Under the pieces are notes generated by a model. The model worked only from the letters and a program-made list of their open reading frames with translations, did no database searches and was not told the origin of the DNA. Below are positions 1 through 64,000 of a stretch of DNA of 64,000 nucleotides, piece by piece. Both the position numbers and the translations under genes were made by a program. The DNA lies in the NCBI GenBank assembly GCA_029204225.1, contig CM055092.1:77128117-77192116 (forward strand). The letters run 5' to 3'. Position 1 is the stretch's first letter. Every line of letters starts with the position of its first letter. This DNA comes from Diphasiastrum complanatum (taxonomy: Eukaryota; Streptophyta; Lycopodiopsida; Lycopodiales; Lycopodiaceae).

Positions 1-70
1 CCACTCTGACTGTCGCTATGTAAAGTTGTGAGATTTTTCTGCTTGATGCCAACTTCTTCCAAGATTTGTC

Positions 71-434
71 TCAACCATATAGCTTCTTGTGCTGCACTAC
101 ACATTGTCTTATACTCTGCTTATGTGGTGGATAAAGCAATTGTACTTTGCTTCTTACTAGACCAGGAAAAGCAACTGCCACAAAACTGGAATACATACCC
201 TGTGGTGGATCTATGATCATCATAGTCACCTCCCTAATCCGCATCCACATAGCCACACAACTCAGGTAAACCGTCATGCTTCCTATAAATCAAGCCATAA
301 TCTGAAGTGCCTTTGACATAACGCAAAATGCGCTTAGCTATCTTCCAATGCGTTTCCGTAGGTGCGGCCATAAACTGACTTACAATACCAGCAACATAAC
401 ATATATCTGATCTAGTCATGGTAAGGTAAATCAA
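71..434 (-). pseudogene. copia RT C-terminus and RNase H start
   Basis: The ORF at 234-434 reads TRSDICYVAGIVSQFM and LRYVKGTSDYGL, the standard link from copia RT to RNase H, and ends near the first RNase H Asp (GYVDAD). A second frame continues toward position 71. The rest of RNase H and the 3' LTR are outside the window. Confidence 0.85.
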
Positions 435-576
435 GCACCCTACTAATTGCTATACAGCGTAGCATCAAATAATTGTGACTCATCAAGCTTAGAAAGCTTT
501 TTATCTAGTTCAATAGGAGTATTCAATCCTGCAACCTAAACTTGTGCAACAACTCTTTGACATACTTCACCTGATT

Positions 577-1100
577 TTAACCCACTTCGTGTCCTTTTTT
601 CCACACCTCTACTCCAAGGCAATAATGCATTAGGCTGAGAACTGTCATCTCGAATTGTTCCATGAGGTCTTTCTTGATCATCTCTATCATCTCTTGATTA
701 TTTTCCGTAATAATCAGGTCATCAACACAAAGAGCAATCAAAAGCAACCATACAATCAAAGCATAAGACATGCAGATTTGGATCAGAATGTGTTCTCACC
801 ATCCCCTTTGAACGAAAGTAGGCATTAATCCTGCTATAACACGCACGTGGTGTCTGTTTATGACCATAAAGCGTTTTTTTTAAAGCGACATACTTTATTC
901 TCCTGTCCTTTCGCTACAAAGCCTTCAGGTTGATCCATGAACACCTCTTCTTCTAGCTCACCATTTAGAAAAGCAGATTTCACATCCATCTGATGCAAAG
1001 GCCAACCAAAATGTGAAGCTAAAGCAACAAGTAGACGTAGCGCAAAGGTCTCCTCATAGTCGAACTTTGGCTTCTCTTCGTGAATGCCTCCTCAGGTGTT
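577..1100 (-). pseudogene. copia reverse transcriptase fragment
   Basis: Between about 1000 and 900 the minus strand reads ELEEEVFMDQPEGF, the conserved copia RT block after the first catalytic Asp. At 577-771 a second frame contains CVDDLIITENNQEMI, where the usual YVDD is CVDD. The two parts are in different frames. This is the same broken element as its neighbours. Confidence 0.85.
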
Positions 1101-1235
1101 GTCTTTGGTATGGGAAATGGTAGGACTTCTATTTTGAAGATAGACTGCCATATTGCATGCTTCTAACCAAATATATTTTGGTAGTTTCATCTCAGCTAGC
1201 ATAGATCTGACACTTTCCACAATCAAAGTGCTCAG

Positions 1236-1625
1236 CTACACCATTGAGAGCAGGAGTATGAGCTTGCGTAAATTGTCTTTTGATCCACATTCATCACAAA
1301 GATCATTGAAGTCATTAGACTTGTACTCACCTCCACTATCTGATCTTAGGACTTTGATCTTCCTACCTATCTGATTTTCGCCCAATGCTTTGAAGCTCTT
1401 GCAATTGTCAAATGCATCAGATTTCTTCTTCAAGAAGTAGATCCACGTCTTACGTGACATATCATCAATAAACGTCATGAAATATAAAGCTTTACCTAAG
1501 GACATGGTCCTCATAGGCCCACATACATATGTGTAGATCAAGTCCAGGATGTTCTTTGCTCTTGCAACACCACCTTTATTGAACTTCTCTCGATGTTGCT
1601 TCCCACATACACATGATTCACACAT
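1236..1625 (-). pseudogene. copia integrase fragment
   Basis: The fragment starts in the zinc-binding region (CESCVCGKQHR) and runs into the catalytic core. The position that is normally HTDVCGP reads YTYVCGPM, so the first catalytic Asp is Tyr. The second Asp is kept in LRSDSGGEY. The frame is lost soon after, before the catalytic Glu. It belongs to the copia remnant at 1-2245. Confidence 0.85.
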
Positions 1626-1732
1626 TGATTTTCAAGTGGTCTTCTATGGTAGGCTATCATGTTATCATTTCCAATTTTCTCATCAAACTGAGGCTTCCTA
1701 AGTTCAAGTGACCAAGCCTCTTATGCCACAAC

Positions 1733-2230
1733 TCAATTTGCGATGGAATGGGATGATACGAGTCCATGTTGCCCCTTGATTGTAGCATTCAGCCTGTACA
1801 ATTTCGTATTGGGCTCCCTTACTCCATTCACAATAACTTTGAACTTTTGGTTCACATCCTTTACAAAGCAACGATCATGGGCAAATTCTATTTTTAACTT
1901 TTGATCAGTCATGACTCCCACAAAAAGTAGATTTTTCTTCAAACATGGTACGTAAAGTACCTCCCTGAGCATCCTGCTTTTGCCATCAGGTAGTTGGATT
2001 GAAACGGTGCCTATCCCCTTGATTTTGCACACATCACCATTTGCTTGTGAAACAGACGTTCCATTTTCCAACACTTTCAAGCTACTGAACCAATCCTTGT
2101 TACCTGTCATGTGTCTTTGGCTCCCGAGTCAATATACCACGCTTGATCATCTTGATTAGATGACAATGCAGAGACAACCCATGCATGACCCCCAAGTTGT
2201 CGTTGGCGGGGCGCGTGTCCCGTCGACTTG
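1733..2230 (-). pseudogene. copia protease and GAG-pre-integrase region, frameshifted at the protease active site
   Basis: The minus strand encodes DDQAWYIDSGA, the aspartic protease active-site D-S-G-A. The following HMTGNKDWFSS lies in another frame, because a base is missing between the two (about 2110-2130). The downstream ORF contains LREVLYVPCLKKNLL, the usual copia block after the protease. The frameshift at the catalytic motif would abolish a normal polyprotein. Confidence 0.85.
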
Positions 2231-2245
2231 CCTCGTGGTGAGGCT

Positions 2246-3769
2246 AATTGATCCTTATCGACTGATAGGACCCACAGTACAGTAGCACAATGATTCTACT
2301 TTAATTCTAACTGAGACATCAATGATTTTAAAGAGAATTTCTTGTGTGAGAGTGATATGTAGACCAATGGTTAGTGGTTGTTGTAATGATAATACTAACA
2401 TGGGAATCCGTTGGTTATTTGTATAAGTCATACTAAGGGTAATGATTTTATGGGTAAGTGTGGAAGTTAAAGAATTGGTTTCTCAACTTCTTGCCTATTC
2501 TAAGAATATAACTTGTTTACATTGAATTCTAAATGTCTATATGGGATCAACCTAATCTTAACATGTGTGATTATCTTGAGGTAAGTTGGATTGAAAAACT
2601 CGTGAGAGTGGATATGTTTATGTCTTGAAGATTTTTCAGTTATGTTATTACTCTTGAGAAATAAGACTTTTGTTAAGATAACTGAGTTTTAAAATTCTCA
2701 ATTAAATATGTGAATAACATATTGCAGATAATAGAAGAATTTACCAAATACAGATCTGTTATACTAGTGGCCTACACCTACACATTTTGAAAAATTTGAA
2801 TAATCGACAATTAACTTGAGTGACTGAGCTACTCCTGAATAAAGTTAATTTGTTAGACAAGTAGTGTGAATAGGATTCACTAGAAATTGTTTGTTTAGAC
2901 ATATTTTTGTTATAAATCACATATTGTGTGTCACTAGGATTCATCATTGATATGTATAGAATATATTGAACTCTTTGGGGGTAGAGTATTTTTCAATTGA
3001 GAGATAGACACAATTGTTAGTGCTAATATCCAAGAGTGCACACCTGGATGACATAACCTAACAAACCCAAGAATCATAACTGGATTGGTTAAAATTTTGT
3101 ATATCTAGATTTGATTCTAGACATGAACCTAAAGCTTTGTGGTTGAAGACGATGGATATCGAAACTGTTTTGGTATGCTTTCCATCTTTGAATGCTAGAT
3201 GAAATACAAAATTAAGACAACTCATATTTCTTGATAAGAATCTAGTTTAACGTATATTTGTGAGAGACTTTATAATAACTCTTTTGTTTTCTTGAGGTGT
3301 GTTTTAATCACACTCTCCAATATTCTCTAATAGTGATGTGTGACTTGAAAATGTGATGAATTATAGGATTCTCAACATTTCGATTGAGAAATCATAAATT
3401 CACACCTGGTTGTTATAAGAGAATTATGTGGAAAGATAATGATTTTTAGAAATAATGAGAGATTTCGACTTTCGGTGATTTTTTCCTTCTCGTTTTGTGG
3501 ACAAAACATGCTAAGGGAGGAAGAATGTTCCGTCTTTATCCAATTCAAAGGATATCGTGTGTCCTTAGGTAAGGAAACAAGATTTCCACTGGCATATTGT
3601 TAAATAGGACCATACTATTCCATGTAGGGGCCGAAGATACTTAACTATTATGTGAGGGCTCAAACTCCATTGAGAGACACGTGGAGAAGTACATGGCTTG
3701 TGACAGTAATATGGATGTTGATTGCATGGGAGCCATAACTGAAGTTAAACTGGATCACATGAGGGTTGC
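2246..3769. other. intergenic, no recognisable gene
   Basis: This is AT-rich sequence between the copia remnant and the gypsy element's target site. I see no ORF with family motifs, no LTR pair and no tandem repeat. It is the left flank of the gypsy insertion. Confidence 0.5.
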
Positions 3770-3774
3770 ATGGG
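3770..3774. repeat. 5-bp target-site duplication (left copy)
   Basis: ATGGG lies immediately before the left LTR at 3775. The same ATGGG follows the right LTR at 8854-8858. Five base pairs is the usual duplication size for Ty3/gypsy integration. Confidence 0.9.
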
Positions 3775-4691
3775 TGTTGCGCCGGTGCCTCAAAGGGCGT
3801 TGGGACTTGAGCAGTTTCTCCAACACGCGCTTAAGTCTAACATTCATCCATCATGCACTTACGTAAAATCCAACTTAGAAACGTAACAAGCTTAACCATT
3901 CAGACTTAAGAAAACTAGAATCCCAACCAACCCAAAAGCCAACTCAGAATCCATCCCAAAAGGTAACCAAAGGCAAAGACAAGTCACACATGAAACCCAA
4001 GGCATAGTGCTCGCCAAACTGACCAAATGGCATAGCGACGAGCCACACGTAGGTGACGTGGACCCTTAGGTGCCGACAACACAAAAAGGTTGTAGTAAGG
4101 GTCCTTCCACTTGGACCAATCCCGGAGGCGAAACTGAAATGATAATCATCCCCAAGGAACAACTTTATTAAATTTGGAAGATCTTACATTCATACATAGA
4201 CTGATTGGTCTCGGGGCCACCAACACGTGATGGGCATAGTGCATGGCTCGCGCTGGTAGAGGGAGCTGAGACCCGGCAACTAGATTCCTGATGTTGGTTG
4301 AGTTGCCTAAGTTTCTATCTGTCGGACTCCCCCTATAGTTCTGGTGTGATTCGGTGCACCCCCTCTGTCATGGAATATAGTGCTTTCTTGTAAAGCATGC
4401 TTTTCTGGACTTAGTTTTTATTTTGCTGATTAAGCTTGGCAAGCCTGGCAGAATCAGTTTGGCTCTCGGTCATGGGTCCCAGGAGCCATCCAAGTGACAA
4501 AATCAACTTGGTTTATGACTAGGCCATGACTCGAGCTCCAGAGCTAGCTCATGACTTGTGACTACTTGACTGGCTCACCACAGGTCGGAGGCTCAGTCCT
4601 TGACTTTCTAACTTGCTCTGGGACCTTAGGGAGTGTCACCTCTTAGAGTCTTACAGGGCATATTGGGTGCACCTGAGTTAGCTTTACAACA
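3775..4691 (-). repeat. 3' LTR of the gypsy element
   Basis: This 917-bp direct repeat matches 7936-8853. Over the first ~195 bp I count 17 substitutions, 16 of them transitions, plus a 1-nt indel. That suggests an old insertion with cytosine-methylation decay. ORFs on the minus strand of the two LTRs are the same sequence and are not genes. Confidence 0.92.
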
Positions 4692-4706
4692 TCCTCCCCT
4701 CATTTG
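4692..4706 (-). other. polypurine tract
   Basis: The minus strand reads AATGAGGGGAGGAT directly before the 3' LTR's TGTTG. This is the expected plus-strand primer position. Confidence 0.8.
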
Positions 4707-5055
4707 AGAAAGCTGATGTCCTCATCAAGACGAAACTAGAACCTAAGACTCATGGCAGGAGCTTAATTCACCGGCCAAACTGCATTCACATATACGAGGG
4801 CACAGGCTTGATTCACCGGCCAAATGAGGCCAACTGTAAAGAAAAGTAAAACATTATGTTTGCAGTTAGCACAGGAAAAGTGTGGATCTAGTTCATTTAC
4901 TTAAAACTTGTGTAAAGCTGTTGCATTTAGATATTAGACTGAGGCTCACCCCTTCGATGAAAAGGCAGCTTACTTTATTAACATGAAAGAAAAAGGTACC
5001 TGCGGGCTCCCTTGAGCCTAAGATATGTCGTTTTGTCGCACGTTTGAATGAGTCC
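4707..5055. other. gypsy element 3' internal non-coding region
   Basis: About 350 bp lies between the end of the protease ORF and the polypurine tract. In an autonomous gypsy element several kb of pol would lie here, and no RT, RNase H or integrase trace is seen. Confidence 0.6.
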
Positions 5056-6213
5056 CTAGGACTCTACATTTTTCGTTTGGTCGCCCAGGTTGAGCTCCTT
5101 GAGCTCTACATCAGCACTTGGATCCACCTTTGATGTAGAAGCTGCAGGCAATGTTGGCTCCATTTGATCTTGTGTCAACTGGTTTGTCGCTACTGGCTGT
5201 CCTTCGTTAAAGAGGTGAATGAGATTGGGAGGGATGACTGGCTCAGGTTCAATTATGTCGTTCCTTTCTAGTTGGTCCCCTGGCACAACTCTGATGACGC
5301 AAGGTCTCCTACCACTATATAATAACACCAGGTTAACCCCTTTTGCCAAGCAGGCCACCACGTGTTCGTTAAACCAACTTAGTCCCAAGATGACATCAAA
5401 AGCATCCCTCTTTAAGATTGTGAACGTTAATTGATTCTTCCAGGTGCCCAGCGAGATTGGTAAGTTGGTTGCCAATCTACAAGTTGTCATTGTACCTTTC
5501 GCGGTCTCCACACAACTAGGGGTCGCATTTTCTTCACATTGGATGCCCAATTCCCCTGCCAGCTTTTCTGACAAGTAGTTATGTGACGCTCCTAGATCTA
5601 CCATGAAGTGAATGATCTTGTCTTGGATACAGCCTTTCGGGTACAATAACTTTGATCCTCTCGCAAGAGTTGCCATGAGATGTTCACGATAAGCCGCAAG
5701 TGCCCCTATTTGTTGTAAGACATTCAGGTCGGACTCCGTCAAATCCGTTTTTGGGTCTTCTTTGTCATCATGTTCACCATCTTCTTGATCAAATGCCTCT
5801 CTTTCCATCCTATCAAATACTTCAGTCGCCGCCATGATTTGTTTGTTCAATGGCTTGGGGCATGACCTCCAAGAGTGACCTTGCTGATGACAGTTGAAGC
5901 AGCGCATGGAACTGCCCACCGTTGGTGAGTTGTTGCTGTGACTAGCTGAAGGTCCAGCGTTGTTCCTTCTTTGATAAGTGTTCCCTCCAATATTGCCTTG
6001 GTCGCCAAACCCAGTTTTTGCTGGGAATTTGTTCACGCTACTCGAGGCCTGGTTGCCATTTAAAATTGAGTCCCCCCTTGAAAAGAAGCTTGGACTCGGT
6101 CTGGATCCACTAAATACTCTTGTTGAGGTTGAGGGAGCAGCTGGCGCCAATGTGGTCTCATAATCACAGACCATTTCAGCCGCCCGAATAGTTGAAGTAA
6201 AGTCATGGGGCAT
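5056..6213 (-). CDS. Ty3/gypsy gag C-terminus with zinc knuckle plus aspartic protease
   Basis: This is a 385-residue open frame. Around residues 104-117 it has a CX2CX4HX4C knuckle, CFNCHQQGHSWRSC, which binds the element RNA in the capsid. Around residues 208-220 is the retroviral-type protease site, FMVDLGASHNYL, followed about 70 residues later by DVILGLSWF. The active site reads D-L-G instead of D-S/T-G, which probably weakens or abolishes catalysis. The frame stops shortly after the protease, with no RT. Upstream gag lies in other frames, so the full gag-pro is frameshifted. Confidence 0.85.
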   Translation of the reverse strand: MPHDFTSTIRAAEMVCDYETTLAPAAPSTSTRVFSGSRPSPSFFSRGDSILNGNQASSSVNKFPAKTGFGDQGNIGGNTYQRRNNAGPSASHSNNSPTVGSSMRCFNCHQQGHSWRSCPKPLNKQIMAATEVFDRMEREAFDQEDGEHDDKEDPKTDLTESDLNVLQQIGALAAYREHLMATLARGSKLLYPKGCIQDKIIHFMVDLGASHNYLSEKLAGELGIQCEENATPSCVETAKGTMTTCRLATNLPISLGTWKNQLTFTILKRDAFDVILGLSWFNEHVVACLAKGVNLVLLYSGRRPCVIRVVPGDQLERNDIIEPEPVIPPNLIHLFNEGQPVATNQLTQDQMEPTLPAASTSKVDPSADVELKELNLGDQTKNVES

Positions 6214-6366
6214 GGAGTTGTCTATTGCTCGTCGGGTCCAAGACTACATTCCAAACAAGAGGTAGTGGGTCTTGTCAGCCTCAGACATATCTTTAATAAC
6301 CCATACACTTTGTCTGAATTTATTTAGGTACTCTCGCAATGAACCTTTCTGCTTGAGTCATGATAA

Positions 6367-6660
6367 TTATTTTCTCAATCTCATGTGTGAATCCTTAGGT
6401 ATGAACACCTCTCGTAACGCGGTTTTGAACACAACACATGTCTGGAATTGCATTCTTGCCACCCGGTACCAGTTTGTAGTGTAGCCTTCAAAATATGCTA
6501 ATGCCAAGTTTGCTATTTCTTTTTCAGGAGTGTTCATCAGACGAAAGTAATGGTCCATGTGAAACAACCAATCTTCCACAATTCGAATGCCACGCTCTCC
6601 TTTGAAAGTAGGTGGTGCTTTTACTTTGGCAATCTTCTTCGGGCCTTGTGTGTTTCGCAC
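6367..6660 (-). pseudogene. gypsy gag capsid domain fragment
   Basis: The 97-residue frame contains KAPPTFKGERGIRIVEDWLF and LALAYFEGYTTNWYR, the Ty3-type capsid (retrotransposon gag) pattern. It ends in a stop near 6367 and resumes in the zinc-knuckle frame after about 150 bp of broken sequence. It belongs to the non-autonomous gypsy element. Confidence 0.85.
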
Positions 6661-6679
6661 TCGTGGGTCCCTTGGTATG

Positions 6680-7190
6680 AGTGGAGAGGTGCCCCTGCAT
6701 TCTCTCTTGTTCCCTCCAGCTCTTCAAACCTAGCTTCGAGCTGTGTTAACATGTCTCTCATTTCTCTAGCAAGGTCGATGGTTCATGGCTCGCAAGGATG
6801 CTTGCCATTCTTTCCTTTCTGTTTCTCTATCCTTCTTCACCTCAATAAGCATAGCCATCATTGCACTTGATAAGTGTTGCCGCATCTTCACTTCAAAGAG
6901 GTCTTATTGTGCCTCTGGTATGGGTTCGTCTCTTGGTGTAGGTTCAAAAGGGGCACCCATCTCTTCTTGGGGAGGTGCCATTGTGGAGTGCATACACTCT
7001 TTCTTTCTCGACTTGGATCTGGCGCCATCTCTCGATGCACGCGAGAGCCATATTCTCGAACCTGCTCTTCTCCGTCTGTCAATGCTCGTAACTCATCAAG
7101 GTGGTCATCCATTTTGATAAGAGGTGTACTTCCAACAGATTGTCTTCTCTGTCTTTTTGAAAACTCTCCCGTATGTCGGCCGGGCCCCAC
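6680..7190 (-). pseudogene. gypsy gag N-terminus, frameshifted
   Basis: The minus-strand ORF at 6888-7190 is charged and low-complexity. It is followed in other frames by MLIEVKKDRETERKEWQ and then MRDMLTQLEARFEELEG, a coiled-coil-like stretch. The position just before the capsid domain suggests the gag N-terminus, broken by at least two frameshifts. Confidence 0.6.
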
Positions 7191-7460
7191 AGCTCTCTTG
7201 TCTTCTTTATTAAATCAGCTTCAATATGAAAGTATCCCCTCCTCAAACTAGCACGCTCATATCACTTGAGAGCCAAGTAGGAACCATGTCATTTGTGTCC
7301 AAGCAAGCGCGCAACAGATAGAACATACCAACCAAAGCTAACACAAAGGATTCCTCTCAAGCCACATCCCCCCTGAGACAGGACGTAGGACCTTTGCCTA
7401 GCCACACCCACACAGATCTATCACATAATTAGCCCATGGGGAGACATCCATCCAACCATC

Positions 7461-7870
7461 CGTGCTTTCACCATTAAGCAGCACATTGCCTCAGTCACGC
7501 CCCACCAACTCTGGTCGATAGCCCTTATAGCTAAACGATCGGCAGCTATTCCGCACCGACAGCTAACCACCCGTGCTTTACACCTGAATTCGAGCAGCAT
7601 CTCTGTATCAATGGTTAACCCGTAGAGTTTGAATATGTCACTCCGCACCCCACAAGGCATAGACCGTGCTTTCACCTATCTAGACAGCACTTTGCCTCAT
7701 TTGTCCTACGTGCAGACGGTGCCAGACTCGAACCGCGAGAACTGATCGTGCTTACACCTCAAGGGCAGCACATTGTCTGATCAAGTCCCCCGTTCCGTCG
7801 ACCACCCCAACCGTGAACGCACCCATGCTTACACTGTGGGCAGCGCCTTGCACAACGGCTATCCTGATAA
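7461..7870 (-). repeat. degenerate ~80-110-bp tandem repeats in the gypsy leader
   Basis: Five copies of a motif like CGTGCTTTCACC followed by GGCAGCACATTG start at 7461, 7572, 7665, 7747 and 7824, so spacing falls from 111 to 77 bp. They lie between the primer site and gag, the region that normally carries packaging and dimerisation signals. The repeat structure is seen; the role is inferred. Confidence 0.7.
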
Positions 7871-7918
7871 ACCCAAAAAGTGGCCCTTCATGTGAGACTT
7901 GCATAGCTGACCGACTGG

Positions 7919-7933
7919 TCGGCTCTGATGCCA
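7919..7933 (-). other. primer-binding site, initiator tRNA-Met type
   Basis: The minus strand reads TGGCATCAGAGCC two bases after the 5' LTR's terminal CA. This is the plant initiator-methionine primer site (TGGTATCAGAGC) with one mismatch. Confidence 0.85.
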
Positions 7934-7935
7934 CA

Positions 7936-8853
7936 TGTTGCGTCGACATCTCAAAGGGCGCTGGGACTTGAGCGGTTTTTCCAACACGCGCTTAAGTCTA
8001 ACATTCATCCATCATGCACTTACATAAAAGCCAACTTAGAAACGTAACAGGCTTAACCATTCAGATTTAGGAAAACTGGAATCCTAACCAACCCAAAAGC
8101 CAACTCAGAATCTGTCCCCAAAAGGTAACCAAAGGCAAAGACAAGCCACACATGAAACCCAAGGCATAGTGCTCGCCAAACTGACCAAATGGCATAGCGG
8201 TGAGCCACACATCGGTGACGTGGACCCTCAGGCTCCGGTGACGCAAAAAGGTTGTAGTAAGGGTCATTCCACTTGGACCAGTCCTGGAGGCGAAATTGAA
8301 ATGGTAATCATCCCCAATGATCAAATTTATTAAATTTGGAAGATGTTACATTCATACATAGACTGACTGGTCTCGGGGCCACCAACACGTGCTGGGCATA
8401 GTGCCTGGCTCGCGCTGGTAGAGGGAGCCGAGACCTGGCGACTGGATTCCTGGCGCTGGTTGAGCTGCCCAAGTTTCTGTCTGTCGGACTCCCCCTGTAG
8501 TTCAGGTTTGATTCGGCGCATCCCCTCTGTCCTAGAATATAGTGCTTTCTGGTAAAGCATGCTTTTCTAGACTTAGTTTTTATTTTGTTGATTAAGCCTG
8601 GCAAGCCTGGCAGAATCAGTCTGGCTCTCGGACATGGGTCTCGGGAGTCGCCCCGACGACAGAATCAACTTGGTTCCTGACTAGACCATGACTTGAGCTC
8701 CAGAGCTAGCTCATGACTTGTGACTACTTGATTGGCTCACCAAAGGTCGGAGGCTCAGTCCTTGATTTTCTAACTTGCTCTGGGACCTTAGGGAGCGTCA
8801 CCTCTTAGAGTCTTACAGGGCACACTGGGTGCACTTGAGTCAGCTTTACAACA
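7936..8853 (-). repeat. 5' LTR of the gypsy element
   Basis: This 918-bp partner of 3775-4691 begins TGTTGCG and ends CTTTACAACA in the plus-strand reading. The primer site on its inner side sets the element's orientation as minus. Confidence 0.92.
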
Positions 8854-8858
8854 ATGGG
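8854..8858. repeat. 5-bp target-site duplication (right copy)
   Basis: ATGGG directly follows the right LTR and is identical to 3770-3774. Confidence 0.9.
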
Positions 8859-11383
8859 GTAAATGCACAGACCACCGGAATTTATATATGTTTGTAGAAA
8901 CTCACCGTTGTATATCCTTGGGTTTCAGTTTTGGATTATTGGTTGGTGGTTTTGCCTCTCACTAGTGCTAGTCTTTTCGAAAAATTCATCTCTATTTAGT
9001 TGGGTTCACTAGTCTCTCCAGTGGTCTGATTTCTATCATGATCTTAGTATATTTTTTGGGTGGACTTTATAGATACGGTGTGAAAAATGTGAAAAAGACA
9101 AAATCTAGCTAGATAGAGTGTGAGATATCTTGTTGAAGTGGATTGTCCAGCAGTCGTGTACACCTCTTGTAAATGTTTTTAACTTCTTTCTTAATGAGTG
9201 GGACTCAATTTGGCCTCTATTTAGAAAAGGTGAGAGAGATGGATCTCACGTACCTAAAGTAGGTGTTTTAGTAGGTGGGAAATGTTGTCACATGGATTGG
9301 CTGAAAGTTAAGGCTTAATAAATAGCATACCTAGGATTGATGTGTATTACCTCTTTATGATTGATTATTTGATGCTCTTGTCAAGATAGATAAAGATTGA
9401 TGCATTATAGATAGTCTAGATTTCATTCACATTTTTGGTAATTTTGTGCAAACATCATTGCTCAAGAATCATTTGTGATTTATTCTTGGTCCTTTTGATG
9501 TAGATTTTCACTCAAAGGACTATCCAAATTGTATGTGGAGTTGTGAGAGAGGCTATGTACACATTACAAATATTTCTATTTTTTGTACATGCAAAAAATA
9601 AGATGAGGGAGGAAGAGTGTCTTAGGAATGCCACATGCAGACCTAGCATCCGAGATGCGCTTCCAGGACTTGATGAGCAGGGGGTTGCACTCACATGGTT
9701 GAAATCAATGTGGAAACATCCTGAGTGTGCCAAACCATAATGGTTACTAGGCTTCAACACATGTTCTCCAACCTATTTTAAGCTCTTCAATGTGCATCCT
9801 TGCAACACTTCAACATGCACTTCTCTATCCTTGACGTGAGATCACCTTTTGTCACCCACATTTCATAATTTTGCAACTTTCCTCTTGTGCCTTTCACGAA
9901 TTTTTAGCCATGATGCCTGGTAGGTGATATCCATTTACTTTCATACACCCTTAATACATGCAACCATGTGTCTACATAAGATTTATCATGGCTAAAAACA
10001 ACCAACACATATGGGACCAAATAATTTGTATGATTGTTCAGAAATGACAACCACTTTTGCACCCGATGTCGCTTATTGGCAGGGGACACCTTTGGCTTCG
10101 TGCCAGTAAAAAGTTGACAAGTGGCTATTGCAAATTTTGGGTAGGAGTATTGTTGCACACGGTGCCCATCAAAGATCTTTTAGATTTTTAAAGACTTTTT
10201 TTTTTGAAATGACGCATGTTGAATGCTTGAGCTCACATAATATTTTTGTGAGCCATCACAGCCACACACACTAATAGTATTGGTTTTATTGTTTGATATA
10301 TAAAAAAAAATGAAAATTTTAAGGTGTATGGGACAAAAACACAGAGGTACATTTGGCAGGCAAGGAGGACAAGTAATAGTCACTTAGTTAGGGCTAGACA
10401 AGTGGCAAAGCTAGTATGAGCAAAAGCAACATAGCTCATAACTGTGCTAGCGTCAAAGGGGGCCATGCGAAGAGGATGCGAGGCTTTGCACATAAGTGAG
10501 CAAGTTCCAACTCTCTAGTCTTTTTCATCATGTATTTCATGTTCACCTATAGGCTTCCTCATATATTTGATCTTGTTAGGTTCTTCAACAGAACAAGAAA
10601 AAACTTTGTCACGTCTTCTTTTTGGAGATATAGCTAAATTTTTCATTTCATTATTCACTTAGTATAATTTGTCTACCAGTGTTGGGCGGGTATATAGGGT
10701 GTGCCTGGTATCAACTTGGGTGTCAACCCTAGTATTAAAAAACATACCAGTCTGGTATATAGTTTTTCAATACCTAGCAAAGAACCGGATATCCCTGTGT
10801 ATTGACTTTCGATTTACTCAGGGTAATATCTGGCTAGACTGGTATAAGTCCTTGAAATACCAGAGATATACGATCACCAGTGCATATTTGTCCCTTTTAC
10901 CATGTGCCCCGGTATCAAATCAGAATATTAAATTCTATTAATGTAGGCATTAAATAAGACGTAATAGATACTTTGTGCGTATTCTGCCCACTTTTTGAAC
11001 AATTTAAAAAGTAGAATAGGCATTTGTTTTTTTAAAAAAAATTTGCTGCCCATTCCAGCTGGCACATCAGGCACCAGACCGCCACGTGTCAGCGTCTCAG
11101 TGGTTGGAAAAGTCAAACTGCTCATTATGTTTCATAATGAGCATGTAAAAATTTTCGAAGTACCATTACGCAATGGAAAGCGCCGAGCACAAGCCATTCT
11201 GCCCGGTAAAGATTTTCGAAATTTTTTTAGGCTCGGCTTCTAAGGGGGTTGCCAATTTTTTTTCAAAAATCTTGACATGAATGTGTTTAACTTTTTATAA
11301 ATTATGGTAACTTGTACCATGTACGCATGCCCATCATCGTCATATTCCTATCTATATATACTAAAAGAATTTGGGTCCGGGCA
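8859..11383. other. intergenic, no recognisable gene
   Basis: No ORF here shows family motifs. Around 10670-10920 short GGTAT/ATACC words recur, including ATACCAG-T-CTGGTAT near 10745. A 21-bp inverted repeat lies at 11121-11141 (CTCATTATG, TTT, CATAATGAG). A G-box-like CACGTG is at about 11092. I cannot tie any of these to a gene with confidence. Confidence 0.5.
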
Positions 11384-11575
11384 ACTCATGTTGACGGGCA
11401 GCTCTGCCCTCGTGCTTTCCTCCTCCCGCTCCCGCTCCCGCTCTGAAGTTCAAAGTTCTGATGGGAGCCATCGTATTCACTCAGAAATTTGCGAATGCCA
11501 ATGCGGATCAAGAAAGATCTCTGGTTTTTGTTAAATTTTGTAGTAAGTTGAACATATGCGCTGCTATTGTTGGCA

Positions 11576-11932
11576 ATGGCGGCCCCCATTGATGCTGATG
11601 TAGAGACGTTTGCCTTCCAGGCTGAGATCAATCAGCTTCTGAGTTTGATCGTCAACACTTTCTACAGCACCAAGGATAAAAGCAAGCTGGATGGACAACC
11701 AGAATTCTTCATTCACATCATTCCTGACAAAAGCACCAACACTCTCACTATTATTGACAGCGGGATTGGAATGACCAAAGCAGGTGAGCCTTGCCTCTTA
11801 TTTCTTAGTTTTGCTCTACATTTTTAGCATAACCGTTCAATCTCATTTTGTAAAATAATAAACGAAAATTAAGATTGTACATTTGCTGTGATTGTCAAGT
11901 CTGGTGAACAACCTTGGTACCATTGCCATTTA
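11576..11932 (+). pseudogene. HSP90 5' gene fragment with intron and in-frame deletion
   Basis: The ATG at 11576 opens a frame with [17 protein letters not shown], then FIHIIPDK and [13 protein letters not shown], the N-terminal ATPase domain of cytosolic HSP90. Between NTFYS and DKSKLD about 24 conserved residues are missing without a frame change. In the family this segment carries the catalytic Glu and an ATP-contacting Asn. A GTGAGC donor at 11784 begins an intron, and at about 11903 the next exon resumes as LVNNLGTIA with a base lost at the junction. The homology stops at about 11932. The retained intron shows a DNA-level copy rather than a processed one. It cannot make a chaperone. Confidence 0.85.
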
Positions 11933-11944
11933 GTTTCCTAATAG

Positions 11945-12015
11945 ACATGTCAAAGATATCAAGAATTTGTTATATGTACCGGGCTTACAAAACAGTCTTC
12001 TTGTTATGTCCTTAA
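11945..12015 (+). pseudogene. possible copia GAG-pre-integrase scrap
   Basis: The plus strand reads HVKDIKNLLYVPGLQNSLL, which resembles the copia block after the protease (LYVPGLKKNLL). It begins within ~15 bp of the HSP90 break, so a copia insertion may have truncated that gene. It is short, so the call is tentative. Confidence 0.5.
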
Positions 12016-12019
12016 ACAT

Positions 12020-12509
12020 GTATAGTTGGGTATTAGGCCTAGCCTGTGTCTATTTGGTTAAGGCACTACCTCATGCGAGGGTGGTTGTGGATGATGCCTA
12101 TATTGAATGATGTAGCCTTGCATGGAGAGGGATTATTTTGAAAGGAGAATCCATAGTTCGTGTGGAGGCGGTTTCAAAGAGTATTTCTATACCCTCACTC
12201 CGAGATATTGTGAGTATCGATGATGGATCATTCTCTCTATGCTCTTGCTACCATATTATAATGTACGCAAATTAGCTTAGGGGTGTCTAGCCATATGTTA
12301 GATGATTGGTTGGGTGGTTCTTGCCATAGTTGATGCTCTTGTGTTCTAGTCAGTGAATTATTAGATTGAGAACCTTGTAAAAGGTCCTAAGATGAAGCTA
12401 GTACAATGGTTGTGACTTTATTTGGGCTGGGAATGTTGGTTTTGATCAAGCTAGAACATAAAAGCACTGTTGTTTGACACTTGGATAGCGAACACTTACT
12501 AGCTAATCT
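12020..12509. other. no recognisable feature
   Basis: About 490 bp lies between the two retroelement scraps, without ORFs or repeats that I recognise. Confidence 0.4.
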
Positions 12510-12735
12510 TTCTCTATTTGATCATTAAGTTTCTTTAAATCCACGCAGATACGGAGTTTACCATTTTTCTTTGGTACCGCCACAATTGGCGATACCCAAC
12601 TTGTGTGTTCGATTTCATAAATGAAACCAGCATCGAGAAGCTTATGAATGTCTTCTCTGTATGCACTGCAACATCAGTAGGGACCCCCTTCATTTCTTCA
12701 TAGCTCCACACAAACACATCTCCGTATTTGCGCAA
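12510..12735 (-). pseudogene. Ty3/gypsy reverse transcriptase N-terminal fragment
   Basis: The minus strand has DVFVWSYEEMKGVPTDV, the block before the RT. After a frameshift and a deletion it reads LLDAGFIYEIEHTSWVSPIV, AVPKKNGKLRICVDLKKLN, the first RT blocks. The rest of pol is absent. Confidence 0.8.
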
Positions 12736-12769
12736 TAACCTTTTTAAATCCCGTAAGATTCAGGTGGGC

Positions 12770-13565
12770 TTTGTGCCATTTTTTTTGTATATTTTTTCTA
12801 AACATTATAGCTGATTGTTGCAGATAGTAAATGCTAATGGTGAGTGTGAGACATGCTAATAGTGAATTTATTATCCAGAAGCATATGCAAGGACGCAAAT
12901 TATCAAAGAAGGGACACTAAAAAAAAACATGGAACAAGTGTATTTTATATGGATATCAATATCCAAATTCCAATACTCTTACTACAATTCATGCAACTCA
13001 GTGTCAATAGATGTTTGTGTGGTAACAAGTACAATCACCATCAGCTTTCTATATTTTCTAATTGCCAGTTTGTATCATTAGGTGTACATTTGGATTAACA
13101 TCTGTGGAACATTTGTATTTCCTAATTGATAGTTGCACATTTGTATTGGCATCTTTGGTCAGGTTATTTGTATTGGTTTCTCAAATGCTTTTGAAGGTCA
13201 CTGAAGGTGGAAAGTAGCTAACATCTACGACACTTCTATTTGATCCCTTTTGGTGGCTTGGACTATTAGTAAATGTTTTGTTTTTGCTTTTTCTAGCAAG
13301 TTAAAAATTTTTACATAAATATTGCCTGTAATTTGAAGTAATTTGTTGAAACATATTTTGTTTTTTTGTAGTTGTTTTGCAATGGTGAGAGCAAAAGCTT
13401 CATGTAGTGTCAAGGTGGTTATTAAAGGGGTAGTGAAGTTTATAGGGGAAGAGGTCGAGGTAGGAAAAGAATTGATGATACAATAGAGAACATGATACAA
13501 ATAGTGTTCAGGCTAATGATGAAACATTTAATGAGGATGTAGAGATTTGTCAAGATGAGGAGAAC
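12770..13565. other. no recognisable feature
   Basis: AT-rich sequence. Around 13380-13500 a degenerate plus-strand reading gives YRGRGRGRKRIDDTIENMIQ, which may be the broken start of the next ORF. Confidence 0.35.
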
Positions 13566-13829
13566 TTGGAAGAGATGAATAGAAACAATGATGTGTTTGA
13601 AGAGTTGGACGATATGGGAGAGGGAATAGATAGGAGTGGCGATGATATTTTGGAGTGCATCAGAGTTAGTGCGAGTGGGAAGCCACCTCCTCAAGTACCA
13701 TTAATTAGATGTATGATAACCACAAAATTGAGGGACCTTCACATAGACAAGGAGCCTTCGAAGAGTGCACTTAGGAGAGAAGGTTACATACCTGAAAAAG
13801 GATCATTTATATTGTCTACTAACCTATAA
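13566..13829 (+). pseudogene. unassigned acidic ORF
   Basis: This 87-residue frame (EELDDMGEGIDRSGDDI and so on) appears to continue an upstream Arg/Gly-rich frame and runs into the tandem duplication at 13816. I do not recognise a family. It could be a decayed transposon ORF. Confidence 0.35.
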
Positions 13830-14219
13830 AGTGACCGGTGTGTGAAAGTGTCAGATGAGATGAAATCAAGCTGGGATCATTATGGTAGGTTGTAGATGTC
13901 GAGTTTAAAGAAGAGATTGCCCTTATGCCCGAGTGACATTTTTTCTCGAATTTATGTTCTATGTTTGGGAACAAAATCATAGAACAGTCGGTTGGTTAGA
14001 GTTGATTCATGAGGGGTACTACTAACCTATAAAGTGACCAGTGTGTGAAAGTATCAGATGAGATGAAATCAAGCTGGGATCCATTATGGTAGGTTGTAGA
14101 TGCCGAGTTTGAAAAAGAGATTGCCCTTATGTGTGAGTGACATTTTCTCTCGAATCTATGTTCTATGTTTGGGAACAAAATCATAGAACAGTCGGTTGGT
14201 TAGAGTTGATTCATGAGGA
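13816..14219 (+). repeat. 203-bp tandem duplication, two copies
   Basis: The sequence from CTACTAACCTATAAAGTGACC to GTTGATTCATGAGG occurs twice head to tail, at 13816-14018 and 14019-14219. I see about ten differences and one indel. It lies inside the unassigned ORF region and would break it. Confidence 0.9.
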
Positions 14220-14632
14220 GTACTCCACAAGGGCCACCTTTTATATAAAAGGTGTGGCATCCCGCGACATGAGGGTGAGATCACATTATGCGCTTCTTTG
14301 CAACGATTTAATTTGTAAGTATATTTTGTACTTTCGCAACAACAAATGCTTTTTTTTTTTCTATTGCTTTAGTACCTTTCATGCATAGCTAGTATGGTGA
14401 TAACATGTTTTGCTATTTATATGCTAATACTGATTAATGTTGTTTGTGCATGATGAATGAGCATGCTATAATGAAAACTAATTTGAAGGGCTATTTATTT
14501 AACACACACACTATGTGTAAGTGCAATGAGGATGTTCTATTAAAAGCATTAATTGAAGATGAGAAAAAATTGGAGATGTATAGACAAAGACAACAAAAGA
14601 TGGGCAAGGATCCTTGGTACCTATTGACTTGA
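14137..14632 (+). pseudogene. unassigned ORF pieces
   Basis: Frames at 14137-14388 (WEQNHRTVGWLELIHEE) and 14444-14632 (a lysine-rich helix ending KMGKDPWYLLT) may be exons or fragments of one decayed protein. No motif lets me assign a family. Confidence 0.3.
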
Positions 14633-14639
14633 GCTGAGA

Positions 14640-16576
<1,937 letters not shown>

Positions 16577-16699
16577 GTTTGCGGTGCCCAGGTATGTAAT
16601 ATACATATCGAACACTTTTTCCTTCATGGCAAGTTTTGGAGTCTAATAGGTCATAGGCAGCAAAGGAGAACTTTTGCACATCTACTTTCTATTGCACAC

Positions 16700-16941
<242 letters not shown>

Positions 16942-17064
16942 TATTAACGTCTTTTGGGCACCCGTGGGTGGTCAACAATTGGAGCATCATCCATAGGAGG
17001 ACATGGCCATAAAATGCTATAAACTAGCTACGAATGAAAGTAGAACAAAGCAGAAGTGAAATAA

Positions 17065-17135
17065 GCCCACAACCCGGGCCAGGTATAATAGAAGAACTTC
17101 AGAAAAAGTACCAATGCCCACAACCCGGGCCAGGT
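17065..17135 (-). repeat. duplicated GC-rich palindromic motif in the LINE 3' UTR
   Basis: GCCCACAACCCGGGCCAGGT occurs at 17065-17084 and 17116-17135 (period 51 bp). Both copies are also kept in LINE copy 2 at 23531-23550 and 23582-23601. The core CCCGGG is palindromic. Conservation in two diverged copies suggests a role such as RT recognition, which is inference. Confidence 0.85.
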
Positions 17136-17478
17136 GGAAAATAAGTACATATCAGCGAAAGTAAGTGTGAAGTGTTCGCTGAGTGGACCGTACAGTGGGC
17201 CCCGATGGAGACGAGTGCCGACTACACCTGGGCTTTTTTCGCGGTGGCACAACGATAGGAATCTCATCATCGGAATCATCAGCATGTACTTGAGTCCGAA
17301 AGAAGCCAGTGAGAAGCAGCTGCCGGGAGTCTAACCCCAGGTGATCTGGTACAGGCAGATGAGGCTGACGGAGAGTAAGCATCTCATGAACAAGAAGTCC
17401 CAAGCAACGAGCATCCGGATGGGAGACAAGACTGCGAAGTGTATGTGGGCCATCGCGAAAGAGACAATAATATCTCCC

Positions 17479-18236
17479 CTATATCTCATAATACAACGGA
17501 CATCTGAGGAGGAAATGGGCTTCATCTTCCACCTCCTGCAACGAGCACAAGCGACATAGACGACGCTCCCAGGGGATATCCCATGCACGACCGGCCTCAA
17601 TAGCAAGCTGATGAGAGGAAATGTGCAACTGCCCAAGACGATAGCGCAGGCCATGTGATAGGGGCTGTGAGAGATAAAGAGGCAACAATGGCAAACCAGA
17701 AGGATCCGAGAGAGGAAGTGTGTCTGGTAATAGCTCAATCGAATACGGGAAGGTGGGAGGGAGCTCCAAGTCTGCTGTATATATCGACGGAATAAATAGC
17801 CTCAGATATATGAATGTGTACCATGAGGAAGATCCATGATAGAGATGCCCAGATGTCGTAAGAGATCAGACGCCTAGTACCAGGATAGCTTGGCATGGGA
17901 ATTAGCTAGGACACGTGAAGAACTAACTGCAGCAACTATGTATCTATCCGGGTGAGATGCACGAATCTCCTGAATCCGCTGAAGAAAAAGAATAAGGTGG
18001 AAAAAGCCCTCAAGGATGATCAGAGGAGTAGCAAACTCAGCACATAGGATATCATGAGGGGTGGTAGTCTTGGCATGTATCATGCGACCCAACATAGTGC
18101 CCTGGATGCGGGAAATGCCTGCCCAGTCCTGGAGAGAAAGTCCTGGCAACCAAATCTCGGAGGCACACATCATTGTTGGAACCACCCGTGTGTGAAACAA
18201 CTGGCATCTAGTAGTGGGATCAAAAATATGATTCAT
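17479..18236 (-). pseudogene. LINE RT C-terminal region with zinc-binding end
   Basis: The ORF at 17874-18236 has FDPTTRCQLFHTRVVPTMMC, which resembles the region after the RT in LINEs (IxDPxxRxxLFxxxVxPxxxY). The ORF at 17479-17769 ends RRLCRLCSLQEVEDEAHFLL, a CX2C...H zinc ribbon. They are in different frames. Copy 2 on the plus strand (22285-23208) covers the same region. Confidence 0.8.
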
Positions 18237-18249
18237 TGTACAACCACGC

Positions 18250-19009
18250 TCGAACTGGACCTATAAGAACCACCAAGTGAAGATCTACAGGATTCCAATC
18301 ACATGAGTTATCAGCGAGGACGGGGGTAGCGATGGTGAAGGATGCCAGGCGGGGCAATAAAGTAGGAGATGCAATGAAATAGTCCACTACACTATGACCG
18401 CCACCAAGTGGGTGGCAAGTATATGCAGAGGAGGATGGCCCTTGAAGAAGACCATTGAGGATAATGAGACCGTGTGCTTGAGCCAACCTCAGAAGTTGTT
18501 CCCCAAAAAGAGTAACTGTCGCTGATGAGTCCGTTAAAGTCCACTGCAAGCAATATGTAACCCTGTAGAGAGAGTCTAGCAATGTCGTCAGAAAGGGCCT
18601 AAAAAGGATCACCTCCCAAATCCATAAACACTGAAGTGTGGGGAGCAAAGTAGCACACTACAACAAACAATTCCTGGTCCAGCCCCAAGAAGGATCCAGT
18701 AATCTGAAGCCACAAGTAATGGCCATAAGTATCCTGAGACACCAACCGAATAGAAGGGGTATACACCGACCTGTACAAACATGCAACTCCACCAGAGGCC
18801 CGAAGTATTCTGCCATGTAGCATAGGTCGTGGAGCAGAAATCCACTGAAAACCAGAAATGTGCGGAAGTGGGTGTGTGGAAGACTCGTATGTCTTTGCAA
18901 AAAGTAAAAAATCAGCCGAACATAGATAGGTGTCAAGGTCAGCCGTTGTAGAACAGGTGGAGAGGCTGTCGCAATTCCAAAAACCGAATGTGACGCTAGT
19001 CGGGGCCAT
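18250..19009 (-). pseudogene. LINE AP-type endonuclease, degenerate
   Basis: The start reads VTFGFWNCDSLS, where LINE endonucleases have a WN motif, followed by GGVACLYR and VVCYFAP. After a frameshift comes LIILNGLLQG and HSVVDYFIASP. Expected catalytic positions look altered: the E-T-W site reads AKTY and the S-D-H site reads SCDW. It would nick target DNA if active, but these changes and the frameshift argue against activity. Confidence 0.75.
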
Positions 19010-19042
19010 CGGGCTGCTCCCATGCCCGAGTACCCCAACTTC

Positions 19043-20060
19043 CTATTGACGCTTGGAGAAAAAGCGAGAGTTGCCATTTGTAAATACCACCCGCTGTTGT
19101 TTTGTCCTTGCCTCTTGAATAATCGTTTTACGTTGTAACCATTGGCAGTGAGTAGGGTCATCATCTATGTAAATTTGAGAGCCTCGGAGAGTACGACGCG
19201 CACGAAGAACTGTCTGCCGGTCGTCCATAGTTTTGAATCTGACAAATAATACCTTCGGATCATGCTGGAGGCGCCAAGCATACTGGATACTTGGAACTGA
19301 GAGCCCCATGCATGAAGTAAACAAAGAGGTTACCTGGTCCAGTGCTATGCCCTCAGTAGGAAGACCCCGAAATCCTAAGTTGAGCTTTTTGTCATCCCGA
19401 CGTTGTTGTTCTACCAAGACACCTTGTACCGTGGTGTCTAAGGAGGGTGCTACAGAAGACGAAGAGTTGGTAGATGATCTTAGGGTAGAAGTCCATGATT
19501 TGGTATCACGTACTTCTTGCTCGAGAGTAGGTACTTTCTGTACATGTTCCACCGTCTCATGAAGCCGCTGTTCAAGAACGGGAATCTGGGCAGTGCACTC
19601 AATAGTGTCATGTATCTGGCGGGGAAGCTTACTCATGGATCTGGCGGGAAAGCTTACTTAGTATCCTCAACAACACGAGAGCTATTAGGGATGATGTCCC
19701 TCTGCAAAGCACTAAGCGCAGCACGAAGAGACACACTTTCAGCCTGTTGAGCGTCAATCATGGTAGTCTTAGTAAGCAAATCCGCACGAAGTTCATTGAG
19801 TTGTGAAAGAAAAGTGGCAAATTGCTTAGAAATGTACTCATTCAACGAGATGTTCTCAGGAGTGGTGTGCCGCGTGTAGGTGTGGCATGTGTCTCCCATA
19901 GCAACTGAGGATGAAGCAGCAACCTGTGGCGGTGGAGCGCTGACAGAATCGGTAGGCATGGTGGATGCAATTTCCAAAGTACGAAGACGTTTGCGAGAGC
20001 CTGTAGACATAAACTTCTTAGCATGCTTTGTGCGCAAGACAAAGCCTGGAGGAAGGCGAA
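19043..20060 (-). pseudogene. LINE ORF1 protein, two frames
   Basis: The N-terminal frame (19654-20037) is basic, then helical and coiled-coil-like. The C-terminal frame (19043-19636) continues the coiled coil and then has KLNLGFRGLP, VLRARRTLRGSQIYIDDD and WLQRKTIIQEAR, the RNA-binding layout of L1-type ORF1. The two frames meet at a 25-bp tandem duplication (19609-19633 and 19634-19658). Confidence 0.8.
19609..19658. repeat. 25-bp tandem duplication inside LINE ORF1
   Basis: Two adjacent copies of CATG(T/G)ATCTGGCGGG(G/A)AAGCTTACT differ at two bases. The unit is not a multiple of three, so it contributes to splitting ORF1. Confidence 0.9.
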
Positions 20061-20567
20061 CCGAAGTTGTAAGATGATTTGCAGGAGATAGATGAGAGAG
20101 GAAGCAAAACCCTAATCAAGTAGTTTTACGAAAATGAGCATAACTTTGTCATATGAAGTCCGATTGACCCGAAAATTGATTCAGATCGAAGATAAGACAG
20201 AGCACTACGCAGTCGTCATACTGAACTTGCAGTACGGTACGGATCCGTACAGACTGTATGGATTTTACAGACTGCAAAAATTTTGAGATCAAGAAAAATC
20301 AAATTTTCAAAACTCAAACTATTGAGGATCTATTGCAAAAGGATAGCAGCAATGAAATCTTGAGAAACAAGCTTAGAGTAGCTAAAAGTGATGCAATAAA
20401 GTGTCATGCACAAAAAAGGTAGATCTAGCCACAAAGAAAGCTAGAAAGAAGTGAGAGTTGCATGGAGATGGAAGCAGTGAGGAGATGATGGCTGCGTGGA
20501 GATGGAAGCGTGGAGATGGAGAAGGTGATGGAGATGGAAGCATGGAGAAGGTCCAGGAGATGGAAGC

Positions 20568-20572
<5 letters not shown>

Positions 20573-20644
<72 letters not shown>
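20573..20644. repeat. (GA)n microsatellite on the LINE 5' side
   Basis: A 72-bp AG run preceded by ~110 bp of degenerate ATGGAGATGGAAGC repeats (20461-20572). It is in the same strand orientation as the GA tract at the LINE's 3' end. Confidence 0.95.
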
Positions 20645-20646
<2 letters not shown>

Positions 20647-21119
20647 TTGAAGGGATACCACGGGAGAACAATCTCGAGAGTCTTGAAGGCATACGAAGGT
20701 TGAAAGCCATCCCTCCCCATTGCTAGGTCCAACAAGGCCCTAATTGAGACCCTAACTGGTCCTTACAAGAGCTAGGACCTAGCTAAACCCTAATGGTTAG
20801 GCTGCCCTTAACCTTTCATAGGCCAACTTATGTTAATGGTAGGCTGAGCAAGCTTGCTTGTGCCTATCAAGCGGTGACAACGCTAGATCAGAGGCCCCAA
20901 CGTGTTGTATCACGACCTCTCTCACCTCATGGTATGGCTAGAAAGGCACAATAGGGTTTGGTTAGGCCCTACAAGTCTGAAAACATGCTAAACAAACTCT
21001 TCAAGCCAAACATACTAAAAACTACTCACCATTCATTCTCAAAGTCGCATGCTATGCTTTGGTTTAAGTTACTGGTTCATAAACTAGGAATGGTTGGTGT
21101 GAAGAAGCCAAGTGTAGAT
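20645..21119. other. no recognisable feature
   Basis: About 470 bp lies between the GA tract and the gypsy integrase fragment, with no clear ORF or repeat. Confidence 0.4.
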
Positions 21120-22110
21120 CCTCCATGGTCTAATTAGTTCTTTCAATTTGTCTATCTGAATCAAGATGATTAGTAGAATTAAAACTAAGAGAGGTTTCAA
21201 GTCTATGGAATGTAGCTGACCAAAAGTGACCTAGAAATGTAGGATTTCTATCACTAACAATATCACCTGATAGTCCATACAACTTGAATAATGTTTCCAC
21301 AAAGATATGGGCTAAATCGGAAGCCTTGGTAGTTGACTTAATTGGTATGAACGTAGGTAACCTAGTTAACTTGTCCACTACAATGGAAAAGAATCATTTT
21401 GCCGTTGGGTTTTTAGAAGCCTGACTACAAAATCCATAGATATACTTTCCCATCTCTTTTCAGAGATATCTAAGGGATGTAACAACCCTCCATCCTTTAA
21501 GCATTTTGCTTTGGCTAGTTGGCAAAGTTTACACTTAACTACATAAGACTTGACATATGGCTTGAGTTTTGGCCAATAAAACCCTAATTTGAACAAGTCT
21601 GAAGTCCTGTGTATAGTTTGGATGACCTGCAAAGGGTACGTCATTACATTCAAAAAGAGTTTTTCTTTATCTCATTATCCCCTCCTACACAAGCTTTGCC
21701 ATTTCGAAATAGTAACCCATTTCGAATGGCGAACTGTTCTATAATCTTATCTCTCTTAGACAACTGAGATTCTTGTGAGTCAGTCTCAGTTCCATTGTCA
21801 TCCATTCTGGTCTTTGCCAACTTCCATATTCAACGAGAATGAGAATCGTCTTCATAATTTCCTCTCAATGAAAGATGTAGATCTATAGAAATTTGGGTGA
21901 ATGAAAGTTCATTGAACTCACCGATCTGACTAAGAGTATCTGCTACTTGGTTTGAGCTGCCTTTGACATATCGGATCTTATGATCAAATTCTTGCATAGA
22001 GCGCCCATCAAGCTTTATGACCCCTCAAATTATGTTGACTGCAAAACTATTTCAGAGGCTCGTGATTAGTGTATACTATAACCTAGTACCATATACATAA
22101 TGCCGATAAT
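21120..22110 (-). pseudogene. Ty3/gypsy RNase H end and integrase fragment
   Basis: At 21378-21653 the zinc-binding H-H-C-C region ends CKLCQLAKAKC, then WESISMDFV holds the first catalytic Asp. After a frameshift, 21130-21378 has DIVSDRNPTFLGHFW with the second Asp and QIERTN with the Glu. So the D,D,E residues are all present but the frame is split. Upstream, to about 22110, broken RNase H and spacer sequence is visible in mixed frames (HEPLKYF). No LTR is seen. Confidence 0.85.
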
Positions 22111-22340
22111 GCTTCTAGCTTTTAAGTGCATGAATTACATCAAATAATTTTTTTTCTTGAGTTGTATATTGCATGGTTAGTCATACATGACCACCTTACC
22201 CTACCAAGAGGAGAATCACTCACTTTTTGATTCTCATTCATTTAAACACGTAATGTTTGACACCATCTCACACACTCTAGTTTCTTGCATCCCATATCCA
22301 ATTATATTTTAAAACACTCTACACGAGAACATGGATCAGA
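22111..22340. other. no recognisable feature
   Basis: This is the transition between the gypsy fragment and LINE copy 2, with no motif. Confidence 0.35.
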
Positions 22341-23208
22341 CTATTTGTTTGGTCCCCTTCTTGGTTTTTGCCAGACTGCATTTGCGCACATTTCCTTTGG
22401 TCTTTCAGCATTGGTCCAGTTCGAGTGTGGTTGTACAATGAATCATATTTTTGATCCCGCTACTAGATGCCAGTTGTTTCACACACGGGTGGTTCCAGTA
22501 GTGATGTATGCCTCCGAGATATGTCTGCCAGGACTTTCTCTTCGGGACTGGGTAGGCATTTCCCGCATTCAGGCCACTATGTTGGGTTGCATGATACGTG
22601 CCAAGACTACCACCCCTCATGATATTCTATGTGTTGAGTTTGCTACTCCTCCGATCATTCTTGAGGGCTTTTTTCGCCTTATTCTTTTTCTTCAGCGGAT
22701 TCAGGAGAATCGTGCATCTCACCTGGGTAGATACATAGTTGCTGCGGTTACTTCTTCACGTGTCCTAGCTGGTTCCCGAGCCAAGCTATCCTAGTACCAG
22801 CAGGCGTCTGATCTCTGACGACATGTGGGCATTTTTATCATGGATCTATCTCGTGGTGCACATTCATATATCCGAGGCTATTTATTTCGTCGATATATGC
22901 AGCAGACTTGGAGCTCTCTCCCACCTTCCCGCATTCGATTGAGCCATTACCAGACACATTTCCTCTCTATGGATCCTTCTGGTTTGCCATTGTTGTCGCT
23001 CTATCTCTCACAGCCCCTATCACACGGCCTGCGCTATCGGCTTGGGCAGTTGCACATTTTCTCTCATCAGCTTGCTATTGAGGCCGGTCGTGCATGGGAT
23101 ATCCCCCGGGAGCGTCGTCTATGTCGCTTGTGCTCGTTGCAGGAGGTGGAAGATGAAGCCCATTTCCTCCTCAGATGTCTTTTGTATTATGAGATACGGG
23201 GGAGGTAA
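22285..23208 (+). pseudogene. LINE RT C-terminal region, copy 2
   Basis: The frame at 22285-22794 includes a short upstream helix (FAHISFGLSALVQFECG) that copy 1 has lost, then FDPATRCQLFHTRVVPVVMY. After a stop, 22825-23208 continues to RRLCRLCSLQEVEDEAHFLL. Comparison with copy 1 places the edge of copy 1's internal deletion at the sequence GGTCCAGTTCGAG. Confidence 0.8.
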
Positions 23209-23762
23209 TATTGTCTCTTTCGCGATGGCCCGCATACACTTCGCAGTTTTGTCTCCTATTTTGTTGGGACTTCTTGTTCGTGAGGTACTTACTCTCTGTC
23301 AGTCTCATTTGCCTGTACCAGATCACTTGGGTTAGACTCCCAGCAGTTGCTTCTCACTGGTTTCTTTCAGACTCGAGCACATGCTGATGACTCCGATGAT
23401 GAGATTCCTATCCCTGTGCCACGGCGGAAAAAGCCCAGATGTAGTCGCCACTTGCCTCCATCAGGGCCCACTATACACTCCACTCAGCGGACACTTCACA
23501 CTTGCTTTCGCTGATATGTACTTATTCTCCACCTGGCCCGGGTTGTGGGCATTGGTACTTTTTCTGTAGTTCTTCTGTTATACCTGGCCCGGGTTGTGGG
23601 CTTATTTCACTTCTGGTTTGTTCTACTTTCATTCGTAGCTAGTTTATAGCATTTTATGGCCATGTCCTCCTATGGATGATGCTCCCACTGTTGCTTGTAC
23701 ATATTTTGTTTTTGGTCTTATGTACCCATGGGTGCCCAAAAGACGTTAATAAAGCTTTTTTT
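22341..23762 (+). mobile_element. LINE 3' fragment (copy 2), inverted relative to copy 1
   Basis: The sequence from about 22405 to 23762 is the reverse complement of the 3' part of copy 1 (18260 to 16939), at high identity. It holds the RT C-terminal region, the zinc-ribbon end, the 3' UTR with its doubled CCCGGG motif, and the terminal GACGTTAATAAAGC. It is followed by TTTTTT and a short (CT)n. One stretch near the 3' end (about 23684-23715) is absent from copy 1. It is 5' truncated, as is typical for LINEs. Confidence 0.9.
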
Positions 23763-23785
23763 CTCTCTCTCTCTCTCTCTCTCTC
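23763..23785. repeat. short (CT)n at the LINE copy 2 3' end
   Basis: A 23-bp CT run directly after the LINE's terminal AATAAAGCTTTTTT. Confidence 0.95.
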
Positions 23786-24169
23786 AATTGTTGGTGTTTA
23801 TGCAATAGTCTGAGTTGGAGGTTTCTATGTGATGCGTCATTTGCTGCTGCATGTTATTCTCTCTCTTTGATTTGGTCTATAGAAATCTGGGTTTAGTAAA
23901 CAATGGCCTCATTAACACCATTTAAAGCATTGATTAATATTGACCCAAGAGAGCTTGGAAGGTTCCTCCAAGTGGGTGCACATCACCTGACCCTTATCTA
24001 GAAAACCCCAGTATAGATTGTACATGCCCCTGCATGAACTTCCTATTTTTATTAATAAATGATTGGAAAATCCGTCGGAGTACAAAGGAATGCATGTTGA
24101 AAGCGTAAAGGCCATAAGGCGAATTGAGATACTGTACAACTATAACAAAGCAACAATCTTGCAAAGTAT

Positions 24170-25033
24170 CTACATAAAGCCTACTGCTTGGTGTAAGTCG
24201 CTAGTTAAGATAGTTGGAAGTTTAGGTAGTGCAGGAAGCTGTGAAGCAGCCGTTCTTGCAATTACGGCACATTGAAGTATTGCAAGTGTCTGAGTGCGTT
24301 GTAAAGTCATAGAAACTCGTTGACGATAATAAGCCGTAATGATAGATAAAGGTGAGGCCCCACGTCCTTGGAGTTTCGTTGCACAAGATGATAGAAAATC
24401 ATCGAGTTTCTTATGCAGGCACCCATATGTTTCCAAAGCAAAAGGATTAAAGTCTTCTCCAGGAGTGCGATGTGAATAATCTCGCTCTTTATCTAGAGCT
24501 GCATGAGAAGCAGCGGCACCCTGAGTAGTTGAAGCACGGCGAAGAAGGTCAGGCCGCGAAGGATCAGCAAGAACAACATCCCCAAGCGTGCGAATCCCCT
24601 CGCGCGCAAGAACAAGATCAACTCGACGCCAAGGCGACTATGAATCAGACACAGGCAAGATGTGGGTCTGCTCCCAGACAACATGAAAGCCACACTCATG
24701 TGCAATAGATGCCAATACGTCACGAATGGAATCATGACTCGCAGTGCCCTCTCCGCCAGAAGGGCAACGCATGAGATGAGTGCCAATAGGATCAATGGGG
24801 TGACCACAAGAACATTTTGTCAAACCTGCCAGCACTAGAGGAGGGAGACCCAACCTAACCCGAAGACTGGTAAGAAACAACTCTGAAGAAAGGCGCAAGT
24901 GTGGAACAACAGGGTGTGCAACAAGCCAAGCACCAGCACTCGGGCCTGCACAAGACAAAAGGCGAGCCCGAGTCTCATCGGAAGGCGAATCATTGAGAAA
25001 CTGAGTGAAAGCATGTGAGTGGAAGCGCTCCAA
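24170..25033 (-). pseudogene. zinc finger plus probable PD-(D/E)XK endonuclease of a non-LTR element
   Basis: At 24638-25033 the protein has LRVRLGLPPLVLAGLTKCSC, then GHPIDPIGTHLMRC, a C-x-C...H...C finger. After a stop at about 24640, other frames give RRVDLVLAREGIRTLGDVVL, ADPSRPDLL, AALDKERDY and FNPFALETYGCLHKKLDDFL. The order finger, R-x-D-L-x-L, D-V, K-x-x-x-Y and FxPxxxExxG resembles the restriction-like endonuclease at the C-terminus of R2-like elements. The family match is from memory of the motif pattern and needs a profile search. Confidence 0.55.
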
Positions 25034-25057
25034 AAGATACTTCTGAAAATGAGCACG

Positions 25058-25587
25058 CTAATGGCTAAGCAAAGTCTCAAAGGGAAGCAAAGAAGCTCGC
25101 ACAGGGGGAGGGATGAGATCCTTGGCCGCAGAAAGATGTTGATGAAAAGGAAGAATGCCTGTTTCCACATGAGCTACTGAATCAAGAAGAATGGGCTTGT
25201 TGTCCTGCTGAAACCGAGAGATAAGTGCAGAGGCAACAAGGGCCCAACTTCCCATAAAAGCAGCTGGAGCAATAGAAGCTGTGCAAGAAAGACCAACACC
25301 TCCGGACGAAGCGGGAAGAGAGATTTGTCGCTTAACGAACTGACCATTGGGAATAGAAAGGATTTTGAACCCATCAAGCGACCCAGAATATCTGATAAAG
25401 TATTATCGAAATCCTGTAGCAAAGCCAAAACATCAGGAGAGGGAGGAACACACCGTAGAATATAACTTGGCCGTTGAGCGAAGCATTGAGTGAGAATCCC
25501 TAGAGCAACTTGAGCATTGCCAAGCTTTGGTAGCAAATCAGCATGACGAAGATGCGCCCCCAAAGTGTCCCACAAAGAGGAAGCCAC
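25058..25587 (-). pseudogene. post-RT region of the same non-LTR element
   Basis: Frames at 25174-25587 (PKLGNAQVALGILTQCFAQR) and 25058-25255 (GSWALVASALISRFQQDNKP) lie directly upstream of the zinc-finger frame. They resemble the thumb and linker after an RT. The RT core itself is not present above 25600. Confidence 0.5.
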
Positions 25588-25600
25588 AAAATCCGAGAAG

Positions 25601-26318
25601 CCTATAAAAATACTTGATAGCTTATGATTATTGAGTCTATGAGAACTGAGTGGGAAGAGTTTCTTTACAGGAGTGTCTGCAAGACAGTTTGTTTTAGGGA
25701 ACTTAGAGATTTATTATCAATCAATTATGTTCTCTTTTTATATATTTATGCACAATGCCCTTTGTGGACATTTTTATATATCTCCAGATGGTGGAACTTT
25801 CGTTGTAGAAGGAATTTTTTGTGGATGCATGCTTGTTCTGTCTAATCGTTACCCCTTGCACATAATTCTTGTAAAGGAATCTGAGTCTTGGACAAAGTCA
25901 TCAACAAGCTGGCTGCCAGTAGACTAGTATGTGTAATATGACATATAACGCTATGCGTACTGGCTTTTACAAAACAGTTTTGATCGTTGAGCATAAGTTT
26001 TTGTTGTTAGGTAACTAGTTGACCTAGCTATTTTTACTTGTACCATTGTTCTTCCGGCTATCTAACTTGAGAACAATTTATAAAAACCTGTAGTGTTTGC
26101 GGTGAGCTATCATCCCCAAAGCATAAGGTAGTGCATTCACTAATTTACTGTATTTTGACATGATGCAACCACTGTTGTGGCCATGTGTGTGCAATATTCC
26201 AAAAAATATCACGAGTTTCGGAGGCACTCAACTGAGCTTATTCTTGCCCCTAGCATTCGAAATTTGGACATGTGCTCTGCAGAATCTGGGCCAGCCCCAC
26301 ATAGGAACCATGAGAACC
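25601..26318. other. no recognisable feature
   Basis: About 700 bp without ORF motifs. Just before the GA tract, at 26293-26320, the sequence CCCCACATAGGAACCATGAG resembles a repeat seen at 31085-31138. Confidence 0.4.
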
Positions 26319-26436
<118 letters not shown>

Positions 26437-27078
26437 ATTGTTTCCACAGCTAGTTTGAGGCCTAAATTGGCAATTTTTGTACATAGTTTTGGTTCTAACC
26501 TTTCATACATGTGAAAGAGGCCTAGATACTTTTATTTTAGTATATATTTCATATTAAAGAAGTCCCAAATTTTAGGACCTTCGAAATGACACCAAAATTA
26601 TGTTATTTGGACATATAGGCCAAAATTGGCTATTTTAGGCTACTGGTGCCCTAAAATTGGGTCCTAAGCTCTAGAGAGAGGAGAGAAAGTCATCTCTCTC
26701 ATCTATATTAGGCTGAAATTCGTGGAGAACAGGTTGGAGAAACTTATTGTATTGTTGAGAGAGATCAATAGATCATTGTCACAGTTTCTTCCTCCATTGA
26801 GAGCATTGCTTTGTGTATTGTCTTCAAGCTTTTGTGTATGATCTTAAGAGGTTTTCAAAAGTGGTAAGCTGCTGTTGTAGGGTTGGTATGTTGTTGTTTT
26901 TGGCTGCCATCAGTACCTTTTATTAGTTTCTTTTGTCTCTTGAATGCTTTGTCAAGTTCATGTGTATCAAAGGTAGCATTAGGATGCTTTGCCATTTCTA
27001 GCTTTTGTAGCTTGTTGTGCAAAGATCTTAGCCAAGTATTTTGGGAGTTTGGATCCATTCAAGATCCAGTTTTTCACA
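26437..27078 (+). repeat. 5' LTR of the copia element
   Basis: A ~640-bp direct repeat with 30407-31039. It ends TTTTTCACA directly before the primer site. It contains a ~20-bp stretch (about 26976-26996) that the right LTR lacks. An AATAAA-free 3' end and TATATTT at about 26540 are visible but I cannot assign promoter elements surely. Confidence 0.88.
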
Positions 27079-27091
27079 TGGTATTAGAGCT
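27079..27091 (+). other. primer-binding site, initiator tRNA-Met type
   Basis: TGGTATTAGAGCT directly follows the LTR's terminal CA and differs by one base from TGGTATCAGAGC. Confidence 0.85.
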
Positions 27092-27376
27092 AGTTGGCTG
27101 TTATTTTTAGTAAGATTTCCATTTATGGTGATATTTGGATGTTTGATCAAGTTCCAGCATGATTATGCATTGCACTGTTGATCAAATCTTACTAACCTTT
27201 GTTTTGTGAGTTGAACTTGTGGATCAAAAGCATATTTCAGGTCTAGTGAAGATCAAAGGCTGAGAAGAAGCTATTTTGGATCAGATCATAACACCTAATC
27301 ATTTGTTGATTGTGAGGCTTGCATATTCAATACTAACAATGTTCTATTCAATGTATTGTTGACAATCTCCACTTCT

Positions 27377-27450
27377 GTGGATGAACACTCTCCTTTGTGG
27401 ATGAATACTCTTCTTAAGTGGATGAACCTTCTCCTTAAGTGGATGACAAA
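27377..27450 (+). repeat. 20-21-bp tandem repeats in the copia leader
   Basis: Four copies of GTGGATGAAYACTCTYCTT-like units start at 27377, 27397, 27418 and 27439. They lie in the non-coding leader before gag. Confidence 0.8.
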
Positions 27451-28194
27451 TACTCTTTGAGTGATTTTGAGTGATTTTGTATTTCTCCAAAAGGCTGAGC
27501 CAAGCTCCCACTTGGATGAAAGATCCCCTTTTGGGTGAACAGATTGTCAATAGTCTTTTGCATAAATTTTGGTGTACTTTGTTGAGCATGTAAGTGACTC
27601 TCCTTATGTAATTTGATTGGAGCATTTGTTGGAAGGTTTTAACCATTATGCAAATGTGTTTTCAGGTTCTTAACAAGTTGAGGAGCATTCTCATGTGAAG
27701 TGATCTTAGATCTACATCTAAACACCAAGATTTGACAAGTTAGTGAAGCTAGTCTTGTGATTCACTAAGTGTGCTCTTTCATTCACCTCTAAAGCTTGTA
27801 TTTATCATTTGATAGAGTTTATAAACTTTTAGAAGTGTGGTTTACATGTGGTTTTACAAGTTGAATCAATATCTTAGTGTGTTGATCATATGTTGATCAA
27901 GTTTGTTCAATTCTAGGTATTCTTGGTAGCTTAGTCTTGTGTATTTTCTAAGAATGCAAGTAACTCTTCAGATCATAACTTGATTTGGTCACTTGCTGGA
28001 AAGTTTGGGAGCTTAATCAAGAGTGTGTTTAGGTTGGTTTGAGTTTGTAATCCATTCTTAGTGTGTGCAAAGTGTTGCATGTGTTTCAATCTTCCTTTCT
28101 ATGCTTGGAAACTAGCTAGGTTCAAGATAGAAGTGTTTTAGGGTCCTAGATCTTCTGAGATCTCCTTATCCATCATTTTTTGAGAGGAAAGTGA

Positions 28195-28596
28195 GTGTTA
28201 GGTGTATTAGGACAGAGCCTAAAAGTTGAAGAATCATTATATTCATGGCTTCCAATGGTGGGATCATGTTATGATAGGTTGAGTTCATCAACCTACTCTA
28301 CCTGGAAAGTGAGGATGGAATCCTTACTTGAGTTGAATGAACTCATGGACATAGTTGCAGGAACTGAAGAGAGACCACCCACAGTTCAAGAGCAACAAAG
28401 GTTTGATAAGAAGGCCAAAATGGCTCTTCATATCATTAATAGGATTAAGAGGGAGTACTCTAGTCCTAGGACTCCACAACATAATGGAGTGGCAGAAAGG
28501 AAGAATAGAACCCTTTGTGAATGTGCCAAGGCAATGAGACTACATGCTAATCTTGCTAAGTCCTATTGGGGGGGGGGGAGCTTTAGCATGTGCTAA
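28195..28596 (+). pseudogene. copia gag N-terminus fused in frame to integrase
   Basis: Residues ~32-80 read STYSTWKVRMESLLELNELM and KKAKMALHIINR, the copia gag N-terminus. Without a stop the frame becomes REYSSPRTPQHNGVAERKNR, the integrase segment holding the catalytic Glu. The join is near 28447. The frame is then lost at an 11-base G run (28568-28578), where integrase should read SYWGE. The fusion removes the gag zinc knuckle, protease and first two integrase Asp residues. Confidence 0.88.
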
Positions 28597-28855
28597 CTAT
28601 CTTTGTAACAGGAGGACAAGTGCTTCTTTGAATGGTAAGACTCCCTTTGAGGTCCTCTATGGTAGGAGGCCGAGTGTCAAGCATTGTAGGATCTTTGGTT
28701 GTACTTGTTTTGTCAACATCACTCTTGATGATAGAACTAAAGAAGATCCTTCATCAAAGAAGGGTGTGTTTGTTGGCTATATGAAAAAGGAAAGCAAGTG
28801 GTGGAGAACTCTAACTTTGCTTTTCTTATCTCTTTTGATGAACCAATTTGTGTAG
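28544..28855 (+). pseudogene. copia integrase C-terminal part
   Basis: After the G run, the second frame gives ALACANYLCNRRTSASLNGK, PFEVLYGRRPS and KKGVFVGYMKKESK, the conserved end of copia integrase. It then joins the RT region with a deletion of the usual linker. Confidence 0.85.
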
Positions 28856-30411
28856 GTGAAGCAATTCAAAAGGAGGAATGGATCCAAGCCATGGATCATG
28901 AGCATCAAGCACTCATCAAGAACAACACTTGGAGGTTGGTGGAACTTCCAAAAGGCAAGAAGGCAATTGGGTGTAAGTGGATCTTCAAGATCAAGACAAA
29001 AGAAGATGGATCAATCAAAAGGTACAAGGCAAGATTGGTGGCAAAAGAGTATGCTCAAGAGTATGGCATTGACTATGATGAGACCTTTGCACCCATGGCA
29101 AAGATGGTAACAATTCGAACCCTTATCTCTCTTGCAACTCGTTATGGTTGGGACATGTGGCAAATGAATGTTACTAATGCTTTTTTGAATGGTGATCTTG
29201 AAGAGGAAATCTACATGGAGCAACCTGAGGGCTATGTTTCACATGATGAGCCTAATCATGTGTGTTTCCTACAAAAGAGCTTGTATGGGCTTAAGCAAGC
29301 ACCAAGAAGTTGGTATGCTAAGCTCAATTCCTTCTTACTCTCTCAAAACTTCATCATGAGTGAGTATGATCATTCTCTCTACTTTAGATTGAATGATAAT
29401 GGTGACATCACTTTGCTTTTGATCTATGTTGATGACATAATCTTAAGTGGTGATAGCAATGAAGATATAGATGACATCAAGATGGCACTTAAAAGTAAGT
29501 TTGAGATACAAGATCTTGGTAAGTTTCACTATATCTTAGGAATAGAGATTGCTAGGACTTCTAATTCTACTTTCTTTTGTCAAGAGAAGTATTCTAACTC
29601 TATTCTAAAAAGATTTCATATGGAAAATTGCAAAGTAGTTTCTACTCCTATGGAATCAAATGTAAAGCTATCTATATGAGGTAATGAAAGATCCTTCAAG
29701 GACATTACTCTCTATAGAAAGCTCATAGGATCTCTTATTTGGTTAACCATCACAAGACCTGATCTAAGCTATGTGGTTGGTAAACTAAGTCAATTCATGC
29801 AAGATCCTAGTGAGGCTCATTGGAAGCTAGGAAAGAGAGTACTAAGATATCTCTCGGGATCTAGAGATTTTGGCATCTTGTATGAAAGATCTTCACCTAA
29901 CCTTTGTGGTTTCTTAGATTCAGATTTTGCAGGTAATCAAATGGATAGGAAGTCAACAAGTGCCTTTGCAATATATCTTGGAGAGGGAGCTATCTCATGG
30001 CTATCAAAGAAGCAACCTACTATCTCTCTATCTTCCACCGAGGCTGAGTACAAGACATTGACAACATGCACCAAGGAGATGCTCTGGATAAAGAGGATGC
30101 TATTGGATCTTCACTTGCTGGATTCTAAGAAGACACCAATCATCTATTGTGACAACCTTTCAGCCCAAAGCTTGGCAACCAATCCAATTTTCCATGTTAG
30201 AAACAAGCACATTGAGATTGCTCATCACTTTGTGAGGGATCAAGTCATTGCCAAAGAGGTGGAGCTTCAACATGTCTCTTCATTGGAGTGTGTGGCTGAT
30301 ATCTTCACCAAACCATTGGGAAAGGACCCGTATTATAAGCATAGATCTAATCTTGGAATGTGTTCAAGATCTATGTTAAAACTAGCATCCAATGTTGAAG
30401 AGGGAGTGTAA
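28798..30411 (+). pseudogene. copia reverse transcriptase and RNase H with one in-frame stop
   Basis: One reading frame covers the whole RT-RNase H apart from a TGA at 29677-29679. RT shows QMNVTNAFLNGDLEEEIYME (the first catalytic Asp position reads Asn) and the intact YVDD in LLIYVDDIILSGD. RNase H shows LDSDFAG, SSTEAEYK and YCDNLSA, so its acidic residues are kept, and it ends VADIFTKPL. This is the best-preserved pol segment in the window. A read-through or very recent mutation could explain the single stop. Confidence 0.92.
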
Positions 30412-31039
30412 AAATTGTCAACATTTCCTAGCTAGTTTGAAGCCTAAATTGGCAATTTTTGTACATAGTTTTGGATCTAACCTTTCACACATGTGAAAGA
30501 GGCCTAGATATTTTTATTTTAGTATATATTTTGTATTAAAGAAATCCCAAACTTTAGGACCTTCGAAATGACCCCAAAATCATGTTATTTGGACATATAG
30601 ACCAAAATTGGCTATTTTAGGCTACTAGTGTCCTAAAATTGGGTCCTAGTTTCTAGAGAGAGGATAGAGAGTCATCTCTCTCACCTATATTAGGCTGAAA
30701 TTCGTAGAGAACAGGTTGGAAAAACTTATTGTATTGTTGAGAGAGATCAATAGATCATTGTCACAGTTTCTTCCTCCATTGAGAGCATTGCTTTGTGTAT
30801 TGTCTTCAAGCTTTTGTGTATGATCTTAAGAGGTTTTCAAAAGTGGTAGGCTATTGTTGTAGGGTTGGTATGTTGTTGTTTTTGGCTGTCATCAGTACCT
30901 TTTATTAGTTTCTTTTGTCTCTTGAATGCTCTGTCAAGTTCATGTGTATCAAAGGTAGCTAGCTTTTGTAGCTTGTTGTGCAAAGATCTTAGCCAAGTAT
31001 TTTGGGAGTTTGGATCCATTCAAGATCCATTTTTTCACA
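30407..31039 (+). repeat. 3' LTR of the copia element
   Basis: It starts TGTAAAAATTGTC directly after the purine tract and ends TTTTTTCACA. It is a few percent diverged from the left copy and lacks ~20 bp present there. Confidence 0.88.
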
Positions 31040-31072
31040 AGACCCTTGCAATGCGGTTTGCAATTTGTTTAG

Positions 31073-32027
<955 letters not shown>

Positions 32028-32365
32028 CCACGAATACATCGAACATTTCTCGACTCTCTGTTGACACCTTAATCAGTCGGAGTATAGTACTATTGTACTA
32101 CTCTAATAACATCTCACTTGTAGAATGCGTTTCATTCGATTTGATAGAGGCAAAACTGTTGTTTTAGAATTATTAACACTACACACCCCAACATAAGTGA
32201 TACTGGTTACTTTCTAATGTCTGTTGACAACCTGAATAACACCCAAAGCCACTTCACTCGAAATAAATCATAAATTGTATCAAATACATAACTTTCTAAC
32301 GTTGTCCTCTATGGGTTCGACATTATTTACTACAAAATCTATATTAACCTTGTTGGTATAGTACG
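32028..32365 (+). repeat. truncated gypsy (Tat/Athila-type) LTR fragment
   Basis: This is the reverse complement of the start of the LTR at 52631-53513 (matching about 52631-52965), with several percent divergence. It ends GGTATAGTACGACA. No primer site follows. Confidence 0.8.
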
Positions 32366-33653
32366 ACAGAGGTGTTTATAAAAAAATATCAAAAAATCAT
32401 TAAAACCCTAAAAATATAAAAAAAAGACTTCGTTTGATTCACTGTGCATAGGTGTGATTTAGATCTATCTACTGCCAGGACGACAAAGAATAATAAAAAA
32501 AATAGAAGACCAAAGTGATTATTCATCTAGTTGCTGGTAACCTTTTGTGGAAAATTTACAACTTTCTGCAAAAATATTAGTTTTCTGAGAAGAACCTTCA
32601 CCAGAGTCTGTGTCAGTCCCACTTACTATTTTTTATAATCAGTGAGTTGGGCAAAGGTTTTCCAAATGTCAGTTGTCATATTGTCATATTTTTGTCAAAA
32701 AAATCTCTTTTCTGCAAAAATATCAGTATTACTCTTGATTCTTTGCCAGATCCTTCGTCGAGTTTTTTGAGGATTCATAGTAAATTATCATTTGTGAGTT
32801 CAACGAAGATTATATCTATTAGGATCTTTAAAAAGATCTATTTTTAACCTCACCAAATTACAAAAACCTTATTTTTTTGTCAAAAATAACCTTCGTCAGT
32901 TCTACCATATATTTATCTGTGTCAGATTTATCTACTATAAGGTTAACGAAGGTTAACTTTACTAGATTTGTTAAGAAACAGCCAAATCAGTGATTTATTT
33001 TACCAAAAATAACAGTGAAGAACCTTCGTTGAGCTAACTCTCGTCTAGATAACCTTCGCCTATACTATTTCTAGTTCCTGATCTACCATATCTAGTCTCT
33101 GCCAAATTTTGGAACTATTATGTTATAATTTGATAATATTTCTAAAAAAAAAAATCATCATTTTAGTGTTGCTTGATCAAAGATCTAATTTTCAAAAATC
33201 AGAAATCTGCTTAATTTCAAGTGTCAGAGAATTTACAGATATGATCTGATTTGATCTGAGATAGAATTTTGTTTGAAAAGTTTAAGTCCAATCTCATTAT
33301 CTGATTGTCGTAATTTAAAATTATGGCTAAAGGAGGACCACTAAACCCACCACCAATTGTTGTTAGAAGGTCTCCTCCTTTAGATATACCAAAGTACACA
33401 ATGGGTTATGTGATGCCACGAAAATGTTGAATATTGAATATCAACATAAATATGGCATGATATACTCGAAAATGAAGATATGAACTGGTTAAGTATAAAT
33501 CATGAAGAGGCCTAAGTCATTTTTCGGGAATATATCTCCTAAGTACTTGTCTTGTAATTAAGGACAAGACCTTTAAAAGAAAAAGACATTGTCTTGGATA
33601 ACCTTTACTAGGTCGTTCATACGAAACGACTAGATACGAAAAGACATGTTAAA
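32366..33653. other. no recognisable gene
   Basis: AT-rich. The word ACCTTCG(T/C) recurs at about 32590, 32752, 32888, 33014 and 33050 with irregular spacing. I see no coding motif. Confidence 0.4.
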
Positions 33654-34769
33654 CTAGAGTAACTGTAACTTTACAAAGGACTCAAAAACTTCACTTTTCT
33701 TAGACAAGAGATAAACCCAAGAGTATCTTGATCTATCATCAATAAAAGTGACATACATCAGAGCTCCCCCATTTGATTCATGTGAAAATGAATGAACATA
33801 CGAATGTATAAGGTCAAGAGGAGAGTTAGATCTTGTCAAAGATCTCTTGAAAGATAGCTTATGAGATTTGAAAAGTCCACAAGCTTCACAAATCTTGCCA
33901 CACTTGGATATGGTTTTGGGAAGTCCACTTGCTAGCTCCTTTATCACCATGGTCTCCATAGCTTTGTAGTTAGGATAGCCTAACCTTTTGTGCCATAATT
34001 CCACTTGAGTGAGCTCCTCCCTTGCCATGTTCACACTTCCAACTATCACATTAGCATCCAATTTGAATAACCTCCCTTGCTTGAAACCACTAGCAATACA
34101 TTTTTCATTTTTCAAGATAGAACATGCTCCGTGCTTGAAATGTACATCTAATCCACTATCCATAAGTTGTCCTACACTCAACAAGTTCTTTGTAATTGAA
34201 GGTACATAAAGGACATTGTCTAGATCTACTTTTTTAGATGATCCTAGACATAAAGGAATGGATCCAACACCTACAATCTCACATTCTTGATCACTTGCAG
34301 TGAAGATAAATCTCTTAGAACTATTGTAAGAAAGTAGATTAGAAAAGTAGTCTTTTTGGTGAGTCATGTGAGAGCTTGCCCCTCTATCAATCCACCAAGT
34401 GCCTTGATTAGATGTTTGTGGTGAGGATACCATCAAAGATAGATTGCCTTCTTCCTCCTCCTCCTCAAGCACAAGATTGCCTTGATTGTCCTTCTCTTGG
34501 GCATTCTTCTTCTTGTAGCACTCGGATGCAAAATGTCTTTTCTTTCCACAAAAGAAACATTTTAGCTTCTTCTTGTCCTTCTTGCTCTTGCCTTTGGAAC
34601 TTGATGCTCCATCTTTGCTCTCCATCTCCATGTCTTGAGTCTTCTTGGATGGAAACTTCTTCTTCTTGCCTTTCAAGGAAAAGTTAGCTTTTTCATCACC
34701 ATCATTCAAAGATAAGGAACTCATCCTACTTTTGATATGAAGCATTCTACTCTCCTCACTTACAAGCAC
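33654..34769 (-). pseudogene. copia gag C-terminus, protease and integrase N-terminus
   Basis: A 371-residue open frame. A lysine-rich stretch leads to the knuckle CFFCGKKRHFASEC (residues ~71-84). The protease site is WWIDRGASSHMT (~125-136), with D-R-G replacing D-S-G. LYVPSITKNLLSVGQL follows. The integrase zinc finger has WHKRLGYPNY and KICEACGLFKSHK, with Tyr in place of the second His. The first catalytic position reads HSYVHSF, Tyr in place of Asp. The frame is long but the enzymes look inactive. Confidence 0.88.
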
Positions 34770-35326
34770 ACTTTGAAGTTTTTCAATACTAGGAAGTGAA
34801 TCTTGAATAGCAAAGGTTTGAACAAATTGGAATAATAATCTCCTAATCCATTCAAAATGATTTGAACTAACTCATCATCTTTGATTTTATCATCTATAGA
34901 AGACAACTCCTTATTCAAAGATTTGATCCTAAAGACATAATTTTGAGCACTTTCACTACTTCCTTTCATTTGATTCCTAAGCATGAGTATCCTTGAAGTA
35001 TTTTTGGATCCATGAATTGCTTTTAATGAATCCCATGCCTCTTTGGATGTGGTACAAGATGAGATCTCTTTCAAAAGTTCATTACTTACATTCATTTTTA
35101 TGCAATGTAATGCAACTCTACATCTCTTTTTGTATTTTACCAATTCAACTCTTCCTTGAGGTTCTACTTCCATCTCAAGTACTATGTTATAAATATTATG
35201 AAGTACAAGCAAAGACTCCATTCGAACTATCCAATTTTCTATTGAAAATGCCTGATTTTGCACTAAAAATCTCTCAAATTGGGTGTGTGAGTCAAATTGT
35301 ACAAATTTTTGAATTTTCTCAACCAA
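34760..35326 (-). pseudogene. copia gag (UBN2/DUF4219-type)
   Basis: The sequence has WIVRMESLLVLHNIYNIV, SKEAWDSLKAIHGSKNTSRI and LRNQMKGSSESAQNYVFRI, the usual copia capsid pattern. A frameshift near 34820 separates its end (LVQIILNGLGDYYSNLF) from the knuckle frame. Confidence 0.85.
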
Positions 35327-35345
35327 AACCAGACATGTATGGACT

Positions 35346-36062
35346 CACAAGTGTGAAAAGTGTTCCTACAGCCCACAACAAGTTCTAGTCCAAAAATTTT
35401 GAGAATACCTATCAAATCCAACTCGCTACACAAAACTTATCTAGTTTCCAAAAACTTGCTAATTTAGGCTTAGATTTGGATCAACCCTATCATTTTCAAT
35501 AAAATCTCTTGTACTTGGCTCTGATACCATGTGGAAAACTACAAAATAGGACCAAGAGTGGATCCTAATCTGATCTTGAAGAGGGATTGGATGTTAGATA
35601 TACTTGATCTATCAATCTACACAGAATTAAGATCAATCTAGATCAATTCTAGACATAAAAATCTAACAAGAACAATCATTAATGAAGGTAAATGTACTTG
35701 CTGGTTTCACACGTGTGAAAAGTGTTCCTATAGCCCACAACAAATTTTGGTCCAAAAATTTTGAGAATACCTATCAAATCCAACTCGCTACACAAAAAAT
35801 AGCTAGTTTCCAAAAACTTGCTAATTTAGGCCTAGATTTGGATCAACCCTATCAATTTCAATAAAACCTCTTGTACTTGGCTCTGATACCATGTGGAAAA
35901 CTACAAAATAGGACCAAGAGTGGATCCTAATCTGATCCTCAAGAGGGATTGGATGTTAGATATACTTGATCTATCAATTTACACAAGATTAAGATCAATC
36001 TAGATCAATTCTAGACATAAAAATCTAAAAAGATCAATCATTAATGAAAGTAAATGTACTTG
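35346..36062 (-). repeat. ~362-bp tandem duplication of LTR end, primer site and leader
   Basis: The block from AAGTGTTCCTA to the LTR end is present twice with a period of about 362 bp (starting 35346 and 35708). Each copy contains GGCTCTGATACCA, the reverse complement of the TGGTATCAGAGCC primer site (about 35518 and 35880), next to TGTGGAAAACTAC, the LTR end. The element thus has two primer sites. Confidence 0.88.
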
Positions 36063-36260
36063 CTGGTTTCACACGTGTGAAACCCTGTTAGAGTATGGAC
36101 TCCAACTTGAAAACAAAGTACACTATGATAGAAACTCAAAACATGCAAAACAAATGTAGACAAATAGAGAGAATGACACAAAATTGCTTCCAATTTCAAA
36201 ATTGATGTTTCATATTGATTGTGGCCAAATATGCCTCTATATATACATAATTTTGGCCTT

Positions 36261-36639
36261 GACCAAACATGATTTTTGCATTTTCACATGGCAAACTAGC
36301 AATGATATCAGGTTATGTCAAAACAATTGCTCTCCACAAACTGTATATTCCAATTGATAAGCAAGTACAAAGATAAAGTTGCTTAAAAGCACTCAAAGGG
36401 CTCGTAAAAGAAAGACGGCCCGATAATTCTAGAACTGAGCACATGTGGTGCCGTCAAAATAAAAAAGCACTGTATAAGTCGATCATTGCTATTTTAACTC
36501 TCTCTCTCAATGATCGACATCTCTCTTTATTTTAAAGTTTATTCTATTCATGGAACATACCTCTATGATGGTATTACAAGTATAGGCTTTTTACATAACC
36601 AGATCTAAGCCAAGTTTGGTTCTAAAAGTTTCAAACTTC
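36261..36639. other. remaining LTR or flank, no gene
   Basis: The LTR homology shared with 50.5-50.9 kb ends near 36245. The rest has no motif beyond a short CT-rich run at 36499-36510. Confidence 0.4.
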
Positions 36640-37350
36640 TCTTTACTTAAAGCTTACATAAATATATCAGCAATTTGTAACAACGTAAAACAGTGTACAA
36701 TACTTATATCTTCAGATTGTAGTTTTTTCACGCACAAATTGATATTTTACCTCAATATGTTTTGTCCTCACGTGAAAGATAGGATTCTTATCCAAGTGTT
36801 TCACAAAAAATAATAGTAGGATTTACCTGCTTCATGCCAATCTCACATAACACTTATGTAGCCAAATAACTTCCTGGGTGGCAGAACTTAGAGCTTTATA
36901 TTCGGCTTTTGTAGAAAAAAGAGAAATGGTATCTTGTTTCTTGCTAGACCATGAAAAACAACCGCTACCAAAATTGAAGGTATAACCTGTTGTTGACTTT
37001 CTATCATCTACATTTCCTGTCCGATCATCGTCAACATAACCCTACAACTTAGGTAAAGCACTTTGTCTTTTGTAGATCAGGCCAAGGTTAGGTTTACCTT
37101 TCACATACCTCAAAATCCTTTTCACAGCTTTTTAATGGTCCATAGTGGGTGACGGCATGAATTGGCTAATCAGACTTACAGCAGCGTAGCAGATATCAGG
37201 ACGTGTAGTCGTAAGATATATCAAACTCCCAACTAGTTGACGAAATGAAGTAGCGTCAACATCTATCATCAATACGAGATAATTTTTTACCAGCTTCGCA
37301 AGGGGTTTGCACTCTATCATGCGAAATCTCTCCAATACCTCGCGCACATA
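36640..37350 (-). pseudogene. copia RT end and RNase H fragment
   Basis: 37132-37347 reads FRQLVGSLIYLTTTRPDICY, the RT end. In other frames down to about 36700 come RILRYVKGKPNLGLIY, RKSTTGYTFNFGSGCFSWSS and FSTKAEYKALSS. The RNase H motif that is normally STEAEY reads STKAEY, so a catalytic Glu is Lys. The end reads IFHVRTKHIEV. Confidence 0.85.
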
Positions 37351-37399
37351 CCATAATCATATAGGTTGTACATATGATTTAATTCAAGTTCTAGTGGCT

Positions 37400-37690
37400 A
37401 AAAAGGCCAAAAACTAGTTTTTTAGACATATGACACATGGCATCAATCTATTGATTGCATGAGCCACATCATTTCTTGTGGCAGCATTGAGTTTGCGACA
37501 ATTCTGGCATATTCGTAGTTTGCCAATCTTCTTCTTTGGGATGACAACAATGGGTGAAACTCATTCACTACTTAAGACGAGATAGATTATACCTGCCTTA
37601 AGGTGCTTGTTAAGTTCGTCCCATGAGAGAGTACTTAGGATTGAGACGATACTGTCTCTCTCGAACAGGTACATCATCTTCCTTAAGATC
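37400..37690 (-). pseudogene. Ty3/gypsy RT N-terminal fragment
   Basis: The minus strand reads RQYRLNPKYSLM, then in mixed frames KHLKAGIIYLVLSSEWVSPI, VVIPKKKIGKLRICQNCRKL and NAATRN. These are the first RT blocks of a Tat/Athila-like element. It directly abuts the copia fragment, so one inserted in or recombined with the other. Confidence 0.8.
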
Positions 37691-37774
37691 AATACCCTCG
37701 AATTTTGGATGTTTTCGCATTTGCTATTGACATATGTCTAAGCCAAAAGGATGACCAGAAGAAGGATCATTCCA

Positions 37775-39370
37775 TCTACTATGCGATTTGACAGCTCAGT
37801 GCATCAGAGAAGAATTATTCGGCTACAGAAAGGGAAGCACTTGGCATGATTTTCACTGTTAAAAAATTTCAGCATTACTTGTTGTGATATGCATTTATTT
37901 TTCATGTGGATCATTATGCTCTTAAGTATCTTGTAAATAAACCAGATCTATCAGGATGAATTGCTCGATGGGTTCTACTTCTGCAAGAATTCACTTATCA
38001 AGTAGAGCTTTGTCAAGGAAAATATCATACAAATGTTGATTATCTATCGCGACTCAGCAGCGGAAAAACTGAAGACCCTATCAATGATGATTTTTCAGAC
38101 GAACATTTATTCAAGATTTCATCACAAATTTGTTATATTCTGATATCATTACTTATCTCTAAGGATCAGATTTATCCGGATGGTTACGATTTGGAGCAAA
38201 AGACACTTTTTTGATAAATGTAGCACCTTATACAATTATTAACAATGTTCTGTACAAGCTTGGTGCTGACCATCAACTACGAAGATGTCTCGAAACTGAA
38301 GACATTAAAAAGGTCGTTAAGGCCTTACACTCAGAAGATGCTGGTGGACATTTTGCTTTGAAGATTACTGTTAATAAGATATTGACTGCCAAGTATTGGT
38401 GGCCAACAATGTTCAAGGATGTGTCAAACTTTATTCGTTCATGTGATCCATGCCAGAGATCTGGTAAGCCTACAAAAGCAATGAATTGGCCGTTGACACC
38501 AATCCTGCCTCTTGCACCATTCGAGAAGTGGGGGATTGACTTTGTCGGTCCAATTTAACCTGTTACCTGACATACGAAATGTCATTATATTCTAGTTGCA
38601 ATGGATTATGCTACAAAGAACGTTGAAGTAGAGGCGACGAAATGAAACGATGCAAAAACTGTTGCGACGTTCTTATTTAAATATATTATCACAGATATGG
38701 TTGTCCACTTGAACTAGTAAGTGATTGAGGTACACATTTTTTAAATGACACTATACAGTTGCTGACAACTTATTTCCTAATCAAACACAGAAAAACTACA
38801 CCGTATAATCCAAAAGCAAACGGGTTGACAAAAAGAGCTAATGGAATATGTAAGATCTTGACTAAAATTACTATTGCACATGCAACGGATTGGGATGAGA
38901 AACTACCATCATTTCTTTGGGCTTATTGCAACACAGAGAAAATCACGACGAAACAGACACCATATTTTCTTACATATGGTATGCATCCTATTTTGCCAAT
39001 TGAATTTGAGGTGAAAATCTTTTGTATTCAAGCTCAACGAACAGATGCAGAATGTATAAGCGAAAGGTTGACTAATATTGAAGAACTAGCTGAAGTTCGA
39101 GAGACTTCACAAAAACTAACGGAGGAAATCCAGGAACAAAGAAAGAAAAAAATATGACAGCCATATAAAAAAATGTGCTCTTAAAGCTGATGATTATGCG
39201 TTGATATATGGCAGTTGCCATCAAAAGTTCTTCGAAAAACTCCATATGCGATGGCTTGGACCGTATAAAGTCATAGAGGTGTTTGACAATGGTTATGTGC
39301 AACTTCAATCACTTGAAGGTGAACTATTACCTACACGTATTAACGGGTCCAGACTAAAGAAATACTACCT
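37775..39370 (+). pseudogene. Ty3/gypsy RNase H, integrase and GPY/F module
   Basis: RNase H: EKNYSATEREALGMIFTVKK and FHVDHYALKYLVNKPDLSG, with two in-frame stops. Integrase: zinc finger from ALHSEDAGGH to CDPCQRSGKP (38211-38558), first Asp in WGIDFVGP, second in LVSD followed by GTHFLND after frame breaks. The position of the catalytic Glu reads NGLTKRANG, Lys instead of Glu. The end has MRWLGPYKVIEVFDNGYVQL, the GPY/F module. No chromodomain is seen, as expected for Tat/Athila-type elements. Confidence 0.88.
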
Positions 39371-40164
39371 TTGTTTATTCTTATTATTTTCTAGTATTTT
39401 TCTGGAATTAATCGCAAATTTTCATTTATCTTTTCTAAAATTTTTCGTGACTTTTTCTTTTATCTTTTCTAGAAATTTTTTTGAATTTTTTGAGAATTTT
39501 TCTTGACTTCTCTCAATGTTTCAATATCATTTTTAAAGTATTTTCAAGAACTTTTCGAGAACCTTTCGCGACACTAAATTTGTTAATCAAATTTTCGTAA
39601 ATTGTTTTCGAGAATTTTTCTAGAATCTTTTCTAGCATTTTCTCCAGTTTTTTGAGGAATTTTCTCGTATGTCACTAAAATTTTCGAGAGTTTCTATATC
39701 ATTTTTTAGAACCCTTTAGGAAAGTTTCGCGAGACTTTCTTGAATATTTTTAGCATATTTTTGAGAATCTTTCGAGAATCTCTCGACCTACTTTTTGTAT
39801 CCCTCCATTAAAGATGATGGCCATGTCATCATCATTATTCACACGTGTGTACGATCACATATCAAAACAGATATTGTTTCTCCTTAATTTTTTTTTTTTC
39901 ACAAACGGTCTTCCGTCATTAAAAATCAATCTGTCAAATCATAGTTTCAAACACTGAGCCATAAATGGAAGTGACGGATGTCAAGTCACCATGCCACGCC
40001 ATCATCCCTTCCACACCGCTACTGCTTATTAGAGTTATTTCTATTTTCTTTCTTTACACTTTCTGCCTGGGAGTTTATGCTTTCCTGCGCTCATTTTCTT
40101 TGCAATCAAAGCACTCTTTAGCGAACTAGTGTGATCTACGGAGCTATCGTCAAACATTCGACCA
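39371..40164. other. T-rich region of degenerate TTTTCGAGAATTTTTC words
   Basis: From about 39390 to 39790 the plus strand is built from variants of TTTTCTAGAATTTTTCGAGA. It lies between the gypsy integrase and the extra ORF, where elements of this type often carry long non-coding DNA. No coding motif. Confidence 0.6.
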
Positions 40165-41172
40165 ATGGCTTTCGGATCAAGTTCTAGCTCTAATATCATC
40201 TAGAAAGCACGTGTAGGAATCCGCCTGGCATCCATTCAGTCCTTTTTGGATCAATGTAGGTTGGGTGATTTGAAAGTGGACCCCTCCATCATCCTCTCTG
40301 AAGTCAGTACTGAGTTTGTGAACTCTATCCATTCAATTTCAGAGGAGGAATTCAAAGTTCACATTCGAGGCAAATTCTTCACCATCTCTGAAGACTTGTT
40401 TTGCACAGCCCTCGGACTACCATTGGATGGAAAGCTGGTTGCGACAAATAAAGGTTCAGTGGATGAATCGGCCCACTTTTTGAGCAATTGTTTCGTACCC
40501 ACGAAGGGGTAGAAAATCTCTATGATCCGAGATACAACATTCAAACTGTTTTGTAAATACACAAACCAAGCAATATTTTTTATGGATGCGGATGCAACAA
40601 TTTCAGTTCAAAATTTTGGCTACATATTGGATGCGCTTGTGGGTAATCCGGTGTGCTTTGGCGTTATCACATACAAAGCTTTTTTGCGCTGGATCAAACA
40701 TCAAAAGTTTTTTGGAGTCAGAGCCCATGTTTCTCGCCTATGCGCTCATTTTCAAGTTTTGATTGAGCAAGAAAAAATAATGTTGACGGGAAGGATGTTG
40801 GCTCCCAAGCCAATCGATCTTTCCAGTCTCATTTTCATGCCTATTCCAGTTACATCCAATGCTGCACCAGCAGTCGAAGTAGCAGCCACCACTGCTATGG
40901 AGATTGAAGCTGTGGCAATGGATATTGATTGAGTTGCTACTGCTGATTCTTCAAAGCCAGCATCTGCTTGCACATCTCAGAAGCAGCAGAGTGCATCCAC
41001 CTCTGAGGATGACACAACCCAGTCCGACACATCTGATAAATTCGCGATTGATTCACGAATCGTTTGTGCTTTGAGTCAAAGACATGTTGACTGTCGTGAA
41101 TTGTTCGACCTTCGTGTCTTGTTCGTGCCACAACAAAGTTGTAGGAGTTCACCATTTCTGACAGCATCCTAG
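40165..41172 (+). pseudogene. extra ORF downstream of gypsy integrase, function unknown
   Basis: One reading frame from the ATG at 40165 is interrupted only by stops at about 40201, 40510 and 40930. The protein starts MAFGSSSSSNII and has EFKVHIRGKFFTISEDLFCT, ALGLPLDGK, TYKAFLRWIKHQKFFG and an Ala/Thr/Ser-rich acidic tail. The FxISxxLFxxALGLP pattern resembles the plant-transposon domain of extra ORFs in Tat/Athila-like elements. Its place after integrase supports that. Whether it is an envelope-like or gag-like protein cannot be told. Confidence 0.6.
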
Positions 41173-43344
41173 TGGAATTTTCACATTTCACAAATTACAA
41201 GTGGAATAATGCTCTCCATTAGAGGTCACCATCAAAAGGTGGCTCACTCTACTTTCTTTAAGAGAGGTCTACTTGCATTTATTACATTTGCCTAGAAATA
41301 CTAGTTCCTACATGGTCATTCCATCTTCCGGAATTCACCATGAGGCTTACAAAGTTCTGGCTTGTCATTACTAACTAGTATTCTCGGCTCTCATACTCGG
41401 CTCTCAATCTTTGTTCATCTCGTCTCCTCAGAGACCTCCTCGATCGAAGGTGAGAGATGCTCTTGAGTTGCTCTGTCCGAGTATCTTGGGGATTCGTCAG
41501 AATCAGCCAACATCATCCCACCCCTAATGTGTTGCAGAACCCATACAACTCATATTGGACGATGTCGTTCTGCTTCCGCATTGGCGTCTTCGACCGTCAC
41601 TTGAAAAAGTGTAGATCCTCGTTCGCTTGCATAAAACCAAGTGCTTATTATTGCCAGTCTTTATCAAAAACTACTTTCTGCAATCTGCCGCAATGTAACT
41701 AAAATGTCTTATTGTTGCAAGTGGTTGACATTCTCAAAATTTTGGAGAGCTCCCAGCAACTTCACAACTCAGCATACATGAGTGCTTCCTCATGTCCTTT
41801 TTATCACTTGTATCTGCCATTGACAGTTTCATCTCTGGTTTCTTGGAAGGTACTAACTTCTGGGAGGACTTTATCTTCTGTTTTGCTTCTGAGTGTTTCC
41901 GCAGTTCTTTGCTCAGTCGACGTCCCAGTCTTAAGGAAAACCTTCGATCTGCAGGTTGCACAAACTTTGATTATCAGTCTCAAGGAGATGGACTCATCAT
42001 AAAAAATTTGGTGGTAGGAACAATTTTGGATAGACGGTTTAGTAACGATAAGGAAACATGATGAAGGCTTTGTGGCAGGGTGAAGGAACTGATAGTTCTA
42101 TAGTTGCAGCCTTGGACCCTTGCAATGTTGAGATTTGACCACCACTTGCTGGGTGAGGAACTAGCTTAATTTTGCAGGCTCATGGTTGTCTTCATCTTGT
42201 TTTTTCTGCAGCTCTTTCTTTTGATCCGTTACTTTTGGATCTCTTTGGGATTCATAGGAGGGGATTCAACTATCATTGCTCCAGAGAGTTTCTTCTGATC
42301 AAGATTGATCTGACTCATCTGTTGCTTGAGTTTTGTCCTTTCCTCCTCAGCTTCTTTGCTTAATTTCTTATGTCTTTTAGCTGCTTTGCATGCTTTGTGT
42401 GAAGCACGTAGTTGAAACACGTTGAACATGCGATTGGACAAAAGATTGAACAAATTTTAACTAAATTTGTTTCAATCTTGCTATAGGTGACTCAAAAATG
42501 AATATGACGATGAGATTCAGGAATCAATTCTAATGTGACAAAGATTTCTCAAAGTTTTAGGATGCTCAAAGATCATAAACTCTGTGCAAGGTGATTTGAA
42601 GGTGGGTATATGAATGAAAATGTGTTCTTGAGATGCTCTACGGAAAACTCTCAGTCAGTAGGTGTTTCTCATGCAAAAATCAATCACACACTAGGAATGA
42701 AGAGCAACAAGGAAATAAACAAACTGTACAGAGCGTGAGAACTATATAGCACTTGTCGAACAAAACTTGCATTCATATTGATGAGTTACCTTGATAGTTG
42801 CAATATTGCATTCACTTTGTAGAGTAATGTGACTTACTTGGACATGCCCTTGTCAAAACCAGACAAGGTTGGTGATACTAAAGTCTACCACCATTGATAA
42901 CAGATGTTGTAAGCTATAGCTTGAGATGCATAGATGGTTGAGATACTATGTCCTGAGGACCTCTTTGAGCAAGAGATTCAGAATCGAATCTCTATCTAGA
43001 TTTCAAATTCCTAGATGTATTGTGTATTGGCACATTGGAAATTTTATCAACATGTGGAAAGACAAATAGATTTGAGGTTGCAGAAGTGGAGAAAAACTGT
43101 CAATTTGTTATGGAGGTTGCTCTTGGTTGGACATTGTAGCAGATGACAAAATATCGGTTTCGCTTTCCTCCTACAAGGACTCATGTCATATTAGTGTCTT
43201 TTTGCATTATGGAGCTGGTGTAGTGCATGGTAATGTAGAAGTTTGCAAGAAACTTCTCGAGTGAGCAGCAGGTTGAGCGGTTGGGTGCTATAGTGCTCGT
43301 GTTGTGTTGTCGTGAGGATCCTATCGGGAGTCATAAGTAATGTG
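41173..43344. other. mostly unassigned; minus-strand lysine-rich ORF scraps
   Basis: Minus-strand frames at 42229-42453 (KACKAAKRHKKLSKEAEEER, a charged helix) and 41734-41961 (Lys/Ser-rich) may be remnants of one coiled-coil protein. I do not recognise it. A 30-bp word at 41483-41512 is repeated exactly at 43786-43815. Confidence 0.35.
41483..41512 (+). repeat. 30-bp exact direct repeat, copy 1
   Basis: The sequence ATCTTGGGGATTCGTCAGAA plus CAGCCAACA-type continuation is identical to 43786-43815, 2.3 kb away. The flanks differ. Confidence 0.9.
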
Positions 43345-43776
43345 TCAGGCATGTAGGACCTTAGTTGGTTGTTTCAGACAGTATTTGAAATTGTGTTTTC
43401 TGACACAGTCGGGACATTTAGCATGACAATCAACCATGAAGTGGCCAGTTTCACCACAGATGAAACATCTGTTGTTCAATGGCCCTTGTATAACAGCATA
43501 GCCATCTTGTATGGCTAATGGTTCTGGACTTTCAAGTGGATATTCATGATAAGTCAAGGCATGTCCAGACTGTGACGATTGTTCTTCATATTGTTGGACT
43601 GTATGTTCTTGGATAGGCTGATATGAAGGACAAGCATCAGCGGGATGCGTAGCCCTGTAGTGTGGGCACCATATTGGTTTTCGTCTATAAGGTACTTGTG
43701 TAGTGTTTGGTTGACCAGGCATACTGCTTTGGACAGACTTTAGAGTAGCTTGAAACTCATTGGTGAGTTTCTCCAT
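43345..43776 (-). pseudogene. retrotransposon gag fragment with zinc knuckle
   Basis: 143 residues with CPHYRATHPADAC, a finger-like stretch, and CFICGETGHFMVDC, a classical CX2CX4HX4C knuckle (residues ~104-117), then CPDCVRKHNFKYC. This is a nucleic-acid-binding gag C-terminus. No protease or pol follows. The family is uncertain, probably gypsy. Confidence 0.7.
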
Positions 43777-43785
43777 CTGGAGTTG

Positions 43786-43815
43786 ATCTTGGGGATTCGT
43801 CAGAATCAGCCAACA
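43786..43815 (+). repeat. 30-bp exact direct repeat, copy 2
   Basis: Identical to 41483-41512. It lies next to the start of the gag fragment. Confidence 0.9.
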
Positions 43816-43996
43816 ATGGAATGCTAGAAGATGTGATAGGGTATATTGTACTTAATGATGCATGTCCGAAGATGATGAAGAATGATTCACATAGAAATAT
43901 GTGTTGTGTATGCCATAAGAACGATTGATAAAATGAATGCGGTTGTTGTAAGTAAGGTAGTACTTGTTCTAGGGTCTGGCTCTCACGGGCTTGCAT

Positions 43997-46521
<2,525 letters not shown>

Positions 46522-46599
46522 TAAACATCAATCTAGAGAACATGTTGTGTAGGAATATTTTGTTGACAATATCGTATAGTTTTCCTTTCATAAAGCCAT

Positions 46600-48325
46600 T
46601 TCTTTGAAACGCCATAGCAATGTCATTGATTTCACAGTTTGATTGCTACAACAATCTGTGCAATATTCAAAAAGTTCATCGTATTGTCATTAGACTCCGC
46701 ATTTTTTATGGTCAAGTACTCCAGAGGATAAATCCATTTGTCATTATTGAGAGTACGAGGTTGTTCTTTATTTAAAAATAAAAGCGCAACCGAATTATTA
46801 ATAAAACAGATGTCATCTATATATCGAAAGGTATTTTTGAATGTTCGAGTACTCAGTTTTTCCAAGTCTGGCAAGCGTTTTCATAAAATGCAATTCTAAT
46901 AAAATGACAGATACCAGTTACACCAAGTAGGGAAACAAGCAAAGCCCGTAGGTATACCACAATCTTGTCTCCAAGCTTTGTTTCCAACCCTCACAATGCA
47001 GTGGTCATCAATCAGTAAATCATTCCATTGGCAAAGCAACAATTTGTCCACGAGTCCATTTTTCAGTTGGTTTGTTTACCCACTTCCCTTTACATTCCTC
47101 ATGGTCAGGTTTCCATTTATAGGCAAGAAATTGTTTTTGTTGAATTTGAACGCATACAAGATCAACTTATGTATAATAGTCTTAAGTCCATCTAGGCCAT
47201 TAGAGGGATGTTTTCATAACATTTAGAGATGTCGGTAGACCACGTAGAAGTGATTTTACTTGGCACATTAAGATAGAACTCAGTGGATGAGTTGCACTGC
47301 CAAAATAGGTTGGTACCCATATTTAGGTAACTCCGATATGAATTTGCCTTAAGGCCTGCCCCCTCCATGAGGAGCAGAGTCAAAATACCAAGAGCCCCTG
47401 CCGCCTTTGAAAAGTAGCAGTCATGTGCATTTGTAATCCATTTGAAGGTATTTTTATGTGTTTTAAAAAGACAAAGTAGATAAGGTAATTCGTCTTTCCC
47501 TAGAAGGTAATCTGGCAATATACTAGAAAAGGTATGCTTAGTGATTGTAATAGCATTATCAATGTTATTGTTATCATAATCTAGAAAAGGAACAAAATTT
47601 TGGACTAGATAATCTTTGCAATGCCAAGTTCCTAACCAAATTTATGCACATGAAACAAGGATTATGTTGGGCCTTATCTATGCCATTCACATACAAATAG
47701 GTAGTAATCCAGTCATATTCATCAATAGCATTCTTTAAATTTTTTCTAGTGGTGCTTTTACCATGAAGCCATCTAGTTTTCTTTAAAAAGTTTGTAACAA
47801 CAAGCTTGCAAATAAGGGCATGTTCCACAATACAATCATGATTTATATTCTGATAACCGGGTAAAAAATTAGCCAGTTTAAACCAACCATGGTAAAGTTC
47901 CAAAGCGACCTCATTAATATTGGATTGACGTAAAGGAATATGATTAAGCCCTTTGCTCAGGTCGTTCCTTAAAATCTTACTACCGGGTTCTTGCAACACC
48001 ATCCATCAACAAAGCATTAAGTTTTTCGTAAGTGAACACTCATTTATGCTTTTTCTGGGGCAAAACAAAAATATATATCTATGCAATTGTGACAACGCCA
48101 TGGACTCATCATCAACAAACATTACCATCCCAAAGATTCGTCACATGCAGTGCCATGGGATTGGCACCTATTTGGTCGCGGAAGAATGTTGCCCAATTCT
48201 AAGAATGACATGGAATATTCTAAAAGTTGGCAAAAGGCTCCCCAAATGCTACACAAATGTGGTAGAGAGTCAGAAGTATTAGGGTCAGGCAACCAGTTGG
48301 CATTTTTCACATTTAAGTCCAACAT
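46600..48325 (-). pseudogene. unusual YIDD reverse transcriptase (possibly Penelope-like)
   Basis: Minus-strand frames, in order: LRNDLSKGLNHIPLR and NPCFMCINLVRNLALQRLSS (47574-48002); LPYLLCLFKTHKNTFKWI and TDISKCYENIPL, RT motif A (47192-47518); in a broken frame RQDCGIPTGFACFPTWCNWY, motif B (about 46960); and FRYIDDICFINNS, motif C (46632-46874). All three RT motifs are visible but the frame is split at least three times. The KGLxxIP start, the KTHK motif and YIDD are unlike copia, gypsy or L1 and recall Penelope-like or telomerase-related RTs. No GIY-YIG domain was seen. A CEKC near 48290 may be part of a zinc finger. Confidence 0.7.
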
Positions 48326-48574
48326 TGGGCCTTTAGGCTAGAAAGTGCCATGTGCACTAATATTTAAATAAAATATTTTTAACTTATCTTTTGCAAGTTC
48401 CTAAGCTAGGAAACACAACTTGTACCCAAGATACACAAAGTGATTCGAACGTTCAAGATTGTGATTCTAATGAAACTTCAGTAGCCAATGGGTGATGAGA
48501 AGGTTCTACTCTCACTCTTATAAAAAGAGACCATTTTTCTTATACTTCCATCATAAGAAGAGTAATAGAACTCT

Positions 48575-48580
<6 letters not shown>
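48326..48580. other. no recognisable feature
   Basis: A short interval before the CT tract. CTTATAAAAAGAGA at about 48515 looks like a TATA box but no gene follows. Confidence 0.4.
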
Positions 48581-48633
<53 letters not shown>

Positions 48634-48665
48634 TCTCTCTTTCTCTCTCTCTTAATCTCTCTTCC
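48581..48665. repeat. (CT)n microsatellite with imperfect tail
   Basis: TC run at 48581-48629, then TTTCTCTCTTTCTCTCTCTC-type sequence to about 48665. Confidence 0.95.
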
Positions 48666-48739
48666 TCCCTCTTCATGGTGCGATGTTTAGTTGCTTTATG
48701 CAAATTTATGGTAGAATCGTATGCTAGTTGATGAAAGGC

Positions 48740-49545
48740 AACATCTAAAAATTCTTAGAAAGTTGACACTTGGCCTCCTCTTGAATAGCATCTCAAAAGG
48801 TGTCCTTCCATCCAATATAGCACTCGGCCACCTATTGCACAAGAAATTGGCACACAACAAAGCTTGATTTCAAAATGGTTTATCTAGATTAGCACCTAAT
48901 CTCATGGATTTAGCACTTTCACATAAAGTCCTATTCTTCCTTTCAACCACTCCATTTTTGTTGTGGGTCCTTGGTGTTGTATACTCCCTCTTGATCCCAT
49001 GCTCATCACAAAAGGCCTTGAACTTGCTAGATATATATTCACCACCATTGTCACTCCTTAAGCACTTGATCTTTGTGGAAAATTGGTTCTCTCTTGCATT
49101 CTTGAACTTAACAAAGACATCATAAACTTCATCCTTGCTCTTTAGTAGATAGATCCAACAAAATCTACTAAAGTCATGAAGGAAAGATACATACAACTTA
49201 GCTCTACTATTGCTAATTTAGTAATTCCATGAATATTTGAATGTACAATTTGAAAAGGCATTTTAGATCTAGATTTAGATCTAGTATAAGGTAGTCTATG
49301 TGACTTAGACAAAGCACAAGACTCACAAACATGATTGATGCCACTTAAGGAACTTGGAAGACCTATCATAACCTTCTTTCGAGCCATTACCTCCAATGAC
49401 TTGAAGTTGAGGTGTTCCATCCTTTTATGCCAAACCTCTTGATTAGGTATTTGCTCACTTGCAACACATCCAACTTGGTTAGCAATAACACAAGCATCTA
49501 GTTTGAGAGTAGGACAATTCATGTACTTTTGCAACAACAATGTTC
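48740..49545 (-). pseudogene. Ty1/copia integrase fragment
   Basis: 49142-49540: EVWHKRMEHLNFKSL and HVCESCALSKSHR, the complete HHCC finger. The first catalytic site reads IVHSNIHGI, Asn instead of Asp. After a frameshift, 48870-49196 has CLRSDNGGEYISS with the second Asp and NKNGVVERKNRT with the Glu. The sequence runs on to a PFEM block near 48780 and stops. Confidence 0.88.
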
Positions 49546-50512
49546 AACACACATGGAATCCTTATCGGAGCATTTAAGCAATACCTGGAATGGCTCCAGG
49601 CACTTGGCCCATAGTCACCGACACCCACCTAACAAATGAGGAGGTTGAGAATCTCAATTTGGTAGGTTTTCATTTGGAAACTAAAATACAAGTTCCAATA
49701 ACATTGCCTCAAAACCAAGAAGACAATCGAAATGGGCGCTATAGGCCACTTGTATCGAGGGAGGATGTAAAGTAAGTAGAGTCAGCTGACAACATGACAA
49801 TGAGAGTCAACAGAAGTAGCGAGGACAAAAGAGCATGAAGTTTTTGAGATAGAGACAACTCACTCAAGGATTAAGGGATGTACGTATAGAGTCACAATAA
49901 GCACAAACCTCTCTTGCACGTGTCCAGATTTTATGTTTTGTTCTACAAGAGAGAAATGCTTTTTGGCCTATAAACATATGTATTTTGTTTACATGCGGGT
50001 ATTTAGATTAGATCACAACCATAGCATATACATACACCAAACCATGTTGTCAAACATTGAGGTCTTTCAGGTGTTGTCTCGTGCACGATTGTTATGTGCT
50101 TGGTTGACATCTATGTTTATTGGTGAAGTTGTATTTCATTAATATTTGTCAATGCAACAAATTTTTTAAAAATGCAATAAAATGTTTTCACGATCCAAAC
50201 ACTTTGATACATGTGGATCTGATTATATTGATAAATAATCACAATGATAAGAAATGTGTTTTATTTTTTTATTTGCATGCTACAAATAGAATTGTACTAC
50301 AATAATGTGTCAAAAACCAATTCAGGAGCCACTCTGTATGATGTATATATCATCTTTTTTGGATGTGTCCATGTTCACAAAAATTATTGTATTTTTTATT
50401 CTAGTAGTAATGCAATATATTGATACATATTCACAATGATGGAAAATGTTTGTTTTATTTTTACCTAAATGCTACAAATAGAATTGTACTGGAATAGTGT
50501 GATAGGAAACCA
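49546..50512. other. no recognisable gene
   Basis: AT-rich. Two diverged copies of GGAAACCAATTCA/TACAAATAGAATTGTACT lie at about 50285 and 50475, a weak ~190-bp duplication. Confidence 0.4.
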
Positions 50513-50868
50513 ATTCATGGAAATCTACAAAATAGGACCAAGAATGGATCCTAATCTGATCCACAAGAGGGATTGGATGTTAGATACAATTGATCTATCA
50601 ATGTACACAAGATTTAGATCAATCTAGATCAATTCTAGACATGAAAATCTAACAAGAACTATCATTAATGAAGATAAATGTACTTGTTGGTTTCACACAT
50701 GTGAAAACCTGTCAGAGTACGGACTCCAACCTGAAAACAAATTACACTATGATATAAACTCAAAACATTCAAAACAAATGAAGACAAATGGAGAGATTGA
50801 CACAAAATTGCTTCCAAAATCAAGATTGATGTTTCATGTTGATTATGGCCAAATATGTCTCTATATAC
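50513..50868 (-). repeat. truncated copia LTR fragment
   Basis: From TGGAAATCTACAAAATAGG to about 50868 it matches the LTR at 35893-36245 with some percent divergence. There is no primer site beside it. Confidence 0.8.
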
Positions 50869-51079
50869 ACTTCTTGAAGTTCAAGGGACTGATCATGTAT
50901 CAGATCTCACACGTGTGAGGATGCTTTGTCATATGGTGAATCAGCATGCAAAATTGACACTTGGATCAAACTTTCTATTTTGAGCACTTTTGGTCCAATT
51001 TCCTACTATATGGAGATCTACTTGGAAATCTTCTAGAAGTCAAAACTCGCCTTCCTCAGCTTATTCCACACGTGTGAGT

Positions 51080-51655
51080 TGTCCTCTACACATGGGATGT
51101 GACCGAAAGGAGGATCGTTCAAAGACCACATTCACTACGGATTGGGACACTTATGTTTACAACAAAATGCCCTTTGGTCTTTGTAACGCTCCAACGACTT
51201 TTCAGCGAATCATGATGTTAATTTTTGCTGCCTTCTTGAGAACTTTTCTCGAAATATTTCTTGATGATTTCTGTGTATACAGTGATATAAAGACACACCT
51301 GCAGAAACTGAAATTAACATTGCAACGGTGTCGAGATACTTGTTTATTTCTTATCCATAGAAATATTTTTTTGGTATGAAAGAAGGAATATTGCTCGGAC
51401 ATAGAATATCTAACAGAGGAATAGAAGTCGACAAAGATAAAGTCGAGCTTATAAAGAATCTCCAGATACCAACCAATTTACATGAACTAAGAGCTTTCTT
51501 AGGACATGTCGGCTATTACCGGAGATTTATTCAAAATCATACTTCTATTGCTGCCTCTCTTACACATCTACTGAAGAAACAAGTGGAATACTTGTGGACG
51601 AATGAATAGCAGAAAGCATTCAAAAAATTTAAGCAAAGATTGATCAATGCTGGTC
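51080..51655 (+). pseudogene. Ty3/gypsy reverse transcriptase fragment
   Basis: FTTDWDTYVYNKMPFGLCNA, PTTFQRIMM and IFLDDFCVYSD (the FLDD form of the catalytic site) are in one frame. After a frameshift at about 51375: GILLGHRISNRGIEVDKDKV and LRAFLGHVGYYRRFIQNH. It ends at about 51655, head to head with a minus-strand gag. The family is probably the same as 37775-39370. Confidence 0.88.
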
Positions 51656-51659
51656 TCGA

Positions 51660-52550
51660 GATTTTCGGCACTAGCTATTACTGCTGCTAAGGAGGTCATG
51701 TCCCCTTGTCTGCAATACCGATCAAGCTTTGGTGGTAAACCAGCCAAAAATTATTCGATCTGCATATCAACGGGATATACACCGGTTAGTTTTCCTATAA
51801 GATTTTTAACCTTTCGTGTATATTTTCGAAGAGATTCTTTAGTCTTCTTCTGAACATTGTTCAGACGTCCAAGAATTCTAGATTTATAATCGATTTCTCT
51901 GAACTGGTTCAGAAACGCATCTTCAATAGTAACCAAGTTCCTACGCAGCCTGGTTCAACTTGACTGTACCATATGCGTGCTTGCTTTCTTTGGTGGTAAA
52001 CCAGCCAAAAACCATTCGATCTACATATCCACGGAATATACACCGGTTAGTTTTCCTATGAGATTTTTAACCTTTCATGTATATTTGCGAAGGGATTCTT
52101 TACTCTTCTTCTGAACATTGTTCAGACGTTCGAGAATTCTAGATTTGTAACCTATCTTTCTAAACTGCAGAAATGCATCTTTGAGCAGGTACCAAGTTCC
52201 TACATGGCCTGGTTCAACTTGACTATACCAGATGCGCGCCTGCTTTCTTAGCAGACCATGGAAGATTTGTAGTTTGTCTACGTCAGTACCTTCGTTATTT
52301 GCATTAGCTATTTGTGAGACATAGTTATCTACATCATCGGAAGAAGTCCCTTTAAAATAATCGTATTTAATTTTAGAGATAGAAGTGAAACGTGCAGCAA
52401 GACCCTTCATACCGAAGCTAATTGGGAGTTCAAGTAACTGGGCAATGGTTTTGTCTAGATTTCTTCGACTAATACTTTCACTTTGTCTTTGTAAAAATTC
52501 CTCTCTAAGCTTATGGTATCGTTATAATCTAAATTCTCTATTTGACATAC
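51660..52550 (-). pseudogene. Ty3/gypsy gag with in-frame internal duplication
   Basis: From the ATG near 52550 (MSNREFRL) the minus strand reads ELPISFGMKGLAARFTSISK, FHGLLRKQARIWYSQVEPG and SRILERLNNVQKKSKESLRK. A 261-bp segment (87 codons) is tandemly repeated (from 51727 and 51988 in plus coordinates), so the last block and KVKNLIGKLTGVYPVDMQIE occur twice. Some stops are present. It follows the primer site and LTR at 52.6-53.5 kb and is the start of that element. Confidence 0.85.
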
Positions 52551-52600
52551 ACTAGAGATGGAGATGGATTTGTCAGATTTCTTATAACTTTCCTAAACTA

Positions 52601-52619
52601 TCCCCGGCAACGGCGCCAA
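52601..52619 (-). other. primer-binding site of a Tat/Athila-type gypsy element
   Basis: The minus strand reads TTGGCGCCGTTGCCGGGGA about 11 nt after the LTR end. This sequence is characteristic of plant Tat/Athila-type elements and differs from the Met-tRNA sites elsewhere in the window. Confidence 0.85.
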
Positions 52620-52630
52620 AAATTGGTATA

Positions 52631-53513
52631 TGTCATGCTATACCAACAGGGTTAATATAGATTTTATAGTAAATAATGTCATTCGCACGGAGGACAGCGT
52701 TAGAAAGTTATGTATTTGGTACAATTATGGCAAGTGATTTCGAACGTTATTTTGGTTGTCGACAGACATTAAAAAGTAACCAGTATTACTTATGTTTGGA
52801 ATTGGTAATGTTAATAAATTCAAAACAACAATCTGGCCTCTATCGAATTGAAGGAAGCGTGTTCTACAGATGAGATGTTATCAGAGTAGTACAGCAGTAC
52901 TACACTCTGGCTGATTAAGGTGTCAACAGAGAATCGAGAATTGTTCGATGTATTTGCGAACTGTTCGTTTCTAGACAGAAGTCCTCAATGACTAGAGCCC
53001 AACTTAATGGTTAAAGAACACGAAGAGTTTTAGAGCACGTTAGAAACTTATGTTAATGCCAATCAGAAACACAGATCAAAGACTCAATTCTTTAGACAGG
53101 GACTGTCATCTCATTTGTATACATACAGATTAATCCAATGATCATGCTAGATTGTACCAAAGATAGTGGTTATTCGAGTGCCGAAAAGAAAGTATTCGCG
53201 ACAGACGAATAAGATGGTTTTAAGACAGTTCTTTTAGAGCATGCTTTACGGATACACAGCAAACGACTGTAATGCACTAGATCATCTGTCTGATCAGAGA
53301 GTAATTCATGAAATGCATTAGAGATTCTTAGCAGACTCAAGATGATCACTCACACTCAATAGTGTGAAGAACAGAGATAAGAGAGAATAACTCACAGAAC
53401 GCTATTCACTTCTTCAATCTCTTACATAAACATAAACCCTTCTCTCTCGATGATCGAGACTGAAGTGTGAGATCTATATAAGTTCTACGGGGCGAACAAA
53501 CACACCTCTTAAA
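52631..53513 (-). repeat. 5' LTR of the Tat/Athila-type element
   Basis: In plus coordinates it begins TGTCATGCTATACC. Its outer end near 53513 is approximate. A reverse-complement fragment is at 32028-32365. TATATAG near 53475 (minus strand) may be its TATA box. Confidence 0.75.
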
Positions 53514-53514
53514 C

Positions 53515-54410
53515 AATAGGTGCGTCGCTCCCGCGTGGAAAAGAAACTTAATACTAGCTTGAAAGTATTAAGAAGTGATAATGGAGGGGAGTACATCTCC
53601 AATAGGATGAAAGAGTTTTGTGAAACTAATGGCATAAGGAGAGAGTTTATTTGCACATATACTCCACAACAAAATGGAGTAGCTGAGAGAAAGAATAGAA
53701 CACTATGTGAGTGTGCTAAAGCTTTGAGATTAGATGCATCCCTTCCTATTTCATTTTGGGGAGAAGCTACTTTATGTGCAAACTTTCTATGTAATAGAAT
53801 GACTAATAGCACCTGATGAAGTATTGTATGGCAAAAAGCCAAATCTTAGTGATTTGAAAGTTTCTGGATGTACTTGTTATGTACATTTTTCTTTAGAAAC
53901 AAGGAAAAAGGAAGATGCCACTTCTTTCAAAGGCATCTTTGTTGGTTATAGTGAAAGTAAGAAAGCTTATAGGATATTTGATCCTATTACCAAGAAAGTT
54001 GTTGTAAGTAGAGATGTACTTTTTGATGAATTTCTCCAAGCCAAAGGAAAGGTTACTTCCAACAACACTCAACTTGTCAAGGAACATGCTATGGCCGAGG
54101 AGGAGCTTCATGAAGATGAAGACCAAGTGAAACTTACTCAAAGTCCAAGTGTGCCAAGAAGATCAACAAGGACAAGGATTGAGCCATCAAGGCTCACTTA
54201 TAACGACAAGGGGAGCAAAGGGAAGATTCTCAACTACTCAACTCTTATACTTTCTTGACTACTATGCTTGAAGAACCAACTAGTATTGAGGAAGCAAATG
54301 AGTCTCAATATTGGAGGAAAGCTATGCAAGTAGAGTTTGATGCATTAATGGAAAATCAAGCTTGGAAGCTTGTCGGTACTGATTTTGGTGAGGCATGTGT
54401 GTTTCCTCCA
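53515..54410 (+). pseudogene. Ty1/copia integrase and start of RT
   Basis: 53520-53816 has KVLRSDNGGEYISNRMKEFC with the second Asp and PQQNGVAERKNRTLCECAKA with the Glu. After a stop, 53824-54258 has SGCTCYVHFSLETRKKEDAT and FVGYSESKKAYRIF, then an acidic linker. 54262-54370 begins RT (EEANESQYWRKAMQ). The sequence then breaks off at about 54400. The 5' join lies at the outer edge of the gypsy LTR. Confidence 0.88.
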
Positions 54411-54899
54411 AGGTAAAAAGATGCTTTGCTATCCCGCAAAGACTCAGACAACCAACAAGAGGCTGTAGCAGGCTATCAAACAACCACAAAATCTACAAGC
54501 CTTGTGTGCTGAAAATTTCAGCCTGAAATTGCAACTCAAAAAATAGCAAGCAAAGAATTAGGTTAGCCTCGAACAAAGCTTTTTTCAGAACTTGCCAAAA
54601 TGAACAATACACACACGGATAGGGTTGTTGCAACAGCCTACAAATGGCAATATGTTGTCCAATTTTCAGCCTCGAAATGTGATCGGATTATCACAAAAAA
54701 ATTAGCGCCTTCTTCTACATCTGGAAACGAGCAAAAATAAGTAGATATTCACTTTGTAAAAATCAGCAAGGATGCTGATTTTTCAATCAGAAGAATAGAA
54801 ATTGTTTGTAGATGGATGCCCTCCTACAAAAGGAGCATATATGAAAAATAGGACAACAACAGACCAATGGAAGTAGGATAAACCTACACGGAGGGTGAC
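54411..54899. other. no recognisable feature
   Basis: The junction between the copia fragment and the histone-fold region. GTGATCGGATTATCAC at about 54680 is a small inverted repeat that does not match the A/B half-sites. Confidence 0.4.
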
Positions 54900-55086
54900 C
54901 TAAAAGAAGCCCCGAAGAAGATAATTAATGGCGCCTTCCTGCAATCTGAAAAATCAGCGAAAAATCCACTGATCTTTGAGCACCCAAAAATTAAAAAAGT
55001 ATTTGGCATTGCATACGGTATACCAACCACAGCTGACAGAATCAACCTATTGGGAGGACTGCAGAATCCAAATTTTAACATTATGA

Positions 55087-55156
55087 GATATCGGATCAAC
55101 GCACAAGATGTTAGAATAAAATCTACAACGGGAACAAGCGCGCGTCAAACTGATTT
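55087..55156 (+). repeat. palindromic unit 1 (A-B orientation), inside an intron
   Basis: Half-site A GATATCGGATCAACGCAC at 55087 and half-site B (reverse) GCGCGTCAAACTGATTT near 55138. It lies in the 199-bp second intron of the protease gene, which units 1 and 2 nearly fill. Confidence 0.85.
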
Positions 55157-55172
55157 CAAAACAATATTGATT

Positions 55173-55245
55173 GAATATCGGATCAGCGCGCACATTATGA
55201 AAATAAACCAATCAATAACTACAAGGGTGCGTCGAACCGATATTG
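55173..55245 (+). repeat. palindromic unit 2 (A-B)
   Basis: A: GAATATCGGATCAGCGCGC; B (reverse): TGCGTCGAACCGATATTG. It lies in the same intron as unit 1, about 17 bp after it. Confidence 0.88.
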
Positions 55246-56103
55246 AAAAATTTATACCTCTGCATCAACCATTTTCAGTTTTGAATATGCTTTTGCATTT
55301 GGTACTGGAAAGAGTTCTAGTATTTTCTGGATATAGATCCTAGCAATTTTGTGTGTGTGTGTGTGTGTAATAGAGTTCATCTTTAAACAAACTGGATTAC
55401 ACGCACCCTCATCATTGACGTACAAGGACAATACATATAAGCTCCAATGATCACTGCAATCAGAAAACAATAAATTTATGAGAATCAATGTGAAATCAAA
55501 ATTCATTTAAAAAATTAAATATAATAAAATCTGAAAAAAGACACTCACTTTGTTATGTATGGAAGCATGAGAATTGGAGTCCTCAGTCTGATGTATTGGA
55601 GCATATCATCGTGCAAACTTTTAAAACCAGGGACATCAAATGTAGCCATGAATTGAAGGGGAAACAATGCAACATCTATAAACAATGGGGTCTGGAAAAA
55701 CTCCATCCAATACTGAATTGCCCCACCTCCTACATTGTCCCCTAGCATTTTATCCTACTTTCTAATTCACTTGTATCTAATCTAGAAAGGGGGAGACCAG
55801 AATTGGTCTTCGGCATCCTAAAACTATATCGAGGACCTAAACCATTAAGATACGTGTTTAACAATTGATCATACTGTACATATTGAGGAGTATTTATAAA
55901 GGCAAGTGCAGGGGGTGACGAAAGTAATACAAATAAACCACAAAAAGAATTGTCATTCAAAATTGATTCTACCTTTACACTAACAAAATCATCTAAATTG
56001 TTTCCAAGAACAAGAAGAGAGGAACTAATATTTACGGGGTTAGAAGCAGGAGGAGATTTAGGAGGTGGAGATTTATTAGGAGAGGAAGATTTAGCAGGAA
56101 AAG

Positions 56104-56680
56104 TTAAAGATGGAGTTCTGAGAGGATAAGAATGAGACTAGGAGGAGAATTAGGAGGAGAATGCCTAGAAGAAAGAATAGTATTCAGAGGAGATGGCTTG
56201 GAAAAATCTCTCGCTTTATTTGGACGGTCATGAGACCTCTTCTTCTTTGAAACACTCCCGCTCTGTATATGAATAACAAGCCGGGTTGGTTGAGATTGCT
56301 TTCGTTTTCTCCTCTCTGAATCTTGTTTTTGAGGAGAGGAGGGAGCAGGTCTAAAGTATTCTACAAACTTGTCATATGTGTCCCAAAGCCTGAACACAAT
56401 GTTAAAATCCTTGGGCACGATGGTCACCCTCTTGCCATGGACAGCTGCAACAACAGTATTTGAAAAAAATTTCACCTGAAAATCCTCATATGCTGTGTGC
56501 AGCATCTCAATTGCCGTTACAGTCCATCTCACATCTGCAGATAGACTTCTTGTAACATCTCTGATGGACTCTATATTTGAGATTTTGGAATCAAAAGATT
56601 ATTTGTCTTCTGAAGCTTCCGAATATTCTTGAGCCAAGGTGGGTCTCTTCTTCTGCCCCTTGGACTAGGAGGAGGTGGTG
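56104..56680 (-). pseudogene. histone H3-like fold
   Basis: This is the H3 part of the gene above. The segment AIEMLHTAYEDFQVKFFSNT with VVAAVHGKRVTIVPKD matches the H3 alpha2-loop2-alpha3 region with the same spacing. The canonical ARTKQTARK tail is absent and is replaced by a Pro/Arg-rich tail. After the fold comes WDTYDKFVEYFRPAPSS and a basic region (RRKRKQSQP, KKKRSHDRP) likely to bind DNA or act as a nuclear signal. H3-like divergence of this kind occurs in centromeric H3 variants, but no specific CENH3 feature is recognised. Confidence 0.78.
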
Positions 56681-56780
56681 GTGGACGAGATGGTGGTTGT
56701 GGATTTCCCTGACCCACACCTGAAATTGGTATTCCACCTGAATGACCTCATGTCTACTTGGTCCGCGCCATTAATGTGTA

Positions 56781-56850
56781 GTATCAGATCAGCGCGCAAT
56801 AATGTTGATTTCAGGATCAGACCTCAGGTCGGACGTGTCGAAGCGATACC
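56781..56850 (+). repeat. palindromic unit 3 (A-B)
   Basis: A: GTATCAGATCAGCGCGC; B (reverse): GGACGTGTCGAAGCGATACC. It lies just upstream of the proline-rich start of the H3 region, in a probable intron or leader. Confidence 0.85.
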
Positions 56851-56874
56851 TGAGCTCAACAAATCCGTTAGCTG

Positions 56875-56945
56875 GTAGCGGATGGACGCGCGCGAGTAAT
56901 AACGGATTGAAGGAAGATGGTTTCAAGCGCGCTGAATCGATATCG
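56875..56945 (-). repeat. palindromic unit 4 (B-A)
   Basis: Left arm B-like GTAGCGGATGGACGCGCGC; right arm A (reverse) GCGCGCTGAATCGATATC. It is inverted relative to unit 3 and 24 bp from it. Confidence 0.85.
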
Positions 56946-57313
56946 CATGTATGCAAATAACTATAAGCAAGAAAAATTCAACATCATAGATCAGTATATA
57001 TAGAGAAAATAAAAAATGATTGCAAACGTGGTGGTTTGGATGTCCGAGGCTCAGATTACGATGATGATTATTCCGAGGCTTGTCAATCAAATCAAACTGA
57101 ATATCCATCAGTCATCAAAATGATAAGTCCATATCGAATAAACCAGAATTAATTTCATAAAGTATGGTCACATCTACAATTAATGCTACAAAATTATGCT
57201 ATCACACTTCTACCATTTAATGCTGAAATTGACAACGTTAAACTTTAAATATCAGACCTTTTTTATATCCAATAATTATAATTTTGGAAAATTCCAAAGG
57301 CCAGATTTTCACC

Positions 57314-57387
57314 CGATAGCTAATCGACGCGCATATAAAGCATTTGAAAACCAGATTTTGTATTCTCGCGGGCTCATCTGATATTGG
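57314..57387 (-). repeat. palindromic unit 5 (B-A)
   Basis: Left arm CGATAGCTAATCGACGCGC (B); right arm TCGCGGGCTCATCTGATATT (A, diverged). It is upstream of the possible first exon at 57108. Confidence 0.82.
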
Positions 57388-57525
57388 ATAAAATATGAAT
57401 GATTAAAGCTTGATTTGATAGATTCTGCATAACTTTGGCCAATATGAAGTGTCTTCCGAATCAAGCTTTGATCATGCAAATAGGGTCCAATAGTTTCAAA
57501 ATTTTCAATAATATTTTTGTTCCTA

Positions 57526-57597
57526 GAATAGCGATTCGACGCGCGCAACCCAAATGTAGCATACCCATCGTCTGCCAGGCGCGCTGATCCGATATCC
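57526..57597 (-). repeat. palindromic unit 6 (B-A)
   Basis: Left arm AATAGCGATTCGACGCGCGC (B); right arm GCGCGCTGATCCGATATC (perfect A). Confidence 0.88.
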
Positions 57598-58090
57598 CAT
57601 TCGCAGAAAAATCATACTGGAACGCATAATGAAAGACTTATAAAAATATTCTGAATAAATATTATCTCAAAAAAAAAATTCGTCTTTACAGTGCTTAAAT
57701 AGGACAAGAGATTGTAATAATTCTTCTCGTACACGTTTTTCAATGATATCCATTAATCATTTGTTTATAATTGGTTCAATGATTATTCTAGGAGGCTAGT
57801 GATTGTCTATTTAATGTATTATGGCATAGGTACAGATTCTAGGGTCAGGGCTAATGATGATTCGTTGAATCTAGTGATAGACTAGTTAATGTATTCTGGC
57901 ATAGGTACAAATTTGTCTCACTCTGATTGGTGGATAAATATAGGCTGTATTTCACAATTCTTTATTTGACAAATGTATGGCTGTGATCAACAAGAATTGG
58001 CTATAAATATGGGCACCACTTTTCATATTTCGATTTCGTAATCTTTTATTCTGAACTCTCTAGTCTTCTTGTTTTTTTTTTTCCTTCTCG
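57598..58090. other. spacer between units 6 and 7
   Basis: AT-rich, no ORF. GTGATTGTCTATTTAATGTAT and GTGATAGACTAGTTAATGTAT lie at about 57800 and 57872 as a diverged ~75-bp tandem repeat (with GGCATAGGTACA). Confidence 0.5.
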
Positions 58091-58163
58091 CAATATCGAA
58101 TCGACGTGCGCCATCCCAAACTGTGCATGCTCGTATTCATTCAAGCACGCTGAATCGATATCA
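58091..58163 (-). repeat. palindromic unit 7 (B-A)
   Basis: Left arm CAATATCGAATCGACGTGCG (B); right arm GCACGCTGAATCGATATC (A). Confidence 0.88.
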
Positions 58164-58210
58164 GCCACTTCCGACGAGTGCTTTTCGAAAAATTTCATTC
58201 TCGGCCTTAC

Positions 58211-58283
58211 CATATCAGATCAGCATGCGCACTTTGCTTTATTCCTCTACCGATATTTATCTCTCGCGTTGAATCGATATCGG
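58211..58283 (+). repeat. palindromic unit 8 (A-B), abutting a start codon
   Basis: Left arm CATATCAGATCAGCATGCGC (A); right arm CTCGCGTTGAATCGATATCG (B with a C-to-T change at a CpG). The plus-strand ATG at 58291 follows 7 bp later. Confidence 0.85.
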
Positions 58284-58290
58284 GTTCAAT

Positions 58291-59830
58291 ATGGCTAGTT
58301 CCTCCATGGCCTCAGATGATAAACTTATGGATTTTTTTAATGCCAATGACATTCCATCTCACAAATTAGAGTATTTTGCTAGTATTTTTTTTGCTCCCTT
58401 CGATATCGATAAGCTAGTTTATGAGAATCATTATAATTTAATTTCTTATCTTGATAATTTTTCTCAGATTATTAGTACTCCTGTTTTGGATATAAATAAT
58501 TTTTGTTTCGTTCATTTTTAGGACCTTGTACATTCCCAACCATCATCTAAACATAAACACAATAAAAAATACTCTAACATGCATGACCATTTCAAAAGAA
58601 ATATATACTGTGATATTTACAAAAGAATATGTCGTCTTCTAATCAAAGGAATGGCTTTTGTCTTCTACATATCTGTTGAAATTCTAGATGATGGGTCTTT
58701 TGAACCTTCAACTATTCCATTGATCAAAGCATCTGCACATGTTCCAGTTGATGTAAATGATGCAGATACTGATTCAGAGTTGAAGTTGAAGCATCTATGG
58801 CTTCAAATTATCAAAAAACTCTCCCTCGTTCTATAATCCTCTCTGATTCTCCTCCATCTGCATCTCCTGCTAATCAATTAACTCTACTCAATGTTCCTTT
58901 ATATTTTTTAAATAATGAATGTTATATTTCATTTAATGATATAGAAAATATATTGAATTTGAGAGAGGATGAAATTCTCTCAATTTTTGTTTAAAATTTA
59001 TTAGAATTTCTTGACATTGTTGATTACTCATATGATGACCTTGAAAGTGAGATACATTATAATAAAGATGACAATTGAAAATCTGGCAATGAGGCCTTGG
59101 AGGCCATGATTAAAAAATCTAAAGCCTATGAAAAAACTTTGCTTACAGAGGAAGAATTTTTGGAATTTCAAAAAAGATATCCCCCTAGAGCTAGATATAT
59201 CCCCTCCGAAAATGTAGAGGCCATTGGAGGCCATGACATTAGCAGAGCAAACGTCGTTGATTACGATGATTATGATCTGGTAAGTAGATATTATATTGGT
59301 ATTGATATTGTTCAGTTTTCTTATTTTTTATTGGTATTGATATTGTTCAGTTTTCTTATTGAGTTTGCAGTGTTATGTTTCATTCTAAATTTTTTTTCTT
59401 TTCTCGTTAACAAGATGCTACTGAAATAAATGCCTTTGGTATGAGACATGGAGGCGTCCGAGGTGTATCAGCCGGGAGAAAAGATGTTTTTCTATCTCAT
59501 TATTTGAAAAACTTTTAAAATAATGAGATTTGTATATATCATTCATCTTATAATCCATATGCAACCACTGTCATTATGGCCATCAAATCATTATCAGTTT
59601 GTTTAGGAGGCCATAAATACGCAAGAGAAACATATAAAATAATTTTTGTGAAAAGAGATTTGGCTATAAGATATTGGATTATACTCCCAATGAGACTACA
59701 AAAAAATCATCTGCAATGGCCCTTTATTCGGGTTACATTGATATGAGTAAGAGGTTCGAATTAATTTTTGGATCCATATGAAAGAAGATTATTCCTTCAT
59801 GACAATACCATCTGTTTGAATCTTGAAGAA
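58291..59830 (+). pseudogene. unknown gene beside the palindromic units
   Basis: The ATG at 58291 (MASSSMASDDKLMDFFNAND) opens a frame that continues past a TAG at 58519 to about 58836. A shifted frame then runs from about 58797 through two stops to RYPPRARYIPSENVEAIGGH and DYDDYDL. GTAAGT at 59281 may start an intron; after it come INAFGMRHGGVRGVSAGRKD, YNPYATTVIMAIKSLSVCLG and ETYKIIFVKRDLAIRYW. The likely acceptor does not keep phase, so the splice is uncertain. The intron candidate contains a 33-bp direct repeat (59294 and 59328). No family is recognised. Confidence 0.5.
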
Positions 59831-59877
59831 GAAGATGATGATAATTAAATAATTTTCTGTGATAGATTTTTGATATA

Positions 59878-62504
59878 TTACAAAGATCTCTCTTTTGTAA
59901 TGAATTTGAATGACTTTTGAAATATCGTAACATTTGGCGAGTTTTTAACTTGATATCTAAATTGTGTTCTTCTATAAAACCACTGAAAACGTTGAACTAA
60001 ATATTTATTTCTTGAATTGGGTCCTCCATGATTTGTTGTTCTATGAAATGCTCCCCTTGCTTGCCAATAAAATTTTTCCATGCCTTGTGATGACCAGATA
60101 CTTAAGCTCCCATATTCCTGTGCAAAATAAGTTGCATGATGAAGAAGGATGTACTGCAAACAATAGTTTTGATTAGTTACATCAGTAGAAAAAAATATAA
60201 GTCTGATAATGATATAGATTAGCTCCATGTAATGAGTAACGTTGTCTTTTCTCCAACAATTATGTACAAATTTTACAAATGTGGTGCAATGATTTTGCAA
60301 AGTCCTCATATCTTCTGATGATAGGTTTTCTTTCCTGATAGCACCTATGAGTTTGTCTAAATTGGTCCACACTTGTCCCTTTTCCACTCGATTACTTCCT
60401 TCCAATGTTCGTGTGGCTTGAACAATTTCTCTCCATATTTTGTATCTGACACTTGATTTTTTGCATGTGTGATTGGATAAGAATTTTCTTGCTTTAGCAC
60501 CTCCAATTGATGGCTTATTAGAAACGTTTCCTTTTTTCCCGGAGAGTCTGTCACTTTTTTCAATCGTGACATTCTCTTTATGTAGTCCTGTATTTGACAG
60601 AACTATTTCCAACCTCCTAATTGCTGCTTTAGCCACTGACTCTGGTTTATGATTCCATGTTAGTAATATGCAGGTAAATTAGTTTTTCAATAATACGAAC
60701 CTCAGCATGCAATGTACATACGTGAACATATTTTAATGAAATTGGCATAACACTTTTCATATTTGAATCTTCAACTTCTCGTATTGGGCCAGTGTTTGTT
60801 GATCGTCCCAAATTCATATTGTAGCAATCCTTCATACAATAAAGACATGGATGTTTTGATGTTGCTTCATGAGAGACATTATACATACATTTTAATGGTA
60901 TTCAAATCCCCTACAAGGTGCCATTGAATTTGAAAACTTCCATGATTTTTTACTGTAAATTTCTCACCCTCCAAATGTCTCTTTATAATCTCGCCATAAT
61001 TTGTTCTTGAAAATATCCATGATAGTATTTTATGGTCCTCTTTCAAGACTTGTAGAGAAATAAGTAATGCATGACATGTTAATAAAAACTAGAAAGATAT
61101 GAATTGTTAATATAGATATTCTAAATACAAACACTAAACGTTCGATCATCTCTATCTGAAATTTTGTTCATCAAAGTGACACTCAGACGTTCCAACTTCT
61201 GACCCTTGATGATTTCAGATTCATTCAATTCTATAACAATAATGATCTTTCCATTTACTTGATGTTCGTCTAGTTTATAGAATCGAATAATGTATTTTAA
61301 AACATTTTCAATATCAAGGAAAATATTACTGCAATCGTTGTAATTGAGCTTACCATATTCTGATTTGTATAATTCAGTTATATAAAATGGTTGGCCAACT
61401 ACTTTAAACAGTCCGTCATTATAAAAATTTCTAGCTAATCTTACCCGATATGGACGTGGAAGATTAATTTTCTTCACCATCACTTGTAAAAAAACTTCTT
61501 TAACTATTCTAAAAAAAGTAGAATAAGCATTTCTGCTAATTCCAGATACATCACATGCACCTTGTATCACATTCGCATCCAAGTATGATTGAACCTTAAT
61601 CAAAACAATCTTTACAATTTCATTTTTCATTTTTTCAAACCGAGCATTTTTTATCATTTTCTTTACTTACTTTTTTGGTAAAACATGACTTAAAGATGAT
61701 CCAATGCATGAACGATCTGTTAAATAGTTCTTTGCCGCCAAACATGATCTACAACAAACATATAAAACTCAAACTATGTTTAATAAATAGATAATTCATG
61801 TTATAAAGTGCAAATCAAACTTAAATAACATATACAAATCAAATAAATAGTTTAGATGACAACATACTTGAATGCTCAAATTCTGTTTTTCTAATTGCCT
61901 CTATGTGTAGATAAGTCATCAATATTCTTCATTGATACTCTCTTTCTTTTCCTCTTCATCATTGTCTTATTGATAACTTTTAGATCAACAGCAGATTTTA
62001 AGCTCTCGAATCGCAACTTTTCCATGGATTCTAACATTTCTTGGTTTGATCCTCGAAGAGTAGTGACAGTAGCGTTCAACTCTGATAAAACATTCTTGAG
62101 TGCATTGTTTTCAGCACTAGTGTGTTGCACATAATGAAGCAATTGTTGATTAGCAACTATAATTGTTGATTAAGACAAGATATGCTATGCATTCCAATAT
62201 CACGCAACCTTTGACAATATCCAAGTAATCCGCTATTTCCTTCACATACATATCTGAGAAGATGAGTCACAGACTTAAAATCTGGACACAAATTGGTAGC
62301 TGAATCATTAGAATAAATTGATTCATCCACCCACAAATCTATATTCATATGATTATTCATTCTCAATTTTCTAACTATTGTTGCAACATTCTCTACAAGT
62401 TTTGCATTTTTCTTAATAATTGGAGTGCATTCCATCGGAAGAGCAACATACAAATGGAACATTGCCGTTGTTAAAACTACAATCATGTAAATGAATCTAT
62501 CCAC
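59878..62504 (-). pseudogene. transposase-like gene, multi-exon, family unassigned
   Basis: Minus-strand pieces, in order: a helical N-terminus (62157-62504); a coiled coil with a nuclear-signal-like MKRKRKRVS (61891-62142); LAAKNYLTDRSCIGSSLSHV; a long segment with RNAYSTFFRIVKEVFLQV and ESEIIKGQKLERLSVTLMNK (61121-61657); QIQWHLVGDL; TSKHPCLYCMKDC and VCTLHAEVRIIEKLIYLHI (60647-60886); and the end SQGMEKFYWQARGAFHRTTN-HGG and QRFQWFYRR (59878-60636). Introns with GTATGT and TTGTAG ends are likely near 61700-61875. The block pattern recalls uncharacterised transposase-like proteins from invertebrates and fungi, but I cannot name the family. Stops and frameshifts are frequent. Confidence 0.5.
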
Positions 62505-63338
62505 AGTAAATCAATATGAATAGATATAGCATTTCTTACTTTTGTAATGTTTATGTCGCATTGAAAAATCATCCCGCCTCATATTTCACTATAAGCATAC
62601 AGTGATTTCAAAAGTTTTGCCTCTCCCGCTTCAGTTTTTGCATTGAGCACACCAAGATATTCAGTCTTAAAGCTCTAGTCCCGAATTTTGGAACGAGCAT
62701 GAAGAGAAGTTATTACATCTCATGCTAAACTAACTATTGTCTGAAGTTGACCATACTAGTTAAACGTCGGACAAGGTCGAAAACTCTAAAAACGATGACC
62801 AGAAGTTACCGATTTGCATTCTCTCTCTACGTAACCTCTCTCTAAAGGGCCCATTTTGAGCCCATATTTTTCCTAATGCATGGTACCGTACTTGACATTT
62901 AAGCCCATGACGACTATTGCTAATCCTAGCCCACATATGTGACAATTAGTATACATCCACACCTAAGCTAACTAGGGCCTAGCTCAGTTGCCAATCGATA
63001 TAGTACATGTTTGTCAATCAATCATCTTGGCAATCGGTCCATCCGAGGCATAAGTGGGACTTGACAAAGATGTTTCAATCTAGTCCATTGCAAGTGTTTG
63101 TATTTTCAATCACACAAGACTCAAAATATTTTGCATGAAATTTAACTCTTTGTAGTACTTACGAGTAAATTAGATGTTGAAGATAATGTACAGTGTACAA
63201 TATATGTCGTACAAATTTTCTATAAAATTCGCATTTAAACTTTAAATTTTGGCCAATGCGTAGAAGAATCATATTTTAAACCCTTTTGCAAACAAATTCT
63301 AGTTGAAACTTTAGTACCACTTTTTGTGAAATTTCATG
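62505..63338. other. no recognisable feature
   Basis: AT-rich flank with no ORF motif. If the 54.9-62.5 kb genes are one element, its right end should be in this stretch, but I found no terminal repeat. Confidence 0.4.
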
Positions 63339-63886
63339 CTAATGAATGAATGGCTTGATTATTGTTACCCTGAAGCATACTATTCCAAATTCCTTGTTGT
63401 CTTTGAAGTCAGAGCTACTTGTAGAACTATCTAAGGGCTCTTTGCATTTGCAAAACACGGCCCGTTCTTGACGTCGAGAACGGAGAACGGGCCGGGCTGC
63501 TCCATTTTCAACATTGCATGCTAGCCTTCTTGACAAAACCGACTGCCGGGTTGGCATGGCCACGCACCTCCTCAGGGCGGGTTTTTGGAGTCTGCCATCA
63601 ATGCTACACTCCTGGCTGCAACAAATCAACAGTAAATGAGCACCTGGTAGCAATAGATCTGCAACTGGCAGAGCAAGATCGCCGGATGACTGATTCCCGC
63701 ATGCAAAGATCAATCCTCACCCGACTTGCCATCCCATTGCTTGCGTCATTCACGGGGCTAGGCACCTCATGTGAAGAGGCCCTAAGCCCAGAAAAGAAAT
63801 GTACTAATATCTTTTACAATACCTTACATGGTATCCTTGTAGTTTTAGGGGTCATCAAAGACCTAATTTATGTTGAGAAGGATTGA
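63339..63886. other. GC-richer stretch with overlapping unassigned ORFs
   Basis: A 122-residue plus-strand frame and a 124-residue minus-strand frame overlap here. Base composition differs from the AT-rich flanks. The minus frame has CKCKEPLDSSTSSSDFKDNK. It might be an exon of a host gene, but nothing is recognisable. Confidence 0.3.
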
Positions 63887-63984
63887 GTTGCAAAACACTT
63901 ATGATATAAGTGACATGGTTAGGGTTCATCAAAGACCTAATTTATGTTAAGTTGCATTGAGTTGTAAAACACTTATGATACACA
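63852..63984 (+). repeat. ~75-bp tandem duplication
   Basis: TCATCAAAGACCTAATTTAT and the following ATTGAGTTG(C/T)AAAACACTTATG occur at 63852 and again at 63926, with a few differences. It runs near the window end. Confidence 0.85.
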
Positions 63985-64000
63985 TTTGGGAATTCCAGAA

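Follow-up and report, generated by a model that had tools for sequence, protein, structure and literature searches.

Diphasiastrum complanatum carries a mobile element that has several genes and CATTAG ends and encodes a divergent histone H3. In two families of the element (B and C), a basic linker connects this H3 with a C48 (Ulp1-like) protease domain. A further family (A) carries H3 alone, with no match to the protease queries at E 1e-3 in the 13 family A stretches searched. The window, that is, the whole 64,000-nucleotide stretch of DNA that was analysed, holds a decayed copy of the fusion gene that belongs to family C. A first-pass annotation had read an H3-Ulp1 fusion in a mobile-element setting from this locus; that reading is supported by the present analysis, and the fusion is confirmed as real and larger than first described. 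As to function, the explanation that we favor, at a probability of about 0.42, is escape from silencing, in which an element H3 without K9 and a tethered deSUMOylating activity would let the transposase gene of the element be expressed.

In the window, positions 56771 to 54989 of the minus strand form a single decayed H3-Ulp1 fusion gene, which is truncated at 54989, where homology to seven of the eight family C copies fetched ends. Exon 1 (55549..56771) encodes the tail, the H3 domain, the linker and the protease front and is interrupted by stops and frameshifts, with a DNA identity to the family C copies of 84–89% over long pieces. The H3-like N-terminal tail (MARTK.T.GHSGG, 56730..56771) opens with MARTK at 56771, the start of the gene and further upstream than first claimed, and then contains two stops. 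A proline-rich stretch lies between the tail and the H3 histone-fold domain (56374..56636), which was placed by tblastn and by Pfam Histone, the latter scoring 60 bits (3.5e-16) for the read-through with X at the breaks and 1.2e-10 for the open frame at 56104-56598. By this score the H3 core match proposed in the first-pass annotation is real, but a one-base frame break near 56573 has to be bridged for it to run without gaps, and the alpha-N helix proposed with it is present but in another frame (from 56636) than the core. The basic Pro/Ser linker follows 3' of the fold with more frame breaks.

The protease part of the window gene is also on the minus strand and is split by two GT-AG introns. 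Intron 1 (55454..55548) interrupts the Asn codon that precedes Asp-His-Trp; exon 2 (55258..55453) carries the catalytic His (DHW) and the motif MNS, with Asn where C48 has Asp; intron 2 (55059..55257) contains an inverted motif pair that is complete and another in which one arm has decayed; and exon 3 (54989..55058) reads Q..VDSVSCGWYTVCNAK, providing the protease Gln and Cys, with a single stop immediately upstream of VDSVSCG. Both introns occupy the same positions, codons and phases as introns 1 and 2 of the family B copy L023, which bears out the earlier observation of two phase-consistent introns, and the length of intron 2 is 198–199 bp in six of eight family C copies as well as in the window. 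A (CA)n run in the protease coding part of exon 2 (about 55340-55370) differs in length among family C copies; the frame of the window copy is intact across it, and in none of the six family C copies measured (L035-L040) is it intact. Taken alone, the window copy gives no Pfam C48 match, whether as open frame or as read-through, and the best PDB match of its protease part is SENP8 at E=0.47. The C48 assignment made earlier instead holds through L023, to which the window protease aligns at 3e-19 with 40% identity over 106 residues, spanning DHW and SCGWYT.

Relatives of the window gene keep the two domains together. In family B, H3 and the front of the protease share a single reading frame in L013 and L023 (327 and 331 aa). 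L023, which is the only family B copy that was spliced and the only one shown to be intact throughout, yields a protein of 470 aa without a stop from four exons separated by GT-AG introns. This spliced model matches Histone at 94 bits (8.7e-27), above the cut-off, and Peptidase_C48 at 39.9 bits (5.4e-10, cut-off 20.7), so that both profiles are significant in a single gene model; PDB matches to the same protein include the Ulp1-like SUMO protease 6dg4 (7.6e-4) and yeast Ulp1 1euv (1.3e-3). In L013 a stop interrupts exon 2, and Tyr replaces the catalytic Cys. Among the eight family C copies fetched, L036, L037, L038 and L039 each have an uninterrupted frame, 405–427 aa from stop to stop, that spans H3, the linker and the protease front, and L035 has a frame of 364 aa that ends at a stop. 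The start ATG is present in L035, L038 and L039 and absent in L036 and L037; the Histone cut-off is exceeded by L036 and L038; and the protease front piece of L040 has no Peptidase_C48 match. Open frames joining H3 and protease front are thus found in several copies of both families. The motifs DHW, MNS and Q..SCG place His, Asn, Gln and Cys in order, and the C48 triad is incomplete in families B and C, where the catalytic Asp is replaced by Asn; the domain is therefore named C48-like from its sequence.

The mobile-element setting that had been proposed is borne out by element ends and by neighbor genes matched by tblastn. The left end of the window element lies at 62840..62878, where the minus strand begins CATTAGGAAAAATATGGGCTC with a CATTAGG end at 62878, and the CATTAG start is common to the window, family A (CATTAGGG) and family B (CATTAGAGG); this is the one end located in the window copy, its other end not having been found. 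A decayed transposase-like gene (59938..62414, minus strand) was recognized by alignment and by tblastn against the ORFs of families A and B, with 4.6e-53 as the lowest E, and a candidate D, D, E was picked by eye (KLD, ADLK, QGMEK). This gene has no Pfam match, and the AlphaFold model of a transposase exon, with a pLDDT of 42.0, was too poor to use. The remains of a convergent gene follow at 58357..59842 on the plus strand, where tblastn matches ORFs of family B at E 1.2e-18 and 2e-9. The gene order in family B is transposase-like gene, convergent gene, H3-Ulp1 and two more genes, of which the window retains the first three (62414-59938, 58357-59842 and 56771-54989). One complete copy each was obtained for family A (8955 bp) and family B (9305 bp), with the terminal inverted repeats CATTAGGGCYCTTTTTGGACTC and CATTAGAGGARTT, respectively. 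No target-site duplication was found in any of three insertions, namely the two complete copies and a 1090-bp relative of A that lies inside a family B copy and for which an empty site is available. A few cut-and-paste transposon groups lack a target-site duplication. Searches of Pfam and PHROGs returned nothing above cut-off for the transposase-like gene and the neighbor genes tried, and a search with a single transposase-like protein gave no pattern-level match among viral contigs. Gene 1 of family B (L023:7600-7992, minus strand) was considered as TnsA-like, by the endonuclease N-terminus (E 0.003 and 0.006), or as BAH (E 0.028 at full length), and neither is claimed, all of these matches being below the cut-off.

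Copies of the element are numerous in the genome and mostly broken. In the 1.74 Gb assembly (5176 contigs), a Pfam Histone search gave 153 matches from 6325 first-look candidates, of which 150 were scored. Thirteen of these, at about 1e-45, are canonical in appearance; the divergent rows, among which both stops and open frames of 200–417 aa are common, run from 1.6e-28 to 3.7e-24; and three partial rows stand at 1e-20. Among the matches scored, divergent H3 rows are present on each of C1-C23. The 20 stretches fetched around divergent rows comprise 13 of family A, six of family B and one of another lineage (L024), and at least four H3 lineages of the element type can be distinguished. The H3 part of the window copy has at least 150 matches from 7493 candidates, the listed rows all lying below E 1e-82 at 74–86% identity; a hand count of the 150 listed rows for this family C stretch found at least one stop in 133 and none in 17. 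The family B protease part gave 399 match rows from 8831 candidates, with 150 scored, where several rows may come from one copy and rows are not to be read as copies. Three protease matches (C1:21388893, C1:21361437 and C12:15246328) are unbroken across the exon joints, as if derived from spliced RNA. A further H3-like lineage (KFMEEIKKYQKSTRLLL..) occurs at L024:4518-4910 and 6887-7414 and in L047, where the tail reads MARTKQTARVPSR; L024 also has a family B-like H3 fragment.

The element H3s are recognizably histones, scoring 58–104 bits against Pfam Histone (cut-off 26.4), and in a PDB search with families A and B the 60 rows listed of 179 were all H3. Their cores are 34–58% identical to host canonical H3. 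In an alignment of seven element rows, one of which (L028) is short and leaves the comparison after KDF, the invariant positions are I51, Q55, L61, R83, E97, F104, A111, H113, K115, R116, V117, T118 and R129, and among these we take R83, E97, F104, H113, K115-T118 and R129 to be contact residues for nucleosomal DNA or H4. The motifs LLIP and KDF are presumably shared with plant CENH3. A CENH3 origin, prompted by these motifs, finds no support in a tree that places the element H3 outside H3 plus CENH3, albeit weakly, as the tree comprises 10 rows with CENH3 sequences entered by hand and its support of 88/88 is below the 95/80 mark. An AlphaFold model of the family B H3 exon, at a pLDDT of 35.4, was too poor to use.

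Pairwise counting of substitutions on natural copies gave dN/dS values well below 1 for the H3 and protease domains, and both look constrained. For H3 the ratio was 0.40 in family A (12 copies), 0.24 in family B (6) and 0.37 in family C, values that are biased downward because copies were chosen by H3 score and, in family C, by a lack of stops in H3-plus-linker. This choice should lower the value for the linker alike, which stands at 0.89 in family C, and had no part in the protease values, for which the front and the Cys exon gave 0.39 and 0.20 in family C and two exons gave 0.46 and 0.36 in family B (6 and 5 copies). In family A, the middle region reached 0.65 (12 copies), the tail region 1.49 (12 copies, with few changes over 34 codons) and a neighbor gene 0.39 (10 copies). 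The family C comparison covers eight sequences including the window (seven for the Cys exon) and leaves out L037, a near-duplicate of L036; family A likewise leaves out L012, a near-duplicate of L011. The family C pieces compared contain no stops in H3 or linker, five in the protease front and three in the Cys exon.

In the element tails that were read, K4, the lysine of active marks, is retained, and K9, the lysine of silencing marks, is absent. Tails start with MARTKQTARDPRV in family A, MD(R/K)(R/K)KQTRRDFFS in family B and MARTKQTARGHSGG in family C, and variants exist. Across 26 tails (13 from family A, five of six from family B and eight from family C), K4 and Q5 are present in 26/26 and are the only invariant positions, and K9 is present in 0/26; the window tail also retains K4. 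In family A an in-frame ATG lies four codons upstream of MARTK, which makes the mature start uncertain. A degenerate DNA pattern of MARTKQTAR type, which tolerates Ser at both Arg codons, has 514 sites in the genome and none for the reversed control; the pattern fixes residues 1-8 and thus does not measure their retention. Lysine occupies position 9 at 26 of these sites and is missing there at 488, counts that refer to copies and not to independent events, at least 50 of them lying in one local block. Five more starts, picked for their different spelling, continue after R8 with L, L, PKST, LST and V, and within 500 bp an H3-like core is present in L043, L045 and L046 and at the start of L047, but absent from L044. 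L045 has a lysine one residue past position 9 (ARPKST). The absence of K9 may reflect a mere lack of constraint.

By a hand count, 51 of 100 listed MARTKQTAR-type sites fall in C3 between 18.5 and 21.1 Mb, often 30–50 kb apart, and 50 of the 51 share one spelling group. L043, which lies inside this block, reads MARTKQTARLTHFLQ.. with its H3-like core in a different frame. The sites could have multiplied locally, or the block could be a preferred target, for example a centromere.

A paired motif recurs in the non-coding parts of the element. The 17-bp sequence ATATCGGATCAGCGCGC has 14 sites in the window at up to five mismatches (55088..58280, in either orientation), against 0.75 in plain shuffles, and eight matches at up to three mismatches against 0.05 expected. 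Twelve of the 14 sites form six inverted pairs with 51–52 bp from start to start, and the sites are located in intron 2 and between genes. Two intron 2 pairs are present in six of eight family C copies, and the window has a single complete pair there; in family B, two pairs of similar kind, spaced at 54 bp, adjoin the H3 gene; and family A has no match to the motif. A generic inverted-repeat scan gave mixed results (observed versus shuffle, 18 versus 31 in family B, 36 versus 22 in the window, a weak excess, 36 versus 10 in family A, and 15 versus 16 in a control stretch), and the claim for the motif therefore rests on the mismatch counts and on its recurrence in intron 2.

These features suggest a route by which the element might evade its host. 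Because R83, H113, K115-T118 and R129 are kept, we infer that the element H3 would enter nucleosomes with host H4, on or near the element. H3K9 methylation feeds DNA methylation in plants, and nucleosomes containing the element H3 would accept K4 marks and not H3K9 methylation. In yeast, plants and animals alike, SUMO is described as favoring the silent state of chromatin (PMC8131101), and the tethered protease would remove SUMO from silencing factors at the element, with the paired motifs, about 52 bp apart and non-coding, possibly serving as the address. The outcome would be a local escape from silencing and expression of the transposase gene. It is the tail, with K4 kept and K9 lost, that narrows the proposed role to silencing escape. 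A wider proposal, which we put forward only tentatively and hold to be somewhat doubtful, is that a whole clade of elements encodes its own nucleosomal histone and, with the tethered SUMO protease, writes silencing-proof chromatin on itself; the disappearance of K9 from at least six tail types would then be the trace of an arms race.

Other explanations can be offered for the same features. The H3 might play an architectural or targeting part, packaging the excised element or steering integration, for example to centromeres, with the protease serving to mature the complex or to release it. The presence of the H3 gene in the same element as a transposase-like gene, the retention of nucleosomal contact residues and the concentration of listed tail sites in the C3 block would all suit such a role, but divergent H3 rows are found on each of C1-C23, the C3 block consists almost wholly of one family, and it is left unexplained why K9 should be lost while K4 is kept. 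We regard this role as unlikely. An explanation that also seems improbable to us is histone mimicry, in which the ARTKQTAR tail would bait K4 writers or readers or block H3-tail demethylases, and entry into nucleosomes would be secondary. Mimicry accords well with K4 and Q5 as the sole invariant positions of the 26 tails above a core so far from canonical H3; it accords poorly with the low dN/dS of that core and its retained nucleosomal contacts, and with the ratio of 1.49 in the family A tail region.

It may also be that host H3 and Ulp1 sequences were simply captured and amplified as passengers without a role. Ulp1 genes are carried by plant transposons, most copies of the present element are broken (133 of the 150 listed family C rows have a stop), and no measured family C copy stays in frame across exon 2. 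Against these points stand the dN/dS values, which are well under 1 in both domains beside a near-neutral linker, the sharing of fusion and introns by families B and C despite a protease identity of 40%, and the existence of several H3 lineages of the element type. We consider a mere passenger distinctly improbable.

Ulp1-like genes ride plant transposons of the KI/KAKI group of Mutator-like elements, which are likewise mobile DNA with a C48-type protease gene. The present element differs in that the protease is fused to histone H3, the ends are CATTAG, there is no target-site duplication, and its transposase is not named by any Pfam model. In proposed outcome the element protein resembles VANC, an anti-silencing protein encoded by VANDAL transposons, which targets motifs in non-coding parts of the element (PMC5735166). 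Removal of silencing and clustered short non-coding motifs would be shared with VANC, for which no histone domain is described in the account consulted (PMC5735166); the likeness is drawn by analogy of outcome, with no membership claimed. Viruses are also described as encoding core-histone-like proteins (PMC11500106, PMC9145170), so that these too are cases of selfish DNA with histone genes, although the genes are viral.

To our knowledge, no C48 fusion exists among viral histones. Host H3 and CENH3 share with the element protein the H3 fold and the MARTKQTAR start, while the element H3 is without K9 and diverges in its core; Ulp1/SENP SUMO proteases share the order of His, Gln and Cys, while the element domain has Asn for Asp and an N-terminal histone. 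Within the open-licence literature, as judged from titles and abstract beginnings, neither a transposon-encoded histone nor a histone H3-Ulp1 fusion was found; the same literature returned nothing on a SUMO protease with Mutator elements, or on insertion without target duplication together with a histone. A protein database search at E<=0.001 gave nothing for the window read-through, the window H3 or the family B protein, a result that carries little weight, as the database may contain few plant proteins.

Chromatin is what hosts deploy against transposons, and a histone-encoding element would itself use chromatin in that conflict. The tail with K4 kept and K9 lost makes the silencing-escape reading directly testable. 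The gene would also provide a natural fusion of a histone with a SUMO protease domain, and thereby a possible chromatin-editing tool, and would open another source of histone variants.

Several minor features lie elsewhere in the window. No RNA families or tRNAs were found. On the plus strand, open frames at 53520-54416 were taken by eye as parts of a copia integrase and reverse transcriptase. At 51727-52167 there are two 180-nt direct repeats, 90% alike and 261 bp apart, which are adjoined by an ORF resembling a gypsy gag.
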